Positions 1-64,000 of a stretch of DNA of 64,000 nt are shown piece after piece (position 1 is the stretch's first letter; the number at the start of each line of letters is the position of its first letter). Below the pieces are notes generated by a model that did no database searches, was not told the origin of the DNA, and saw only the letters and a program-made list of their open reading frames with translations. Origin of the DNA: Pseudomonadota bacterium. GTDB taxonomy: Bacteria > Bdellovibrionota > FAC87 > UBA2466. The stretch is from positions 62,001 to 126,000 of the forward strand of contig RFNO01000051.1 in NCBI GenBank assembly GCA_009927165.1, in the 5' to 3' direction. The translations under genes and the position numbers were made by a program.

Positions 1-879
1 CGCAGGTTTCGTTATTTGAGTTTTTAGAGCCGGTCTTGCAATTACGTTCTTCTTCTTCTTGGTAGAATGGACCAGCTCGCGCTTTAAGAAGTCAGCGCTT
101 TTGAAAACGGTGTTTTGTCTGTCAAGAAGTCTTCTTCGGCCAGCTTCTTTAGCTTGATCGACACTTGCCACACCTTCTACTTCTTGAACTCGTTTTAATC
201 CGAGTGCGCCCCCACCCGGAACTGTTTCCGTGCCTTGTGCTTCCCCCGGGGCTCGTCCTTTGGCAGCCAATGGTCTGCTGACTTCCCGCTTAGGTTTATC
301 GACTTTTGGACCGACTTTTTCCCCCAAGTAAGATTCAGTTGAAACTCGCTTCACAATAGACGGGAAAAATCGTCGTTTGGGAGGCTCTCGGTCAGTGGGA
401 GCTTTAGGAGCTGTTGCTTCTGTTTCCGCTCGGACTGTGTCCTCAGGAGCTGGAGCAGACTCTTTGGCTTCTTGCGAAGGGATAACCTCAGTAGAAACTT
501 CTTCAGGAGCTCCCATAGCAGCAACTTCTAATTGGTTATTTTCATTAGCAGGGGCTTCTTCAGTCACACCAGGGGCCGAGACTTCTTCTTTGACAGGCTC
601 AGGCTCTTGGGTTTTTGCAGCCGCTCGCCGTCTGATAACGGTGGCGCCCACTCGCTTCTCAGTAACCGAAGGGTTATCACTTTTCGCAGCAGTTTCCTTT
701 TTAGAAGCAGTTGGCTTGTTTTTTTTGAAATAGTCACGGACCGTTTTGATTTCTTCCGTTCCAAGCACGCTCGTAATCCCTTTTACTTGGACTCCAAGTC
801 TTTGTACGACTTCGACCAAGTGCTGACTCTCAACTCCCAGCTCTTTCGCTAATTCGTAAACTTTTAGTTTTCCGGTCAT
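1..879 (-). CDS. infB: Translation initiation factor IF-2, N-terminal part (cut by left edge)
   Basis: This is the amino-terminal 293 codons of IF-2, the GTPase that brings initiator tRNA to the 30S subunit; the GTPase core lies outside the window. Reading begins at ATG 879 (MTGKLKVYELAKELGVES), a typical IF2_N helical domain. It is followed by a long Ala/Pro/Glu/Lys-rich linker of low complexity (roughly residues 50-240), as is usual in IF-2 of Gram-negative bacteria. The gene lies 34 bases after nusA on the same strand, matching the widespread rimP-nusA-infB order. The reading frame stays open to base 1, so the truncation comes from the window edge and not from mutation. Confidence 0.93.
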   Translation of the reverse strand, partial: MTGKLKVYELAKELGVESQHLVEVVQRLGVQVKGITSVLGTEEIKTVRDYFKKNKPTASKKETAAKSDNPSVTEKRVGATVIRRRAAAKTQEPEPVKEEVSAPGVTEEAPANENNQLEVAAMGAPEEVSTEVIPSQEAKESAPAPEDTVRAETEATAPKAPTDREPPKRRFFPSIVKRVSTESYLGEKVGPKVDKPKREVSRPLAAKGRAPGEAQGTETVPGGGALGLKRVQEVEGVASVDQAKEAGRRRLLDRQNTVFKSADFLKRELVHSTKKKKNVIARPALKTQITKPA

Positions 880-913
880 GCGGTTCGTTATCCTTAAAAG
901 GGGTTACTTTGGT

Positions 914-2323
914 TTACTTGCTTGCCTCGTCAGAAGAAACTTGAGTTTCTTCTGTTTTTTCTCGTTGCTCATGCGCTTTTACTTCAGCTTTTAATCTCTC
1001 GAAGACCGCATCAGCCGACATTTTATTCGGATCTTGAGAGGCTTTCTTTTCTGTTTCACTATAATGCTTTCTCATTTCTTCCAGTTTACCGGAATCAATC
1101 AGCTTCTGAGCATTAACTTTGACTTCGTTGGCTTTGTCTTCCGTAAACCCAGGCACATCTTTTAATTGGGTCACATCTGCTCCAACTAATTGCTCTACTC
1201 GAGTGTATCCATAATGGTACAGACTCTGCGCGAGAGTGTCCGTCATTCCTTCGACAGCCATGAACATTGCTTTCATTGCGTCCTGTCGAATAGCCATTTT
1301 TGTTTCTGAGAGAATGTCGAGCTTCCAGCCCGTTAAGATTGAGGCTAATTTTACGTTTTGGCCACGTTTCCCAATCGCAAGCGACAATTGATTGTCGGCT
1401 ACGACAATTTCCATCGCGTGATTATATTCATCAATCACTACTTTAGAAACTTCGGCGGGAGCAAGGGCATTACAGACAAATCTGGTCTCATCAGCATCCC
1501 AAGGAACGATATCGATTTTCTCTCCGCGCAGTTCTTGCACTACGTTTTGAACTCTCGCTCCTTTTACCCCGACACAGGCGCCCACGGGATCCACATCTGG
1601 GTCAGAGGAAGTTACCGCGATTTTTGCACGAATGCCTGGTTCTCTGGCAGCATTCTTAATTTGGACGATTTCTTCCGCTACTTCAGGCACTTCATTTTTA
1701 AACAATTGAATGAGAAGCTCCGGACAAGTTCTGGAAAGAACAATTTTGGGGCCTCGGGGGGTTTGCTGAACATCGATTAAGAAGGACAGAACTCGATCTC
1801 CCGGCTTAAAGCTTTCCCCAGGAATCTGCTCTCGAGTGGGAAGAATCGCATCTGTCCGACCCAAATCAATTACTAGACAACCCTTCTCGACTCTTCGGCA
1901 GGTTCCGCTGATGAGTTCACCCCGTTTGATATTAAATTCGTTGTAAATAATATCGCGTTCAGCATCCCGAACTTTTTGAATAATTACTTGTTTAGCTGTT
2001 TGAGCAGCAATACGGCCGAATTCAGCAGAGTTTAATTTGATACCGATGCTGTCACCCAAAGCAACATCCGGATCAAGTTTCTTGGCTTCATCTTCAAGAA
2101 CTTCGGTATCATCATCGCCCACATCTTCGACGACAGTTTTAAATTGAAAAAGCTCCACTTCCCCTAAATCTTCATTGAAATGAGCTTCTAGTTCTACATG
2201 CAGACCAAATTTCTTTTTTGCCGCAGTCAACATGGCGGACTCAAGCGCCTCTACCAATACTGAACGGTCAATCCCTTTATCTTTTTGAACTTGATCCAGA
2301 ACTCTTGATAATTCTGATGCCAT
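914..2323 (-). CDS. nusA: Transcription termination/antitermination factor NusA
   Basis: NusA binds RNA polymerase and nascent RNA and modulates pausing, termination and antitermination. The 469-residue product has the N-terminal polymerase-binding domain (MASELSRVLDQVQKDKGI onward), an S1 domain near residues 130-200 (GELISGTCRRVEKGCLVIDL), KH domains near 220-345 with the motif GVKGARVQNVVQEL and a second with AIGKRGQNVKLA, and a C-terminal helix-hairpin-helix-like segment ending in an acidic tail. I chose ATG 2323 over the in-frame GTG 2335 because GGAGG sits just upstream of the ATG and the GTG overlaps the rimP stop. It lies 11 bases after rimP and is surely cotranscribed with it. Confidence 0.96.
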   Translation of the reverse strand: MASELSRVLDQVQKDKGIDRSVLVEALESAMLTAAKKKFGLHVELEAHFNEDLGEVELFQFKTVVEDVGDDDTEVLEDEAKKLDPDVALGDSIGIKLNSAEFGRIAAQTAKQVIIQKVRDAERDIIYNEFNIKRGELISGTCRRVEKGCLVIDLGRTDAILPTREQIPGESFKPGDRVLSFLIDVQQTPRGPKIVLSRTCPELLIQLFKNEVPEVAEEIVQIKNAAREPGIRAKIAVTSSDPDVDPVGACVGVKGARVQNVVQELRGEKIDIVPWDADETRFVCNALAPAEVSKVVIDEYNHAMEIVVADNQLSLAIGKRGQNVKLASILTGWKLDILSETKMAIRQDAMKAMFMAVEGMTDTLAQSLYHYGYTRVEQLVGADVTQLKDVPGFTEDKANEVKVNAQKLIDSGKLEEMRKHYSETEKKASQDPNKMSADAVFERLKAEVKAHEQREKTEETQVSSDEASK

Positions 2324-2334
2324 CTTTTCCTCCA

Positions 2335-2820
2335 CTAAACTTTAAATTCCCAAACCGTGTTTGCTTTTTTAATTTGGTTCAAAGGAATGCTTACTTCCTT
2401 GCCTGAAACGGACATAGCCAACTGTCCTGGCACTACTTTAAGAAGTTTTCCTCTCACATTCGCTCCCAAGCCGGGGATGCTCTCTGTCAGGCCAATCTTG
2501 AGTTCAGCTCCAAGCACTTTCTCAAAATCGCTCACCAGTCTGAGCCGTCTATCCAGTCCAGGCGACGAAATTTCTAATTCATAAGCTCCCTCAAGAACGT
2601 TTTCGTTCTCAAGAAAAGGGTCTAAATGTCGCGAGGCCCGAACACAATCTTCAAGTGATACTTGAGTTTCAGAGCCCAACCGCTCGATGAAAATCCGCAA
2701 AAGCGAACGGCCCCCAAGTCTGCAATCTAAATCCACAATACGAAACCCTAAAGGCAACAGCTCTTTCTCACAGGTATTCAACAACTTAAGCTCTAAATCG
2801 CTTTTTGAAATAGACTCCAA
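2335..2820 (-). CDS. rimP: Ribosome maturation factor RimP
   Basis: RimP assists maturation of the 30S ribosomal subunit. The 161-residue protein has the family hallmarks: VDLDCRLGGRSLLRIFIER in the N-terminal domain, then VSLEDCVRASRHLDPFL and YELEISSPGLDRRL, followed by the small SH3-like C-terminal domain. The start is TTG 2820, preceded by GAGGG about seven bases upstream; no better ATG exists in frame. It is the first gene of rimP-nusA-infB and begins only 20 bases after a terminator that closes the preceding PBP1A unit, so its promoter must overlap or lie within that terminator region. Confidence 0.93.
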   Translation of the reverse strand: MESISKSDLELKLLNTCEKELLPLGFRIVDLDCRLGGRSLLRIFIERLGSETQVSLEDCVRASRHLDPFLENENVLEGAYELEISSPGLDRRLRLVSDFEKVLGAELKIGLTESIPGLGANVRGKLLKVVPGQLAMSVSGKEVSIPLNQIKKANTVWEFKV

Positions 2821-2839
2821 AAGCCTACCCTCTCATAGT

Positions 2840-2864
2840 AAAAAAGCGGGCTTTTCGGCCCGCT
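2840..2864 (-). terminator. Rho-independent terminator after the PBP1A gene
   Basis: On the minus strand a 7-bp perfect stem AGCGGGC/GCCCGCT with a 6-base loop is followed at once by six T residues. It lies between the PBP1A stop (2938) and the rimP start (2820), and is the clearest intrinsic terminator seen in the window. Confidence 0.85.
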
Positions 2865-2937
2865 TAGGTACGATAATCAACGAGACGGCAGAGTTTTAGC
2901 AGCTTATGGAGCAGAAAACAAGGGGAAGCCCTCGGGG

Positions 2938-5589
2938 TTACTCGTAGCCTTCCCGTTGAAAATCCGAGGTTTCTTCTGGCGGAAGGGATGGGGGATTGGC
3001 AGGTATCGGTAGCGCAGGCTCATGAGGAACGGGGCCCAAATCCGCGGGAGCGGCAGTTGTTGCCCTAACGCTGGGCTCTCCCACACGGGGGATATTAGAG
3101 CCTGAGGCGTCTGGCACTGCTCCGGCTTTAAAAGCCACCCTTACGCGGTTGGGATTTGAAGGGGGAGCAAGCAGTCCCGTTTGCCTGTCCACGTAGGCAA
3201 AAACAACATCCTCGGGAATCGGAAAATCGCCTCCCGAATAGAACTTGCTTACGAATTTCAAATAATCTGCCCAAATGGGGGCCGCAGCTCGACCTCCCGT
3301 TTCTTGAACATCCAACGCCTTGTCTTTGAGATATCCAATCCAAACTCCTGCCATTACATGAGGAGAATAGCCCACAAACCAAGCGTCACGGTGATCATTT
3401 GAGGTCCCGGTTTTTCCAGCCACCGATCCAGGAACCCCCGATGCGGCTCTCCCTGTTCCTTCTTGAACCACTGCTTTGAGCATATCGGTCATTACATAAG
3501 CGGTCTGCGCCGAAATGACTCGATTTTCGTTTTCTTGAAGAGGGTCAGCAACAATAGCATTGGCAGTTGACTCTTCAGCAGCATTTTGAAGCGCCGGAAG
3601 CTCTTCAATTATTTTGCCAGTGCTGTCTTCAACTCGTTTGATGTAATTCAAGACAACTGGCTTTCCGAGACGAGGGAAAATAGCGTAAGCTCGCATGATT
3701 TCCTCTAGGCTCGTGGACCACGAACCCAATCCGATTGTGAGGTCTCGGGGGAGCGAAGCAGTAATCCCAAGGTTTCGAGAGTATTGAATACCGTAATCAA
3801 TCGTTATTTCGGATAATAGTTTTACAGTAGGAACATTCATGGAGCGAATGAGTGCTGACCGAAGAGGAATTTCTCCCTCAAATTTCCCGCCATAATTGTG
3901 AGGCTTCCAGTCTTCACCTGGTACAGTGCTTGTATCTACTTCAACTTTGTCATCATTCTTAAACACCACTGGAGAATCAGTAACAAGCGAGGATGGAGAA
4001 AATCCTTTATCGATAGCAGCAGCGTAAATAAGGGGTTTAAAGGTTGAACCGACTTGTCGCTTCGCTTGCAGAGCACAATTAAACTTACTTTTTTCGAAAT
4101 CCAATCCGCCCACCATCGCTCGTACAAAACCGTTTTTTACATCGTAAGAAAGAAGCGCTCCTGAAACTTCGGGCTCCTGTTCCAACGAACAAATTGCAAG
4201 AGCCCGCCCCTTGTCGATTTGTTCGACTTTGACGTTAATGACATCGCCCTCTCTCAATACCTGGCTTACTTTGTCCACTGGGCGATTTTCCGTTTTTACC
4301 CAGGACACTCCCGATAACGGCAATAACGCTTTGGTAAGGCCAATTCGTAATTCGGCTTCGTTGGCATTATCATTGATTCCGACAACCAGTGCTGAGTAGA
4401 TTTTATTGCTTCGAACTGGAGTATCGCCGACGAAGTCACTGTTTTTTGATAGATAAGGAGAGAGATCATACTCCAACACTTTGGACGACTTCTCCGCAGC
4501 ATCGCTTGCCAGAATTCGAGCGGGTTTAAGTTTATCAAGAACCTGTTGATGAATGGTGGCACGAAACTCTTCTCGTCGTGCTTCATCCGCCAAGTTTGAA
4601 GATACTCCCCGCCATCCTAACCGTTTATCGACATCTCGAACTCCCTTGTCTAGTGCAGCCTCGGCAGCTCTTTGGAACTCGTGCCGAACAGTAGTGTAAA
4701 CCCGGTAGCCCTGCTTTAACACGTCTTCTGAACCGTATTTTGCCATCAGATACTGACGAACATACTCCACAAAATAGGGTGCCATTTTGTTATTCAGGTC
4801 TTCTTGAGGATAGACTCTGACCGGTTCTGCAAGCACTTCCTTAAATCGTTCTTCACTCAAGTAACCGTCATCAACCATTCTTCTCAAAACATAGGTCTGT
4901 CGCTTTTTTGCCAAGTCTGGATGATGAAACGGATTCCAATCGTTGGGGCGTTGAGGCAGTCCGGCCAGAATGGCGCCTTCGGAAACAGTTAACTGTCCTA
5001 CTTTTTTATTAAAATAATTTCGAGCAGCAGCTCCGATTCCAAAAGAACCATGACCTAAATAGATTTCAGACAAGTAGAGTGAGAGGATTTCTTGTTTAGA
5101 TAATTCTCGCTCCATTCGATAAGCCAACACCATCTCTCGCAGCTTTCGAGTCAGCACCTTTTTCTTCGATTCAAGAAGTAGAGCGCGGGCTACTTGCTGG
5201 GTAATCGTACTTCCCCCTTGCGCATATCGGCCTCGAGTTAGGTTGGACCACAAGGCTCTCAAAATACTGTTAATGTCTATTCCGTGATGAGAGAGAAAAT
5301 TAGAATCTTCGGCTGCCAGAAAAGCGTTGATTACATGCTGGGGAATTTCTTTGAATTCGACTGGATAACGGCGCTCGGTTGTAAACTCTCCGATTTTGAT
5401 GCCATCATCAGAAAACACTTCTGTCGCATGGGCGTGCTGAAACGATTTAAGTTGGGAGACGGGTGGTAAGCCGGCGGTTAAAAAATAAAAGAATCCGAGA
5501 CCAACGACTGCAACACTCAGTGTTCCACCGATTAGAATCAGCGAGAAGGTTTGAAAAAATTTCCGAACCGATGGAATAGTCTGGCTCAT
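2938..5589 (-). CDS. Penicillin-binding protein 1A, bifunctional transglycosylase/transpeptidase
   Basis: This class A penicillin-binding protein polymerises and cross-links peptidoglycan from the outer face of the inner membrane. The 883-residue product has a short cytoplasmic N-terminus and one membrane segment (about residues 14-35). The GT51 transglycosylase domain follows (EDSNFLSHHGID, GGSTITQQVAR, KLREMVLAYRMERELSK), then an inserted OB-like region. The transpeptidase domain has the catalytic SxxK (GSTFKPL), SxN (RSMNVP) and KTG (AGKTGTSND) motifs. The C-terminus is Pro/Ala-rich. Its ATG overlaps the stop of the upstream ribbon-helix-helix gene as ATGA, so the two are probably translationally coupled. 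Confidence 0.96.
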   Translation of the reverse strand: MSQTIPSVRKFFQTFSLILIGGTLSVAVVGLGFFYFLTAGLPPVSQLKSFQHAHATEVFSDDGIKIGEFTTERRYPVEFKEIPQHVINAFLAAEDSNFLSHHGIDINSILRALWSNLTRGRYAQGGSTITQQVARALLLESKKKVLTRKLREMVLAYRMERELSKQEILSLYLSEIYLGHGSFGIGAAARNYFNKKVGQLTVSEGAILAGLPQRPNDWNPFHHPDLAKKRQTYVLRRMVDDGYLSEERFKEVLAEPVRVYPQEDLNNKMAPYFVEYVRQYLMAKYGSEDVLKQGYRVYTTVRHEFQRAAEAALDKGVRDVDKRLGWRGVSSNLADEARREEFRATIHQQVLDKLKPARILASDAAEKSSKVLEYDLSPYLSKNSDFVGDTPVRSNKIYSALVVGINDNANEAELRIGLTKALLPLSGVSWVKTENRPVDKVSQVLREGDVINVKVEQIDKGRALAICSLEQEPEVSGALLSYDVKNGFVRAMVGGLDFEKSKFNCALQAKRQVGSTFKPLIYAAAIDKGFSPSSLVTDSPVVFKNDDKVEVDTSTVPGEDWKPHNYGGKFEGEIPLRSALIRSMNVPTVKLLSEITIDYGIQYSRNLGITASLPRDLTIGLGSWSTSLEEIMRAYAIFPRLGKPVVLNYIKRVEDSTGKIIEELPALQNAAEESTANAIVADPLQENENRVISAQTAYVMTDMLKAVVQEGTGRAASGVPGSVAGKTGTSNDHRDAWFVGYSPHVMAGVWIGYLKDKALDVQETGGRAAAPIWADYLKFVSKFYSGGDFPIPEDVVFAYVDRQTGLLAPPSNPNRVRVAFKAGAVPDASGSNIPRVGEPSVRATTAAPADLGPVPHEPALPIPANPPSLPPEETSDFQREGYE

Positions 5590-5777
5590 TTATTTTTATT
5601 GATCCCTAAGAAATCATTGTGAGTCGCGATAAACATCATCAATGACGTTTTTACCAATTCATCCACCGAACGCTTGGTGTTTTGTTCCATCGTCTTAAGG
5701 TCTCGCACAATGTAACTGGGGAGTTTTACAGTAAGTTGAGTGGGCTGAATTTCTTCAGGAGTTTTGTCAATTTTCAT
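5586..5777 (-). CDS. Small ribbon-helix-helix-type protein upstream of PBP1A
   Basis: This 63-residue protein reads like a ribbon-helix-helix (MetJ/Arc/CopG) fold: a short strand TQLTVKLPSYIVRDLKTM, a turn, then a second helix RSVDELVKTSLMMFI. Such proteins are usually DNA-binding dimers acting as autoregulators or antitoxins, but there is no toxin-like partner next to it. Its TGA overlaps the PBP1A ATG by four bases, which ties its expression to cell-wall synthesis. Upstream lie a palindrome (5827-5845) and a 12-bp hairpin (5881-5912). The fold is inferred from sequence pattern only and no target is known. Confidence 0.65.
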   Translation of the reverse strand: MKIDKTPEEIQPTQLTVKLPSYIVRDLKTMEQNTKRSVDELVKTSLMMFIATHNDFLGINKNK

Positions 5778-5826
5778 AGCCGTATTCTTCTTGGATTTGG
5801 CTTGCAGGTCAACCTACAACGCCTTA

Positions 5827-5845
5827 ATTAGCGCGACGCGCTATC
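5827..5845. promoter_or_regulatory. GC-rich palindrome, candidate operator (copy 1)
   Basis: The core TAGCGCGACGCGCTA is a perfect 7-1-7 palindrome. It lies about 50 bases upstream of the RHH start. A second copy matching at 17 of 19 positions lies at 45598-45616, about 42 bases upstream of the phosphoesterase gene. The shared palindrome and similar spacing suggest a binding site; the regulator is unknown. Confidence 0.4.
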
Positions 5846-5880
5846 GCTTTTCTGTTTCTGCTTAATTTTACGACGAACTC

Positions 5881-5912
5881 CTAGTGGGACTCAAGTCATG
5901 GAATCCCACTAG
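5881..5912 (-). promoter_or_regulatory. Strong 12-bp hairpin in the leader of the RHH-PBP1A genes
   Basis: The sequence CTAGTGGGA...TCCCACTAG forms a 9-bp perfect stem. On the minus strand it extends to 12 bp with one G-U pair and an 8-base loop. There is no T-run on either side, so it is not a standard terminator. It could be an mRNA stability or control element, or part of a small RNA. Confidence 0.4.
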
Positions 5913-6130
5913 AAACTCACCGTCTCCCTCACGGGAGTTTGGGGGTAGGGGACGAGGCAATTACAAAACTGCAACAAAACTCTTTCGCACAAAGCACTTC
6001 CGCAATCCACTTTTCACGCGCCTGTCCCAAGTGTTCTTACGAGGATGCAACCTCAAGACCATATTTTTGCGCATGAACATGGCACCGAATACTCAAAGTG
6101 TCTGTAGAAGACTTGTCTAGATGTGAAAAG

Positions 6131-6964
6131 TTAGCTTAGGAACTTTTCCGGAATGCTACTACAAACAAATTTCTCTATTTCTGCAGCCGTTTCTTCAAGC
6201 GCCTTGTTAGTAACGTCAAAAACTGGCCAACGCCGATTTTTACGAAAAATATCTTTGCAGTAATCAATTTCTAGCTCAACTTGTGCTGGGTCGGCGTAAG
6301 AACTATGGGGGTCTTCTCCCATTTTCAAAAGTCTTTCTCTCCGAATTCTCACCAAAGCTTTTGAATCAATAATGAGACCTACAATTTTTCGCTGATCCGT
6401 CAAAAACAGTTTCTCAGGAAGAGGAATACCTCTAACGACTGGAACATTCGCCACTTTCCAGCCTTTATAGGAAAGATAAATAGAAAGTGGAGTTTTGCTC
6501 GTTCGGGACAATCCCACTAAAATGATATCCGCCATTTCGAGGTTGTCGGGGAAACGCCCATCATCATGTTTCACTGTAAATTCAATGGCCTCAATCCGTT
6601 TAAAATAAGACTCATTTACTTGATGAAAAAGACCCGGCTCTCCTTTTTGATTCTGAGTTAGAAATTGGGACAATAGCTGCAAGAGAGGTCCTAGCAAATC
6701 GACTGCAGGAACCACACACCGTTGAGCAGTTTTTTCAACGAATTCCCGCAATGCTTTTGCCACAATTGTATAAACGACAATTCCTCGCTTTGAATGAGCT
6801 TCTTCAAAAATTGCAGTAACTTGCGGCTCAGTTCTCACGTTTTTGTACCGCACTATTTTGAGATCGCTTCCAGAGTATTGCACCAATGCTGCTTTGATCA
6901 TGAGATCAGCCGTTTCACCGGTACCATCCGACATGATAAAAAGCGTTAGTTTAGGTTCGTTCAT
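6131..6964 (-). CDS. ppsR: PEP synthase / pyruvate phosphate dikinase regulatory protein
   Basis: Members of this family (DUF299) are bifunctional kinase/pyrophosphorylases that switch PEP synthase or pyruvate phosphate dikinase off and on by ADP-dependent phosphorylation of a threonine and Pi-dependent dephosphorylation. The 277-residue product begins LTLFIMSDGTGETADLMIKA, a family signature. It contains the phosphate-binding loop GLSRTSKTPLSIYL and the basic C-terminal pattern KNRRWPVFDVTNKALEETAAEI. The target enzyme is not in the window, so whether it acts on PpsA or PPDK is undecided. It starts six bases after hflX on the same strand. Confidence 0.92.
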   Translation of the reverse strand: MNEPKLTLFIMSDGTGETADLMIKAALVQYSGSDLKIVRYKNVRTEPQVTAIFEEAHSKRGIVVYTIVAKALREFVEKTAQRCVVPAVDLLGPLLQLLSQFLTQNQKGEPGLFHQVNESYFKRIEAIEFTVKHDDGRFPDNLEMADIILVGLSRTSKTPLSIYLSYKGWKVANVPVVRGIPLPEKLFLTDQRKIVGLIIDSKALVRIRRERLLKMGEDPHSSYADPAQVELEIDYCKDIFRKNRRWPVFDVTNKALEETAAEIEKFVCSSIPEKFLS

Positions 6965-6970
6965 AAATAC

Positions 6971-8275
6971 CTACTGTTTAATTACTACTCCTGGCTTTTC
7001 CAAAAGTCTTAACCAATTCGCTGTGGATCTCATGACCCTTATTTGAAAATGTGCCCCCTCTTCCAGATAAACCTTATTGATCACTTTTGAAAACTCATGG
7101 ATCTGGGATTGGAGCCAAGTGTCACTATAAGGAACTGTGATCTCTAATTCCATCATGTCTCTTTCAAAATAAGAAAAAATAGCTTCTCTAAGCCGCCTCA
7201 TATCCATGGGCTTAAAAGCAGAAACCGCAATGCAATCAATATATTTTCGCTCTAAAATCTTCGGAAGAAAAATCTCTTTAACTAAGTCGGCTTTGTTGAA
7301 AACAAGAAAAGTAGGGTTGTCTCCGGCCCCGATTTCTTCAAGCACTTTTTTAGTAACTTCCATTTGCTCCATGTAATAAGGCGACGACATGTCTACTACA
7401 TGAAGGAGAACATCTGCTTCAAGAACCTCCTGCAGAGTAGACCTAAAGGAAGCCACCAGCCCATGAGGAAGTTTGTCAATAAACCCAACCGTGTCACTCA
7501 ACAAGATCGGAGGTCTGGTTTTTGGGTCAATAATTCTGACCGTGGAATCCAGCGTAGCAAATAAGCGGTCGTCGACATAAACATTGCTATGGGTAAGATT
7601 GTTCATGAGCGTGGATTTTCCAGCATTGGTATAGCCCACTATGGCCACTCTTAAGAATTTATCCCGGTGTCGCCGTTGGAGTGAGCGATCTTGGGCTTGA
7701 TGAGCGATTTCAGTTTTTAGTTTGGCGATTCGGCTTCGGATCATTCGTCTATCTAACTCAATTTGTTTTTCTCCAACCCCCTTTAAGCCAATCCCTCCTC
7801 GTTGCCTTTCCAAGTGAGTCCAGCGTCGAGTCAAGTGATTGGCAAGATATTCCAGCGTCGCCAGCTCCACTTGGTTTTTTGCTTCTTTAGTTCGAGCATG
7901 TTTCGAAAAGATATCTAAAATAATCCCGGTGCGATCGATCACACGGCAACAAAGAATCTTTTCAAGATTTCGCTGTTGGGTACCAGAAAGCTCTTGATCG
8001 AACGCGACTAAGTCACATTTTTTCTCTTTGATTATGACAGCGATTTCCTCTGCTTTTCCTCTCCCAATAAAAACAGAGGGTTCGGGCTTCAGCCGTTTCT
8101 GAATCACTGTTTCAACTACGTTTCCACCCAAAGTTTGAATCAGCCGTTCAAGCTCCTTGAGCGAACTTTCCACTTCGTCCTGGGTATTCTCTCGAAACTG
8201 AACTCCGACCGTTAAGACATTTTCTGTGAGCTCTGCCGAAATGGTATTGCCGCGTTTCTCCAGAAAAGAACTCAT
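6971..8275 (-). CDS. hflX: GTPase HflX, ribosome-associated
   Basis: HflX is a GTPase that binds the 50S subunit and rescues or splits stalled 70S ribosomes under stress. The N-terminal HflX domain (about residues 20-165, ending in the RGGIGLKGVGEKQIELDRR region) is followed by the G domain: G1 GYTNAGKSTL, G3 DTVGF and G4 NKAD. I place the start at ATG 8275, which forms an ATGA overlap with the stop of the upstream gene, giving 434 residues. An in-frame start at 8308 would add 11 unlikely residues. It lies between an unknown gene and ppsR in one minus-strand unit. Confidence 0.95.
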   Translation of the reverse strand: MSSFLEKRGNTISAELTENVLTVGVQFRENTQDEVESSLKELERLIQTLGGNVVETVIQKRLKPEPSVFIGRGKAEEIAVIIKEKKCDLVAFDQELSGTQQRNLEKILCCRVIDRTGIILDIFSKHARTKEAKNQVELATLEYLANHLTRRWTHLERQRGGIGLKGVGEKQIELDRRMIRSRIAKLKTEIAHQAQDRSLQRRHRDKFLRVAIVGYTNAGKSTLMNNLTHSNVYVDDRLFATLDSTVRIIDPKTRPPILLSDTVGFIDKLPHGLVASFRSTLQEVLEADVLLHVVDMSSPYYMEQMEVTKKVLEEIGAGDNPTFLVFNKADLVKEIFLPKILERKYIDCIAVSAFKPMDMRRLREAIFSYFERDMMELEITVPYSDTWLQSQIHEFSKVINKVYLEEGAHFQIRVMRSTANWLRLLEKPGVVIKQ

Positions 8276-8688
8276 AATTGAATGGTGTCTCCCCCTACCC
8301 ACAACCAATCAGAAACTGAAGATTGAAACTGTTTCAGTTCGTTTTCAATTATCAACGGCAAGTTTGGCGTAGTGGTTAAAATAAGCACTCGAGAAAAGTT
8401 CATGGACTCAGCATTTTGACAAAAAAGCTCCACATTTGTTGAGGATACAAAGTCAACAGCGAGAAAAGGTGCTGAAATTCTTCCTCCGGTTGCAATAAAA
8501 GTAGAGTCCCGCTCCGTTGAACGTAAATGTCGTGTGAGCATCCCTCCCAGCTTCCAATCCAAATGATGCAATAATCGATGTTGAGGCAACGTGTTCTGGC
8601 TTTCTGGGAGACAAATCCAGATACAGTCTAAACCCAACCCCTCCCAAAAATCTAAACGGCTTGCCGCTATTTTTTGTATTTTTGGCAT
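8272..8688 (-). CDS. Hypothetical protein upstream of hflX
   Basis: This is a 138-residue protein starting at ATG 8688 (MPKIQKIAASRLDF). I do not recognise it firmly. The stretch LHHLDWKLGGMLTRHLRS followed by an alternating beta pattern (STFIATGGRISAPFLAVDF, FSRVLILTT) loosely resembles the N-terminal macro-like domain of M17 leucyl aminopeptidases, which is only a weak suggestion. There is no signal peptide and no obvious catalytic motif. Its TGA overlaps the hflX ATG by four bases, so the two are coupled. A longer frame back to 8745 is possible but would run toward the divergent porin gene. Confidence 0.6.
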   Translation of the reverse strand: MPKIQKIAASRLDFWEGLGLDCIWICLPESQNTLPQHRLLHHLDWKLGGMLTRHLRSTERDSTFIATGGRISAPFLAVDFVSSTNVELFCQNAESMNFSRVLILTTTPNLPLIIENELKQFQSSVSDWLWVGGDTIQL

Positions 8689-8776
8689 TGCGTCGACAGT
8701 GTAGCGCAAATCGAAAAATTCTGTCCACTCATAAAACAAAATCAACTAGGATATCCAGCTTATCGGAGCCACAACT

Positions 8777-10311
8777 ATGATTCGTGCTTTCTTCTGGGCT
8801 TTTCTCTTTATTGGCTTGTTTCCAATTGGGCTACAGCTGAACGAGCCTGCGGTGAGGCGAGGATTGTTTCGGGAGCAAGTTGTTCCACTCTGAGCCTCAG
8901 ATTTGATCTTAGCTCTTGTGGCGTCCCTACCGCTGAGGGGATTCAAATTATCTGTCATCCGGGTAGGGCCGATGCGATTCTCAAACGAGAAAAAAATACC
9001 TATCACATTCCATTAAGAGAACTCGCTCCTGGTGTTTGGACTACTGTCGGTACTCTCAGGGAGTATCCGCAGAATTGGCAGCCCCCCAAAGATCCGAAAA
9101 ACTTTATTTCGGTTCGTCCGGCCCCCTCGGTTCGACCTATCCCTTTAGTCGAAGACAGTGCTCCCCAGCTGTTAGAAGTGGGGGGACAATTCAGGATACG
9201 AACAGAGCAATCTGACCGAATTGATTTTGATACAAACAGAGGATTCTCTTCGCTTCGACTGCGAGGGGATTTTTACTTTCACCCAAGCGAATCTGTAATT
9301 TTTCTGTTGGAGCCCCAAGCCAATCATGTCTTCGGAGAGCCACTCCTAAGAACGGTTACACCTAGCGCTAATGCGAATGTAGCTACCAGCGGAGCAAATC
9401 AAGATCCTATTTTGTCTTTTCATCAGGCCTATGTCCAATTACGCCTTTTACCCCTTTGGCAAATCACAGCAGGTCGACAGCTTTTTTCTTATGGAGATGA
9501 AGTTCTTGTCGGACTTTCAGACTGGGAGAATCCGGGCAGAAGTTTCGACGGGATTCGTTCTCGTTTGGATTTCTCATTTGGCTTTTGGGATGTTTTTACC
9601 ACAAAAATTTGGGATGCCAGCACTCAAACCGTCCCCTCAAGAGACAAAGATTTTCATGGGACTGTTTCCGAATGGCGAAGCGATGGCTCATCTCTGATTT
9701 TGCAGCCCTATTTCTTTTGGCTTCGGGATCATCGAGCACAGATTTATGAATTATTTTCCTTGGGACTTCACACTCGGAAACAACTTGGGAATTTTAGAGT
9801 TGCTTTCGAAGGTACAGGTCAGTGGGGGGATTCGTCTGGGGCGCAAGTGTGGGCCGAAGTACAGACTCAACCATTTTCCGCTTATGAAGCCTTTGTGGGG
9901 CTGGATGCGTTTTATTCGAGCCCGGACTTCAATTCTCTGTTTCCGAGTGTGCACAAATGGCTCGGTTGGGCAGATGTATTAGGCCGCCGAAATCTTTCGG
10001 GAGCGGGAGGAAGAATCGGATTTCGACCCACTTCATTATTGGAATGTGAAGTTCGCGGCCTCCACTTTATTCGAACCCATACAGACTTCCCCGGATATAA
10101 ACGCGATGGGCTTACTCCCCTTACGGGTAATACAGATTTAGCCGATGCTCACCTCGGTTCAGAACTCGATGCCATTATAAAAGTGCAGCTTCTAGGAGGG
10201 GTTGACCTGGTCTCCGCGGCTTCCCTTTTCTTCGCTGCTCAGCCCCTTCGCGATAGTTACGGGGAGTCTCCGGTAGCGCGGTTTGAGTTGAGTGTGTCGG
10301 GGAGCTTTTAG
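8777..10311 (+). CDS. Alginate-export-type outer-membrane porin, apparent 1-base frameshift in the signal peptide
   Basis: The body resembles the alginate export family of outer-membrane beta-barrels: a repeated amphipathic pattern with ITAGRQLFSYGDEVLVGLSDW and GRSFDGIRSRLDF, ending SPVARFELSVSGSF. The body frame has no credible start; its earliest is TTG 8674, with no signal peptide in proper position. ATG 8777, eight bases after GGAG, opens a different frame encoding MIRAFFWAFLFIGLFPIG. One extra G in the GGG run at 8828-8830 joins the frames and creates an ATA|ERA cleavage site and a 511-residue protein. This implies a sequencing deletion or a real disabling mutation. Cysteines cluster in the first 40 mature residues. 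The transported substrate is unknown. Confidence 0.75.
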
Positions 10312-10356
10312 GGAGTTCTTTTCTTCTTGGATGCTGGTGAAGCCTCGCCAAACGTC

Positions 10357-10374
10357 GTATAATTTTTATTATAC
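10357..10374. repeat. AT-rich perfect inverted repeat between convergent genes
   Basis: GTATAAT-TTTT-ATTATAC is a perfect 7-bp stem with a 4-base loop in the 79-base gap between the 3' ends of the porin gene and nusB. It contains no G/C-rich stem and no following T-tract, so it would be a poor terminator. It may be a weak bidirectional end signal. Confidence 0.35.
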
Positions 10375-10390
10375 TACTTAAAATCCAAGG

Positions 10391-10822
10391 CTATTCCGCT
10401 TTTGATGTTTGGGGGAATTTTTCTTTAATCCTATCCAGGACGCCGTTTACAAACGACGGCGTGGTTTCAGAACCAAATTCTTTGGAAATCTCTACCATTT
10501 CATTCAAAGTTACCGTAGCTGGAATATCGCGACAGAAAAGAAGCTCGTAGGCGCCCAACCTCAAAATATTTCGGTCCACAGCCGCCATCCGTTCTGGCCG
10601 CCAATTCTCTGAAATGGAACGAATTTTTTCATCAATCTCGATAACGTTCTCCCCTACTCCCACGACCAATCGCCGAGTAAATTCATCAATTCCAGTTTTA
10701 TTTTGGGAATAGAGATTTTCAAAATGCCGCAAAGCCGTCTCTACACTCAGATCATTATTGAGATCTAACTGATAAAGAATCTGCAACGCATCTTCTCTGG
10801 CTTTTCTTCGAACACCCTTCAT
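10391..10822 (-). CDS. nusB: Transcription antitermination protein NusB
   Basis: NusB joins NusE and boxA RNA in rRNA antitermination complexes. The all-helical 143-residue protein starts MKGVRRKAREDALQILYQLD, and its C-terminal half carries the conserved AAVDRNILRLGAYELLF and TVTLNEMVEISKEFG followed by SFVNGVLDRI. ATG 10822 begins two bases after the glyA stop; an upstream in-frame start at 10858 would overlap glyA and lacks support. It is the last gene of the acpP-fabF-rpiB-glyA-nusB unit. Confidence 0.95.
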   Translation of the reverse strand: MKGVRRKAREDALQILYQLDLNNDLSVETALRHFENLYSQNKTGIDEFTRRLVVGVGENVIEIDEKIRSISENWRPERMAAVDRNILRLGAYELLFCRDIPATVTLNEMVEISKEFGSETTPSFVNGVLDRIKEKFPQTSKAE

Positions 10823-10824
10823 GA

Positions 10825-12063
10825 TTACATTGAGGAATAAATAGGATATTTGAGGCAAATATCCCTTACCTCACCTCGAATTTTTTGAATTACGGAATCG
10901 CTACCGTCCAAAAGAACCTGTGCGATTGCTTTTGCTAGCCATTTCATATCGGTCTCTTTCAAGCCCCGGGTTGTAATGGCGGGAGTCCCCATTCGAACTC
11001 CGCTGGTTACAAAAGCAGATACGGTTTCAAACGGCACCGTGTTTTTGTTCGCTGTCAGTCCTGCTCGGTCCAATCGCGCTTCGGCATCTTTACCTGTTAG
11101 GCCCTTATTTCGCAAATCAATTAGCAGAAGGTGATTTTCCGTGCCTCCGCTAACCAACGAGAATCCCTCAGCCATGAGATGCTCAGCTAATGCTTTGCAA
11201 TTAATCAGCACTTGTTTCTGGTACTCTTTAAATTGAGGATCTAACGCTTCCTTAAACGCGACCGCTTTAGCTGCAATCACGTGCATCAGCGGTCCGCCCT
11301 GAATTCCGGGAAAAATGCGGCTATTTATTTTTTGTCGCCAAGCCTCTTTAAACAGGATGATTCCTCCTCGAGGGCCTCGTAAGGTCTTATGGGTGGTACT
11401 CGTTACAAAATCGGCATGGGGCACGGGGGATGGATGGAGTCCAGCGGCTACTAACCCTGCTATGTGAGCCATATCGACCAATAAAAGAGCATCAATTTCT
11501 TTAGCGATGGCAGAAAATTTTTCAAAATCAATTTTGCGAGGATAAGCGCTTGCTCCTGCCACAATGAGTTTCGGACGATGTTCTCGCGCTAAGTCTCTTA
11601 CCTGATCATAATCGATCAGTTGGTTGTCCTGCCTAACGCCATAAAAAACCGCTTTATAAAGAAGTCCCGATACATTGACAGGATGCCCGTGGGTCAAATG
11701 CCCTCCATGGGATAAGTTCATGCCCATGATGGTATCGCCAGGTTGAAGGCAAGCGAGATACACAGCTAAATTGCTCTGTGATCCGCTATGGGGTTGAACA
11801 TTAGCGCCATCAGCACCAAATAATTGCAGGCACCGATCGATTGCCAGCTTTTCAGCGACATCTACAAATTCACACCCCCCATAGTACCTTTTACCTGGAT
11901 AACCTTCGGCGTATTTGTTGGTGAGAACGCTTCCTTGAGCTTCCAGAACTGCAGGAGATACAATGTTTTCACTGGGAATTAACTCCAATGACTCCTGCTG
12001 TCGAACCAGCTCAGATTTGATAGCCGTCGCTAATTCAGGATCATTTTTAGAAATCAAGTTCAT
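10825..12063 (-). CDS. glyA: Serine hydroxymethyltransferase
   Basis: This PLP enzyme interconverts serine and glycine while charging tetrahydrofolate with a methylene group. The 412-residue length is typical. Visible motifs include the N-terminal [53 protein letters not shown], and the PLP-lysine motif [13 protein letters not shown]. Its ATG overlaps the rpiB TGA as ATGA. The enzyme links directly to the glycine cleavage genes 3-10 kb away on the other strand, since both use glycine and methylene-THF. Confidence 0.97.
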
Positions 12064-12518
12064 GGCTTCTCCTCAAGTTTCTCAATCAGTTGGACCCGAC
12101 GCAAATGTCTATCGCCTAGAAAGGCGGTGGTCAGCCACACTTTCACTGCATCAAAGGCTAAAGGCTCCGGTAACAGTCGAGCTCCCAAACAGATAATATT
12201 ACTATTATTATGCTCTCGAGATAATCGGGCAGATTCGAGGTTCCAACTGCTCGTCGCTCGTATCCCACGAATTTTATTAGCAGCCACACACATCCCCAAA
12301 CCACTTCCACAAATCAGAATTCCTCGCCCCTCTGTTTCTTTAACGACCATGCGAGCAACCTTTTCAGCGACAACTGGATAATCGACCGATGCTTCGCTAT
12401 CGCATCCCATGTCTTTGAAATCTAAATCAGGAAATTCTGTTTTGAGTTTTTTGATGAGCTGATTTTTAAACAAAAACCCCGCGTGATCACTTCCCACGTA
12501 TACTGTCCGATGTGTCAC
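12060..12518 (-). CDS. rpiB: Ribose 5-phosphate isomerase B
   Basis: RpiB interconverts ribose 5-phosphate and ribulose 5-phosphate in the pentose phosphate pathway. The 152-residue protein has the N-terminal [16 protein letters not shown] motif, [12 protein letters not shown], the catalytic cysteine loop [17 protein letters not shown] followed by IRGIRA, and [17 protein letters not shown]. The start is GTG 12518. It overlaps glyA by four bases, an arrangement seen in many bacteria where rpiB precedes glyA. A LacAB-type sugar isomerase is the alternative, but the context favours RpiB. Confidence 0.95.
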
Positions 12519-12551
12519 AACGAACCCCTTTCTGGAGAGGCCAAATGGTTT

Positions 12552-13787
12552 CTAATTTGCTTTTTTAAAAATCAACGTTCCGTTAGTGCCGCCAAAACCA
12601 AAAGAGTTTGAAAGTACATATTCTAATTTCATGGGTTGGGGCTGATGAGGAACAAAATTTAAATCACACTCCGGACTAGGATTATCTAAATTGGCTGTCG
12701 CTGGCGCCACTTGATTCATCAAGGCCATCACTGAGTACATGGCTTCAACAGCGCCTGCTGCCCCCAGCAAATGACCCGTTAGTGATTTGGTTGAACTAAC
12801 TGCCAGTTTTTTTGCATGATCTTTAAAAACGGTTTTAACCGCTAAAGTCTCATTAATGTCTCCTACTGGCGTCGAAGTCCCATGCGCGTTGATATAATCA
12901 ATTTGCTCCGGATTCAATTTGGCATCAGCCAATGCTAGCTTCATGCATCTGGCAGCCCCCTCTCCTTGGGGGCTAGGAGAAGTTAAATGATAGGCATCAG
13001 AATTAAGGCCATATCCAACGATTTCAGCAAAAATCGTAGCTCCTCTTTTTTTAGCCGACGCTAAGGATTCCAGAACTAAAATTGCGCTTCCTTCCCCAAT
13101 GACAAAACCATCTCTATCTTTATCAAAGGGGCGAGATGCTTTTTCAGGGGCTTCGTTTCGCTCAGATAAAGCTCGCATAGAGCAAAATCCGCTCACTCCT
13201 AGCTCACAAACCACGGCTTCCGCACCGCCAGCCAACATCGCATCTTGATCGCCTCGTTGAATTAACCGAAAAGCTTCACCAATGGCATGAGCACTTGAAG
13301 AGCAAGCAGTTGTGATGCAAGTATTTGGACCCTGGAGACCGAACTTCAAAGAAAGTTGCCCAGCAGCTAAATTTCCAATGACCGAGGGAATAAAAAAGGG
13401 ACTGACTCTTTTTGGGCCCTTCTCTCGTACAGTGAGATATTCGGACTGAATCTCAGGAAGACCTCCAATACCGACCCCAATGCAGGCGCCAATTCGGGTC
13501 TTATCCATCTGTTCGAGATTAAGCCCAGAGTGGCCAACGGCTTCGGAGCCCGCCACCAAGGCAAACTGGATGAACCTTCCAATGCGTTTAAGTTCTTTGA
13601 CCGGGAAATGTTTCGCAGGATCGAAGCCTTTGACCTCGCCGGCAATGCGCGACGAGTAGCCAGTAGCATCGAAGAGCGTAATAGGGGCTACCCCTGTTTT
13701 TACGTTCATCAGGGATTCCCAGTTAGTCTGAGCATTCAAACCAACCGGAGTGATCGCCCCAAAACCTGTGACGACTACCCGATTCAT
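12552..13787 (-). CDS. fabF: Beta-ketoacyl-ACP synthase II
   Basis: FabF condenses malonyl-ACP with acyl-ACP during fatty acid elongation. The 411-residue protein has the Cys-His-His triad of the family: nucleophile cysteine in CITTACSSSAHAIGEA, histidine in INAHGTSTPVGD, and histidine in STKSLTGHLLGAAG. The C-terminal SNSFGFGGTNGTLIF is typical. It starts seven bases after acpP. FabB is a possible alternative, but the size, NAHGTSTPVGD signature and acpP-fabF context indicate FabF. Confidence 0.96.
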   Translation of the reverse strand: MNRVVVTGFGAITPVGLNAQTNWESLMNVKTGVAPITLFDATGYSSRIAGEVKGFDPAKHFPVKELKRIGRFIQFALVAGSEAVGHSGLNLEQMDKTRIGACIGVGIGGLPEIQSEYLTVREKGPKRVSPFFIPSVIGNLAAGQLSLKFGLQGPNTCITTACSSSAHAIGEAFRLIQRGDQDAMLAGGAEAVVCELGVSGFCSMRALSERNEAPEKASRPFDKDRDGFVIGEGSAILVLESLASAKKRGATIFAEIVGYGLNSDAYHLTSPSPQGEGAARCMKLALADAKLNPEQIDYINAHGTSTPVGDINETLAVKTVFKDHAKKLAVSSTKSLTGHLLGAAGAVEAMYSVMALMNQVAPATANLDNPSPECDLNFVPHQPQPMKLEYVLSNSFGFGGTNGTLIFKKAN

Positions 13788-13794
13788 TAGATAG

Positions 13795-14028
13795 TTAGTT
13801 AACCTTAGATTTAATGTAATTGGATACGTCGGCTACTGTTTTGATCTTTTCAGCATCTTCGTCAGGAATCTCAAGATCAAACTCTTCTTCCATCGTCATT
13901 ACCAATTCTACGATATCGAGAGAATCTGCTCCCAAATCATCAATAAAAGAAGCTTCTGGTGTAACGCTTTCCAGATCTACTCCCAGCTGTTCAACAATGA
14001 TATTCTTAACTTTTTCTTCAATGGACAT
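13795..14028 (-). CDS. acpP: Acyl carrier protein
   Basis: ACP carries growing acyl chains on a phosphopantetheine arm. The 77-residue acidic protein [18 protein letters not shown]... has the modified serine in [10 protein letters not shown]. The start is ATG 14028, preceded by GGAGGA nine bases upstream; an upstream in-frame codon at 14064 would add a 12-residue extension not found in ACPs. It is the first gene of the minus-strand fatty acid/one-carbon/nusB unit and is divergent from udgB across an 86-base gap. Confidence 0.97.
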
Positions 14029-14064
14029 CTGCTTGTTTCCTCCGACACACAAAAGTTTCGGCAA

Positions 14065-14106
14065 AGACTAGCAGCAGTCTAGGGGCTACGCAAGCTGACT
14101 TAGTCA
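14065..14106. promoter_or_regulatory. Two short inverted repeats in the acpP/udgB divergent promoter gap
   Basis: AGACT-6-AGTCT lies at 14065-14080 and TGACT-T-AGTCA at 14096-14106, just upstream of the udgB ATG. Both contain AGTC half-sites in the only space available for two divergent promoters, so they may be regulator binding sites. The motifs are short and could arise by chance. Confidence 0.3.
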
Positions 14107-14114
14107 TCGACTTT

Positions 14115-14813
14115 ATGAAATCTTTTGACCTTTTAAAAAAACAAATAATCCAATGCAAACGATGCCCTAGGCTCAGAACGCACTGCGTCTTGATTGCTCA
14201 AAAGAAAAAACGGGAATTTAAGGATTGGAGCTATTGGGGCAACCCAGTACCGGGCTTTGGAGATGAGCACGCAAAGCTTTGGATTGTTGGTCTGGCTCCC
14301 GGCGCCCATGGAGCTAATCGTACTGGCCGAGTTTTTACAGGGGATAGTTCGGGGCGATGGCTTTACTCGGCTCTTCACCGTATCGGTTTAAGCTCATCCC
14401 CGGAATCTGTTTCAACTCATGACGGTCTCACATTAAAACAAGCTTACATCTCATGCATCTGTCGGTGTGCGCCGCCACAGAATCGCCCCACTTCCCAAGA
14501 AATTAAGAACTGCCATGCATTCCTTTCAAGCGAGTGGGCCCTTCTCAATCGACCTCCCATTATTCTGGCCCTAGGCAAAATAGCTTTTGAACAAGTGATT
14601 GCTCTCTTAACCAAAGAACTTCACTTGCCGAAGAACAAGCATTGGACTTTTAAACACGGAGCTGTTTATCAGATGGGAACCCATACTGTGCTGGTGTCTT
14701 ATCACCCCAGCAGACAGAATACTCAGACAAAAAAACTCACGGAGAACATGTGGACTTCTGTGTTTAAGAAAGCTCAGGAACTTTTAAAAAATCATTCCCT
14801 TGGCGAACTTTAG
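14115..14813 (+). CDS. Uracil-DNA glycosylase family 5 (UdgB type)
   Basis: This enzyme excises uracil, and in this family also hypoxanthine and other deaminated bases, from DNA. The 232-residue protein has motif A GLAPGAHGANRTGRVFTGD, which lacks the catalytic Asp/Asn of other UDG families and defines family 5. Motif B-like VSYHPSRQNTQTKKLT lies near the C-terminus. Cysteines in CKRCPRL, CICRCAPPQN and KNCHAF fit the expected iron-sulfur cluster. There is no clear Shine-Dalgarno before ATG 14115. Its 3' end overlaps the convergent lipoprotein gene by 30 bases. A family 4 enzyme occurs at 45677. Confidence 0.88.
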   Translation: MKSFDLLKKQIIQCKRCPRLRTHCVLIAQKKKREFKDWSYWGNPVPGFGDEHAKLWIVGLAPGAHGANRTGRVFTGDSSGRWLYSALHRIGLSSSPESVSTHDGLTLKQAYISCICRCAPPQNRPTSQEIKNCHAFLSSEWALLNRPPIILALGKIAFEQVIALLTKELHLPKNKHWTFKHGAVYQMGTHTVLVSYHPSRQNTQTKKLTENMWTSVFKKAQELLKNHSLGEL

Positions 14814-15257
14814 CTGGTCGGCCCCTCGAGCTCGAATGAACTCAATTCGCCACCCCCCAGGCAACTCCTTCAGAATGGCTTCACGTTCGTTAGTTTCTTT
14901 GGTGACGTCCGTTCCTTGTTTGTTTTCAACGACTACCTGGTAATGAACTGTCGCCGAATCCTTTTCGACATTCGATGAAAGCGTTTTCATATCTTCAATT
15001 TTGATATTGCCACTGAGATAAAACAGTCGAAACTGCTCGTCGCTCATCTGTTCAAAAGCGGCTTCCATCGGGCCGGTACAAAATTCTTTCAGAGCCATTT
15101 TGTCTTTTGGCTCTTTTGCTTCACTGCTCAAAAACACAAACCGACGCACAATCTCTTCAGGTTGGCTTGTTTTGGCCGGTGATTGCGCTTCTTTTTTTGT
15201 GCAACTCACAGTGAGCGCTAACAGGAACAGGGGAAAAACTAACATTAATTTTTTCAT
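14784..15257 (-). CDS. Putative lipoprotein of unknown function
   Basis: The 157-residue product has a classic lipoprotein signal, MKKLMLVFPLFLLALTVSC, with the lipidated cysteine at residue 19. A short linker is followed by a small alpha/beta domain (EEIVRRFVFLSS, DSATVHYQVVVENKQGTD, ELPGGWRIEFIRARGADQ) whose pattern resembles SnoaL/NTF2-like or DUF4878-type lipoprotein domains. The position after the signal gives no strong inner-membrane retention cue. Function is unknown. Its 3' end overlaps udgB. Confidence 0.75.
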   Translation of the reverse strand: MKKLMLVFPLFLLALTVSCTKKEAQSPAKTSQPEEIVRRFVFLSSEAKEPKDKMALKEFCTGPMEAAFEQMSDEQFRLFYLSGNIKIEDMKTLSSNVEKDSATVHYQVVVENKQGTDVTKETNEREAILKELPGGWRIEFIRARGADQLKFAKGMIF

Positions 15258-15378
15258 GTCCTTATTTTAATGTAGCCTTTCACGAAACTCAAAATTCGTC
15301 TCAAAAAACTCGTAACGCTTTCTGTCATCACGATTTCAATCGCCTTTACCGATACAGCAATTAGCAAGGAGATTCTTT

Positions 15379-15779
15379 ATGGGCAAAAATCCCGCAAAAA
15401 AGCAAAAAAGTCAGCTGCCGCGAAAGAAACGGCCAGAGAAGAAGTCGTAGTATCTAAGAAAGAAGCAAAGCCTGCGAAGAAAAAGAAAGCAGCGCTTGTA
15501 GCCAAAGAACGCTCACACGCTGGCTGTAAAGTCGGCAAGTGTAAACGAGAATATCGAGCAAAAGGCTATTGCGATGTTCATTACAAACAGTGGCGAAGAG
15601 GAGCTTTCGGTGTTGCACGCTACAAAACTTGTAAAGAAATGGACTGCCGAAAAGCCATGGGAATGAATCGGTTCGGCTATTGCGAAGATCACTTCCAAAA
15701 TTATTATGTGAAAGGACAAAGCAAGCCACAAGTAGCGGTTACCGCTCCTGAAAAAGCAGACAAAGCCGAAGTCGCTTAA
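15379..15779 (+). CDS. Small zinc-finger-like protein with two CCCH repeats, apparent 1-base frameshift near the start
   Basis: A perfect AAGGAG seven bases before ATG 15379 starts MGKNPAKK..., which stops after 24 codons at 15450-15452. The frame ending at TAA 15777 runs much longer but has no start of its own. Adding one A to the five-A run at 15385-15389 gives MGKKSRKKAKKSAAAKE and an intact 133-residue protein. It has a Lys/Ala-rich N-terminus, then two repeats of the form C-x4-C-x9/11-C-x2-H (CKVGKCKREYRAKGYCDVHY and CKEMDCRKAMGMNRFGYCED), resembling the GYCxxHYxxWRRG motif of small zinc-binding proteins. Function is unknown; nucleic-acid binding is likely from charge and zinc motifs. 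Confidence 0.7.
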
Positions 15780-15813
15780 CTTTGGCATAATCTTGTCTTT
15801 TGTTTTCCTTATT

Positions 15814-15849
15814 GCAGCCCCATACGGTATGGTTACCTTATGGGGCTGC
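15814..15849 (+). promoter_or_regulatory. Strong hairpin covering the metF start codon
   Basis: An 11-bp perfect inverted repeat, GCAGCCCCATA and TATGGGGCTGC, encloses an inner 4-bp stem GGTA/TACC with a 4-base loop and a single C/T mismatch between them. The metF ATG (15840-15842) lies inside the right arm, so the folded mRNA would hide the start codon. No T-tract follows, arguing against a terminator. Confidence 0.6.
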
Positions 15850-16736
15850 TTCACGATAAACTTCTGCGTCAGCAACAAGTTATTACCGCAGAAATAGCTC
15901 CACCAAAAGGCGCGGGAACCAAGCGCTTAAAAGAAAAAATCAATCTTCTGAAGCCTTTTGTCACGGCAATAAACATTACAGACGGTCAACGAGCTTTAGT
16001 TCGAATGGCGTCTTGGGCGGCTTGCAAAGTCGTTCAAGAACTCGGAGTAGAACCTGTCCTCCAGATGACCTGCAGAGATAGAAACACCATTGCTCTTCAA
16101 GCTGATTTGATGGGTGCCTCTGCCATGGGCTTTCCCAATCTTCTCTGCCTCACCGGAGACCCCGTAAAAGTAGGAGACAGTCCTGAAAGCAAACCTGTTT
16201 TTGAAATTGAATCAGTCGGACTCCTCAAAATGGTGTCTACTCTTCAAACCGGCACTGACCATCATCATTTAAAAATGAATGCCCCCACTCGATTTTTCAT
16301 GGGAGCAGTTGTCAATCCTACTCTCCATGGTTCGAATAGCCAGCTAGAACGCATGAAAGCTAAAGTTGCGGCCGGAGCCCATTTTTTTCAGACTCAAGCC
16401 AACTATGACCTGACAGATTTTAGCCGCTTCCTGAATGCTGCTCGTCCACTCAACACTCCTGTACTGGCGGGTATTCTCGTTCTTCATTCAGCAGACGTAG
16501 CTATTTTTTTACAAAAGGAAATACCTGGAATTCATCTTCCTCGTGAAATTGTTGATCGCCTGACCCGAAGCAATGACCCCGAGCAGGAAGGACTTCAGAT
16601 CGCCCTAGAATCTATGCTGGCGTTAGAAGGCCTTTGCCAAGGGTTTCATCTCATGACTTTAAAAAAAGAACACCTTATTCCTCAACTCATTAAAAACTAT
16701 TATGCAAACACAACTCTTGAGAACGCCTCTTTATAA
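15840..16736 (+). CDS. metF: Methylenetetrahydrofolate reductase
   Basis: MetF reduces 5,10-methylene-THF to 5-methyl-THF for methionine synthesis. The 298-residue TIM-barrel protein matches the family in length and motifs: VITAEIAPPKGA with the conserved glutamate, NITDGQRALVRMAS, LQMTCRDRNTIALQADLMGA, LCLTGDPVKVGD and GAHFFQTQANYD. ATG 15840 is the only reasonable start and has no clear Shine-Dalgarno. It lies in a strong hairpin. The last 35 bases overlap gcvT, so the two are coupled. An iron-sulfur or NADH partner protein is not present nearby. Confidence 0.9.
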   Translation: MGLLHDKLLRQQQVITAEIAPPKGAGTKRLKEKINLLKPFVTAINITDGQRALVRMASWAACKVVQELGVEPVLQMTCRDRNTIALQADLMGASAMGFPNLLCLTGDPVKVGDSPESKPVFEIESVGLLKMVSTLQTGTDHHHLKMNAPTRFFMGAVVNPTLHGSNSQLERMKAKVAAGAHFFQTQANYDLTDFSRFLNAARPLNTPVLAGILVLHSADVAIFLQKEIPGIHLPREIVDRLTRSNDPEQEGLQIALESMLALEGLCQGFHLMTLKKEHLIPQLIKNYYANTTLENASL

Positions 16737-17823
16737 CCATCACGTTGCAAGCGGAGCTAGAATGGTTCCATTTGCCGGGTACGAAATGCCAGTTCAATAT
16801 CGGGGCGTACTGGACGAAACCAAAGCCTGCCGAAAATCAATGGGGCTTTTTGATGTTAGCCACATGGGGCAATTGTCCCTTCGCGGGGAGCACCCACTCA
16901 GGGAACTTCAAAGGTTAGTGACAAATGACCTTTCCAAATTAGCTCTTCATCAGGCCCAGTACAACCTTCTCTGCAACCCTGAAGGTGGTGTCATCGATGA
17001 TATTATTGTGTACCGCAGGACCGAAGAGGAAGTTTTTATTTGTGTGAACGCTAGTAACCGTCTAATCGACTATGCTTGGATGAAGGAACATCTTCCCTCC
17101 AGTGTTTCTCTGGAGGACCAAAGTGATCAAACAGGTCTCATCGCAATTCAAGGCCCGCAGGCCGAACATCTGATGAGCACTCTGATATCGCCTAGTCTGG
17201 TTCAGAATCTTAAATATTATTGGGCCCTCGATACTCACCTCGACAACATTCCCGTGTTTCTATCAAGGACTGGTTATACAGGAGAGGATGGTTTTGAACT
17301 GTATCTTCGCGAACGGGAAACTGAAAAAGTTTGGAATCTCCTTTTAGAGAAGGGAGCAAGTTTTGGAATTACCCCCTGTGGCCTGGGAGCACGCGACACT
17401 CTACGACTGGAAATGGGCTATCCCCTTCACGGGCACGAATTATCTCAAGAGATATCCCCGCTTCAGGCGGGACTTTTCTGGGCAGTAAAACTTGAAACGC
17501 CTTGGGATTTTGTCGGAAAACAAGCCCTAGTTAGACAAAAAACAGAGGGAGCTCCCACAGCTCTGAAACCCCTCACCCTCCTCGATAAACGAATTCCTAG
17601 ACAAGGATATGAAATAGTAACGACATCCCACGAGATGACCGGCTCCATTACCAGTGGAACATTCAGTCCGCATCTCAATCGACCAATAGCTCTTGGTTTC
17701 GTAAATCGCAGGCATGCTTCAGAAACACAGTTTGCAGTTAAAGTTCGTAATGATCTCATCAGCGCGCAGGTGACTAGCATCCCGTTTGTCCCCAGTAAGG
17801 TGAAAAAAAATACTGTAAAATGA
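16702..17823 (+). CDS. gcvT: Glycine cleavage system T protein (aminomethyltransferase)
   Basis: GcvT takes the aminomethyl group from lipoylated H protein, releases ammonia and forms methylene-THF. The 373-residue protein begins MQTQLLRTPLYNHHVASGAR and has MVPFAGYEMPVQYRG, FDVSHMGQLSLRG, RTGYTGEDGFELYL and GLGARDTLRLEMGYPLHGHE, all family signatures. It overlaps metF by 35 bases. The gcvH-gcvPA-gcvPB genes follow after one inserted cytochrome-domain gene. The lipoamide dehydrogenase (L protein) is not in the window. Confidence 0.97.
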   Translation: MQTQLLRTPLYNHHVASGARMVPFAGYEMPVQYRGVLDETKACRKSMGLFDVSHMGQLSLRGEHPLRELQRLVTNDLSKLALHQAQYNLLCNPEGGVIDDIIVYRRTEEEVFICVNASNRLIDYAWMKEHLPSSVSLEDQSDQTGLIAIQGPQAEHLMSTLISPSLVQNLKYYWALDTHLDNIPVFLSRTGYTGEDGFELYLRERETEKVWNLLLEKGASFGITPCGLGARDTLRLEMGYPLHGHELSQEISPLQAGLFWAVKLETPWDFVGKQALVRQKTEGAPTALKPLTLLDKRIPRQGYEIVTTSHEMTGSITSGTFSPHLNRPIALGFVNRRHASETQFAVKVRNDLISAQVTSIPFVPSKVKKNTVK

Positions 17824-18007
17824 CCGAAAGTCGTTTTGACGCTGCACACCTTCAGTCAACAATCCTTGGCTTCTGCTTTGCAGATTTGCTTCCTTAGAAC
17901 TAAAATAGCAGAAGTAACTGTAAGAATGCGCTCAAAAGCCTGACAAACTTTTGGCCAAACAACTTGAGAACCAACACTCGATTGAAGACGTCTTGAGGAG
18001 GTGGAAA

Positions 18008-19282
18008 ATGTTCAGCTCGCACGCAACTCAGAAGTCCCTGTTTTTTGTATCAGTACTTTTTTGGGGCATAGCCGGCTCCAGCCCACTTCCTGGCGAGATC
18101 CCTCACACCTCAACTGCAGAAACAGAAGCAGCTGGAAATAAAAAACGTCCTTCTTCCTCGGAACAACTCTCCAGTGATGAGCTTGAATTTTTACAAAGTG
18201 GTTTTTTCAGAGTCGAGGAATCTCTACGAGAACGTTATGAAAACTCAAAAGATCACAAAAACCTTTTTCTGCCTGCTGGAATCACCGCCGCGCTGACGGC
18301 TCCAGGCGATGAGTCTGTAATCGCTGCTGTTCTGGCAGAATTAGCAGGATCGCTCAATATGAAACAGATAGAAGTTTTGATGAACAAAGGAAGAACCCTA
18401 GCCTCACAAATTCGCGAACAGACCCCCAAAGATAGAGATGCCCGATTACTAACTTTGGCAGAGCGCTCTGAGTGGCTGGCCATGATTTTGCGAGGAGAAA
18501 CTCCCGGAGCTGAATCATTACCGCTAGCTAAAGATGAAAAAGCTTTTGAACGGTTTAAGCAAGAGTTTTTAACTGCTCAAAAATCTGTAAATAACAAAAA
18601 CAAAGATATTCTCAGCAAAATTGATGAAGCTAAAAACGGAAATAAAGACGCAAAAAAATGGCTTCGCGATAATTTGGACATGAAATCGTTCACGACTTTC
18701 CTTAGTGGTCAACGTGAATCAGGCGGAGAGAAATTGTTTGAGGATAGCGCTGAGGCTCTGGTGTGGAAAGATGACCAAGGAAACAAATATCATGACTTTA
18801 CGGACCCCAATGGAAGATTTCGGAGAGTTTATGTTGCTTCCTCGCCTCAAGAACATGCAAAGGCTTTCGGAGATTATTTGCAAAAGAATAAAGCCAAGTT
18901 GAATAATTGGGCCTTGTCTCCCCGACGATTAGAAGCTGGGACCCCAGAGATTGTGAACTTAACCAGTAAACAAGCTCCGAAGCCTACCCCAAGCGCATCT
19001 GGGGCTACTCCTCATCCGGCCGGTCCAACTGCGAGCTCTGCCCCCACTCCGACTCCGCAGGGAAATTTAAACCAAGTTGCCACCGCTATTTTTAGAACCA
19101 ACTGCGTGGATTGCCATGTAAAAGACGGCACCCCTATTACCGATTTTCAAATGGCTGCTGACCTAGTGAGAAGCGGTAGTATGCCTCGCAACAAACGGCT
19201 CTCCGCGGGTGAAAAATCTGCTCTGATTGAATTTTTAACGGGTCCCTCATCCAAAGAGGCTCTCATTCAGATGCAGCAGTAA
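18008..19282 (+). CDS. Secreted protein with a C-terminal cytochrome c domain, inside the glycine cleavage block
   Basis: The start is ATG 18008 after a strong GAGGAGGTGG. The first 30 residues (MFSSHATQKSLFFVSVLFWG...) form a signal peptide, so the protein is periplasmic. Residues about 40-330 are charged and mostly helical with no family I recognise. A Pro/Thr/Ala-rich linker (about 340-370) follows. The C-terminal 60 residues contain the haem motif CVDCH and a downstream methionine in SGSMPRNKRLSAGEKS, the normal axial-ligand arrangement of a class I cytochrome c. It lies between gcvT and gcvH on the same strand, but 184 bases after gcvT and 73 bases before gcvH. Any link to glycine oxidation is speculative. 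Confidence 0.75.
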   Translation: MFSSHATQKSLFFVSVLFWGIAGSSPLPGEIPHTSTAETEAAGNKKRPSSSEQLSSDELEFLQSGFFRVEESLRERYENSKDHKNLFLPAGITAALTAPGDESVIAAVLAELAGSLNMKQIEVLMNKGRTLASQIREQTPKDRDARLLTLAERSEWLAMILRGETPGAESLPLAKDEKAFERFKQEFLTAQKSVNNKNKDILSKIDEAKNGNKDAKKWLRDNLDMKSFTTFLSGQRESGGEKLFEDSAEALVWKDDQGNKYHDFTDPNGRFRRVYVASSPQEHAKAFGDYLQKNKAKLNNWALSPRRLEAGTPEIVNLTSKQAPKPTPSASGATPHPAGPTASSAPTPTPQGNLNQVATAIFRTNCVDCHVKDGTPITDFQMAADLVRSGSMPRNKRLSAGEKSALIEFLTGPSSKEALIQMQQ

Positions 19283-19320
19283 CTTCCTGTCTAAATTAAG
19301 ATTGACTAACCCCTCTAATT

Positions 19321-19346
19321 TATTACTGTAATAGTAATATTTTTTT
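19321..19346 (+). terminator. Weak AT-rich hairpin with T-run before gcvH
   Basis: A 7-bp stem TATTACT/AGTAATA with a 5-base loop is followed by seven or more T residues, and then directly by the GAGG ribosome site of gcvH. It could be a weak terminator for the cytochrome-domain gene or an attenuator for gcvH-gcvPA-gcvPB. Confidence 0.45.
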
Positions 19347-19355
19347 GAGGTGATT

Positions 19356-19745
19356 ATGGCTTCAGTTCCCAATGGACTTCATTACACTAAGGAACATGAA
19401 TGGGTTCTCATGGAAGACAACATTGCAACCATCGGAATCACTGACTTTGCTCAAGAATCTCTGGGAGATGTTACTTATATTCAACTCCCCAAAGAAGGAG
19501 AAAACATTACCAAAAATGACCCTTTTGGAGTGGTTGAATCAGTCAAAGCGGTGAGTGACCTTTATTCCCCAGTGACGGGTCGAGTAGTGGAAGTGAATCA
19601 GCCTCTTTTAGAGGCCCCGGAATTGGTAAACCAAGATCCCTACACTGACGGTTGGATGGTTAAAGTAGAAGTCAAAGATATCTCTGACACGGAAGACCTC
19701 ATGGAAGCTGCTGCTTACAAAGAGTACATTGAAGAAAAGGGATAA
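19356..19745 (+). CDS. gcvH: Glycine cleavage system H protein
   Basis: GcvH shuttles the aminomethyl intermediate on a lipoyl arm between P, T and L proteins. The 129-residue product has the typical LHYTKEHEWVLMED start, GITDFAQESLGDVTYIQLP, and the lipoylated lysine in VVESVKAVSDLYSPVTG. ATG 19356 is preferred over GTG 19350 because GAGG lies just upstream. It is followed by gcvPA with three bases between them. Confidence 0.97.
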   Translation: MASVPNGLHYTKEHEWVLMEDNIATIGITDFAQESLGDVTYIQLPKEGENITKNDPFGVVESVKAVSDLYSPVTGRVVEVNQPLLEAPELVNQDPYTDGWMVKVEVKDISDTEDLMEAAAYKEYIEEKG

Positions 19746-19748
19746 AAC

Positions 19749-21119
19749 GTGCCCTCACTCCCCCTCACCCAAGCCGAAGAACAAACAGCATTCAAAACCA
19801 TCGGGGTACAGTCTTTTGATGATCTTGTCGCCACTATTCCGCCTAAGATCAGAGAAAACGCATCGTTTCGTTTAGATTTTGGAGCTGAACATTCAAATCT
19901 CAGAACAGGGCTTACCGAGCATGAATTGCGTCGTTACTTCACTGATCTAGCCAATAAAAACCGGAGTGAATCCTCGACGTTGCATTTCTTAGGCGGCGGA
20001 ATCTACGACAACATCATTCCCGCCATCGTGAATCAGCTTGCGCTCCGAGGAGAATTTCTTACTTGCTACACTCCCTATCAGCCTGAAATCAGCCAGGGAA
20101 CTCTCCAGGCTATCTTTGAATTTCAAACCTTAATGACTCGAATAACGGGGATGCCTATTGCTAATGCTTCTATGTACGACGGCCCCACCGCCACAGCCGA
20201 AGCGGCACTCATGGCTCAACGATTAAGTTCGACCAATCAGAATATTTTAGTAGCAGCAAATCTGTCCGGAGACTATCGAAGCGTTATCAAAACCTTTCTA
20301 TCGGGCCAAAAAAACATTATTGAAGAAGTGCCCTTTAACAGTAATGGACTTTTAGACACGGACCATCTCACACAACAGCTACAGTCTCTGAATCCCTGCG
20401 CATTAATTGTGAGTTTTCCCAATTATTTTGGCTCACTCGAAGATTTAGCCATCATAAAAAGCTTACTTCCAAAAACTTGTCTGTTGGTCGTCGCGGTTCC
20501 AGATCTTTCCACATTGGCTTTATTTGAACCTCCAGGAACCTTGGGCGCTGATATCGTGACAGGGGAAGCCCACCAATTGGGAACTCCGATGTTATTTGGC
20601 GGTCCCCACGTCGGCTTCTTTGCATCGAAACGAGAATACTTGAGACAAATGCCTGGGCGCTTAGTCGGGGAAACTCAGGATAACCGAGGACAGCGATGTT
20701 ACACCTTAACGCTATCTACTCGAGAGCAACATATTCGCCGAGACAAAGCCACTTCTAACATCTGCACCAATCAAGGTTTGATCGCGTTACGAACAACAAT
20801 TTATCTCAGCTTCCTTGGGAAACAAGGCTTTCAAAAACTAGGGAAAATCAACTACTCATTGTTTAACTATTTAACCGAACAGCTCCAAAGAAAACAGATT
20901 CACCTTAAATTTCCTCATGACAGTTATTATCGGGAAGGTGCTTTTGAGGTCCCCAATTTAGAATCACGATTTAAGCGTTGTCTAGAAAACAATCTAGTGC
21001 CGGGCATTCGGCTGCGTGAAAAATTTGGTCCTGAATTTGAGAACGCTCTCCTCGTCACCGTTAATCCGAAACACACTCAAAAAGATATTGATTTTCTTGT
21101 GGAGAACCTAAGCTCATGA
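19749..21119 (+). CDS. gcvPA: Glycine dehydrogenase (decarboxylating) subunit 1
   Basis: This is the N-terminal half of a split glycine decarboxylase (P protein), forming a complex with gcvPB. The 456-residue product starts at GTG 19749. It shows the family patterns LRRYFTDLANKN, FLGGGIYDNIIPAIVNQL, TCYTPYQPEISQGTLQAIFEF, NASMYDGPTATAEAALMA and TREQHIRRDKATSNICTNQ. Its stop overlaps the start of gcvPB as ATGA. Split P proteins are common in Gram-positives, archaea and some delta-proteobacteria-like lineages. Confidence 0.96.
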   Translation: MPSLPLTQAEEQTAFKTIGVQSFDDLVATIPPKIRENASFRLDFGAEHSNLRTGLTEHELRRYFTDLANKNRSESSTLHFLGGGIYDNIIPAIVNQLALRGEFLTCYTPYQPEISQGTLQAIFEFQTLMTRITGMPIANASMYDGPTATAEAALMAQRLSSTNQNILVAANLSGDYRSVIKTFLSGQKNIIEEVPFNSNGLLDTDHLTQQLQSLNPCALIVSFPNYFGSLEDLAIIKSLLPKTCLLVVAVPDLSTLALFEPPGTLGADIVTGEAHQLGTPMLFGGPHVGFFASKREYLRQMPGRLVGETQDNRGQRCYTLTLSTREQHIRRDKATSNICTNQGLIALRTTIYLSFLGKQGFQKLGKINYSLFNYLTEQLQRKQIHLKFPHDSYYREGAFEVPNLESRFKRCLENNLVPGIRLREKFGPEFENALLVTVNPKHTQKDIDFLVENLSS

Positions 21120-22600
21120 AACCGATAAATGCGGCCACTACTGGGATTTTGCTGAGAGAAGACTCCATTTTTGAACGGTCTTCCGAAGGCCGTGCTGGGT
21201 TCGATATTCCAACGCCGAAGGTTCCTTTGAAAAGTCCCGTGAAATATCGACGCACACAACCAGCTGCTCTTCCGGAAGTTTCTGAGCTCCAGGTGGTACG
21301 TCATTTCACCCGTTTATCTTCGTGGAACTATGCAATTGATTTGGGAACTTTTCCGCTCGGGTCTTGTACCATGAAATACAATCCGAGAATTAACGAAGAA
21401 CTCGCTTCGCTCCCCGGATTTTGTGACATTCACCCTGAACTTCCCCCAGAGTTTTGCCAAGGGGCTTTGGAATTAATTTACAATCTGGAGGATGCACTTT
21501 CAAAAATAGTGGGTTTGGATGCTTGTACGGTACAACCTGCAGCCGGCGCTTTAGGCGAGTTTACCGGTCTTACCTTGATTCGAGCGTTTCATGAGAAACA
21601 CGGTAGTCACAGAAAATATGTACTCATACCTGATAGCGCTCATGGCACTAATCCGGCTTCCTGCATTTTAGCAGGCTATGAAGCAGTACCTATCAAAGTA
21701 GGTCCGCAAGGGTACATGTCCGTTGAATCCGTCGAAGAGACCATCAAACAACATGGACGAGATATCGCAGCTCTCATGACCACGAACCCCAACACCCTAG
21801 GGGTCTTTGAACAAAATATTTCTCAAATTGCCGAGCTACTTCATGGAATAGGAGCTCAACTCTGCATGGATGGCGCTAATATGAATGCCATTCTTGGCAT
21901 TGCAAAACCAGGCGATATGGGCGTGGATGTAATGCAATACAATTTGCACAAAACTTTTTCTACTCCTCACGGCGGGGGTGGCCCGGGTTCTGGTCCCGTG
22001 GCTTGTCGAAGCCATTTGGCGCCTTTTCTTCCCAATCCCCGAGTTAGGAAAACTGAAAATAGTTTTACACTCGAATACCTGCCAGATTCGATCGGCAAAG
22101 TGAAAGGTGCATTTGGAAACTTTGGAGTGATGGTTCGAGCTCTGGCCTACATTATGAATCATGGAAGCGACGGTCTTCGCCAAGTCTCACGAAACGCGGT
22201 AATCAATGCCAATTATTTACGAGCACGCTTACAAAAGAAATATCAACTCGGAACTCAGACAGCTCATTTCCATGAATGCGTGCTTTCGGATTCTAAGCAG
22301 ATCCAAGCCAACGGTGTAAAAACACTTCAAATTGCTAAAGCCCTCATGGACTATGGCTATCATCCACCCACCGTGTACTTTCCGCTCACGGTAAGCGGTG
22401 CAATGCTTATAGAGCCCACTGAAACAGAGAGTCTGCAGGAACTAGACCAGTTTGCAGAAGCGCTCTTAGAAATTGCGGAACGAATTGAAGCGAAGAAGGA
22501 AACTTTTGAACAATCACCAACCAAAACATTCGTTGGAAAAGTGGATGAAGTGGGCGCAGCAAGGAAGCCCATCCTCTCACTGGACGATCGCAGTATCTGA
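21116..22600 (+). CDS. gcvPB: Glycine dehydrogenase (decarboxylating) subunit 2
   Basis: This is the PLP-bearing half of the split P protein, which decarboxylates glycine and passes the methylamine to GcvH. The 494-residue product has HFTRLSSWNYAIDLGTFPLG, SCTMKYNPRINEELA, the PLP-lysine motif YNLHKTFSTPHGGGGPGSGP, and YHPPTVYFPLTVSGAMLIEP. It overlaps gcvPA by four bases, and its 3' end overlaps the likely start of the next gene by about 56 bases. Confidence 0.96.
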   Translation: MKPINAATTGILLREDSIFERSSEGRAGFDIPTPKVPLKSPVKYRRTQPAALPEVSELQVVRHFTRLSSWNYAIDLGTFPLGSCTMKYNPRINEELASLPGFCDIHPELPPEFCQGALELIYNLEDALSKIVGLDACTVQPAAGALGEFTGLTLIRAFHEKHGSHRKYVLIPDSAHGTNPASCILAGYEAVPIKVGPQGYMSVESVEETIKQHGRDIAALMTTNPNTLGVFEQNISQIAELLHGIGAQLCMDGANMNAILGIAKPGDMGVDVMQYNLHKTFSTPHGGGGPGSGPVACRSHLAPFLPNPRVRKTENSFTLEYLPDSIGKVKGAFGNFGVMVRALAYIMNHGSDGLRQVSRNAVINANYLRARLQKKYQLGTQTAHFHECVLSDSKQIQANGVKTLQIAKALMDYGYHPPTVYFPLTVSGAMLIEPTETESLQELDQFAEALLEIAERIEAKKETFEQSPTKTFVGKVDEVGAARKPILSLDDRSI

Positions 22601-24041
22601 TCAGTGGTATTTGGTCGGGCTTGTCTCGATCTTTATTGCTCATCTTTTTTTAGCGATGGCACTTCCGCCTTCCGAAGATGAACTCTACTACTGGACATGG
22701 TCTCAAACACTTTCACTCAGCTATTTTGACCATCCTCCCCTAGTGGCCTGGCTCATTTCGCTTTCTACTCGTGTTTTCGGTCACAGCATTTTAGGCATTC
22801 GATGCCCGGCAATCTTGACTCATTTCTTTGTTCTTTATCAACTCGGAAAGCTTAGCCCTAATAAAACTATCCTGGGGCTACTGCTCCTGACCCCACTCAG
22901 TCTTTTTGGCTCCGTCATTATGACGCCTGACATTCCCTTGATATTTTTCTGGCTATGTTATTTGCAATGGGCCTTAGCCACCGAGACGCGATTTAGTACC
23001 TGGGGTGACGACCCCCTTACTCGAGTTTATCGACAATCTCCAGTTGGGTATCGAGCTTGGTTCATCGGAGGGTTATTTCTCGGGCTGGGGTTACTCAGCA
23101 AATACACAATGGCATTGGCTCCCATTTGCCTGTTTTTTCTTTTAGCTAGTCGCTATCGCCTTAAAGCATGGGTGAAAGGATTTGCCATTCACTTGTTCAT
23201 CGCGTTTGTTTTATTTAGTCCAGTCCTCGTTTTCAATCGAACTTTTAATTTTGAGCCCATCAAGTTCCAATGGGAACACACACAAAACGCTGTAAGCTGG
23301 ACATTTGTTTTTACATTTCTCGGAGGGCAAATTCTTATTCTGGGTGCTCTTCCATTCCTTATGTTTCCTTGGCTCTTGCTCCACTTTAAAAATTATAGTC
23401 GGCTCCCAAAACTCCGCACACTAGCTTACTTTTTCCTTTTGCCTTTTGTTTTCTTTTTATACAAAAGTACCCACCATTTTGTGGATACCAATTGGGCCTT
23501 AGTAACTTATATAAGCTTTTGGCCTCTTGCTGACCACGTGATTGCTCAAACGTCGTTTCGACCCTTGGCTAATTTATTTGTCTTTGTGAGCTTTCTAATA
23601 CCTCTCACTTTGACAGGTGCAATCTTTATTCACCTGTCTACACCAATACGCTGGATCCCTGTGCATCAAGATCGACTTTCTAGAATGAAATCCCAGCTGG
23701 AACTGGCGAAGCAAATTTCGTCTAGCCTATATGAGATGCCTCAGCTCCCAGTTTATTTGCAAAGTTACCAATGGACATCCTACTTCAGATTTTTGGGAAT
23801 TACTCGTGCACAACAACTGGCTAACGCCTCTCGGAAAAGTCAGTTCACATTGATTGCAACGGCAGACCCCTGTTCTCAACCTGCCCTTCTTTTTCTGAAA
23901 GGAGCCGACGACCCAGTTCCTTCCAATCTTAACTGCTTCAAAAAACAAAAGCTGATTGAGCAATTCCGATTAGAAGTTCGTGGCCAAGAACTGGAAAAAT
24001 GGTCGCTGATGGAGTTTACTAAACCAGAGAACCCAAAATGA
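22545..24041 (+). CDS. Polytopic membrane glycosyltransferase, PMT/ArnT-like family
   Basis: This protein of about 498 residues has some 9-11 hydrophobic segments. Near its N-terminus it shows the signature of lipid-linked sugar transferases of the PMT_2/ArnT superfamily: an acidic loop PSEDELYYWTWSQTLSL with YFDHPPLVAWLISL. Such enzymes move a sugar from a polyprenyl-phosphate donor to lipid A, protein or polysaccharide on the periplasmic face. The start is uncertain: ATG 22545 lies inside gcvPB, and longer (22473) or shorter (TTG near 22608) starts are possible. Its TGA overlaps the next ATG by four bases. The acceptor is unknown. Confidence 0.85.
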   Translation: MKWAQQGSPSSHWTIAVSDQWYLVGLVSIFIAHLFLAMALPPSEDELYYWTWSQTLSLSYFDHPPLVAWLISLSTRVFGHSILGIRCPAILTHFFVLYQLGKLSPNKTILGLLLLTPLSLFGSVIMTPDIPLIFFWLCYLQWALATETRFSTWGDDPLTRVYRQSPVGYRAWFIGGLFLGLGLLSKYTMALAPICLFFLLASRYRLKAWVKGFAIHLFIAFVLFSPVLVFNRTFNFEPIKFQWEHTQNAVSWTFVFTFLGGQILILGALPFLMFPWLLLHFKNYSRLPKLRTLAYFFLLPFVFFLYKSTHHFVDTNWALVTYISFWPLADHVIAQTSFRPLANLFVFVSFLIPLTLTGAIFIHLSTPIRWIPVHQDRLSRMKSQLELAKQISSSLYEMPQLPVYLQSYQWTSYFRFLGITRAQQLANASRKSQFTLIATADPCSQPALLFLKGADDPVPSNLNCFKKQKLIEQFRLEVRGQELEKWSLMEFTKPENPK

Positions 24042-25231
24042 AGCATTTGATTTTTTCTTTACTGCTTTTATTTTTCTTTGTTGAAGTATTCAGTGTTTTG
24101 CCTGCTCGCATCACCCGCACTCCTGAGATCAGTAAATCTCAATACGTATCCGGACTTATTAACGTACACTCTCATTATTCGGATGGGTATTTGGCTATCC
24201 CCGAACTCGCAGCAATCGCTCGAGAAGCAGGACATCAATTCATTGTTTTTGGCGACAAAACCACTGCAGAGGCTCGGAAACAAAATTTCGACAGGGATTT
24301 GGGTGGCATAGATAGTTTCGTAGAGTTAGAGGCGACTACTCAGTCGGGACAATTGCTGATTTTTTTCTCTCACAGCTCTGCTAGCTCTTTTTCAGACAAG
24401 GAAATCTCGCGTTTGGGTTACGAACGTTTTTTGGGGAAAAACGCCGAAACCCCTATTTTCGTCTCCGTTTCTCACCCTAGTCATGTCAAACAACCTTGGA
24501 CGCAGCTCGAAAGGTTTTCAGATGGTTTAGAAGTGGTGAACTTTGATAGTCTTTTTTGGAGGCAACTCTCTGATGCGCCTTTAGGATTCATGGGAATGTC
24601 TTTACTTTATCCTTTAAATCAATTCGCTTCTGCACTCCGGTTCATACAACCCTATCCAAAAGATTTCCAGACCTGGGACAACATGAACACTCTCGATATG
24701 GGGCATTTTGGACTTTTATCCTCTCAATTCAAACCAAAATTTCAATCCCCACTCAACAACATCTCTTGGCCCTCCTATCGAGAAATCTTCAGACTCGGGA
24801 GTAATATTGTTTTTCTTAAAGAACCTCTAGCTGACAGCCATTCTGGGAGAAAAAAACAGATTTACGAAAGCATTAAAAAGGCTCGTTTAGCTCTAGTCTT
24901 CCAGGCTATTCACCCATTTCACGGAAATGATTTTTATTTAGAATGCCCAAATGCTATTTATCGCAGTGGCGATATCCCCACTCCTGGCGACAGCAACTGC
25001 TCTCTGGTCGTTCGAACACCCGAGACTCTCTCGTACCCAAAAAACATTCGAATTTGGCGGAACGGGGAACTTGAGAAAGAAGTAGTGAATGCGCCCAGTG
25101 TGTTGAGACTCCCCGTCGGACGCAGTGGAAGTTACCGTGCGGAGGTTTTTGTCAGGCCTCATTCGCAGTTTTGGCTTCTCATCCGAAAATGGGTGCCGTA
25201 TGTGTTCTACAATCCCATTTTCCTCAGATAA
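24038..25231 (+). CDS. Membrane-anchored PHP-like domain protein
   Basis: The 397-residue protein starts with a signal anchor (MKHLIFSLLLLFFFVEVF) and probably faces the periplasm. The core resembles PHP metallo-phosphoesterases: INVHSHYSDGYLAIPELA matches the HxH...DG motif, VELEATTQSGQLLIFFSH matches the glutamate strand, and SVSHPSH supplies later histidines. The usual TDH motif is replaced by FGDKTT, so one expected metal ligand is missing and activity is doubtful. The C-terminal part is beta-rich (VRTPETLSYPKNIRIWRNGEL). It overlaps the preceding glycosyltransferase by four bases, suggesting a joint envelope role. Confidence 0.7.
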   Translation: MKHLIFSLLLLFFFVEVFSVLPARITRTPEISKSQYVSGLINVHSHYSDGYLAIPELAAIAREAGHQFIVFGDKTTAEARKQNFDRDLGGIDSFVELEATTQSGQLLIFFSHSSASSFSDKEISRLGYERFLGKNAETPIFVSVSHPSHVKQPWTQLERFSDGLEVVNFDSLFWRQLSDAPLGFMGMSLLYPLNQFASALRFIQPYPKDFQTWDNMNTLDMGHFGLLSSQFKPKFQSPLNNISWPSYREIFRLGSNIVFLKEPLADSHSGRKKQIYESIKKARLALVFQAIHPFHGNDFYLECPNAIYRSGDIPTPGDSNCSLVVRTPETLSYPKNIRIWRNGELEKEVVNAPSVLRLPVGRSGSYRAEVFVRPHSQFWLLIRKWVPYVFYNPIFLR

Positions 25232-25323
25232 CAGTTTTACTTCAGTGATTTCCAATGGTTAGCGGTCTCTTTTTTAGCTTAAGGAGTCCATTCACGTGCG
25301 TCGATAAGTTTGAGGGAAACTCT

Positions 25324-25824
25324 ATGTCACCTATTAAACAACTGTGGGCGCCTTGGCGCATGACCTTTTTGAAAGATGAAAACGTCATGCGAACCGGCTG
25401 TGTTTTTTGCAATCTCTTGAAAGAGGAACAGGATTCAAAAAACTTGATCCTTCATCGGAGTAAAACCAGTTTTGTTATTCTCAACAAATATCCCTATAAC
25501 AACGGGCACCTCATGGTAGTCCCTTTAAAGCACACTGCAGATTTTGATACTCTCAACGCATCGGAATTGGCAGAGTTAATGGATTTAAGCAATCATTGCA
25601 TGAAGGCCCTCAAAGAAGTCTATCAACCCGAAGGCTATAATTTTGGACTGAATCTCGGAGCCGCTGGCGGCGCCGGAATCCGCGAACACCTTCATTTTCA
25701 TATTGTTCCTAGATGGTTGGGAGACACAAATTTTATGCCGGTCCTAGCGGACATCAAAACGATGCCGCAGCATCTAGAGGAAAGCTTCAAACAACTAGAA
25801 CCCTATTTCAGGAGACTCTCATGA
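25324..25824 (+). CDS. HIT family hydrolase (Ap4A hydrolase/phosphorylase-like)
   Basis: HIT proteins hydrolyse or transfer nucleotide phosphates using a histidine triad. The 166-residue product starts MSPIKQLWAPWRM, and the APWR pattern is typical of a bacterial HIT subgroup. It has TGCVFCNLL (a zinc-type cysteine pair), NKYPYNNGHLMVVPLKHTAD and the triad HLHFHIVPRW. The start is ATG 25324 after a GAGGG site; the upstream in-frame start at 25255 lacks support. The exact substrate cannot be read from sequence. Confidence 0.92.
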   Translation: MSPIKQLWAPWRMTFLKDENVMRTGCVFCNLLKEEQDSKNLILHRSKTSFVILNKYPYNNGHLMVVPLKHTADFDTLNASELAELMDLSNHCMKALKEVYQPEGYNFGLNLGAAGGAGIREHLHFHIVPRWLGDTNFMPVLADIKTMPQHLEESFKQLEPYFRRLS

Positions 25825-26150
25825 GCAGCTTAAAAATCATCCCTGTGTTTTTCCTTTTCATGGTTCTGACCTACTTGGGAATACAATTTGTGGAGGCCAA
25901 TCGAGATGACGTGGTAGTCACTCTGGGTAATTGGCAATCCCACCCCACTTCGCTGGGCTTTGTAGTCATCACCAGCTGTTTTTGTGGAATGTTTTTTTCG
26001 GCAACCATCTCGTTGGCTGAGCTCATGAGGCTCTACCTTCAGAACAATCGTCTAAAGAGAACAATTGCATCGCTACAATCCTCTCAACCTCAGCAAGCGC
26101 TTCAAGCAAATGATGTGACACCCCCAAAAACTTCAGGAAGATTCACTTGA
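25821..26150 (+). CDS. LapA-domain inner-membrane protein
   Basis: The 109-residue protein has two hydrophobic segments (IIPVFFLFMVLTYLGIQF and TSLGFVVITSCFCGMFFSA) with VVVTLGNW between them, then a helix-rich cytoplasmic tail (LQNNRLKRTIASLQ). This is the layout of the lipopolysaccharide assembly protein A domain (DUF1049). The start is ATG 25821, overlapping the HIT stop as ATGA. In gamma-proteobacteria LapA works with LapB on LPS synthesis control; no LapB is next to this gene, so the role here is not established. Confidence 0.8.
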   Translation: MSSLKIIPVFFLFMVLTYLGIQFVEANRDDVVVTLGNWQSHPTSLGFVVITSCFCGMFFSATISLAELMRLYLQNNRLKRTIASLQSSQPQQALQANDVTPPKTSGRFT

Positions 26151-27352
26151 ATATAGTTTTCGTCGGCATCACTCCTTCTCTCCAAACAAGGAAGCACTTG
26201 TCTTCTTTGGGTTTCTCCATTCACTATGACCCTAGCTTATTAACCAAGCAGGCCGATCCTCGTTCAGTCTTTATTGTTTGCTCCTGTAACACTTTAGACG
26301 AGGTCCGGAGTTTTTCCAGAGCCCTTTCGTCGACCGATTCCACACTTGTGATTTTTCTTTTGGATTCTAAGCTCACAAAAAGCCCTGAGCTCGCGAAGGA
26401 ATTAAGTAAAAGCTCATTCCGTTTTTTTCTTCTGCCACAGGACAACGCAGAGTTTTTTCTTTGCCAAAACCTGGGTGTAATTTTGGAGCACTATAAACTT
26501 AAAGAACAAACGCTAGAGCTCGAGAAACAAAACCAACTTCTTTCACAACAAACATTACAACTTTCGCAAGCCACCAGCCAGTTGGTTTCTCAATTTGAAA
26601 AAGATTTGGAATTAGCAGAAACCATCCAAAAGTCTCTCACTCCACAGATCTCTCCATCAATTCCTGGAGTTTCGCTGGCCGTCAAATACTTGCCGGCTTC
26701 TGGCCTAGGAGGAGATTATTATGACATTTTTGAACTTGAAGATAAAAAACGGTTTGGGTTCTTGATTGCAGATTCTAAAAGTCATGGATTGGCCGCAGCA
26801 CTGCTTAGCGTTCTTCTCAAGCTACGTATTGAGGAATTAAAAGACAGATTTCCTACTTCCAGCAGCTTGGTGACCCACTTAAGCGAAGAAGTGACTAAAA
26901 TACATAAAAGAGAGGGAACCGAACTTGACTTAATCTATGGCATTCTTGACCGAACCAATTTGACTTTTCAATTCACGAGTGCAGGCCCACTGAGTCCATT
27001 TCTGTGGCGAAATTCTCGCCTGATTTCTTTCGACACATCAGGAGCTCCACCACTGGGAGGAAAGCCAGAATACCAGTATCACCACTACGACCTTCAGCTT
27101 CTTCCAGGGGATCTCCTTTTCTTCAATACAAACGGACTGGAAGCTCCTTTTAGATCCCTGGGAGTATCGTTAACTGAAGGGCTGACTAGAACTTTATCTA
27201 GTATCAAAGGAGATGACCCTCTTCTTTTTCAAAACGAGTTATTAGCTCAGATTGGTCGATTTAAAGAAAATCAGTCAGACCTTCCTGACGACATTACGCT
27301 AGTTCAATTAGCTGTGAATCAAAAAGCGATTTACTTAGCTCAATCCAAGTAA
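26147..27352 (+). CDS. SpoIIE/RsbU-type PP2C protein phosphatase
   Basis: The 401-residue protein starts at TTG 26147, overlapping the previous stop. Residues 1-110 resemble a degenerate receiver-like domain (IVFVGITPSLQTRKHLSSLG), followed by a glutamine/leucine-rich coiled coil (about 110-150). The PP2C-SIGMA phosphatase domain has GLGGDYYDIFEL, GFLIADSKSHGLAAALLSV and the terminal DDITLVQLAV, so the metal-binding aspartates are kept. Such phosphatases usually act on anti-anti-sigma factors in partner-switching systems, but no STAS or anti-sigma gene is nearby. The 3' end overlaps alr by 13 bases. Confidence 0.85.
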   Translation: MNIVFVGITPSLQTRKHLSSLGFSIHYDPSLLTKQADPRSVFIVCSCNTLDEVRSFSRALSSTDSTLVIFLLDSKLTKSPELAKELSKSSFRFFLLPQDNAEFFLCQNLGVILEHYKLKEQTLELEKQNQLLSQQTLQLSQATSQLVSQFEKDLELAETIQKSLTPQISPSIPGVSLAVKYLPASGLGGDYYDIFELEDKKRFGFLIADSKSHGLAAALLSVLLKLRIEELKDRFPTSSSLVTHLSEEVTKIHKREGTELDLIYGILDRTNLTFQFTSAGPLSPFLWRNSRLISFDTSGAPPLGGKPEYQYHHYDLQLLPGDLLFFNTNGLEAPFRSLGVSLTEGLTRTLSSIKGDDPLLFQNELLAQIGRFKENQSDLPDDITLVQLAVNQKAIYLAQSK

Positions 27353-28470
27353 ATTCTAGGTACTCTACCCGATATGCCACAAAGGATTTCATAGGGAATG
27401 GTATCGGCCCAAACAGCCATATCCCAGGCCGAAATTTCATGCCGGTTGTCGGAGCCAATCAACGTGACAGAGCTTCCATCTCTTACATCCAGCCCAGTTG
27501 AGTCGACAGCAATCAAATCCATTGAAACTCGTCCTCTCACAGGGACTTTCTTGCCATGGAGAAGAACCATGCCTACATTAGAAAGGGATCGGGGATACCC
27601 GTCAGCATATCCGATTGATACTATGGAAATGCGTTCAGTTTTTTTCGCTCGGTAAGTTCTTCCATAACCCACCGACTCACCTTTTTTTATTGGCTTACTG
27701 GTTACAACTCGTGCTTTCCAAGAAAGAATGGGGATTAAGTCACCCGAACCTTTTAAGTGTGGATTTGGCGAAATTCCAAACAGAGATAAGCCGGGTCTAA
27801 CTGCAACCGAAGGACCCAATTTACCTCTGAAAATAGCCGATGAATTGGCCACGTGAATCTTCGCGTCCGTGTGGAGCAGCTTCTGCATTTGGAGCTCACT
27901 ATAAGCTATTTGAAAACACTTAATTTGGTCATCAGTAAATGATGATGTGCTTTTGTCACTTTCCGCAAAGTGCGTACCCAACCCCGACAACTTTACGCCC
28001 ATTTTCTTTAACACTTGAATCGCTTCCGGGAGTTCTTCCATCCGGATACCGAGCCTATTCATCCCAGTATCAACTTTCAGGTGAATATCAGGAACCGTTT
28101 TACGCAATTGAAGACTCTTCAAATGATTAAGCGAATGAATTATTGGAACTAGCCTAAATTTCACAAAGGCTTCAGCTTGGTGGGGCCAATAGCCCGACAA
28201 AACGATAATAGAAATGGCATAGGGGATTTTTTTTCGTAACTCAATAGCTTCTTCGAGAGTCGCGACCGCAAGAGTATGACAACTTCCTCGAACGACTAAC
28301 GCCTTAGCAACCGGAAGCATTCCATGTCCATAAGCATCTGCTTTCACAATGGGAATAACTTCCTTTTTCGAAACGGCTCTTACCGTAGCTAAGTTTCGAA
28401 TCAGGCTAGAAAGACTGATTTCAGCCACAGTTCGGTACGGAAATTGATAAAGTGTTGCCAGCGTCCCCAT
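27340..28470 (-). CDS. alr: Alanine racemase
   Basis: Alr makes D-alanine for peptidoglycan. The PLP-lysine motif is VIPIVKADAYGHGMLPVAKAL. The second catalytic residue lies in ISIVSIGYADGYPRSLSNVG, and DTGMNRLGIR, GRVSMDLIAVDST and WADTIPYEILCGISGRVPR are family signatures. The product has about 376 residues from ATG 28470; an in-frame TTG at 28479 is the alternative and the ribosome site does not clearly decide. It is convergent with, and overlaps, the PP2C phosphatase gene. Confidence 0.95.
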   Translation of the reverse strand: MGTLATLYQFPYRTVAEISLSSLIRNLATVRAVSKKEVIPIVKADAYGHGMLPVAKALVVRGSCHTLAVATLEEAIELRKKIPYAISIIVLSGYWPHQAEAFVKFRLVPIIHSLNHLKSLQLRKTVPDIHLKVDTGMNRLGIRMEELPEAIQVLKKMGVKLSGLGTHFAESDKSTSSFTDDQIKCFQIAYSELQMQKLLHTDAKIHVANSSAIFRGKLGPSVAVRPGLSLFGISPNPHLKGSGDLIPILSWKARVVTSKPIKKGESVGYGRTYRAKKTERISIVSIGYADGYPRSLSNVGMVLLHGKKVPVRGRVSMDLIAVDSTGLDVRDGSSVTLIGSDNRHEISAWDMAVWADTIPYEILCGISGRVPRIYLD

Positions 28471-28567
28471 CCTCTTCAAAGGTTAGTTGGATTTTCCCTC
28501 GCGAAGCCGAGATCGTCTAGGAGTTTTCTCACTGGAATCCCAAAGTGACTTAGTTTATAACCGGATG

Positions 28568-28966
28568 GGGAAAGTTCGGATGACAATCGCCTTAGGGAAC
28601 TCCCTGAAGGAGGAAAGTCCGGACACCAAAGAGCACCGTAGCGGGTAACACCCGTCCAGCGTAAGCTGCGGACCAGCGCAACAGAAAGGATGTACAGGGC
28701 TTGGCCACTAGGCCAGACTGCTTACCTTGGCAAAGTAAACAGGATGAAATGATTCATTTCGAGCCGCTGTAGTGAAAACCGGCAAGCTCTACGGGGTGCA
28801 AGGTCAAATCGTGAAGTGAGTGAAAAACTTCTGTTTTTCGCCCCAAGTGACTCGCTTGGTAACTTCCAGGTAGACTGCTTGACTGAATGGGCAACCATTT
28901 AGCTAGAGGAATGATTGTCGGAGATGAATGTCTTCAACAGAATCCGGCTTATTTCCGAACTTTCCC
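28568..28966 (+). ncRNA. rnpB: RNase P RNA, bacterial type A
   Basis: RNase P RNA is the catalytic subunit that matures tRNA 5' ends. The universal 5' P4 element GAGGAAAGTCCGGACACC occurs near 28610, GCGCAACAGAAAG near 28677, and the 3' P4 partner with ACAGAATCCGGCTTA near 28937. The ends pair perfectly over 13 bp (GGGAAAGTTCGGA with TCCGAACTTTCCC), forming helix P1 and fixing the boundaries at about 399 nt. A T-rich stretch follows. The protein partner rnpA is not in the window. Confidence 0.97.
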
Positions 28967-28992
28967 TTTTAAATTTTTTAGGAGCAAACACA

Positions 28993-29244
28993 ATGAAGAC
29001 TTTTTGGTGGTCGCTTTCGGGAGCAGTGGTATGTGTCACGTTGATCACATGGCTGGGCCCCACTTTGATTTCTTGGTGGTTTACTCCCCCAGTGGATACT
29101 CTTTTTAACTGTAAGGGCCCAATCGAATGGTCTCTGAGAAGATTCCAGTGGGCACAATTCGCAGGTCTAATGTTAGGAGCTGTAGCGGGAGCGATTGTTC
29201 GCTTGGCTTTCAAACGCCACAGCCCCTCTCAAACTCCCTACTGA
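28993..29244 (+). CDS. Small two-helix membrane protein of unknown function
   Basis: The 83-residue protein starts at ATG 28993, eight bases after AGGAG. It has two hydrophobic segments, WWSLSGAVVCVTLITWLGP and FAGLMLGAVAGAIVRLAF, separated by a short loop with a single cysteine (LFNCKGP), and a charged C-terminus. I do not recognise a family. It lies directly downstream of rnpB, whose transcript may read into it. Its 3' end overlaps the convergent secreted-protein gene by seven bases. Confidence 0.65.
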   Translation: MKTFWWSLSGAVVCVTLITWLGPTLISWWFTPPVDTLFNCKGPIEWSLRRFQWAQFAGLMLGAVAGAIVRLAFKRHSPSQTPY

Positions 29245-29954
29245 ATCTCAGTAGAATTCACTTCGGCTCTGTCACCGCGAAACTCATGAAGATTCTTCAC
29301 TCGAGACTCTTGCATGACCGTGCTCACATTCAAAGTGGTCTCAAGAGCCATGCTTGCAACGGGATTTTCTCGTGTTCCAGTGTTAACAGTGCTCACGTGC
29401 TCAACATTTAAATCAACTCGATATCCCCACAACACATTTACGTTCTGCGGAAGGACAGTTACATTTTCCAAGTAAGCGCCTCGACCTTCGAATTGGCCAC
29501 CGAAGCGATGAACTAAAGTGTAGGTAACATCATACACAGTGACTCCGTACAAATTGACCCCGTAATGCCGCACGGATCGAAACTGTAAGGGGGAAAAGTT
29601 TTCTAACTGGTCTGCTCTTGCTACTCCAGCTGGCAGCGCATTAGCGTATTGATATTTCACGTTCACGGCAGGTTTACCATTTTCAAGAACCGCCCACATT
29701 TTTTTTCCTAAATTTACAAATTTATCGAGGAGTACACCCACTCCATCTAGTTCTTTCGACAATTCTACCGAACCCAGCCCGTCATTTCCCTGCAATCTCC
29801 AAGCATGACTGGTTTGGATTTTTTCTCGAACAGGTGCAGGGGTTTCCACAACTTCGGTAAAGTGTCGAATAACTGTTTGCTCCTGAACCAAATCTGCAGT
29901 TCCCGCGAACCCCAGAACGGATAAAAAAAGTGATCCCGCTAGAATTTTTTTCAT
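29238..29954 (-). CDS. Secreted protein of unknown function
   Basis: The 238-residue protein has a Sec signal peptide (MKKILAGSLFLSVLGFAGTA) and a beta-rich mature part with regularly spaced strands (YGVNLYGVTVYDVTYTLVHR, NVNVLWGYRVDLNVEHVST, ALETTLNVSTVMQES), consistent with a periplasmic beta-sandwich or surface protein. I recognise no family, catalytic motif or lipobox. It has its own ribosome site (GAGG before ATG 29954) and appears monocistronic. Proteins of this style are common in predatory delta-like bacteria, but this is only an impression. Confidence 0.7.
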   Translation of the reverse strand: MKKILAGSLFLSVLGFAGTADLVQEQTVIRHFTEVVETPAPVREKIQTSHAWRLQGNDGLGSVELSKELDGVGVLLDKFVNLGKKMWAVLENGKPAVNVKYQYANALPAGVARADQLENFSPLQFRSVRHYGVNLYGVTVYDVTYTLVHRFGGQFEGRGAYLENVTVLPQNVNVLWGYRVDLNVEHVSTVNTGTRENPVASMALETTLNVSTVMQESRVKNLHEFRGDRAEVNSTEIQ

Positions 29955-30045
29955 AATCTCCTCTTTATTTTTTAGGAAGCACTTGAAACTTTTTTGGGTA
30001 AAGCCTCAAGCCACAGACCGGTTCTAATGCTTCGCGTTATCGTTG

Positions 30046-30465
30046 TCAATCTATCCAGAATTTTTGGGGATGGGCAAGGTATTGCTCTATGATTTCAATA
30101 CTTAACGTATCTAATGGAGAAGATGGGTTACGGGGGTCAGCCCACTGCAGAGACTTGGGCAACGAATCGCCTTCATTTTCGCCCAGAAAAATCGCAGAGA
30201 CTTGGCCTGCTTCAACCTGAGCCCCGGAAAAAACACCTAAGAGACGAGTTTGACACACGCTTAATTCCAACTGTTTGAGTCCCAGAGCAAGAACTTGGCT
30301 CCAACTTTGGCCTCCGGTTAAGCGCCAGTACGGCAAAGTCCAATGATTCTCTTGGTTCCACACAGCAATTTCCTCTGAGGCTTGTCTGACCAGTAAATAA
30401 ACTCTCACTTCAGGAAATTTTCGATGATTATCGGACAAAGGGGACTCCCTGGTATCGAAAAGCAT
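30046..30465 (-). CDS. Degenerate Nudix-like protein next to a true Nudix gene
   Basis: The 139-residue product (start ATG 30465) aligns by eye to a Nudix fold: VRVYLLVRQ, then WTLPYWRLTGGQSWSQ at the place of the Nudix box, then LKQLELSVCQTRLLGVFSG. The REUXEE glutamates needed for metal binding are absent, so hydrolase activity is unlikely. It overlaps the upstream Nudix gene by 38 bases, suggesting a diverged tandem partner or a regulatory or structural subunit. A longer frame back to 30549 exists but would overlap still more of the neighbour. Confidence 0.6.
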   Translation of the reverse strand: MLFDTRESPLSDNHRKFPEVRVYLLVRQASEEIAVWNQENHWTLPYWRLTGGQSWSQVLALGLKQLELSVCQTRLLGVFSGAQVEAGQVSAIFLGENEGDSLPKSLQWADPRNPSSPLDTLSIEIIEQYLAHPQKFWID

Positions 30466-30889
30466 CTTGGATACGAACCGGGTGAGAGCGAAGCATCGGC
30501 TGAGGAAGATTTCCAGGACGATACCACCCCCACAAGTCGACTTCCTCATTGGGGATTACATCGCCTGAAAATCGATGAATAATAAACGTGGCTGCTAAAA
30601 ACTGTCCGTGCCAATCCCCATAATAAGGGATGGGCGTGATAGTCAGCTCTGGGTCGGAATAAATTCCCAACAACTCCCCTGCCAGAACCGTTAGACCTGT
30701 TTCTTCTTTCACTTCTCTACAAACGGCATTCCACCATTTTTCTCCAGGCTCCACATGTCCTCCAGGAAGGCACCATTTTCCGGGTTCTCGGATCCCGGGC
30801 GCTCTCCTCGTAAGCAGAATCTCACCCCGATCGTTGAGAATGGCAGCATTAGCTGCTGGAACGGGCAGAATTTTATTGGGTAGGCTCAT
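30428..30889 (-). CDS. Nudix hydrolase
   Basis: The 153-residue protein has a complete Nudix box, GGHVEPGEKWWNAVCREVKE followed by ETGL, matching Gx5Ex7REUxEExGU. It also has RRAPGIREPGKWCLPGG upstream, a pattern found in ADP-ribose or nucleotide-sugar and mutT-like hydrolases. It cleaves some nucleoside diphosphate linked to X; the precise substrate cannot be assigned. It is divergent from tgt across 83 bases and overlaps a degenerate relative downstream. Confidence 0.9.
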   Translation of the reverse strand: MSLPNKILPVPAANAAILNDRGEILLTRRAPGIREPGKWCLPGGHVEPGEKWWNAVCREVKEETGLTVLAGELLGIYSDPELTITPIPYYGDWHGQFLAATFIIHRFSGDVIPNEEVDLWGWYRPGNLPQPMLRSHPVRIQDAFRYQGVPFVR

Positions 30890-30972
30890 CTACGTATCTA
30901 AAATATCCTACCACATTTGTTTGTTGAGCACTTTTTGCCAATTTCTAGAATTTACAATAGGAAAGAGACTGA

Positions 30973-32121
30973 ATGTCACACTTTACGATTTTGAAAACAG
31001 CTGGTCATGCTCGATTGGCCCAACTGCAATTAAGCCATGGCTTGGTTGAGACTCCCGTTTTTATGCCGGTGGGAACCTATGGAGTAGTAAAAACTCAAAC
31101 CCCCGACGAACTTCAAAAACTAGGAACTCAGATCCTCCTCGGGAACACTTATCATCTTTATTTACGTCCTGGACTGGAGCTTTTGGAACATTTTGGCGGT
31201 CTTCATTCCTTTATGAATTGGTCAGGCCCTCTGTTAACCGACAGTGGGGGGTTTCAAGTGTTTAGTTTGGGAGCTTTACGTCGAATCACCGACGAAGGGG
31301 TTAAATTCAAGTCACCACTCAACGGAGATGAGATTTTTTTGAGTCCCGAGATCAGCGCTAAAATCCAGCAAGTGATTGGCTCTGACATCGCTATGGTGCT
31401 CGATGAATGCGTTTCTCTACCATCAGACGACCGTACTGTTGAGCAAGCAGTTAAACGAAGCGCTGCTTGGGCCAGACGCTTTTTTGACGTCCCTAGAAAG
31501 TCCGGGCAAAAAATCTATGCGATTCTTCAAGGGGGCACCTCACTCGCCTTTCGAAAACAGTCGCTTGAGCTTACTCTTCCCCTTCCCATGGATGGACTAG
31601 CCATCGGGGGCCTAAGTGTAGGGGAGCCGCACAAAGAAATGGTGCATATTCTCGAAGGGTTAGCCCCCTTGCTTCCGAAGCATCTCCCCCATTATTTGAT
31701 GGGAGTGGGTACCCCCCGCGACATTTTAGAAGCGGTTCGATGCGGAATCGATCAATTTGACTGCGTTCTACCTACTCGGAATGCAAGAAATGGCGGCTTT
31801 TTTACCCCCAACGGTCTGCTAAACATTCGAAACTCTGAATACAAACTGGATAAACGGCCCATTGATGAAAACTGCCTCTGCGATTGTTGCCGTCATTATT
31901 CCAGAGCCTATTTACGGCATCTCTTCCAAGTTAAGGAAATACTTGGATGTCGCCTTGCAACCACACATAATCTTTACTATTATCACCACTTTCTGAAGGA
32001 GATCCGAGATTCGCTTCGGTCCGACCGTTTTGAAGCTTTTTATCAAGCTCATATCGGTCAATTAACTCAAGCGTACCCGGATAAATTTGAACGTTCCGAA
32101 ATGGAAGTTACGAAGGAGTAA
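30973..32121 (+). CDS. tgt: Queuine/preQ1 tRNA-guanine transglycosylase
   Basis: Tgt exchanges the wobble guanine of GUN-anticodon tRNAs for preQ1, leading to queuosine. The 382-residue protein has the catalytic aspartates in LLTDSGGFQVFSLG and GIDQFDCVLPTRNARNG, and the zinc site C-x-C-x2-C...H in CLCDCCRHYSRAYLRHL with LATTHNLYYY. It is followed by yajC-secD-secF, the classic tgt-yajC-secDF order, with the yajC ribosome site inside the tgt end. Confidence 0.97.
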   Translation: MSHFTILKTAGHARLAQLQLSHGLVETPVFMPVGTYGVVKTQTPDELQKLGTQILLGNTYHLYLRPGLELLEHFGGLHSFMNWSGPLLTDSGGFQVFSLGALRRITDEGVKFKSPLNGDEIFLSPEISAKIQQVIGSDIAMVLDECVSLPSDDRTVEQAVKRSAAWARRFFDVPRKSGQKIYAILQGGTSLAFRKQSLELTLPLPMDGLAIGGLSVGEPHKEMVHILEGLAPLLPKHLPHYLMGVGTPRDILEAVRCGIDQFDCVLPTRNARNGGFFTPNGLLNIRNSEYKLDKRPIDENCLCDCCRHYSRAYLRHLFQVKEILGCRLATTHNLYYYHHFLKEIRDSLRSDRFEAFYQAHIGQLTQAYPDKFERSEMEVTKE

Positions 32122-32123
32122 TC

Positions 32124-32501
32124 ATGAAGGTGTTTGTGGGATTGTTATCAATGGTGATCACGTCGGGTGCTTGGGCAGATGCTACGCCCCCCACGCCTCG
32201 AGAAGGCGTAACACCCTTTATCCCCCTTCTCATGATTTTTGGCGTGTTTTACTTCCTTATTCTCAGGCCCCAACAACGCAAACAAAAGGAGCTCCAAAAG
32301 TTTCTGTCTGAGATGAAGCGAGGGGACATGGTTATTACTCAGTCTGGCATCATTGGAACGATAAAAACGGTCAGCGAAAAGTTTGTTACTCTTGAAGTGG
32401 ATGAAAATGTTCAGTTAAAAATTTTGAAGAGCCATATTGCGGAAAATGCCGCAAGCTTGAAAGAAACAAAAACAGCAGGTACCAAAGAAGTAACTGCTTA
32501 A
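32124..32501 (+). CDS. yajC: Preprotein translocase accessory protein YajC
   Basis: YajC associates with SecDF in the inner membrane holotranslocon. The 125-residue product has an N-terminal signal-like segment, a second hydrophobic stretch (FIPLLMIFGVFYFLILRPQQ) ending in the diagnostic RPQQRKQKE, and the cytoplasmic MKRGDMVITQSGIIGTI domain. Two hydrophobic stretches are visible where most YajC proteins have one, so the first may be a cleavable signal. The start is ATG 32124 after AAGGAG. Confidence 0.93.
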   Translation: MKVFVGLLSMVITSGAWADATPPTPREGVTPFIPLLMIFGVFYFLILRPQQRKQKELQKFLSEMKRGDMVITQSGIIGTIKTVSEKFVTLEVDENVQLKILKSHIAENAASLKETKTAGTKEVTA

Positions 32502-32534
32502 GCACCTAAAGACATCACCATTGGAGATAGCAGC

Positions 32535-34295
32535 ATGAAGGGATTGCGACCTAGGATTTTCACCGTTTTTGCCACCGTTTTGTTCTCAATGTATTTGTTG
32601 ATTCCCACCTGGATTAAGTTTTCCACGGGGAAAAGCATTCCCAAAATAGTGCGGCCGGAGGATCCTTGGTACTTCTCTTATTTGCCCTCTGAAACCATCA
32701 AATTGGGCCTCGATTTAATGGGCGGTCTTCACTTGGTGCTTGGAATTGATTTTGACGAAGTCCATCGAGACGCTGCTGCTAAGCTTAAAAATGACATTAA
32801 GAACCTGCTTGAGAGCGAAAAAATCGACGGCATTACATTAGACACTTCTGCGAGCAATCGCATTCTTGCCAAGTTCACCACAGAAGAGCAATGGAAGAAG
32901 GCAGACAAACTTATCGGAGAGCGGTTTGGACAGGTAATTGATTATGAAGGCCAATCAGGCAATGAAGCCCGTCTCAAGATGAATTTGGTTTATGAAGCCG
33001 AAGTAAATAATCGAGCTGTTGAGCAATCTTTAGAAACTCTGAGGAACCGTATTGACGAATTTGGAATAGCGGAACCTATTATCACTCGCCAGGGAGAAGA
33101 CAAAATCATGGTTCAGTTTCCTGGAATTCAGGAACCTGGACGTCTGAAAGACATCATTTCGAGAACGGCCAAGCTCTCTTTTCAGATTGTTCGCTCCGGC
33201 CCAGAAGCTACCGATCCTCAAGCAAAACCTGAACAACTCCAGAAATGGGTAACGGAATTCAAACAAGAGAAGAAGATTGTTACTGACAACATCTCCCCTA
33301 TCACCAAGCACCTACGGGAATTAAATCAGTGGCTCAGTGGAAAGCTACCTTCAGGAACTGAAGTTCTTTTTCAAAAGAAAACAAATATCAATACTCGTGA
33401 GGCTGAGTACATTCCCTACTTGTTAGAAAGAGAATCCTTGGTGACAGGCGAAGACCTCCAGGACGCTCGATATACGTACGACCCACAAACCAATTTACCG
33501 GAAGTAACTTTTCAATTGACCCCAGTGGGCGCCACAAAATTTGAAAAAGCCACAGGGGCCAACGTAGGAAAGTTCATGGCCATTGTCCTGGACAGTAACG
33601 TTCATTCCGCACCACGTATCCGAGAAAAAATCGGAGGTGGCAATGCGAGAATTGAAATGGGTTCCTCTGGCAAATCAACTGACGAACTTCTCAAAGAGGC
33701 AAAAGACACATCGCTGGTGTTGCGCTCGGGTGCTCTTCCAGCAAAACTCCAGTTCTTAGAAGAACGAGTAGTCGGTCCCTCACTTGGGGCAGACGCCATT
33801 AGAGCGGGAACCATTTCTTTGCTGATGGGGCTTCTTTTCGTATTCGTTTTTATGGCTATCTATTACAGAACTTCTGGACTCATTGCCACCATCGCTCTCA
33901 TCTTGAACGGTGTCTTTATTGTCTCCATTATGGCGGCTTTTGAAGGAACCTTAACACTTCCAGGTTTGGCTGGGATCACATTGACACTGGGAATGGCCGT
34001 GGATGCAAATGTTCTTATTTTTGAACATATGCGAGAAGAAATCTTGCACGGAAAAAACCTAATTTACGCTATTTCTCAAGGTTACTCCCGAGCTTTTACT
34101 GCGATTTTTGATGCGCACATCACTACCATTATTGCTGGCATTGTTCTTCTGAGCTTTGGCTACGGTCCTATCCGTGGCTTCGCTGTTACTTTGCTCATTG
34201 GGCTAGTCGCGTCTTTATACACATCCGTTTTTGTCACTCGAGTAATCTACGATTACTTTGTTGTCTCTCGAAACAAACAAACTGTCGGCTTATAG
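32535..34295 (+). CDS. secD: Protein translocase subunit SecD
   Basis: SecD uses the proton motive force to help pull proteins across the inner membrane on the periplasmic side. The 586-residue protein has one N-terminal membrane segment, the motif LGLDLMGGLHLVLGID, a large periplasmic region including LRNRIDEFGIAEPII and VQFPGI, and five C-terminal membrane segments with LTLPGLAGITLTLGMAVDAN and LIFEHMREE. The spacing to yajC is 33 bases, and GGAG precedes the ATG. It partners with secF immediately downstream. Confidence 0.97.
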   Translation: MKGLRPRIFTVFATVLFSMYLLIPTWIKFSTGKSIPKIVRPEDPWYFSYLPSETIKLGLDLMGGLHLVLGIDFDEVHRDAAAKLKNDIKNLLESEKIDGITLDTSASNRILAKFTTEEQWKKADKLIGERFGQVIDYEGQSGNEARLKMNLVYEAEVNNRAVEQSLETLRNRIDEFGIAEPIITRQGEDKIMVQFPGIQEPGRLKDIISRTAKLSFQIVRSGPEATDPQAKPEQLQKWVTEFKQEKKIVTDNISPITKHLRELNQWLSGKLPSGTEVLFQKKTNINTREAEYIPYLLERESLVTGEDLQDARYTYDPQTNLPEVTFQLTPVGATKFEKATGANVGKFMAIVLDSNVHSAPRIREKIGGGNARIEMGSSGKSTDELLKEAKDTSLVLRSGALPAKLQFLEERVVGPSLGADAIRAGTISLLMGLLFVFVFMAIYYRTSGLIATIALILNGVFIVSIMAAFEGTLTLPGLAGITLTLGMAVDANVLIFEHMREEILHGKNLIYAISQGYSRAFTAIFDAHITTIIAGIVLLSFGYGPIRGFAVTLLIGLVASLYTSVFVTRVIYDYFVVSRNKQTVGL

Positions 34296-34302
34296 GACCA
34301 TT

Positions 34303-35250
34303 ATGAAATTCTTTAATCTCATCCCGAATCAAACGAATATCGACTTTATTGGGAAGTTTAAATACTTCTTCGTGTTTTCACTCCTCGCTCTTGGTTTTGT
34401 TATTTGGGGCACCAGCACTCGAGGCCTTAATTACGGAGTCGATTTTACGGGAGGAGCCGTTATCCAGGCCAAATTCACCCCGGCTAAAACGGCCGAAGAA
34501 GTGCGTAGCCTCATCACAGAGCTAGGGGAAGACGAAGCCTCTGTGGTAGCCCTGGGCACTGATAACACCGATTATCTGATTACTGCTCGACGACACGGAA
34601 CCAAAGACACGGATGCCAGTAATCCGCTCAACCAACGACTTACTCAAAAGCTGGGAAACCAAGTTCAAATTATGAGCGTGGATGTGGTCGGGCCTAAAGT
34701 AGGAGCTGACCTTAAGAAAGCGGCACTCCTTTCCCTTCTTTATTCAATTATTCTCATCACAGTTTATATTTGGCTCCGCTTTGATTTTCGCTTTGCGCCT
34801 GGTGCGACTATAGCGATGGTTCACGATCTCGTGATGGCTACAGGGTTTTATCTCATTACCGGAAGAGAGTTTACTATTACAGCTATCGCGGCTTTGTTGA
34901 CGATTGCGGGTTATAGCGTGAATGACACTATTGTTATTTATGACCGAGTAAGAGAAATGTACAAACTGGGCGGAAACGAACTTCCGCTACCGGAAACGAT
35001 TAATAAAGCGATCAACTTAACGCTTTCGAGAACTATTCTTACTGCTGTACTCACCCTCTTGTCGGTGGTCCCCATTGCTATTTTTTGTAAAGGAGAAATC
35101 CAAAGTTTTGCGATGGCTATGACATTCGGGATCTTCGTTGGTATTTATTCTACGGTTTACATTGCTTCTCCTTTTACCATCTACGTTGCTAAATTCATGG
35201 CAAAAAGAGAAGGTCAAGCAGCTCCTAGAATCGCAAAAGCGAAAGCTTAA
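34303..35250 (+). CDS. secF: Protein translocase subunit SecF
   Basis: SecF is the partner of SecD. The 315-residue protein has [17 protein letters not shown] near the N-terminus, the domain contact [20 protein letters not shown], and the membrane motif [20 protein letters not shown] conserved in SecF. Six membrane segments are apparent. The start is ATG 34303, seven bases after the secD stop, preceded by AGGA; an in-frame start at 34258 would overlap secD. Confidence 0.97.
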
Positions 35251-35252
35251 TT

Positions 35253-36551
35253 ATGGCTCCTATCCGCACCACGATTCGCGACCTCAAAAACCAAATTGGT
35301 CAAACTGTTGAGCTAAGAGGATGGGTCTACAATCTTCGGAGCTCTGGGAAGCTTCGTTTTCTCCAGATGCGGGATGGTTCTGGAGTTGTACAAGTAGTAT
35401 GGTTTAAAGGGTCAGTGGATGAAGAGTCTTTTAACAAATTAGACACTCTCACCCAGGAAACCTCCCTGATTGTCGTAGGCAAAGTAAAAGCAGAGCCTCG
35501 AGGTGAAGGAGGTGTTGAGCTTGATGGTCAGTCGCTCAACATCATTCAGGTTGCGATTGATTACCCGATTGGTCCGAAAGAGCACGGACCTGACTTTTTA
35601 TTGTCTCATCGCCATTTATGGCTCCGAAGTCGGAAACCACACGCCATTTTGCGTATTCGAGATCGCTTTATAAAAGCAGTCAGAGACTTCTTCGATCACG
35701 AGGGTTTTACTCTAGTGGACACCCCGATCTTCACGCCAGCAGCATGCGAGGGCACTACCACCCTTTTTGAAACTGAGTATTTTGGACAAAAAGCGTATTT
35801 ATCACAAAGCGGACAACTCTATGGGGAAGCTACCGCCATGGCTTTTGGAAAAACCTATTGTTTTGGTCCGACTTTCAGAGCAGAGAAAAGCAAGACTCGA
35901 AGACACCTCACTGAATTTTGGATGATAGAGCCTGAAGTGGCTTTCAACGATCTGAATGACAACATGGTGCTTGCGGAGCGTTTTCTTGAATACTGCGTTC
36001 AGTATGTTCTCAAAGAATGTGCGAACGAGTTTAAAATACTGGAACGAGACACCACTAAATTACAAAACGTTAAAGCTCCTTTTCCACGCATTTCTTATGA
36101 CGAAGCGATTAAAAGATTAAATGAGGCTGGTATTGCTTGTGAGTGGGGCACTGACTTTGGCGCTCCTGAAGAAACAGCGCTTGCAGAACAGTTTGATAAA
36201 CCTGTTTTTGTGCACCGTTTTCCCGCCCAAATTAAAGCCTTTTATATGAAATCAGATCCTGCCAACCCCAAACTTGCTTTAGGGATGGATTGTTTAGCGC
36301 CGGAAGGATACGGTGAAATCATTGGCGGTGGACAAAGAGAAGAAAGCATCGAAGTACTGCAATCAAGGATCAAAGAGCACGGTCTCAAAGAGGAAAATTT
36401 TGCCTGGTATTTGGACCTAAGACGATACGGCTCGGTTCCGCATTCAGGATTCGGGCTCGGTCTCGAGCGTACTTTGTCCTGGATCTGCGGACTTGAGCAC
36501 CTTCGCGAAGCTTCCCCTTTTCCAAGAATGATGTACCGTATTTATCCATGA
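35253..36551 (+). CDS. asnS: Asparaginyl-tRNA synthetase
   Basis: This class IIb synthetase charges tRNA-Asn. The 432-residue protein has an N-terminal OB-fold anticodon domain ([20 protein letters not shown]), class II motif 2 ([19 protein letters not shown] with WMIEPEVAF) and motif 3 ([20 protein letters not shown]). The absence of the AspRS insertion and the [16 protein letters not shown] signature favour AsnRS over AspRS. It starts two bases after secF, and its last 108 bases overlap the convergent membrane-protein gene. Confidence 0.94.
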
Positions 36552-37157
36552 CAACGAGTTGCCCTCCGGTACGTAATAAAGTCTATAGAAAGCTGCTAGG
36601 GTAAAACCAGGCACCAAAGCTCGAAGCGTCTCAAATCGATGGTCGTGGGCTAGTAGATAAAAATAAGTTTGGAAAGGGCCCAAAATTTCATTGATTAAAA
36701 ACAAGTAGAAGAACACCATGAAAAACAGGGATAAAGACCATTGGAGTGCGCTACGAGTTTGATCGTAAATGAGCGTAGACAAAAGCACTGCTGGGATAAT
36801 CGTGACAGCCACTTCTCGAGCATTTTCAAAAGTGCGTACATCCCCCAACCAATAACACATCGAAATGAGAGGTAACGACAACAATACCGTAGAAAAACTG
36901 ATAGCTTGGAACCGACTGTAACGCTTTCCTACATCTATCCAGACCCACTTAACTAGGGGCTGAATCAAAAAAAAGCCCACAAAAACCCATAGCAAAATTC
37001 CTTGTACCAAACAGTTCAGCACTGGCGCTGATCGCAATGCACGCACCCCCCAATCCCAATTTGCCCACCCTAAAGCAAGGGCCCAGAGAGGCACCGAAAA
37101 GTAAAAGAGACAGATGAGAAATTTAAGATTTTGAACTGCTTTGTGGTTTAGTTTCAT
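36444..37157 (-). CDS. Multi-pass membrane protein of unknown function
   Basis: The 237-residue product has about five hydrophobic segments ([94 protein letters not shown]) and a polar tail of about 40 residues. I recognise no family. Its C-terminal 36 codons lie antisense to the asnS 3' end, the largest convergent overlap in the window, so the final residues may not be constrained. The ATG at 37157 leaves only about 50 bases to the divergent arginase-family gene. Confidence 0.65.
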
Positions 37158-37208
37158 GTTTTAATTATAACTGTTTTAATGATCGGTCTCAGGGAGAACT
37201 ATAACGCT

Positions 37209-38243
37209 ATGCTCATACCTGTCTCTGAACAACTTCTCTTTGCCGGAAGACCCGGCGATCTTCGTCTCGGTCAGTGGGTTCAAACTGAACTGCCTGGACC
37301 CGCCGCTCAAGCTACACCACACACGGTTATTTTTGGATGTCCCGATGATACTGGAGTTGTTCTCAATCGCGGACGGGGAGGAGCAAGCCAAGGCCCTCAA
37401 GAAATCCGCAGAGCATTCTACAAAATGACTTTGCCTATGAATACTCACTGGAATGATTTTCAACTGGTCGATGCAGGAGATATCGATGTCACTTCTGATA
37501 TTTTAAAAACCCATCAACAGGCTTTCGAGGCCTCAAAAATGCTGACGCAAATTGCGCACACAGTAATTGTATTAGGAGGGGGACATGATTTCGCTGCTCC
37601 CGCTTTTTCGGGGTTCATGGACGGGTGTTTAGAACGTAATCGACAAGAAACTTTTGCTTTGATCAATATTGATCCGCACTTAGATGTGAGAGAGTTGGAA
37701 AGTGGCAAGCCCCACAGCGGGACTCCTTTTAGACAACTTTTAGAGCGACAGGTCCTTCAGCCTCAGCGTTTTGTAGAATTTGGATGTCGTGAGAACCGAA
37801 ACTCCCTGGTTCACTATGAGTATTGCCAAAGCTTGGGAGTTCGGCTTTTGCCTTTGGAACATTTAAGATCCCAGGCTGTTCCAACCGCTCAAGTTTTTCA
37901 AAATCAATTAAACACACTTGCCCGTGAATCCAATACGATTGGAATCACACTGGATATGGATTCCTGCTATGAAGTTACCGGTACCAGTGCCGCACCTGCA
38001 GTGGGCTTCTCCATCAGAGAGTTATTTGAAATGGCATTAGCTGCTGGAAGGGAAAGAAAAGTACGGTATTTTGAAATCGCAGAAGTCGCTCCAAATCTCG
38101 ATCCCTCAGGGAAAACAGCCCTAGCTGCCGCTGAAATCCTCTACGGATTTTTATCGGGCCGAGTAGAGGCTCACAAAATCCACAATTCTTCCCCAAAAAA
38201 ATTAAAAGTTAAAAAAACAGCAAAAACAGGTAAAAAACGCTAA
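37209..38243 (+). CDS. Arginase/agmatinase/formimidoylglutamase family hydrolase
   Basis: This ureohydrolase-superfamily enzyme would use two manganese ions to hydrolyse a guanidino or formimino group. The 344-residue product has metal motifs VLGGGHDFAAPA, INIDPHLDVRE and GITLDMDS, with a C-terminal YFEIAEVAPNLDPSGKTALAA block. The pattern GGGHD (rather than GGDHS) and DPHLDVR favour a formimidoylglutamase or related subgroup over arginase. ATG 37209 is likely, with an in-frame ATG at 37179 possible. The C-terminus is Lys-rich. No histidine-degradation genes lie nearby, so the substrate is open. Confidence 0.85.
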   Translation: MLIPVSEQLLFAGRPGDLRLGQWVQTELPGPAAQATPHTVIFGCPDDTGVVLNRGRGGASQGPQEIRRAFYKMTLPMNTHWNDFQLVDAGDIDVTSDILKTHQQAFEASKMLTQIAHTVIVLGGGHDFAAPAFSGFMDGCLERNRQETFALINIDPHLDVRELESGKPHSGTPFRQLLERQVLQPQRFVEFGCRENRNSLVHYEYCQSLGVRLLPLEHLRSQAVPTAQVFQNQLNTLARESNTIGITLDMDSCYEVTGTSAAPAVGFSIRELFEMALAAGRERKVRYFEIAEVAPNLDPSGKTALAAAEILYGFLSGRVEAHKIHNSSPKKLKVKKTAKTGKKR

Positions 38244-38488
38244 AAAAACGACTTAAGAAACTCTTCACAGCCTGTGGAATAAATCTGTAACCAATTGTTA
38301 TTATGATTTTTTTTGCTTACTTTTGCCTTCCCCCAATGCTCAAAGAACAAAAACAGCAACTTATCGAGTCAATATCCATATTATTAAATACTTAGGCCTG
38401 TGGATTTTTTTAATGGGTTTTCCTTTTTTTTTAAAAAACCCCCTCTTTGCCGACAAACTTCCTAGTCAGATATAACTGCTCTTTTCGC
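38244..38488. other. AT-rich intergenic region upstream of dnaA, candidate replication origin
   Basis: This 245-base stretch is strongly AT-rich with runs of T and A. It carries two GCCTGTGGA motifs (TGTGGAATAA from 38273 and TGTGGATTT from 38399) that resemble imperfect DnaA boxes (consensus complement TGTGGATAA), and a TTATCGAGT site near 38361. DnaA boxes beside dnaA often mark oriC or an autoregulatory promoter. Only two imperfect boxes are visible, so this is a weak candidate. Confidence 0.35.
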
Positions 38489-39910
38489 GTGAAATCTGTG
38501 CAACACTGGGAATCTACACTTAAAACAATTCAGGACGAAGTTCCTGCTCCGCAATTTCAGCGGTGGTTCAAGCAGTTGTCTTTCCTTCGACAAGAAGGAG
38601 AAACAATCTATTTAGGAGTTCCCACTCTTTTTCATCAGGATTGGATTAGCACTTATTATCGAGAGCAACTCCATCGAGCCATTCAGCAAAACTTTGGAAA
38701 TCCTCTGCAGCTGGAATTTGAAGTATTGGTTGAAGATCAAAATATGGAAGCAGCGACCTCAGTTCCTCTCCCAGTGATAGCGCCGCCTAAACCCACTCTC
38801 AGAGTAGTTGAGGGCGGGCATTCAGCTCCCAGAACGGAACCCGCTTCAGAAGAATTCGATATTTTTTCTCCGCAAATTCCCCAATTTGCTGGAGAATTTT
38901 TTGAGTTGGATTTTAACCGGCTTTGTTTTCAGTATTCGGGGTTGTTTGCCCAAAAATCAAGTGCATCTCTGAATCCTCTGGTTCTGGTGGCCGGCATTGG
39001 AATGGGTAAAACACACTTATTAGCTACCCTAGGAAAAGAGATCATAAAAAATTCACCCCAGTTAAAAGTTCGTTACACGCACGCAGAAAAATTCACTAAC
39101 GAAATGTTTCGAACTTGGAATGATAAGAACGGTCCAAACTACCAACGCTTCTATCGTGACCAAGTAGATATTTTACTGTTCGATGACTTGCAGGGACTCG
39201 CGGGCAAAAAAGCTACTCAAGAAGCCCTCCTGCATATTTACAATGAAATTCTATCCAGAGGAGGAAGGGTTGTTTTCACATCTTCCATCCCAGTATCCAA
39301 ACTGACTGATTTTTTAGAACCTCTTCGCTCTCGTCTACTTTCAGGAGTTTCGGCTGAAATAAAGCCCCCTTCTTACAATGAAAAATTGGCGCTTCTGTCT
39401 CTTTTAGCTCAGCAAAACCAAATTTCTGTGGAAGAAACGGTTCTGAGGGTTCTCGCAGATCAAGGACACAAAGACGTTCGCGAACTTTTGGGAGTCTTCC
39501 TAAGACTTCATTTGCAATCCAGGATCGAGAAAAAAGCTCTCGACGCAACTTTTCTGGCAAAAGAAGGACTCAACTTCGAGGCTCCACAAGCCGCTATTTC
39601 GCTTACTGAAATTATCGCAATGGTAGAGCACAGCTTTGGTATTTCTAAAAGTGACTTGATTTCCAAGTCCCGAAAAGGGCTGATTGTTTGGGCGCGACAA
39701 GTTGCCATGTATTTAGGCCGGCGTTTCACTGTGCTTTCACTTGAAGAAATAGGAAAACAGTTTGGACGAGACCATGCGACAGTCCTCTACGCTTATGACA
39801 AAGTCTCAGAAGCTATTCGAATTCATCCCTCCCGAAAATACGAAGTAGAATTTCTGTTACAAAAACTTCAGGCCCGGATTCCGAGAGAAAACCATGATTT
39901 CCCTCTATAG
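38489..39910 (+). CDS. dnaA: Chromosomal replication initiator protein DnaA
   Basis: DnaA binds and opens oriC. The 473-residue product (start GTG 38489) has the N-terminal interaction domain (WESTLKTIQDEVPAPQFQRW), a variable linker, an AAA+ domain with Walker A VAGIGMGKTHLLATLG and Walker B DILLFDDLQGLAGKKATQEA, and domain IV with ARQVAMYLGRRFTVLSLEEI and the DNA-contact motif GRDHATVLYA. It is not followed by dnaN but by hemJ, overlapping it by 17 bases. So it may be the sole dnaA in an unusual place or a paralogue. An upstream TTG at 38447 is the alternative start. Confidence 0.9.
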   Translation: MKSVQHWESTLKTIQDEVPAPQFQRWFKQLSFLRQEGETIYLGVPTLFHQDWISTYYREQLHRAIQQNFGNPLQLEFEVLVEDQNMEAATSVPLPVIAPPKPTLRVVEGGHSAPRTEPASEEFDIFSPQIPQFAGEFFELDFNRLCFQYSGLFAQKSSASLNPLVLVAGIGMGKTHLLATLGKEIIKNSPQLKVRYTHAEKFTNEMFRTWNDKNGPNYQRFYRDQVDILLFDDLQGLAGKKATQEALLHIYNEILSRGGRVVFTSSIPVSKLTDFLEPLRSRLLSGVSAEIKPPSYNEKLALLSLLAQQNQISVEETVLRVLADQGHKDVRELLGVFLRLHLQSRIEKKALDATFLAKEGLNFEAPQAAISLTEIIAMVEHSFGISKSDLISKSRKGLIVWARQVAMYLGRRFTVLSLEEIGKQFGRDHATVLYAYDKVSEAIRIHPSRKYEVEFLLQKLQARIPRENHDFPL

Positions 39911-40325
39911 GGTTCTCCTCGCTCTCCATGTGATTGCAATTATTTCGTGGATGGCGGGTATTCTCTACTTGTTTCGCCTTTTTGTTTACCATGCTCAGGA
40001 AAATCTAGATGCAGTTAAGGAACGCTTCATGGTGATGGAGAGAAAGCTCTATCAAATTATTACTCTCCCAGCCATGGTTGTTGCTTTTTTGTTAGGCATC
40101 GGGATGGTTTACCTACAACCTTACTTACTTGAAACTCACTGGTTTAGGCTGAAAGTGGTTCTAGTGCTATTTTTGATGGGAGTCACACATTGGTCCGGAC
40201 GAATCCTTAAAGACTTTGCTCGTTCCCAATGTAAAATTAGTTCAAAGACGTTCCGCTTTCTCAATGAAATTCCAACACTTTTGATGATTGGGATTGTTTT
40301 ACTTGTTATTTTAAAGCCGTTTTAG
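39894..40325 (+). CDS. hemJ: Protoporphyrinogen IX oxidase HemJ
   Basis: HemJ is a membrane haem-dependent oxidase for the penultimate step of haem synthesis. The 143-residue protein has four membrane segments and the family signatures LHVIAIISWMAGILYLFRLF, VYHAQENLDAVKERFMVMER with KLYQIITLPAMV, and FLNEIPTLLMIGIVLLVILK, including the conserved histidine in the first segment and the NE(I/V)PT motif. It overlaps dnaA by 17 bases and precedes xseA by 13. Confidence 0.92.
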   Translation: MISLYRVLLALHVIAIISWMAGILYLFRLFVYHAQENLDAVKERFMVMERKLYQIITLPAMVVAFLLGIGMVYLQPYLLETHWFRLKVVLVLFLMGVTHWSGRILKDFARSQCKISSKTFRFLNEIPTLLMIGIVLLVILKPF

Positions 40326-40338
40326 GATTATCGCCCGA

Positions 40339-41616
40339 GTGATTGACAAAAAAGAACAAGCTACTGAACTGCCCCAGCTTCTGCTGCCACTGGAGCCCAC
40401 AGCTACCACTGATTGGCGGCAATCCGTTCCGAGTGTTTCTGAACTCACAAGACGGGTTCGAGGACAACTGGAAGGAAGTTTTGGAGATGTTTGGGTCAAA
40501 GGTGAAATCAGTAACTTTCGAAAACCAGTATCCGGTCATGCCTACTTCATCTTAAAAGATGCTGGAGCCCAAATTAAGGCAGTCCTGTTCAGGGGATCGC
40601 TCTCGAAGCTTAAATTTAATTTACAAGATGGGATGGAAGTCCTCTTTCACGGAAAGCTCACGGTTTACGAACCTCGAGGTGAATACCAAATTATCGGAGA
40701 CACCTTAGAACCCGTCGGAATTGGCGCCCTCCAACTTGCGTTTGAGCAATTGAAAATGAAGCTTGCCAAAGAGGGACTCTTTGACCCTAAACACAAGAAA
40801 CCTCTTCCTAAACTTCCAAAAACCATTGGCATTGTCACGTCTCCTACGGGAGCAGCCGTTAAAGATATTTTAAAAGTACTCTCAAGACGATTTCCCAAGC
40901 GGAGAATTTTAGTTATTCCCGCGAATGTTCAAGGGGATAAAGCTGCGGGAGAAATCGCTGCCGCTATTAAATTAGCTGAAAAGTGGAATACTGAACGTTC
41001 ATCGGAAGCCATCGATGTGCTGATTGTTGGCCGAGGAGGAGGCTCGATTGAAGACTTGTGGCCTTTTAATGAAGAAATTGTAGCGCGTTCCATTTATCAA
41101 TGTCCCATCCCAATCATTTCGGCGGTAGGACATGAAATCGATGTTACGATTTCTGATTTTGTGGCCGATCTCAGAGCGCCCACTCCATCGGCTGCAGCTG
41201 AAATTGTCGTCCCTCAAAAAGATGAATTAGAGAAAATAGTTAACTTTCAAACCCAGCGTTTAGTTAACAACTTCAAAAAAGCATTGGACCACGTTCGTCT
41301 TCATCTTACTCACCTTTCAAGTCGTTTGGTCGACCCGAGGGAAAAAATCAAATTACTGCAAAACAACTTCAAACAAATGAAAGAAAAGCTCTTTCAAACG
41401 ATGAAAACGCAATTGCTCTTTTCACGCAAGACTATCGAAAATCGGATTCAGATGCTTCACTCTTTGTCTCCTTTGCAAGTCCTTGCCCGGGGATTTTCTC
41501 TGACTTCCGATACCAAGCACACGATTATTCGAAGCGTTAATGAACTCAAGCCGGGCACAAAAATCATAACGCGACTCGCTGATGGATCCGTTACGTCAGA
41601 AGTTATTTCCGAATAA
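40339..41616 (+). CDS. xseA: Exodeoxyribonuclease VII large subunit
   Basis: XseA degrades single-stranded DNA with XseB. The 425-residue product starts at GTG 40339. It has an N-terminal OB-fold (GDVWVKGEISNFRKPVSGHA), the catalytic domain with GIVTSPTGAAVKDILKVL, DVLIVGRGGGSIEDLWPFNE and AVGHEIDVTISDFVADLRAP, and a coiled-coil C-terminus ending in LARGFSLTSD. The first 25 residues (KKEQATELPQLLLPLE) are an extra low-conservation extension. No xseB follows in this window. Confidence 0.96.
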   Translation: MIDKKEQATELPQLLLPLEPTATTDWRQSVPSVSELTRRVRGQLEGSFGDVWVKGEISNFRKPVSGHAYFILKDAGAQIKAVLFRGSLSKLKFNLQDGMEVLFHGKLTVYEPRGEYQIIGDTLEPVGIGALQLAFEQLKMKLAKEGLFDPKHKKPLPKLPKTIGIVTSPTGAAVKDILKVLSRRFPKRRILVIPANVQGDKAAGEIAAAIKLAEKWNTERSSEAIDVLIVGRGGGSIEDLWPFNEEIVARSIYQCPIPIISAVGHEIDVTISDFVADLRAPTPSAAAEIVVPQKDELEKIVNFQTQRLVNNFKKALDHVRLHLTHLSSRLVDPREKIKLLQNNFKQMKEKLFQTMKTQLLFSRKTIENRIQMLHSLSPLQVLARGFSLTSDTKHTIIRSVNELKPGTKIITRLADGSVTSEVISE

Positions 41617-41665
41617 GCCACTTTCCCAGCTATAATTAACTAAGGTCCGCAACTACTAAAATCCC

Positions 41666-42679
41666 ATGACAACTAAGCCTCACATTGAAGCAGTGATACC
41701 GGTTTATAACGAAGTGGATTCGCTGCCCATGCTGATTCAGGGATTGGATCACGCAAAAACTTGTCTCCAAGATGACGCTTCTTTTAGTTATTTATTTATC
41801 AATGACGGCTCAACCGATGGAACTACTCAACTCCTTAAGACACTCAATGCTCAAAGAACTGACATTCGAGTGGTGGAGCTTCTCCATAATTTTGGACACT
41901 CAGCAGCTTTAGCTTGCGGCTTGGAACACTTTCGAGGAGATGTGGCCCTTTTCATGGATGCCGATCTTCAAGATCCACCATCGGCCCTAGCTCCGCTTTT
42001 TTACCAGTGGCAACAAGGAGCTAAAACGGTTGTTGTTGAGAGAGGCAAACGCCCTGAAAAGCATGGCTTTCTTTTTCGCGCTTTTTACTATTTACTTCGA
42101 AAGACTTCGCGGACACTTCCTCCTATTAACTTTGGCACACATTCCCTTCTCGATAAATCCGTTGTAGACCGAATGAAGTCTCATCGAGAACGGAATCGTT
42201 ACTTTCCGGGACTGGTCGCAGCCTGCTCGGGTGAAATTGCTGCCATTCCCTTGCCCCGTGGCGAACGGGTTTACGGCAAATCTCGCGTTGGCTTTGCGGG
42301 GCTTATACAATTGGCGCTCACTGCTTTTCTGAGCTTTTCCTCTGCCCCTATTAGACTCGTATCAATCCTGGGGTTAATTTGCTCGCTTGGTTCATTAACT
42401 GGGGCTGTTGTTATTGTGGGGATTAAACTCCTTACCAATTGGGCGATCCCTGGCTGGGCTTCTACGATGTCACTCCTGTTTTTTGCCAGTGGCATTCAAC
42501 TTTTGTCCTTGGGAATTCTCGGAGAGTATGTTTCTCGAATCTACGATGAAGTTAAAAAACGACCTTTGTATTGGGTGGGAGAGCAGCTGGAACCCCGAGC
42601 TTCCTCGCAAGAACACCGAGTATCCTCCTCGGTCACCCCGCCCATCCCCCTGGGCCACTACCGAAGACCTTTATCCTAA
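41666..42679 (+). CDS. Family 2 glycosyltransferase with two C-terminal membrane segments
   Basis: The 337-residue protein starts with a GT2 domain: IEAVIPVYNEVDSLPMLIQG, INDGSTDGTTQLL and MDADLQDPPSALAPL (the DxD metal site). It ends with two hydrophobic helices (LVSILGLICSLGSLTGAVVI and STMSLLFFASGIQLLSLGIL) and GEYVSRIYDEVKKRPLYWV. This is the layout of polyprenyl-phosphate sugar transferases (DPM1/GtrB/ArnC-like). It could make the lipid-linked sugar used by the PMT/ArnT-like enzyme at 22545, though they are 19 kb apart. Confidence 0.9.
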   Translation: MTTKPHIEAVIPVYNEVDSLPMLIQGLDHAKTCLQDDASFSYLFINDGSTDGTTQLLKTLNAQRTDIRVVELLHNFGHSAALACGLEHFRGDVALFMDADLQDPPSALAPLFYQWQQGAKTVVVERGKRPEKHGFLFRAFYYLLRKTSRTLPPINFGTHSLLDKSVVDRMKSHRERNRYFPGLVAACSGEIAAIPLPRGERVYGKSRVGFAGLIQLALTAFLSFSSAPIRLVSILGLICSLGSLTGAVVIVGIKLLTNWAIPGWASTMSLLFFASGIQLLSLGILGEYVSRIYDEVKKRPLYWVGEQLEPRASSQEHRVSSSVTPPIPLGHYRRPLS

Positions 42680-42726
42680 CCCCACTTTACCGTCCCATCA
42701 GGACCTGCTAAAACAATAGCCTCGTT

Positions 42727-42799
<73 letters not shown>

Positions 42800-42837
42800 T
42801 TTTACTTTTCTCATCGAACCGCCTATACTTTTTCGTC

Positions 42838-44061
42838 ATGACCCCCGATAAATTCATCACTTTAGCTGACGTTCAGGAAGCAGAAAAAAGAACCGCTCCC
42901 TACATTCGAAACACTCCCTGTATTCCCTTCGATTACCTGAACCGAAAGCTGGGAAAAGAAATTATTCTGAAATGCGAGATTTTTCAGAAGACTGGCTCAT
43001 TTAAATTTCGAGGAGCCTCGAACTGTGTTTTAAGTCAAATGGCTCAAGCTAAAAAAGCAGGGGTCGTTGCAGCTTCCGCGGGAAATCATGCCCAAGGCGT
43101 CGCAAGCATTTGTCATGCGCTTGGTATTTCCGCAACTATCGTGATGCCTGTTGCTACTCCTGGCATCAAAGTTCAGAACACTCAAAACTGGGGTGCTAAA
43201 GTTGAATTGGTAGGCAATTTCTATGATGAGTCCTACGAACATGCGATGAAGATTTGTCAGCAACGAGGCAGTCTTTTTATCCATCCCTTTAAAGATCCTC
43301 TAGTTCAAGCAGGCCAGGGGACTCTGGGGCTTGAACTGCTCAAAGACTCGTTATCCAAAGATACTGAGGCAGTTTTGATTTCTGTGGGCGGCGGAGGACT
43401 GATTACGGGAGTAGGTACTGTTTTGAGAGCCCTCAATCCAAAAATAAAAATTTATGGGGTAACAGCTCAAAGTGCGCCTGCTGCATTTAAAGCGATTAAA
43501 GAGAAACATCCTACGGAAGAAACTGTTGAATTCACTTTGGCAGAAGGAGTCGCAACTAAGCGAACCGAGCAAATCATGCTCGACAATATTTCTCGCCATG
43601 TCGATGATATTTTTTCATTGTCTGAAGAATCAATTGCCCATGCTATCTCTGCTCTCGCTGAACATGGAAAAATGGTGGTAGAAGGCGCCGGGGCACTTCC
43701 GATTGCTGCTATTTTGGAGGGTTTGATTCCGGAGAAGAAAGTGACAGCAGTTCTCTGCGGTGGCAACATTGATTTGCCAGCGCTTTCCGCAGTCTTAAGG
43801 AGAGGCCTTGTTGATCAAGGCCGACTCGTCAGTCTGCTCATAACCATATGGGATCGTCCGGGCGTTCTCCACGGAATTACTCAAGTCTTTGCCGAAAAAC
43901 GGGCTAACATTCTTGAAATTCACCATCAGCGCTCAGTTCTTCGTCACCGAATGGGTCAAGCTGCCGTAGAAGCGGTTATTGAAACGCGAGGAGAGGCACA
44001 TACTCAAGAAATTATCGAGACTTTGGTTGCCCGAGGATTTCATGTGGAACGCCATCGCTAG
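42838..44061 (+). CDS. ilvA: Threonine ammonia-lyase (biosynthetic-type, short form with ACT-like tail)
   Basis: This PLP enzyme deaminates threonine to 2-oxobutyrate, usually the first step of isoleucine synthesis. The 407-residue product has the PLP-lysine motif KTGSFKFRGASN, ASAGNHAQGVASICHALGI, and the glycine loop SVGGGGLITGVG. The C-terminal LLITIWDRPGVLHGITQVFA followed by ILEIHH is a single ACT-like regulatory domain. The 400-residue size and one ACT domain match the catabolic/TdcB-related short group as well, so a biosynthetic role is probable but not certain. Confidence 0.92.
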   Translation: MTPDKFITLADVQEAEKRTAPYIRNTPCIPFDYLNRKLGKEIILKCEIFQKTGSFKFRGASNCVLSQMAQAKKAGVVAASAGNHAQGVASICHALGISATIVMPVATPGIKVQNTQNWGAKVELVGNFYDESYEHAMKICQQRGSLFIHPFKDPLVQAGQGTLGLELLKDSLSKDTEAVLISVGGGGLITGVGTVLRALNPKIKIYGVTAQSAPAAFKAIKEKHPTEETVEFTLAEGVATKRTEQIMLDNISRHVDDIFSLSEESIAHAISALAEHGKMVVEGAGALPIAAILEGLIPEKKVTAVLCGGNIDLPALSAVLRRGLVDQGRLVSLLITIWDRPGVLHGITQVFAEKRANILEIHHQRSVLRHRMGQAAVEAVIETRGEAHTQEIIETLVARGFHVERHR

Positions 44062-44743
44062 GCTTTTCTTACCTTTTTGTCTCTCTCTTACACTCTTTGC
44101 AGACACTCAAGCGGGTTTTCAATACTTTTCGGAAAATACTTACCGCGACACTCTGGGGCCGTTGATTGTAAACCGAGCGGCCTTTAATGAACGCTGGCGG
44201 GGTTCATTAACCACTCAATTCGGTTTCTCTTCATCGGATTGGGAGTTTGTTTCATTTGCCTATCAATCAGAGTTTAAACTTTTTAGCCGACTTACTTTGT
44301 CGGCGCGCTTGAGCCACCGGATTCACCTCCCCGAACCTTTTTCTAGGACCGGTTTATTATTTGGGGGACGAGCGGAAACTCCTTCACTTTGGGGAATTAC
44401 TGGTTTTGGGACTGTCGGTTGGTATCGCCGTTTCGCACAACTACGAAACGCGACCGTAATCCCCGTTTTTTTTGAAAGCTCTTTTTCGGAGCACGACTTT
44501 GCTACTGAGATTGGGCTCGATGCTGAGCTTTTTCAACGTTGGCGACTTCTCACGAAAGTGTCTACCATCGATGAAACTGAAACCTATAATATCAACAATC
44601 CATATGTTGAAGTCTCACTGATTTACAAATCGGATGGACTGTCTCGTTGGTTGGCTACAGCCCGCCAACAGTTATCTCTTGGTTTTGGGCGAGTTGATCG
44701 AACGGTTTTTTGTCTCTCTTATCAATGGAACATGGGCTCTTGA
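44042..44743 (+). CDS. Putative outer-membrane beta-barrel protein
   Basis: The 233-residue product starts at ATG 44042, 20 bases inside the ilvA end, with a signal peptide MWNAIARLFLPFCLSLTLFA and an ADTQA-G cleavage region. The mature part has alternating hydrophobic/polar strands rich in aromatics (RGSLTTQFGFSSSDWEFVSF, SEFKLFSRLTLSARLSHRIH, PYVEVSLIYKSDG) and a strand-like end FCLSYQWNM. This is typical of a small outer-membrane barrel of about 10-12 strands. No specific family is recognised. It abuts the convergent phosphoesterase gene with no gap. Confidence 0.65.
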   Translation: MWNAIARLFLPFCLSLTLFADTQAGFQYFSENTYRDTLGPLIVNRAAFNERWRGSLTTQFGFSSSDWEFVSFAYQSEFKLFSRLTLSARLSHRIHLPEPFSRTGLLFGGRAETPSLWGITGFGTVGWYRRFAQLRNATVIPVFFESSFSEHDFATEIGLDAELFQRWRLLTKVSTIDETETYNINNPYVEVSLIYKSDGLSRWLATARQQLSLGFGRVDRTVFCLSYQWNMGS

Positions 44744-45556
44744 TCAATCTACCCGACGCAATTGGTAAGACACTTGGTTCCCGTCCACTTTGACTTGAAT
44801 GAAAAAGTAATCTGTTATGGGCTCCATTCTCCGTCCACCTCCACCACCCGCCACCACGTAATCCACCCCATCAATATTTTCAGTACAATAACTGTGGTAG
44901 TGACCTCCAAACAATCCTCTCACCCCCGCTCGGCTTGCCATTCTCATGAGCCTTTGAGCTTCGTTTACATTTGATAGGCGCAAATGAGTCCTTTGTCCGG
45001 GAACTACGGGCATGTAATGAGTTAGTAAAAAACTGTGAGTTAACGATGTTCTTCTGAGTTGAGAGTCCAGCCATTCCATTTGGTCCTCTCCAATCACCCC
45101 ATCGGCTGTATCCAAAGCGATAAACCGACTATTTCCAATATCAACAACGTAATGGGAAGCCCCCCATGCGGCTTTGTAGGCGTTCCAGCCTTCGGAAAAA
45201 ATATCGTGATTTCCCAACAGCGGAATAACTTTCTGGGATAGCCCCAAATCGGCAATGGCTTTTACAACGGCATTCACAGACGGTTCATCCCCCTGATCCA
45301 CAATATCCCCCAGAAGAATCACAAACTCGTCGCCTTCGGCTTGGGCCGCTTGAAGGATTCGAGTAAAACGGGCCATATCATTAGCTCCCACATGGGTATC
45401 ACCCACCATCGCAAAGCTAAAATGGTCGGGATCGGCAGGGGTCACGTGAATGGGTGGAGCAGCCAAAGTTGAACTCTCCAAGAAGCGCTCATAAAAATGG
45501 CTCTTACTCGTACAGGCAACAATCACTAAAAGGGCAAAAGCACAAATACGATTCAT
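44744..45556 (-). CDS. Calcineurin-type metallophosphoesterase lipoprotein
   Basis: The 270-residue product has a short lipoprotein signal (MNRICAFALLVIVAC, lipidated Cys15) and a complete metallophosphoesterase core: FAMVGDTHVGAND, VILLGDIVDQGDEP, VIPLLGNHDIFSEGW, FLLTHYMPVVPG and LFGGHYHSYC, giving all five conserved metal-ligand motifs. It presumably hydrolyses a phosphoester in the periplasm or at the outer-membrane face; the substrate is unknown. A palindrome shared with 5827-5845 lies 42 bases upstream of its start. Confidence 0.88.
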   Translation of the reverse strand: MNRICAFALLVIVACTSKSHFYERFLESSTLAAPPIHVTPADPDHFSFAMVGDTHVGANDMARFTRILQAAQAEGDEFVILLGDIVDQGDEPSVNAVVKAIADLGLSQKVIPLLGNHDIFSEGWNAYKAAWGASHYVVDIGNSRFIALDTADGVIGEDQMEWLDSQLRRTSLTHSFLLTHYMPVVPGQRTHLRLSNVNEAQRLMRMASRAGVRGLFGGHYHSYCTENIDGVDYVVAGGGGGRRMEPITDYFFIQVKVDGNQVSYQLRRVD

Positions 45557-45597
45557 GAGAGTCAGTTTACTCTTTTTGCCCCATAAAGGGAAAACGA

Positions 45598-45616
45598 ATT
45601 AGCGCACCGCGCTATC
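45598..45616. promoter_or_regulatory. GC-rich palindrome, candidate operator (copy 2)
   Basis: TAGCGC-ACC-GCGCTA is a perfect 6-3-6 palindrome in the divergent promoter gap between the phosphoesterase and udgA. It matches the 5827-5845 copy at 17 of 19 positions. Two copies in intergenic DNA suggest a regulator site or an extragenic palindromic repeat. Confidence 0.4.
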
Positions 45617-45676
45617 CCCTTTCTTTTGCAGGATGGAATTTTGTAAACTAGGATGCGTTCACGTTTGGAGTAACTC

Positions 45677-46351
45677 ATGGTGCAGTTTGATGAATATTGG
45701 TCCATCTGGAAAGAAAGTGGTGTCGATGTGGCTCCTGTCAAAAGTAAACAAAAGAAACCTTCCCCTCGAATTTCTGCTGAACAAACTCCTCATCTTAAAA
45801 GCTTGTCTGACGTCGAATCATGGTTGGGGGAGTGCCAACGATGTCCTTTGTGCACCACTCGTAACAAAATAGTGTTTGGCTCAGGAAACCCAAAAGCACG
45901 ACTCATGTTTGTGGGCGAAGGTCCCGGTGCAGATGAAGACAACCAAGGGTTACCGTTCGTTGGAAGAGCCGGGCAACTCTTGAGCAAAATTATTGAAGCA
46001 ATGGGACTCACTCGTGATGAAGTTTACATTGCCAATATCGTTAAGTGTCGCCCTCCCTCAAATCGTCTTCCAGAAGAAGAAGAAATCGAAAAATGTCTTC
46101 CGTTTCTCCGAGCGCAAATTGCTCAAGTAAAGCCAGAGGTCATTGTTGCGCTAGGCCTCACTGCAACCCGAGTGCTTACTCAAACCGATACTCCGTTAGC
46201 GAACCTAAGAGGACGCTTTCAATCGGTTGCCTGGAATCCTCAGATAGAGTTAATGCCGACTTATCACCCGGCTTACCTTCTCAGAAACCCACCCGCAAAA
46301 AAATTTGTGTGGGAAGATATGAAACTGGTAAAAGAAAAATTTAAATTTTAA
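45677..46351 (+). CDS. Uracil-DNA glycosylase family 4 (UdgA type)
   Basis: This enzyme removes uracil from DNA. The 224-residue protein has the family 4 motif [21 protein letters not shown] and motif B-like [13 protein letters not shown]. The four cysteines of the iron-sulfur cluster are visible in CQRCPLC, VKCRPP and EKCLPFL. A short N-terminal extension (residues 1-40) of low conservation precedes the core. The start is ATG 45677 with a GGAG site. Together with the family 5 enzyme at 14115, the window encodes two different uracil-DNA glycosylases. Confidence 0.94.
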
Positions 46352-46361
46352 CGAGGGACGC

Positions 46362-47129
46362 ATGTTCGAATTCACTGGATTTATTTTCCTTATATTTATT
46401 GGTTTCATTGTCCTCTCTGGCCTTAGAGTCCTTCAGGAATACGAGCGGGGAGTTGTTTTTCGTTTGGGCAGATTAATAGGGGCAAAGGGGCCTGGCTTAG
46501 TTTTTATTATTCCGGGCTTAGACCGTATGGTTCGTGTAGGGCTTCGAGTGATTACGACGGATGTCCCCCCCCAAGATGTCGTCACCAAAGATAATGTATC
46601 GGTCTCGGTGAATGCAGTTATTCTTTTCAAAGTTGTTGAGCCAGTGAAAGCCGTCGTGAACGTCGAAAGCTATTTGGAGAGCACTTTTCAGTATGCTCAA
46701 ACGACACTTCGATCAGTTTTGGGTTCAGTCGATCTTGATGAAGTACTTTCAGAGAGAGAAACCCTAAATCAGAGAATTAAAGCCATTCTCGATCAGCATA
46801 CCGAGCCCTGGGGGGTTAAAGTGTCTGCAGTAGAAATAAAACAAGTCGACCTTCCTAAGGAAATGCAGAGGGCAATGGCGACCCAAGCAGAAGCAGAACG
46901 ACAAAGACGGGCAAAAGTAATTAATGCGCAAGGAGAAGCCCAGTCCGCTGAAAAATTAGTAGAAGCAGCGAGAGCTATTGAAAACACTCCCTCTGCGCTG
47001 CAGTTACGTTATTTGCAAACTCTGCAGGAAATCGCTAGCGAACATAATTCCACCATTATTTTCCCGCTGCCGATGGATTTTTTAAAAGCTTTTGCTGGAT
47101 CTAAATCAACGGAAACAATTAAGGGGTAA
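46362..47129 (+). CDS. SPFH/band 7 (slipin, stomatin-like) membrane protein
   Basis: The 255-residue protein has an N-terminal membrane anchor ([18 protein letters not shown]) followed directly by the band 7 start [20 protein letters not shown]. The SPFH core continues through [20 protein letters not shown] and [20 protein letters not shown], then a coiled coil ([20 protein letters not shown]) and [20 protein letters not shown]. These features identify a slipin. Slipins form membrane microdomain oligomers and are often paired with an NfeD-like protease; here no NfeD gene is adjacent. Its 3' end overlaps the M48 protease gene by 11 bases. Confidence 0.93.
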
Positions 47130-47916
47130 AATCAACTCCAACCCCCCACTGAGGAGACTTCTCATAAACCGGTAAAACCTCGGGAATTAACTCTTGAAGT
47201 TTTTGCTTTCTTGAATCGGAAGTGGGATGGGTTGATAGCAATGCCGGTCCCCCTTTTTCCTGAGCTCCAAATCTCTCCCATATTTTTGGCGCTTGGTACG
47301 GATCGTAACCCGCTCTTGCCATATACCGAAGACCAATCTCATCTGCTTCAGATTCATTAGCTCGGCTGAATGGCAATATCACTCCCACTTGAGCCCCCAA
47401 TCCCAGGGCTGCCAAAATAAGTCTCTTATCCTGAGAATCTTCTTGCGCGAGCACTTGGCCAAGAACAAGCACTCCTAATTGAGTCCCTAAGTTGGCCGTC
47501 AGTCGTTGCCCCGAATGTCTCAAAGTGGCGTGAGCGACTTCATGCCCAATCACCGCTGCCATTCCTGCCTCATTCTTTAAAATAGGAATAATGCCCGTAT
47601 AGACTGCTACTTTTCCGCCCGGCAGACAGAAGGCGTTCTTTTCAGGAGAATCAATCAGACGGAATTCCCATTGAAAGTCAGAGCGATGGGCAGCTTCAGA
47701 AATCCGCTTGCCAACCCGCTGAAGAACGGCGTTCCAGTCTTTGCGATGAGACAGTTTGCTTTTACTCAAGACTTCCTGGTAGGCCTGTGCCCCAAGCTGA
47801 GCTTCCTGCCCTTCACTGATCAAAATAAACGATTTTTTTCCAGTCTCTGGGTTAGTAACACAAGACGACAACAAGACAAGAAGGGTAAAGATCCCAAGCA
47901 AACGAAAAAAACACAT
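47119..47916 (-). CDS. M48 family metalloprotease lipoprotein (BepA/LoiP-like)
   Basis: The 265-residue product has a lipoprotein signal ([19 protein letters not shown], Cys19), then [20 protein letters not shown] typical of periplasmic M48 proteases. The zinc motif HExxH is in [19 protein letters not shown], with the third-ligand glutamate in [20 protein letters not shown]. Such enzymes do quality control of outer-membrane proteins. The C-terminal TPR domain of BepA is missing, so the short form is closer to LoiP. Confidence 0.92.
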
Positions 47917-47958
47917 GAGTTAAAGAAACATAAATCAGACTAAAACTTCAAGCACCTT

Positions 47959-48282
47959 TTAACGGTGACGGCGAGAACGGTGGTGACGTCGATGCGAACT
48001 GACATGCTTACGATGGGACCGTCCATATTTACGATGATAACTTCGTCTGCTGGAAGCATACGAAACCGGCCGACTGGACGAAGTTGCAGAGGCAATAAAA
48101 TGTCGGAATCGAGAACCAAAATACGGAATCTGTCGCATGACTACTTTGCCAGCATGGCTGATTCCACCGCTAAAAGCCCCTTTGCGATAAAGTGTGTAAC
48201 CACCAAAAGCAACAACACCCACTAAAGCAATGGCAATGAGTTTGCTGAACAACTCCCGGATGCGCCAGATCAATTGACTCAT
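47959..48282 (-). CDS. Small membrane protein with a His/Arg/Ser-rich tail
   Basis: The 107-residue protein (ATG 48282 after AAGGAG) has one membrane segment (LIAIALVGVVAFGGYTLY), a linker, and then a very basic low-complexity tail of about 35 residues made of Ser, His, Arg, Lys and Tyr (SYHRKYGRSHRKHVSSHRRH...). The tail could bind nucleic acid, polyanionic lipid or metals. I recognise no family. It lies 42 bases upstream of the M48 protease gene on the same strand, so the two may share a transcript. Confidence 0.65.
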   Translation of the reverse strand: MSQLIWRIRELFSKLIAIALVGVVAFGGYTLYRKGAFSGGISHAGKVVMRQIPYFGSRFRHFIASATSSSRPVSYASSRRSYHRKYGRSHRKHVSSHRRHHRSRRHR

Positions 48283-48534
48283 TTTCTCCACTCCTTCTTA
48301 TCTCTCGCCTCCAAGCCCATACTCGGATGCTGGCAAGAAATGAGGCAAGAGATATGCCTCCGTTTGTTGTTCTCAGCAAAGGCTTAAAATCGTTGATACT
48401 TCTTTCTTTTTTCCAGTATTCTCGATGTCTGCATCTAGTGGCTACTTGTTTGACAGGATGCCCCTTCTGGGCACCTGCATGGGTTGCAAGGTAAAGCGAC
48501 CTCGAATAACATTTGTTTTAGCGAAAGGACTCCC

Positions 48535-50346
48535 ATGGCCTCTGACAACTTTTTCTCGAATGTAACTGATCGCTCAGACCTTCTTCGAAGGTCCTCTCGT
48601 CTTCCTGATTATGCCCTTTTATGGGAATCTACTTTTGGAGAAAAAGACCAATATCAAACTCCCGATCAAGTTCTCGATTTTTATCAGGGAGCTCTCGAAG
48701 AAATTGGTAAATTTGCCGCGCAGGAAGTTCGACCTAAAGCAGCTCAACTCGATGAAGAAGGAGCTGTTTTTCAGGACGGAGAAGTGACTCTTCCCTCTGC
48801 TCTTCAATCTCATTTAAAAAAACTCGTTGAACTCGGGCTGTTTTCGGCTCAAGTGAGTCGAGACCACGGGGGATTTCATTTGCCCCAAGCGGTGCAAGTT
48901 CAAGGGCTTGAAATGCTTGCCCAGGCTTGCCCCAACACCAGTCTGACTGTTGCTGCTTTTTCTATGGCTTCTTTCGTATCAAAGTGGGGTTCAGAAGAGC
49001 AAAAGCAAAGGATTCTTCCTAAGCTCATGAACAACGATTGGCAAACCGCTATGGCCTTAACTGAATCTGATGCGGGCTCCGACTTAGGACAACTTCGCAC
49101 TTCCGGAATCAAAGAAGGACACCACTACCGTGTTAATGGCACCAAACGTTTTATTACTAACGGAAATGCTGACATCGTTTTTGCTTTAGTCCGAACTGAC
49201 CCCAATGCTAAAGGCTTAAATGGTCTTTCTGTTTTGATTGTTCCTAAAACTTTTGAGGGGAAACGAAACGTAACGGTAACCAAAATTGAAGACAAAGTTT
49301 GTTTGCACTCTTCTCCTACTTGTGAACTCGCTTTTGAAAACTCGTTTGGAGAGCTTTTGGGCCCTGAAGGGGACGGCTTTCGAGTCATGTTAGATCTGAT
49401 GAACGAAGCGCGACTAGCTATGGCTGCTTTGGCAACGGGAATCGCGACAGCTGCTCTCCAAGAAGCAAAAACTTATGCCCAGCAAAGAGTAACTTGGAAT
49501 AAGCCCATTATTCAGCACCCTCTAGTTGCCGACATGATTTTTGAAATGGAACTAGAAATTCGCGCCATGCGCAGCATGGTCATGGAAGCTGCTTGCACAG
49601 CAGATCTTCTATCCATCGCTGAAAAATCCGGTGATGAATCTGCCATAAAAAAGTGGAAAAAAAGATATCGTCGACTGACTCCCCTTTGTAAATACTATTG
49701 CTGTGAAAAAGCGGTAACCATCACTAAGAACGCGCTGCAGATTTTTGGTGGCTACGGGGTATGTCGAGAATATCCGGTTGAGCGACTATGGCGAGAATCC
49801 ATCATCTATCCGATTTATGAAGGCACTTCCCAAATCCAAAGCCTCATGGTCCTAAAAGATACGCTGAAAGATGTGGCACAACACGCGCCTGGATTTCTCG
49901 GTTCTTTAGCGGGGGCGTGGGCCGAATCAAAAGTAACTAAGGACCCCGTAAAATCCTCTTTATTAAGAGGCCGCAATGAACTCAATCAAGCCATCAAACA
50001 TATTCTTCTGAGCATTATTAAAGATAAATTTAAATCTGATATTGAAGGACTTAAACAAACAAAAATTCAGCAATTTATTAAGGAGTATTCATTAAATTTA
50101 ATGAATGAAAAAACTGATCTTACTTTCCCATTTCTTTCAGCTGAACGATTAACGAGAATTAGTGCTGACTACTATGCTCTCAAGTGCCTTGCGGACAATT
50201 CTCGCAACGATCCTAATCGAGCAGGATGGGTGCTTGATTTTGCAAATCTCTGCATTCCTCGAATGAAAATGGAAAACACTTATATGGACGAGCGCTTACC
50301 AGCGACCCTGGTTTACATGCGAGCCCAAGACAAACACCACTCTTAG
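48535..50346 (+). CDS. Acyl-CoA dehydrogenase, long form
   Basis: This FAD enzyme would catalyse the first step of fatty acyl-CoA beta-oxidation. The 603-residue product has the ACAD N-terminal helical domain, FAD-binding AMALTESDAGSDLGQLRTS and KRFITNGNADIVFALVRTD, and in the C-terminal domain FGGYGVCREYPVERLWRES with the catalytic glutamate in YPIYEGTSQIQ. It is about 200 residues longer than standard ACADs; the extra C-terminal helical region (about 430-600) matches the long-chain-like ACAD group. The start is ATG 48535 after GAAAGGA. Its last four bases overlap the convergent dehydrogenase gene. Confidence 0.92.
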   Translation: MASDNFFSNVTDRSDLLRRSSRLPDYALLWESTFGEKDQYQTPDQVLDFYQGALEEIGKFAAQEVRPKAAQLDEEGAVFQDGEVTLPSALQSHLKKLVELGLFSAQVSRDHGGFHLPQAVQVQGLEMLAQACPNTSLTVAAFSMASFVSKWGSEEQKQRILPKLMNNDWQTAMALTESDAGSDLGQLRTSGIKEGHHYRVNGTKRFITNGNADIVFALVRTDPNAKGLNGLSVLIVPKTFEGKRNVTVTKIEDKVCLHSSPTCELAFENSFGELLGPEGDGFRVMLDLMNEARLAMAALATGIATAALQEAKTYAQQRVTWNKPIIQHPLVADMIFEMELEIRAMRSMVMEAACTADLLSIAEKSGDESAIKKWKKRYRRLTPLCKYYCCEKAVTITKNALQIFGGYGVCREYPVERLWRESIIYPIYEGTSQIQSLMVLKDTLKDVAQHAPGFLGSLAGAWAESKVTKDPVKSSLLRGRNELNQAIKHILLSIIKDKFKSDIEGLKQTKIQQFIKEYSLNLMNEKTDLTFPFLSAERLTRISADYYALKCLADNSRNDPNRAGWVLDFANLCIPRMKMENTYMDERLPATLVYMRAQDKHHS

Positions 50347-51434
50347 AGGCCGGGAGCAAGCCGATAAATCACTCCAGAATAGTCGACAACGTAGAGCTCG
50401 CCGTCAGCATCCTCCGCAAAGGAAGCCACTGAGAGTTTAGATTTTAGCAATAATCGATTCTGCAAGACTTTTCGAGAAGCTTGATCATAACTAAGCCCCC
50501 AAATATTTCCTGACATAAAGTCTCCGTAGATATAAACGCCCTTCAAGTCCGGCAGCTGTTTCCCACGGTAGACATATCCTCCAGTCACAGAACCGCCTTC
50601 CGATCTTCCATATTCCGTTAAGGGCATGACATACCCCTCTCGATTACAGCCTCGCGGAGGAGTGAGACAATGATCGGCTTCCATCACTCGCCAGCCATAG
50701 TTTTTTCCTTTTTCAACCAAATCGATTTCTTCGTAACGATCTTGTCCTACATCTCCAGCAAACAAAGCCCCTGTTTCACGATCAAAACTAAATCGCCAAG
50801 GGTTTCTCAAACCCCAAGCAAATATTTCTTTTCGCTGTTGAGGACTTGTAAGAGGATTGTCTTTGGGAATATCGTACAGGCCTTTTGAGTCGACTCCGAT
50901 TCTCACCATTTTTCCTAAAAGGCTGTTCAGATTTTGGCTATGATTCAAAGGATCCCCGGCACTTCCCCCATCTCCTGTTCCGATATACAGATACCCCTCT
51001 TTGTCAAAAGCCAAATGTCCACCATTATGATTTGAAAAAGGCTGCTCAATTTGAAGCAGGACTTTCTCTTTTAAAACCCCGGTCTGAAACTCAGAAATAA
51101 ATGTTGTTAATTGGGGTCTTTCTGCCGTGTAATTAATAAAAAAGCGGCCATTACTTTTAAATAGTGGGTGAAAAGCTAATCCGAGAAGCCCTCTTTCTCC
51201 CCCAAAAGTTACCCGGTTCTGGATATCCAAAAAGGGAGTCTTATCAAACTGGCCTTTCTGCCATTTCAGGATTCGCCCTTTTTGCTCAATAATATAAAAC
51301 AGATCGGAGCGGCCTGGTTCAAATACCAAACCGACTGGGGCCTTAAGTCCCCCCTTGATCACGGGAATAAGTTGAAGGGAGCCTGCCCATCCTGTCATTG
51401 AAATGGCAAGCCCTAAAACGATTAAGCGGCGCAT
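50343..51434 (-). CDS. PQQ-dependent sugar dehydrogenase (glucose/sorbosone dehydrogenase family)
   Basis: These secreted beta-propeller enzymes oxidise aldose sugars with the cofactor PQQ. The 363-residue product has an N-terminal signal peptide (MRRLIVLGLAISMTGWAGS). Family motifs are GLLGLAFHPLFKSNGRFF, HNGGHLAFDKEGYLYIGTGD, GGSAGDPLNHSQN, IFAWGLRNPWRFSFD, and AGDVGQDRYEEIDLVEKG. The catalytic histidine is in HNGGHLAFD. No PQQ synthesis genes are in the window, and many family members have unknown natural substrates. Confidence 0.9.
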   Translation of the reverse strand: MRRLIVLGLAISMTGWAGSLQLIPVIKGGLKAPVGLVFEPGRSDLFYIIEQKGRILKWQKGQFDKTPFLDIQNRVTFGGERGLLGLAFHPLFKSNGRFFINYTAERPQLTTFISEFQTGVLKEKVLLQIEQPFSNHNGGHLAFDKEGYLYIGTGDGGSAGDPLNHSQNLNSLLGKMVRIGVDSKGLYDIPKDNPLTSPQQRKEIFAWGLRNPWRFSFDRETGALFAGDVGQDRYEEIDLVEKGKNYGWRVMEADHCLTPPRGCNREGYVMPLTEYGRSEGGSVTGGYVYRGKQLPDLKGVYIYGDFMSGNIWGLSYDQASRKVLQNRLLLKSKLSVASFAEDADGELYVVDYSGVIYRLAPGL

Positions 51435-51558
51435 AAATTTAACCCTCCATTGACCCTATCCCTCAAAAAACCGGAGTCAAGAACAACTGTCCTCTTTTAA
51501 AAGAATTTTCCAGTTCCAAATAATTGCCATCCCCCCGACTCCAAGCTATTAAAACTTA

Positions 51559-52902
51559 ATGGTAACAAGTGAATCGCGAATTCCTCCTCAAAATCTTGAG
51601 GCGGAGCAATCTGTTCTGGGAGGAATCCTCCTGGACAACCAAAGTTTTGATCGAGTAGCCGATACGCTCTCCTCTCACGATTTTTACCGCCCTGCACATT
51701 CTAAAATTTTTAACTCGATGGTGGAACTGGCTAAGCGTTCTGAACCCATCGATCTCATCACTTTAACTTCCAAAATGAAGGAATTGGGTGTTTTTGAGGA
51801 AGTGGGAGGCGCCGCCTATCTCGCCGAGCTCTTAGAGAGAGTTCCCACAGCCATCCATTCCGAAAATTATGCAAAACTCGTCTCTGAACAAGCAGTTAAA
51901 CGGAGACTCATTACTTCCTGTACAGAAATTGCTCAAAAGGGCTTTGACCCTGCCGTTCCCTCCGCTGAATTAGTGGACTTTGCAGAACGTGAAATTTTTC
52001 AAGTAAGCTCCTCAAAACGCTCTGAAAACGTTTCGGCAGCAAGAGACTTGGTACGCTCAGCTTTTACGGAACTTGAAAAACGATTTGAGAATCAAAATGA
52101 TATGACGGGGACTCCGTCAGGCTGGATCGAGCTTGATAAACTTACTCAGGGTTTTCAACCTTCCGATTTGGTCGTCGTTGCTTGCCGTCCCAGTATGGGC
52201 AAAACCAGTTTTTCTCTGGGAGTGGCTCGTCATGCAGCTCTGCACACCAAAAAACCCGTTTTGTTTTTTTCGCTTGAGATGTCCAAAATGCAAATCATCC
52301 ATCGGTTGCTTTCCTCCGAAGGCAAAGTGGAATCAACTCGTATTCGAAGCGGAAAATTAACTGAACAAGATTGGGCACGTTTGACTCGAGCAGCGGGTTC
52401 GATTTCAGAAGCGCCTCTCTACATTGACGATACTTCGCAAATCACGGCATTAGAACTTCGAGGAAAAGCAAGGCGCTTAAAAGCACAGCTGGGAGACATT
52501 GGGCTCATCGTAGTCGACTATCTCCAAATTATGGGAAGTCCCAACAAAAATGAAAACAGAGAGCGCGTGATTTCGGAAATTTCGGCATCTTTGAAAGCGC
52601 TAGCCAAAGAATTACAAGTTCCTGTATTGGCGCTAGCTCAGCTCAATCGAAATATCATGCTCCGACAAGACAAACGACCCACTCCAGCAGATTTGCGTGA
52701 ATCAGGAGCTATTGAACAGGACGCAGACTTGATCATTTTTATTCATCGCGACGAAGTGGAACCGATGCAGCCCAATACGGCTTGTGTCGCAGAGTTTATT
52801 ATTGGTAAACACCGTAACGGTCCGTTAGGCTCGGTGAAAGTAGCCTGGTTGGCGCAGTATGCCACATTTGAAAATCTGGCCACAAACGTACCGACTCTAT
52901 GA
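51559..52902 (+). CDS. dnaB: Replicative DNA helicase DnaB
   Basis: DnaB unwinds the replication fork. The 447-residue protein has the N-terminal helical domain (PQNLEAEQSVLGGILLDNQS), the linker, and the RecA-like ATPase domain with Walker A VACRPSMGKTSFSL, Walker B GLIVVDYLQIM, LRESGAIEQDADLIIFIHRD, and the final KHRNGPLGSVKVAWL. All motor motifs are kept. It is monocistronic or leads into a small basic protein and mltD. The rplI/rpsR genes often found beside dnaB are not here. Confidence 0.97.
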   Translation: MVTSESRIPPQNLEAEQSVLGGILLDNQSFDRVADTLSSHDFYRPAHSKIFNSMVELAKRSEPIDLITLTSKMKELGVFEEVGGAAYLAELLERVPTAIHSENYAKLVSEQAVKRRLITSCTEIAQKGFDPAVPSAELVDFAEREIFQVSSSKRSENVSAARDLVRSAFTELEKRFENQNDMTGTPSGWIELDKLTQGFQPSDLVVVACRPSMGKTSFSLGVARHAALHTKKPVLFFSLEMSKMQIIHRLLSSEGKVESTRIRSGKLTEQDWARLTRAAGSISEAPLYIDDTSQITALELRGKARRLKAQLGDIGLIVVDYLQIMGSPNKNENRERVISEISASLKALAKELQVPVLALAQLNRNIMLRQDKRPTPADLRESGAIEQDADLIIFIHRDEVEPMQPNTACVAEFIIGKHRNGPLGSVKVAWLAQYATFENLATNVPTL

Positions 52903-52959
52903 AATCCCTAGTCTTTTTTTAGTCGGTTATATGTTACCATTTTGCTTTAAAGGTCACCG

Positions 52960-53211
52960 TTGAAATCCAAAAGAAAAAAGACAAAAAAAAAGCCCCAAAA
53001 GAAAAAGCTTTTGGACCAAGTCATTCAGTTGACCGGAATCACTTCTCAAACTATCCGCAGGGAACTCCTAACCATTTTATCGAAGAAAAATATTCGACCC
53101 CAAGACATTACTTTGGACCAACTTCGGGTCGTAGCTGCCGCTTATTTGCGGGAAATAATGGGCGGATTAATAGACAACGGTCACATGAGACGTTCCGATC
53201 GGCAACATTAA
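52960..53211 (+). CDS. Small basic protein of unknown function
   Basis: The 83-residue product starts at TTG 52960 with a Lys-rich segment (KSKRKKTKKKPQKKK), followed by a helical domain (LLDQVIQLTGITSQTIRREL, ITLDQLRVVAAAYLREIMGG). The regular helices with a charged lead suggest a nucleic-acid-binding or ribosome-associated protein. I recognise no family. It lies 57 bases after dnaB and is followed directly by mltD on the same strand. Confidence 0.6.
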   Translation: MKSKRKKTKKKPQKKKLLDQVIQLTGITSQTIRRELLTILSKKNIRPQDITLDQLRVVAAAYLREIMGGLIDNGHMRRSDRQH

Positions 53212-53233
53212 ATTGATAAAGGACCCGTCTTTT

Positions 53234-54580
53234 ATGGGAAGATGCTTACTGAATCGTTTTGGATTCCTTGCTCTGACAGCAGTTCTTTTAGGAGTAAGTG
53301 CTTGCTCTTCTTACCCACGAAACAAGGTCAGTGATCGCTCGAGCAGCGTTCGCTCCAATGACGCTATTGCTAAGATGCTTGATAGTGAGCGCGAAGACCC
53401 TTATCAAGTAGGTCACGCCCCCAAAAACTTTTCAAAAGCACAAGAGATTGAAAATCTCACGATTGATGAAGTTATTAGAAACGAGGAACCCAATACCCAG
53501 AGCCTCTACGATAACAGTCGCTATGATTTCCCTATCACTGTTAACTCTCGAGTTGAAGGCTGGATAGACTACTTCACGGGCAAAGGGAGAGGTCATATGG
53601 AACGTTATCTTGAACGTTCGAGTCGTTATCTCCCCAGAATGAAGGAAATTTTCAAGAAATCTGGCCTTCCTGTAGACTTAGTTTACCTAGCTCTCATCGA
53701 AAGCGGGTTTAACTTAAGAGCGAAATCTCGAGCTAAAGCAGTAGGTCCCTGGCAGTTCATGAAAGCGACGGGCAAACGCTATGGCTTACGAGTGGACAAT
53801 TGGGTAGATGAGCGAAGAGATCCGATTCGATCCACGCAAGCTGCAGCTGCTTATTTAAAAGACCTCTATCTCATGTTTGAATCTTGGTATCTCGCTGCTA
53901 GTGCGTACAACGCCGGAGAATACAAAATTCTTCGAGCCATCGAAGAACTCAAGACTAACAACTACTGGCGAATATCAGACACTAATCAAATTCGTCGAGA
54001 AACGAAGGACTATATTCCTAAATTGATTGCAGCCGCGATTATCGCCAAAAATCCAAACAAGTACGGATTCAAGGATATTAGTTATCAAGAACCTCTAGAA
54101 TTTGATCAAGTAAAAGTGACTAAGCCTACCGCCCTTAAGGAACTCGCACGGGCTATCGACTGTGGCTCTGATGAGATGCTCGACTTAAATCCCTCTTTCA
54201 TAAAAGGGATTACTCCCCCTTCGGGCGAAATTTACGATCTTCGTGTTCCAGTGGGAACGAAAACTCTAGTGGAAAGAAAGCTAGCAGCAACTAAGTGGGA
54301 TCAGACAGTTCCCATGGAGGCCCCCAGTAATCGCTCCAAAATGGCCTCTAACTCTGGTGGTGACAAACCCGAAAACGGATTCGTGATTCACATTGTTCAA
54401 AAAGGAGATTCTTTATGGTCCATTTCTGAGCAATATGATGTCACTATTCAAAATATCTTTCGTTGGAATAATCTACAGCGCTCCCGTATTTTTCCAGGAA
54501 CGCGGTTAAAAATTCAAACTCAACCCAATGTTCAAAACAAAGTCTCCGCTAAAAATAAACGTTATCGCGATAAGGGTTAA
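53234..54580 (+). CDS. mltD: Membrane-bound lytic transglycosylase with LysM (MltD-like)
   Basis: The 448-residue lipoprotein (signal MGRCLLNRFGFLALTAVLLG with lipobox VSAC) has an SLT domain with the catalytic glutamate in LVYLALIESGFNLRAKSRAK, AVGPWQFMKATGKRYGL, and AASAYNAGEYKILRAIEEL. After a linker it ends with one clear LysM peptidoglycan-binding repeat (VIHIVQKGDSLWSISEQYDV). It cleaves glycan strands during wall remodelling. Its last four bases overlap the tamA-like gene at a TTAA palindrome. Confidence 0.93.
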   Translation: MGRCLLNRFGFLALTAVLLGVSACSSYPRNKVSDRSSSVRSNDAIAKMLDSEREDPYQVGHAPKNFSKAQEIENLTIDEVIRNEEPNTQSLYDNSRYDFPITVNSRVEGWIDYFTGKGRGHMERYLERSSRYLPRMKEIFKKSGLPVDLVYLALIESGFNLRAKSRAKAVGPWQFMKATGKRYGLRVDNWVDERRDPIRSTQAAAAYLKDLYLMFESWYLAASAYNAGEYKILRAIEELKTNNYWRISDTNQIRRETKDYIPKLIAAAIIAKNPNKYGFKDISYQEPLEFDQVKVTKPTALKELARAIDCGSDEMLDLNPSFIKGITPPSGEIYDLRVPVGTKTLVERKLAATKWDQTVPMEAPSNRSKMASNSGGDKPENGFVIHIVQKGDSLWSISEQYDVTIQNIFRWNNLQRSRIFPGTRLKIQTQPNVQNKVSAKNKRYRDKG

Positions 54581-57384
54581 ATTGTTCCGACTGTAAAAGT
54601 GAATCTAACAATAGATTCAGCAGCGGGGCTCAATCCGTGAGCCAAATCTAAGACAACAGGTCCCACCGGAGTTTTGTACCTCATTCCAATCCCTACCCCG
54701 TCGTTTCGAGCATCCGCTTTCATATCCGGAAATAACTGTCCGGAGTCAAAAAATATCGCTCCGCTGACATCCCCAAAAAGCGGTGCAGTTAATTCCGATC
54801 GGAGATTGTAAAAAGCCAGCTCCCGAGTTCCCGAAGGTGCTCGAAACAATCGTGGAGCATATCCACGAATACTCCCTCTTCCTCCCAATGCAAGATCATT
54901 GGCCAAACGGGCTTCGGGCAATGCCCTGTCCATTAGGGCACTGGCCCAGCCAAAACCAGCATACAAAGCCAAACCCAGATTTTCCGTGAGAGGAACATAA
55001 AAAGAGTTTTTCTGAATAGCCATCAAGAAGGAAAGCCCCTGATTTGAAAGGAGATAGGGGTGAGCAAACTCCACGTCCAACGAATGAAAACTTCCTTTAG
55101 TGGGGTTGTACAAATCATTTCTGAGATCGAGCGTTAGGCCAGGTCCAGTGGAACCGATCACATCCGTAGTATCTCCAATAGTCTGTGTGGTACCTGACTC
55201 TGCGTCTCTTCGGATAATTTCAGTTCGAGTCCTTTCCAAATGATGAAGTCTGAACTGCGCATACAATCTTCCCAAAATACGCTTTTCTATTCTCTCCTCA
55301 ATCCGAGCTCGTGTTTGTAAGTCCGATTGCAATCCGTCCGATGAAGACGCAATTTGGAAGCTGTCAAAGCCGGCCTGAGCAACAAAAGCGAGTGGCAAAT
55401 CGGCTAAGTAGGGTGCCCGATAATTTACAATGGCCGCATATTCAACGAATGGAATCAGAACATTGGACCGAGAAATTGGCAAAGAGACTTCCGATCGGAC
55501 AGATGCTGTTTGATTTAAACCGAACAAATTTCGATAGCCCAACCCAACGAAACTTCGCAGTCGAAACAAAGGGTCTTCATAAAATGCGCCCAGGCCAACT
55601 TCTCCGAAACCAGGACGGATTTCGCTTACAATGACCTGAAGATTTTTCTCGTACGGTTTTTCTGGAGTTGATGTCGAAATAATTTCAACTCGACTAAACA
55701 AACCCGTTAGCGCCACAGCTTCCTCGGATTGCCGAATCTTCTGAGGGTTGTAGGGTTCCCCCGTTCGAACCAGAATTTCGCGAGCAATTACTTTTTCTTG
55801 TGTACGATTCTGGCCTTCAATACTGATTTTACCGACCCGATACTGTTTTGCTTCCTGAATTTTATACCTTACTTCAACTCCCTCTTTTCGATATCCCGTG
55901 TTTCCATCAAACGAAACTTCCTCGACATGGACCACTACATCTAAATAGCCAAAATTCTGGTACTTGGTAGTGATCTGCAAAACTCCCGAATTAATCAAAT
56001 CTCGATTAACTTGGCTATTCACTTGAAAGCCCAACAGCCCTTGAAGTTCTTCCCCCTTTATTTGAGTATTTCCAAGGAAGGAAATCTGTTTCACTATGTG
56101 CTGATTTCCCAGTTGAAGGTCATAAAACAATCGAACACCCTTTTTGTCTTCACTAAAAACAATTCGGGGTCCAGTTAACGTGGCACTCACAAATCCTTTG
56201 GCTCTCAAGGTGTTGACAAAGTTACCAGTAGCTTCTTCAAGGCCTGCTTCCCAAAACACTTTACGACCTAACACTCCAGGCGCATGACTAAAAAACAGCG
56301 CCCCAGGATTTCCTGCTTCCTCACTCCACAACCCATCGAATTCAACTGTATCAATGAGGACCTTAGGGCCTTCATCGATAGTAATCCGAACCGTTACGAG
56401 ACCATCTTTTTCCGGATCAGACACCTGAACATCAACTTGAACAAAATGAAAGCCTACTGAACGATATTTATCGGTAATCGCTTTTTTAATCTTAGAAACG
56501 GCATCGGTCTGGCTTAAGATTTCCTGGGTGATCAATTCTTTTAGTGCTCCGTCATCAAAAACACCGTTTCCGCGGATTACCAATTGATACCTTTGACCCA
56601 AAACAACATCAAATACGACGACAACTTTTGACTTTTGAGCATCGAGGTAATCCGCTTTTGTTGTAGTTTTGGCCAACGGGAACTGGTTGGCTTTTAGATA
56701 ACCGGTAATAGATTCTGCTATTTTTTCAGCTTGACCCGAATCAAACAAATCTCCTTCATGAACCCCTGTTAACTCCAAAAGGGTGGCTCTTAAATCTGGC
56801 TCTACTCCGCGAATAACTACTTTAGCTACTTTTCCACGTTCTCCGGTCTTCACGCGAGCAACTAAGTGAGTACTCTTATCCCCGGGATTGTCTTGAAGAT
56901 CGATGTCAATTTCAGCGTTTACAAAACCTTTTTGTTGGTACGCTTGCTTGATCTTATCTCTTAGACCTGAAAGCTTTGCAATGTTGAGCTGTTGCCCCGT
57001 TACCCAATCCTTATCAAGATTCAATTCATCTTTTATCGCTTGATCTAACTCCGACCAATCGGTGTTTCCAATTTTTCTCAGTCGAGTGCCCTCAATCCAA
57101 ATTTTTAGTTTTTGCTTGGATAGGGGTTCTTGCAGCACTTTCACTTCCGCATATTTATTCGCCTCAAGAACAAATCTAATTCCTTTATCAATAGCTGATA
57201 AACTGATGGGCCTACTGAGCTCGATATTCAAAAGACTTTGAAGCTCTTTCAGCTCTTCAGCTTTCAGAGAATGGGAAGCTACTTCTGCCACTAATCCCGA
57301 AGCAGCAAACACACTACTCCGGCACCAACAGGTGCTTAGCACGATGACTAAAAGCAAAACACCGTGTCTTACTATCTTAGTCAA
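54577..57384 (-). CDS. Omp85-family outer-membrane assembly protein, TamA-like
   Basis: The 935-residue product (start TTG 57384, overlapping the tamB stop) has a signal peptide (KIVRHGVLLLVIVLSTCW), then about five POTRA-like repeats (roughly residues 30-620) with strands such as GQRYQLVIRGNGVFDDGALK and YRVGKISIEGQNRTQEKVIA, and a C-terminal 16-strand barrel (GEVGLGAFYEDPLFRLRSFV through RGSIRGYAPRL to VRFTFTVGTI). It lies directly downstream of a TamB-like gene, so it is most likely the TamA partner. A longer frame to 57582 exists but lies within tamB. BamA itself usually has five POTRAs too, so the TamA call rests on context. Confidence 0.85.
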   Translation of the reverse strand: MTKIVRHGVLLLVIVLSTCWCRSSVFAASGLVAEVASHSLKAEELKELQSLLNIELSRPISLSAIDKGIRFVLEANKYAEVKVLQEPLSKQKLKIWIEGTRLRKIGNTDWSELDQAIKDELNLDKDWVTGQQLNIAKLSGLRDKIKQAYQQKGFVNAEIDIDLQDNPGDKSTHLVARVKTGERGKVAKVVIRGVEPDLRATLLELTGVHEGDLFDSGQAEKIAESITGYLKANQFPLAKTTTKADYLDAQKSKVVVVFDVVLGQRYQLVIRGNGVFDDGALKELITQEILSQTDAVSKIKKAITDKYRSVGFHFVQVDVQVSDPEKDGLVTVRITIDEGPKVLIDTVEFDGLWSEEAGNPGALFFSHAPGVLGRKVFWEAGLEEATGNFVNTLRAKGFVSATLTGPRIVFSEDKKGVRLFYDLQLGNQHIVKQISFLGNTQIKGEELQGLLGFQVNSQVNRDLINSGVLQITTKYQNFGYLDVVVHVEEVSFDGNTGYRKEGVEVRYKIQEAKQYRVGKISIEGQNRTQEKVIAREILVRTGEPYNPQKIRQSEEAVALTGLFSRVEIISTSTPEKPYEKNLQVIVSEIRPGFGEVGLGAFYEDPLFRLRSFVGLGYRNLFGLNQTASVRSEVSLPISRSNVLIPFVEYAAIVNYRAPYLADLPLAFVAQAGFDSFQIASSSDGLQSDLQTRARIEERIEKRILGRLYAQFRLHHLERTRTEIIRRDAESGTTQTIGDTTDVIGSTGPGLTLDLRNDLYNPTKGSFHSLDVEFAHPYLLSNQGLSFLMAIQKNSFYVPLTENLGLALYAGFGWASALMDRALPEARLANDLALGGRGSIRGYAPRLFRAPSGTRELAFYNLRSELTAPLFGDVSGAIFFDSGQLFPDMKADARNDGVGIGMRYKTPVGPVVLDLAHGLSPAAESIVRFTFTVGTI

Positions 57385-60300
57385 AACTGAAGCGATATCG
57401 CAGATCAAGCCCAAATGAGTCCCCTGGCCGGGCCTGAGTATTATTTCTACTCCGGTCTCCAGCTGTTGCGTTAAGTGTAATATTATCGTTGAGCATTTGC
57501 TCCAGACGAAGCTCTCTTGATTGATTTTGGTCCAAAGTATTCGAGTAAGACAATTTCGTCTTTTTGCTAAGTCCTTTTTCAATGCGAACGGCCGGCACCA
57601 TGTTGGAAGTGCTTACGGCTGAGCTCGAATCCGTAGGATTGGAAGTGCTCAATTGTCCTTGTGACGAAGCGCTCTGGACTTTAATATCAAACCCAAGTTG
57701 ATTCTGAATTTTTGACTTAAGGGCACTCTGTCCCATGATTGCAGTACCCAAATCAAAATAATTTCCTTCCTCTCCCTTAGTAGTGACTCCTAGCACCAGT
57801 AAGGAGATCAAATCTTGCTCCACCAAGGGGGGATTCGAAGTGAGGCGAATTTTGTAGTCATCTGGGAATCCCAGCACCTGAAGATTTACTTCGTAATCCT
57901 GATAAGCCCGCCCCTTTTGCTCGCGTAAGACAGTACGGCCATTGATATTAAACCTCGGATAGATCCGATCGGCGCTTTCAAATCGGGCTCCTCCAGAAAT
58001 CAATTCGAAGCTATTATCTTTGAAAATGGCACGGCCCTTGAGGAGTTCCACATTCCCGACTAATCCCACTTTATCGGTGGTCCCAAGCAAACGAAAATCT
58101 CCTTTGAACTCGGCATCCACCACATCCGCTTTTATAAAAAGATGATCTTTCGCCTCTGCCTTAATATCAAATTCAAGTGCTGGAGGCCCTTGTGCCGGTG
58201 AGGTGTTTTGGCTAGCCTGTAAACTCGATAGTACAGCTTCATCTACTCTCAAATTGCCAGAGAGTTTATAAGGCGTGGTATTTCCTTTGAGAGCCACGTC
58301 TCCTGTGAGCTTAATTTTGAAATAGTCGGTAGTTTTCATTTCTACTTTTGAAAGAAAAAAAGACAAATTGGGTGAAAATTTATGAAACCTTTCAATTCCA
58401 ATATCGCCCCCAATGACAACATCTCCCCCCCCCATATTGGCCTGGAATCTTTCAATAGTAATTTTGTCGGCTGAAACACTCAACTGGCTGTTGACGTTCC
58501 TGAATTCATCCTTCATCCCAGAAATTCTAAACACCGCATCAGACAGCGAAATATTACCGAACAAATCGAAGTTTTTCGGTGATCCTGAAGCTCGCAATTT
58601 CACCCCCACTACTCCAGTTCCAAACTCCAATCCCGGAATGAATGGTTGAAGAAAATCAAAGTCCAACTTACCGTCCAACTGAGCCTTGAGATTTTCATCC
58701 GACACCAGCTGAAAACTTCCTTTTATCTCGCTGTCCTCTCCCGACAACACTAATCGTGGTATTTCTACTCCTCCTGAAGCCACAAGAATCTTGACTGGCT
58801 CATCCGATTGCAATGGCTTACCTTCAAAATCAAGCTTGAGTTTTTGAAGAACTGCCTCCCCCTGCAAGGAGTCGGGCCGACTGAAATCTCCCTTCATGCT
58901 CCAGCTTCCAGTTGCGACGACAGCGTTGAGCGGACTGATGTCTTTTTTCAACCAAGCTGAGACGTAGGGCGCAAAATCCATTTTCTCAAACTCTAAATCT
59001 AACTGGGACACTACACGCTCCGCATTGCTTTTTCTAAGCAAATGACCCGACAGTTTTTCCCCTTCCACTGTTAACCAGTATTCGCTTTCCTCACCGAGTG
59101 TTTTCAAACTGACTTTACAGTCAGGTAACTTTTTTTCTCGGAACTGACTTTTACTCAGTTTTAACTCGCCATTCCCTCGTGGATAATTGAGGTCGCCTTC
59201 AAAGGCGATTCTGCCGGTTATTTCTCCCTCTAAAGGAGCCCCTCCTAAATGATTGAGATCTTCCAGTCGCAATCCACTGCTAAACAACACCAACTGTTTT
59301 GTTTTCTGATCATAAGTTGCCTTCACTTCCAAAGAGCCCGACCTTTTCAAAAAGACTCCCCGATTCACCGTAAAGGCATTGGGCCGATACCTTAAGCCAA
59401 ATCCAGCTGACATCCACTTCTCTCCGTACCACTCGAAAGATCTCGCTTGACCGTCCACCAGAACGTCGATCCCTTTGTCATCACGCCCCCCCTCAATTTT
59501 AACTCGAGCCGCCAATTCACCTCCCTTGGGATTCTGGACTGGGAGGGGTGTTTTATCAAAAATACCCAGGGTCTGTTCCATACTGATTCGAGGCGCATTG
59601 ATGTCAAAACGATACTGCGTCTCCTTCGGTGAAAAATCGACATATCCCTGCCCTTTGGCTGATTCGATGGCTTTTAGCTCGAGTCTTGGGAACGACAGTA
59701 GATTTTCTCGGTACTGGGCTCGCCCTTTCACAGCTCCTAATTTCAAATCAGCAATTTCGGCATTTTCAATGTCCAGATCCCCTTCAATATCAGCATTCCC
59801 ACCTTGAATTCGAATTTCACCCTTTAATTTTGATTGTCCACCAAAAGGGAGTCCCGCGATTGCTTTCAATTTGTTGAGTGAAATGCCTTCCCCGACGAAT
59901 TGAAGTACGGACTTCTTATCAGCAATACTTCCGGTCAATTCTAACTCACCTTCCAGAAGCTTTAACTTGGCTTTCAGGTCTAGACCCTTTTCAGCAATCG
60001 ATAACGAACCTTTAAGTTGGGCATCTGAAATATGAATGATGGTATTCGTATTAATTTTTCCGAGTGGGTATTTGTTGATGACCCAGAATTCTGTTACCCG
60101 AAGCTCTGGCTCCACATTCAAACTCAACGGTTTCTCCAGATTCCCTTGTATTCTCACTTTTCCATTTGTCTTAAAAAACACCGGCACTCCTGGCGATTGA
60201 AGCGATGCCAGCACTTGGTTAAATTCCACACCTCTGACCGCAAGCTCCCCCTGAAAAGGCATTCTTTCTTGAAACTTCATTTTAAGACTTGAAGACTCCA

Positions 60301-61312
60301 GACTTCCGTCAGCTAGAGATCCCTTCACTTGAGTAAGTTCCAATTCTTTTTGACTGAGCGCGTACAGGAAGCTCCACTCCCCAAGGCTGTTTCCTTCCCA
60401 TTGAACGTGAGAAACTGCCAAATTACCTGTTCCGGAATAACTCTCTTTGGCTACATGAAGAGTCCCAGAGCTCCTGAGATCTCCGGAAATAGAAGATACT
60501 TTGAGTTCTTCAATATTTCTCAAAATAGCCAGATCAAGTTCGGTTTCGTGAGACAAATGAAAGGATTCAATTTTGCTTTTTCCATCGGCAGGCAAAGAAC
60601 AAGCGCCTTTCCACAAAAGTTTGATCCCTGGACCTTCCACGACCAATCGATTAGCCCGCACACTTTGTTCGGTGAAATCAATATCACTATCGAGATGGCT
60701 CAACACCGTTTCAAATTTACCGCGGACCAGTTCTAGGTTCTGGCTCTGCGCTATGATGTTCTGCTGCCCAATAGCCGTTTTTGAAACGGCCAGGGTTAAA
60801 CTGCGAGATCTGACAGAAAAGCTGGGATTTGAGGAGGCAACTTCAAATTGGGAATCGACAATCCCAGCGCTTTTAATAACTAGGGGCCATCCCTGACCTT
60901 TCACTTCGAATTGCTTTTTTTGGCCAAGTACCGCAATTACTTTTTTATAGAGCTCATCAGCATGAGGCACATAAATTTTCGGATGAAAAAGCGATACTTC
61001 ATCTAAGACGATTTCCCTCTGGAGGAGGCCCAGAGGCTGAAACTCTATTTTTATCTTATCGATCTCTAAAGGATGTTCGAGTTGGATTTCGGCTTTTGGA
61101 GTGGTTTTTACTATGACTCGATTGAGGTACAAACGAGGAGCAAAAGCCGATAACTCGATACTCTCCATGGACACTTCAATTCCATGTTCAGCCAATACAC
61201 GCTGAATTTCTGACAACACTCTTCTCTGAATAGGGCTACTGGCCACCACTGCATGTAAACCTGCGTAGAGGATGACAATAAGAATCCCTAGACTGATTAA
61301 AAACTTCCTCAT
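57377..61312 (-). CDS. tamB: TamB-like translocation and assembly module protein
   Basis: The 1311-residue protein has one N-terminal membrane anchor (FLISLGILIVILYAGLHAVV), a long beta-taco AsmA/TamB-type region, and the C-terminal DUF490 domain (RFNINGRTVLREQKGRAYQD, DYKIRLTSNPPLVEQDLISL and LLVLGVT). TamB spans the periplasm and, with TamA, moves lipids and outer-membrane proteins between membranes. It overlaps its TPR neighbour upstream by ATGA and the tamA-like gene downstream by eight bases, indicating one operon. Confidence 0.92.
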   Translation of the reverse strand: MRKFLISLGILIVILYAGLHAVVASSPIQRRVLSEIQRVLAEHGIEVSMESIELSAFAPRLYLNRVIVKTTPKAEIQLEHPLEIDKIKIEFQPLGLLQREIVLDEVSLFHPKIYVPHADELYKKVIAVLGQKKQFEVKGQGWPLVIKSAGIVDSQFEVASSNPSFSVRSRSLTLAVSKTAIGQQNIIAQSQNLELVRGKFETVLSHLDSDIDFTEQSVRANRLVVEGPGIKLLWKGACSLPADGKSKIESFHLSHETELDLAILRNIEELKVSSISGDLRSSGTLHVAKESYSGTGNLAVSHVQWEGNSLGEWSFLYALSQKELELTQVKGSLADGSLESSSLKMKFQERMPFQGELAVRGVEFNQVLASLQSPGVPVFFKTNGKVRIQGNLEKPLSLNVEPELRVTEFWVINKYPLGKINTNTIIHISDAQLKGSLSIAEKGLDLKAKLKLLEGELELTGSIADKKSVLQFVGEGISLNKLKAIAGLPFGGQSKLKGEIRIQGGNADIEGDLDIENAEIADLKLGAVKGRAQYRENLLSFPRLELKAIESAKGQGYVDFSPKETQYRFDINAPRISMEQTLGIFDKTPLPVQNPKGGELAARVKIEGGRDDKGIDVLVDGQARSFEWYGEKWMSAGFGLRYRPNAFTVNRGVFLKRSGSLEVKATYDQKTKQLVLFSSGLRLEDLNHLGGAPLEGEITGRIAFEGDLNYPRGNGELKLSKSQFREKKLPDCKVSLKTLGEESEYWLTVEGEKLSGHLLRKSNAERVVSQLDLEFEKMDFAPYVSAWLKKDISPLNAVVATGSWSMKGDFSRPDSLQGEAVLQKLKLDFEGKPLQSDEPVKILVASGGVEIPRLVLSGEDSEIKGSFQLVSDENLKAQLDGKLDFDFLQPFIPGLEFGTGVVGVKLRASGSPKNFDLFGNISLSDAVFRISGMKDEFRNVNSQLSVSADKITIERFQANMGGGDVVIGGDIGIERFHKFSPNLSFFLSKVEMKTTDYFKIKLTGDVALKGNTTPYKLSGNLRVDEAVLSSLQASQNTSPAQGPPALEFDIKAEAKDHLFIKADVVDAEFKGDFRLLGTTDKVGLVGNVELLKGRAIFKDNSFELISGGARFESADRIYPRFNINGRTVLREQKGRAYQDYEVNLQVLGFPDDYKIRLTSNPPLVEQDLISLLVLGVTTKGEEGNYFDLGTAIMGQSALKSKIQNQLGFDIKVQSASSQGQLSTSNPTDSSSAVSTSNMVPAVRIEKGLSKKTKLSYSNTLDQNQSRELRLEQMLNDNITLNATAGDRSRNNTQARPGDSFGLDLRYRFSFD

Positions 61313-62493
61313 TTTTCTTTTTTATTGAGACCTAACTGCTGCTTAAGCGTTTTTAGGGTTCGATAATCCTTATCTTTTTTCTCCAACAGAAAAATCATAT
61401 CTGTTGCTCTCTGTTTGTCGCCCATCCGGAAATAAAGTTTAGCTAATTGGTAAGCAGCTTCTTTCCACAAAGGACTGTCTTCGGCAGAAACTCGGAGAAC
61501 AGTTTGATAAGCTCCTAAAGCAGCCACTTCACTTCCCTCGCTTTTTAGAATATTTCCCAGCTGATACTGAGCTTGTCCAAAAAGAACATTGGAAGCATCA
61601 ATTTGAGAAAGTTCTTCTCTTGCTTCTCGATATCTTCCCATTTCAAAAAAAGCATGAGCAAGATCGAGTCGTGCTTGAGCATCAGAACCAATCACTTGAT
61701 TGGATTTTCTTCTAAACTCAACCATCAGAGGCTCAATATTCTCAAACTTGTCCTCTGAATCAAGTTCTAACTCTTTTTCTAGTTCTTCTACTAACTCGCT
61801 CAAGTCTTTTAATTCGTCCCTTTGTTCTTCCTCTCGTGACTCATCGATTGGCTGAAAGTCCAAGTTCCTATCTCTCGGTTTACTTCCCAACAGCACCATC
61901 AGATCATTAACTTCTATTTCACCGTTTTTAAACCGCTCCCAGTACTCACTTTCAGTAGAGTTGTTCAATTTAATGATGACTTCATTGAGCAACTCTCTTA
62001 CCTCTACGTTGCTCCCGCTTAACACTAACCCATCCAAAAGCACGATTTTGGCTTGAGCCCATTTTTCTTGCGCAATCAGTGCTTGCGCCAGCCCTGCAAA
62101 AGGCGTAATCGCAGTTCTATCGATAGCTAACCATTGGTCAAAAAAATGTTCTCTTAATTGGGGGAGGTTTAAAAGATCGTGTTCCAAGTAGCCGAGATAA
62201 GTTTTCAATTTCCTGTTTTCTATTCCTAATCGCGCACATTTCTGTACAGCTGCTTTTGCCTCTTCGGCGTGATCGAGGCTCCATTCGCAAAGGGATTTTT
62301 CCAAGTAAAGCCGACCTGATTTGGGAGTGAGTTTGATCGCCTGTTCAATCATGCTCTTCGCATCAGCAAAACGCTGTTTCCGGCGCAAATAGACACTGAG
62401 TATAGCGTAACCATTAGCAGCACTACGCACATCTCCAGCTTTTTCAGCTTCGCGGGCCCGATTCAATACCTCTTTCGGACGAAAGTGGTTCAA
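61309..62493 (-). CDS. TPR-repeat protein in the tam operon
   Basis: The 394-residue cytoplasmic-looking protein has repeated TPR-type helical pairs (AEKAGDVRSAANGYAILSVY, ADAKSMIEQAIKLTPKSGRL, AREELSQIDASNVLFGQAQY) separated by an acidic segment (ELVEELEKELELDSED). It has no signal peptide. The start is TTG 62493 with an AGAGGAG site. It precedes tamB with a four-base overlap and resembles another TPR gene at 63181-64000, so these may be scaffold proteins of the same pathway. The exact role is unknown. Confidence 0.8.
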   Translation of the reverse strand: MNHFRPKEVLNRAREAEKAGDVRSAANGYAILSVYLRRKQRFADAKSMIEQAIKLTPKSGRLYLEKSLCEWSLDHAEEAKAAVQKCARLGIENRKLKTYLGYLEHDLLNLPQLREHFFDQWLAIDRTAITPFAGLAQALIAQEKWAQAKIVLLDGLVLSGSNVEVRELLNEVIIKLNNSTESEYWERFKNGEIEVNDLMVLLGSKPRDRNLDFQPIDESREEEQRDELKDLSELVEELEKELELDSEDKFENIEPLMVEFRRKSNQVIGSDAQARLDLAHAFFEMGRYREAREELSQIDASNVLFGQAQYQLGNILKSEGSEVAALGAYQTVLRVSAEDSPLWKEAAYQLAKLYFRMGDKQRATDMIFLLEKKDKDYRTLKTLKQQLGLNKKEK

Positions 62494-62547
62494 GGAGCTC
62501 TCCTCTAGCCGAAACTACAGGCTTTTATTGGCAACCATACCGGAAGG

Positions 62548-63108
62548 CTATTTAACTTTTTCGATGTAGTCACCCGACCGAGTATCAATTTTTAGCACAT
62601 CGTCTTGCTTGATGTGGTAGGGCACCGTGATGGTAAGACCAGTTTCTAATGTAACAGGTTTTCCTCCACCACTGGCAGTATCCCCCCGAACAGCTGGTTC
62701 GCAATAAGTCACTTTTAAGTTCACAAAATTAGGTAGCTCAATCGTAATGGGCCTGCCTTGATAATAAAGCACTTCGATCTCAAGGTTCTCGATAAGATAA
62801 TACTTGCTATCTCCGATATCCTCTTTCTCCAAGAACGTTTGTTCATAGGATGTGAGATCCATAAATTGGAAACCGTTATTGTCTTGATAAAGATACTGCA
62901 TTTTCCGCTTATCAAGATTGGGCTCGCCAACTTTTTCGCCCGACTTAAACGTCTTCTCCAAAACGGTTTTATTAATCAGATTTTTCATGCGAGTTCGAAC
63001 AATGGCGTTTCCTTTGCCGGGCTTCACATGCTGAAATTCAACAATTTGATAGGGAACCCCGTCCATTTCGATACAAAGACCCTTTTTAAATTCTGATGTG
63101 TCGTACAT
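62548..63108 (-). CDS. efp: Elongation factor P
   Basis: EF-P relieves ribosome stalling at polyproline. The 186-residue product has the three-domain layout. Domain I carries the modifiable lysine loop FQHVKPGKGNAIVRTRMKN (lysine near residue 32), so modification by an EpmA-type enzyme is possible. The C-terminal domain contains VTLETGLTITVPYHIKQDD and RSGDYIEKV. The start is ATG 63108 preceded by GAGGTG. No epmA or yeiP is visible nearby. Confidence 0.97.
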   Translation of the reverse strand: MYDTSEFKKGLCIEMDGVPYQIVEFQHVKPGKGNAIVRTRMKNLINKTVLEKTFKSGEKVGEPNLDKRKMQYLYQDNNGFQFMDLTSYEQTFLEKEDIGDSKYYLIENLEIEVLYYQGRPITIELPNFVNLKVTYCEPAVRGDTASGGGKPVTLETGLTITVPYHIKQDDVLKIDTRSGDYIEKVK

Positions 63109-63180
63109 ATCACCTCAAGGATGCCTGCTTTTCTCGTAGTTTGCGTTAAAACTCAAGTGTTTTTGACTCTTTTTTGAATT

Positions 63181-64000
63181 TTACTCGGAGGGTTCGGAAT
63201 TTTGTTGGACCTTCTCTAAAAGGCCCTTGAGCAACTCAATTTTTTTATTGCGAGTCACCGACTCTTTATCCACTCCCAATCGCATCCGACAGGCTTTAAT
63301 TTTACGAGCCAATTCCTCATTTGGTTTTACTCGATAAATTTTTTCGAAAATCTTCAATGAATTTCCAAATTGCCCCTGGGAAAAATAAAGGTCTCCAAGA
63401 GTCTCAGTTGTAATTTCTACTGGATCTGGGCTAGTCGCCTCTTCGAACGCGCTATGAACAGAACCTACAGTAAAAACATCTTCCGTTTCTTCTTTAAAGC
63501 CCAAAACTGCATTCACTTGTTGGGAGACCGGATCGTCGTCGTCCCTCTCTTCATCTACCGATCCATCAAACTGATCCGATCCCTGTGTTCCCAGTTCCCA
63601 CTCTTGACCTTCGTCAGGTTCTTCCATTTCGCTAGCGGACTGAGGAGCACGAGTTGTGAGCATTGCTGTGAGGGCTGGCACATCGGTTGATTTTGAAGAC
63701 TCCATTACCGACAGAGTCTCACTGGTAACAAACTCTTCGGACGTTTCTGGCTGAGGTAAAGAATCTGGGTGAGGAGCCAGACTAGCTCCTTCGCTACTTA
63801 TTTTCTTTTCGAGATGGTGAATTTTATCGGTCAGTCCAATATCACAGGGAGCCAGCAAAAGCGCCATTTTGAAAGCATGAAGAGCTTGCTTCTCTTGTCC
63901 CTGAGCCAGCAATGCTTCTCCCAGTAGACGCTGTGCCAGAAGATTTTCCGGGGCTAATTGAATCACTTTTTCTAATTCAAATTGAGCGTCTTGATACCGC
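63181..64000 (-). CDS. TPR-repeat protein, cut by right edge
   Basis: The frame continues past base 64000, so the N-terminus is missing. The visible 272 codons begin with TPR repeats (FELEKVIQLAPENLLAQRLL, EKQALHAFKMALLLAPCD), then a long acidic Ser/Glu-rich disordered region (about 60-150), and finally a TPR-like end (LGDLYFSQGQFGNSLKIFEK, LRKVQ-type helix). An in-frame GTG at 63966 lies inside a repeat and is not a natural start. It is followed by efp 72 bases downstream on the same strand. Function is unknown, though the build matches the TPR gene at 61309. Confidence 0.75.
   Translation of the reverse strand, partial: RYQDAQFELEKVIQLAPENLLAQRLLGEALLAQGQEKQALHAFKMALLLAPCDIGLTDKIHHLEKKISSEGASLAPHPDSLPQPETSEEFVTSETLSVMESSKSTDVPALTAMLTTRAPQSASEMEEPDEGQEWELGTQGSDQFDGSVDEERDDDDPVSQQVNAVLGFKEETEDVFTVGSVHSAFEEATSPDPVEITTETLGDLYFSQGQFGNSLKIFEKIYRVKPNEELARKIKACRMRLGVDKESVTRNKKIELLKGLLEKVQQNSEPSE

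Follow-up and report, generated by a model that had tools for sequence, protein, structure and literature searches.

Why do the signal-peptide-like start and the body of a putative porin gene lie in different reading frames? The gene lies in a 64,000-nucleotide stretch of DNA, here called the window (G000:C130:62001-126000), from a Bdellovibrio-related bacterium whose genome assembly totals 2.47 Mb over 137 contigs. The features relevant to this question are as follows.

6971 to 8308, minus strand: HflX-type GTPase, conserved neighbour of the porin gene; we take the product to be HflX from its Pfam domains GTP-bdg_N, GTP-bdg_M, and MMR_HSR1
8272 to 8745, minus strand: divergent neighbour, an open reading frame (ORF) of 157 amino acids between hflX and the porin gene
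8765 to 8768, plus strand: ribosome-binding site GGAG, 8 nt upstream of ATG 8777
8777 to 8893, plus strand: 38-codon frame with the signal-peptide-like start MIRAFFWAFLFIGLFPIG..., stop TGA at 8891 to 8893
8777 to 8838, plus strand: stretch containing the frame change, with both frames open throughout
8839 to 10311, plus strand: porin body in the second frame, 490 codons plus stop, C-terminal Phe; Alginate_exp (PF13372), E value of 1.1e-16
8839 to 9084, plus strand: N-terminal 4-Cys/Trp domain (C4, C15, C27, C39, and W67)
9172 to 9855, plus strand: region most similar to Alginate_exp, covering residues 112 to 339 of the body
10391 to 10858, minus strand: NusB

Distant relatives of the 157-amino-acid ORF were found in 4 of 19 other genomes searched; neither same-genus genome contained a match, and no Pfam family matched it at an E value of 0.01. 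A sigma-70-type scan of 8640 to 10450 found no plus-strand site upstream of the porin gene.

Inspection of the ORFs confirmed a preliminary description of this DNA, in which the start and the body were assigned to different frames and ATG 8777 was credited with a GGAG ribosome site and a signal-peptide-like start. Translation from this ATG yields a peptide of 38 residues, MIRAFFWAFLFIGLFPIGLQLNEPAVRRGLFREQVVPL. The body frame is open from after a stop at 8653 through the stop at 10309 to 10311, and the 490-residue body begins at 8839 with ERACGEARIVSG. Between 8654 and the barrel match, the only ATG, GTG, or TTG codons in the body frame are TTG 8674 and GTG 9178, neither of which has a Shine-Dalgarno (SD)-like match upstream. 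The arithmetic of the proposed 511-residue joined product agrees (21 + 490). The cleavage-like site A-T-A|E-R-A belongs to the body frame, and the n-region to the ATG frame.

To place this arrangement among relatives, the body was searched against 59 genomes, of which 13, including that of the window, had a match. The genus comprises three genomes in the collection, and both of the others (G001 and G002) matched nearly the whole body, with 52% and 49% identity. Each orthologue adjoins hflX, and in each a signal-peptide-like start runs into the body in a single frame; the G001 protein starts with MRPVICYLAVVYCVLCSFTCWGERSCGEAK, and the G002 protein, read from an internal ATG of its longest ORF, starts with MGKKHILSILILLFFSPIQSLGEVPCGEAR. 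This comparison of the same locus in relatives, which the preliminary description had proposed, thus found both copies intact and no homologue lacking the signal frame there. It supports the earlier view that a single gene encodes both signal peptide and body and that it lacks a base which intact relatives have. The break would correspond to a net loss of one base, or an equivalent change, somewhere from 8777 to about 8838, and this assembly is so far the only one to show it.

The exact site of the frame change is not fixed, since both frames are open across 8777 to 8838; both are also hydrophobic between 8777 and about 8838. The preliminary description had placed a missing G in GGG 8828 to 8830. 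That GGG is present, and it is a possible site of loss but not an established one, as a second GGG (8796) and TTTT (8800 to 8803) occupy the same stretch. A codon-usage scan gave about +2.1 bits for the ATG frame over 8777 to 8830 and about -1.0 for the body frame over 8776 to 8829 (20-codon controls were 5.4, sd 3.3, in frame and -8.2, sd 6.5, off frame). The scan slightly favours the ATG frame as far as about 8830 but does not fix the site.

The porin body matched the Alginate_exp profile with 61 bits (gathering cut-off, 25.2; the E value listed above is for the whole protein). Its residues 112 to 339 share the family match, and the window protein differs in adding the 4-Cys domain before it. 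We filed the gene as a broken member of Alginate_exp on the strength of the body; a signal peptide in frame with the barrel is absent from the window assembly and present in both same-genus orthologues. The PDB sequence set contained no relative of the protein at E values up to 1. AlphaFold2 run on a two-row alignment gave an unusable model (pLDDT of 29.3). The relatives point to an exported outer-membrane porin of the Alginate_exp type, and the Cys pattern suggests a periplasmic N-terminal domain that is probably disulfide bonded. In the text of a report on the Bdellovibrio porin-like protein PopA (PMC12228718), the word "disulfide" appears twice, each time within the same reference-list entry.

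Four Cys residues and one Trp were invariant within about 85 residues at the start of the body (14 aligned sequences), and a profile of this domain gave 35 matches in 31 of the 368 genomes of the phylum. The window copy was the sole match in its own genome, both by the whole body and by the domain profile. We surveyed leaders at 32 loci (30 of the 35 profile matches plus L003 and L004); after one locus without the 4-Cys pattern and two duplicates were dropped, 29 distinct loci remained. At 24 of these, the first Cys was preceded at a distance of 15 to 50 residues by an in-frame start, and the hydrophobic core scored above 1.5; the start taken was the most hydrophobic option, a lenient choice, and leaders were judged by hydrophobicity alone. 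The other five were the window copy, three domains near the end of frames of 245 to 251 residues, and one short protein whose core fell slightly below the cut-off (1.35). Among the 22 copies with more than 400 residues after the domain, 21, including both same-genus orthologues, had an in-frame hydrophobic leader, and the window copy did not. The break has therefore so far been observed in this assembly alone.

The domain occurs directly after the signal peptide in the window (8839 to 9084) and is recorded at L044, L045, L047, L048, L051-L053, L055, L057-L059, and L061-L090. Ten carriers were scanned for barrel families: seven had a BBP2 (PF07642) barrel, one had Alginate_exp above the cut-off and one below it, and one had Porin_O_P (PF07396). 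These barrel families may themselves be related. Several carriers have Pro/Ala-rich linkers ahead of the barrel, which hint that the domain may act as a periplasmic tether or cap. The domain also lies near the end of the 245- to 251-residue open frames mentioned above (L081, L082, and L086), two of which encode proteins that begin like lipoproteins, with a hydrophobic start followed by LSACTS (observed in L054 and L056, which are the same genes), and four short open frames of 126 to 175 residues (L083-L085 and L087) consist mostly of it. Searches with the domain alone (14 copies) against Pfam and NCBIfam found no convincing family, the best E value being 0.006 for one member. The domain profile also matched four PDB sequences, all Shiga-toxin B subunits, with E values of 0.34 to 0.92, which is chance level.

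Could the split be a device of the organism? The preliminary description had raised a phase-variable off-switch, in which a short run in the signal-peptide stretch would turn the porin gene on or off as its length changed. The break does lie in that stretch, and TTTT 8800 to 8803, GGG 8796, and GGG 8828 are available there. Some phase-variable surface-protein genes carry repeats in the signal-peptide stretch, and opa-type phase variation of Neisseria acts in the leader. The window shares with the opa system a frame change within the signal-peptide stretch but differs in having no repeat tract: the longest run in its leader is TTTT 8800 to 8803, and neither a tandem repeat nor a run of more than 4 is present. 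Coding DNA of the window contig contains about 11.7 runs of GGG or longer per kb. Longer runs do occur in the orthologue leaders: G001 has six G next to the cleavage region, and G002 has a run of six A and one of five T. These are unremarkable, because they share no position and coding DNA is rich in runs of six or more, with 277 in 110.0 kb on the window contig and 362 in 135.7 kb on G001:C6, where 22 of 106 ORFs contain six or more G. A homopolymer switch is thus not supported, and we regard it as highly improbable.

Two further readings would leave the assembled sequence functional. Programmed or leaky -1 ribosomal frameshifting could link the frames, for example by P-site re-pairing at TTT 8801; the required shift is indeed -1, and this codon, preceded by T, could re-pair perfectly. 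The earlier statement that the junction does not resemble a programmed -1 slip site stands as far as classical sites go, although its argument covered GGG only and not TTT 8801. No tandem slippery heptamer X XXY YYZ occurs in the ATG frame from 8777 to the stop at 8891, and the downstream RNA of 8803 to 8903 does not exceed its shuffles in stability (z, -0.36; 66 of 200 at least as stable, in a model without pseudoknots). The two orthologues need no shift, and a conserved two-frame arrangement is absent: a single frame was found in all 21 other long domain relatives, those two included. Such frameshifting is very unlikely to join the frames. The same low probability applies to its corollary, that slippage at TTTT 8800 to 8803 would yield a minor exported share, so that the break would be real and functional and export of a single-copy porin would be set translationally in one lineage. 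Barely more credible is that translation of the body begins at TTG 8674 (or CTG 8794), without a change of frame, and adds a long or unusual leader that includes the hydrophobic SCFLLGFSLYWLVSNWATA. From TTG 8674 onward the body frame runs without a stop, and it is hydrophobic in the leader stretch, but T-rich DNA would be expected to read as hydrophobic in several frames. TTG 8674 lacks an SD match, lies inside the divergent 157-amino-acid ORF, and stands 58 codons before the first Cys, whereas in all 21 comparable proteins a start in frame, with a hydrophobic core, lies within 50.

The frame break, seen directly in this assembly and absent from the two orthologues, very probably reflects one recent, unprogrammed loss of a single base, or an equivalent change, in the signal-peptide stretch of an ordinary secreted Alginate_exp porin gene. 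The remainder of the gene is observably intact. Its 490 codons contain no internal stop, although 187 of the 4,410 possible single substitutions would create one, and the body retains the invariant Cys and Trp residues and the C-terminal Phe. Lineage-private substitutions made up 74 of 172 (0.43) in the body and 523 of 1,410 (0.37) in 17 flanking genes (Fisher P value of 0.13), which leans toward relaxation but is not significant. Nineteen genes had a partner in each of the three genomes; the flanking total omits the porin itself and one further gene, whose G002 partner is only 27.5% identical, and for two flanking genes frame breaks in G002 limited the comparison to part of the length. Mismatches of the body to the G001 orthologue by codon position (0.41, 0.30, and 0.60) are consistent with long-term purifying selection on the porin protein. 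The intact body, the lack of a significant substitution excess, and this pattern together indicate that the gene was functional until recently or still is. This leaves two candidate origins for the break, an error in the consensus and a null mutation of recent date.

We compared the window contig with G001:C6 by tblastn; for 91 of 141 G001 ORFs, the best match reached an identity of 40% or more, and the alignments covered 96.7 kb. Only one candidate frame break emerged on the window contig, at positions 28567 to 28823 of the window, and it was rejected as RNase P RNA (match, 28571 to 28967). Comparison of G002:C124 with the window contig gave no candidate in 20 ORFs, and the porin break therefore looks isolated on a contig nearly free of frame breaks. 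The survey is blind to breaks where gene ends are not conserved and gave no signal at the porin gene, so the true break rate may be higher; among 97 gene pairs compared as reciprocal best matches, 17 had a differing end under loose criteria. By the same method, the G002 contig had 3 candidate breaks in 19 genes, and its assembly thus seems much more error-prone. The scarcity of breaks counts mildly against a generally error-prone consensus for the window contig, and the runs of 3 and 4 bases in the leader stretch are not especially error-prone.

Two observations from this survey stand apart from the porin gene. The bacterial class A RNase P RNA at 28571 to 28967 of the window mimics a frame-broken gene in translated comparison. 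The breaks in G002:C124 (L004, L034, and L035) include hflX and the orthologue of the window's 883-amino-acid ORF at 2938 to 5589.

The comparison covered one assembly of this species and orthologues of only 49 to 52% identity, which do not separate error from mutation. We give about even chances to a consensus or assembly error, with the gene intact in the cell, and somewhat less weight to a genuine null mutation that arose recently in the strain sampled. Porin genes such as those for OprD and OmpK35 are inactivated by frameshift in other Gram-negative bacteria; there, as here, one indel abolishes an outer-membrane channel, but the window case comes from a single assembly.

A Sec signal peptide would normally carry the porin to the periplasm, where the 4-Cys domain would fold, and the barrel would become embedded in the outer membrane. 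As assembled, translation from ATG 8777 would end after 38 codons, and since the body lacks a well-placed start, no exported porin would be expected. An automatic gene caller may drop the signal peptide or choose the wrong start codon, so that the porin would be labelled a pseudogene or a cytoplasmic protein. A real mutation would mean that the strain has recently lost the only porin of this kind that its genome was found to encode. The portable 4-Cys/Trp domain, carried on three porin families in the phylum, has wider interest than the frame break.
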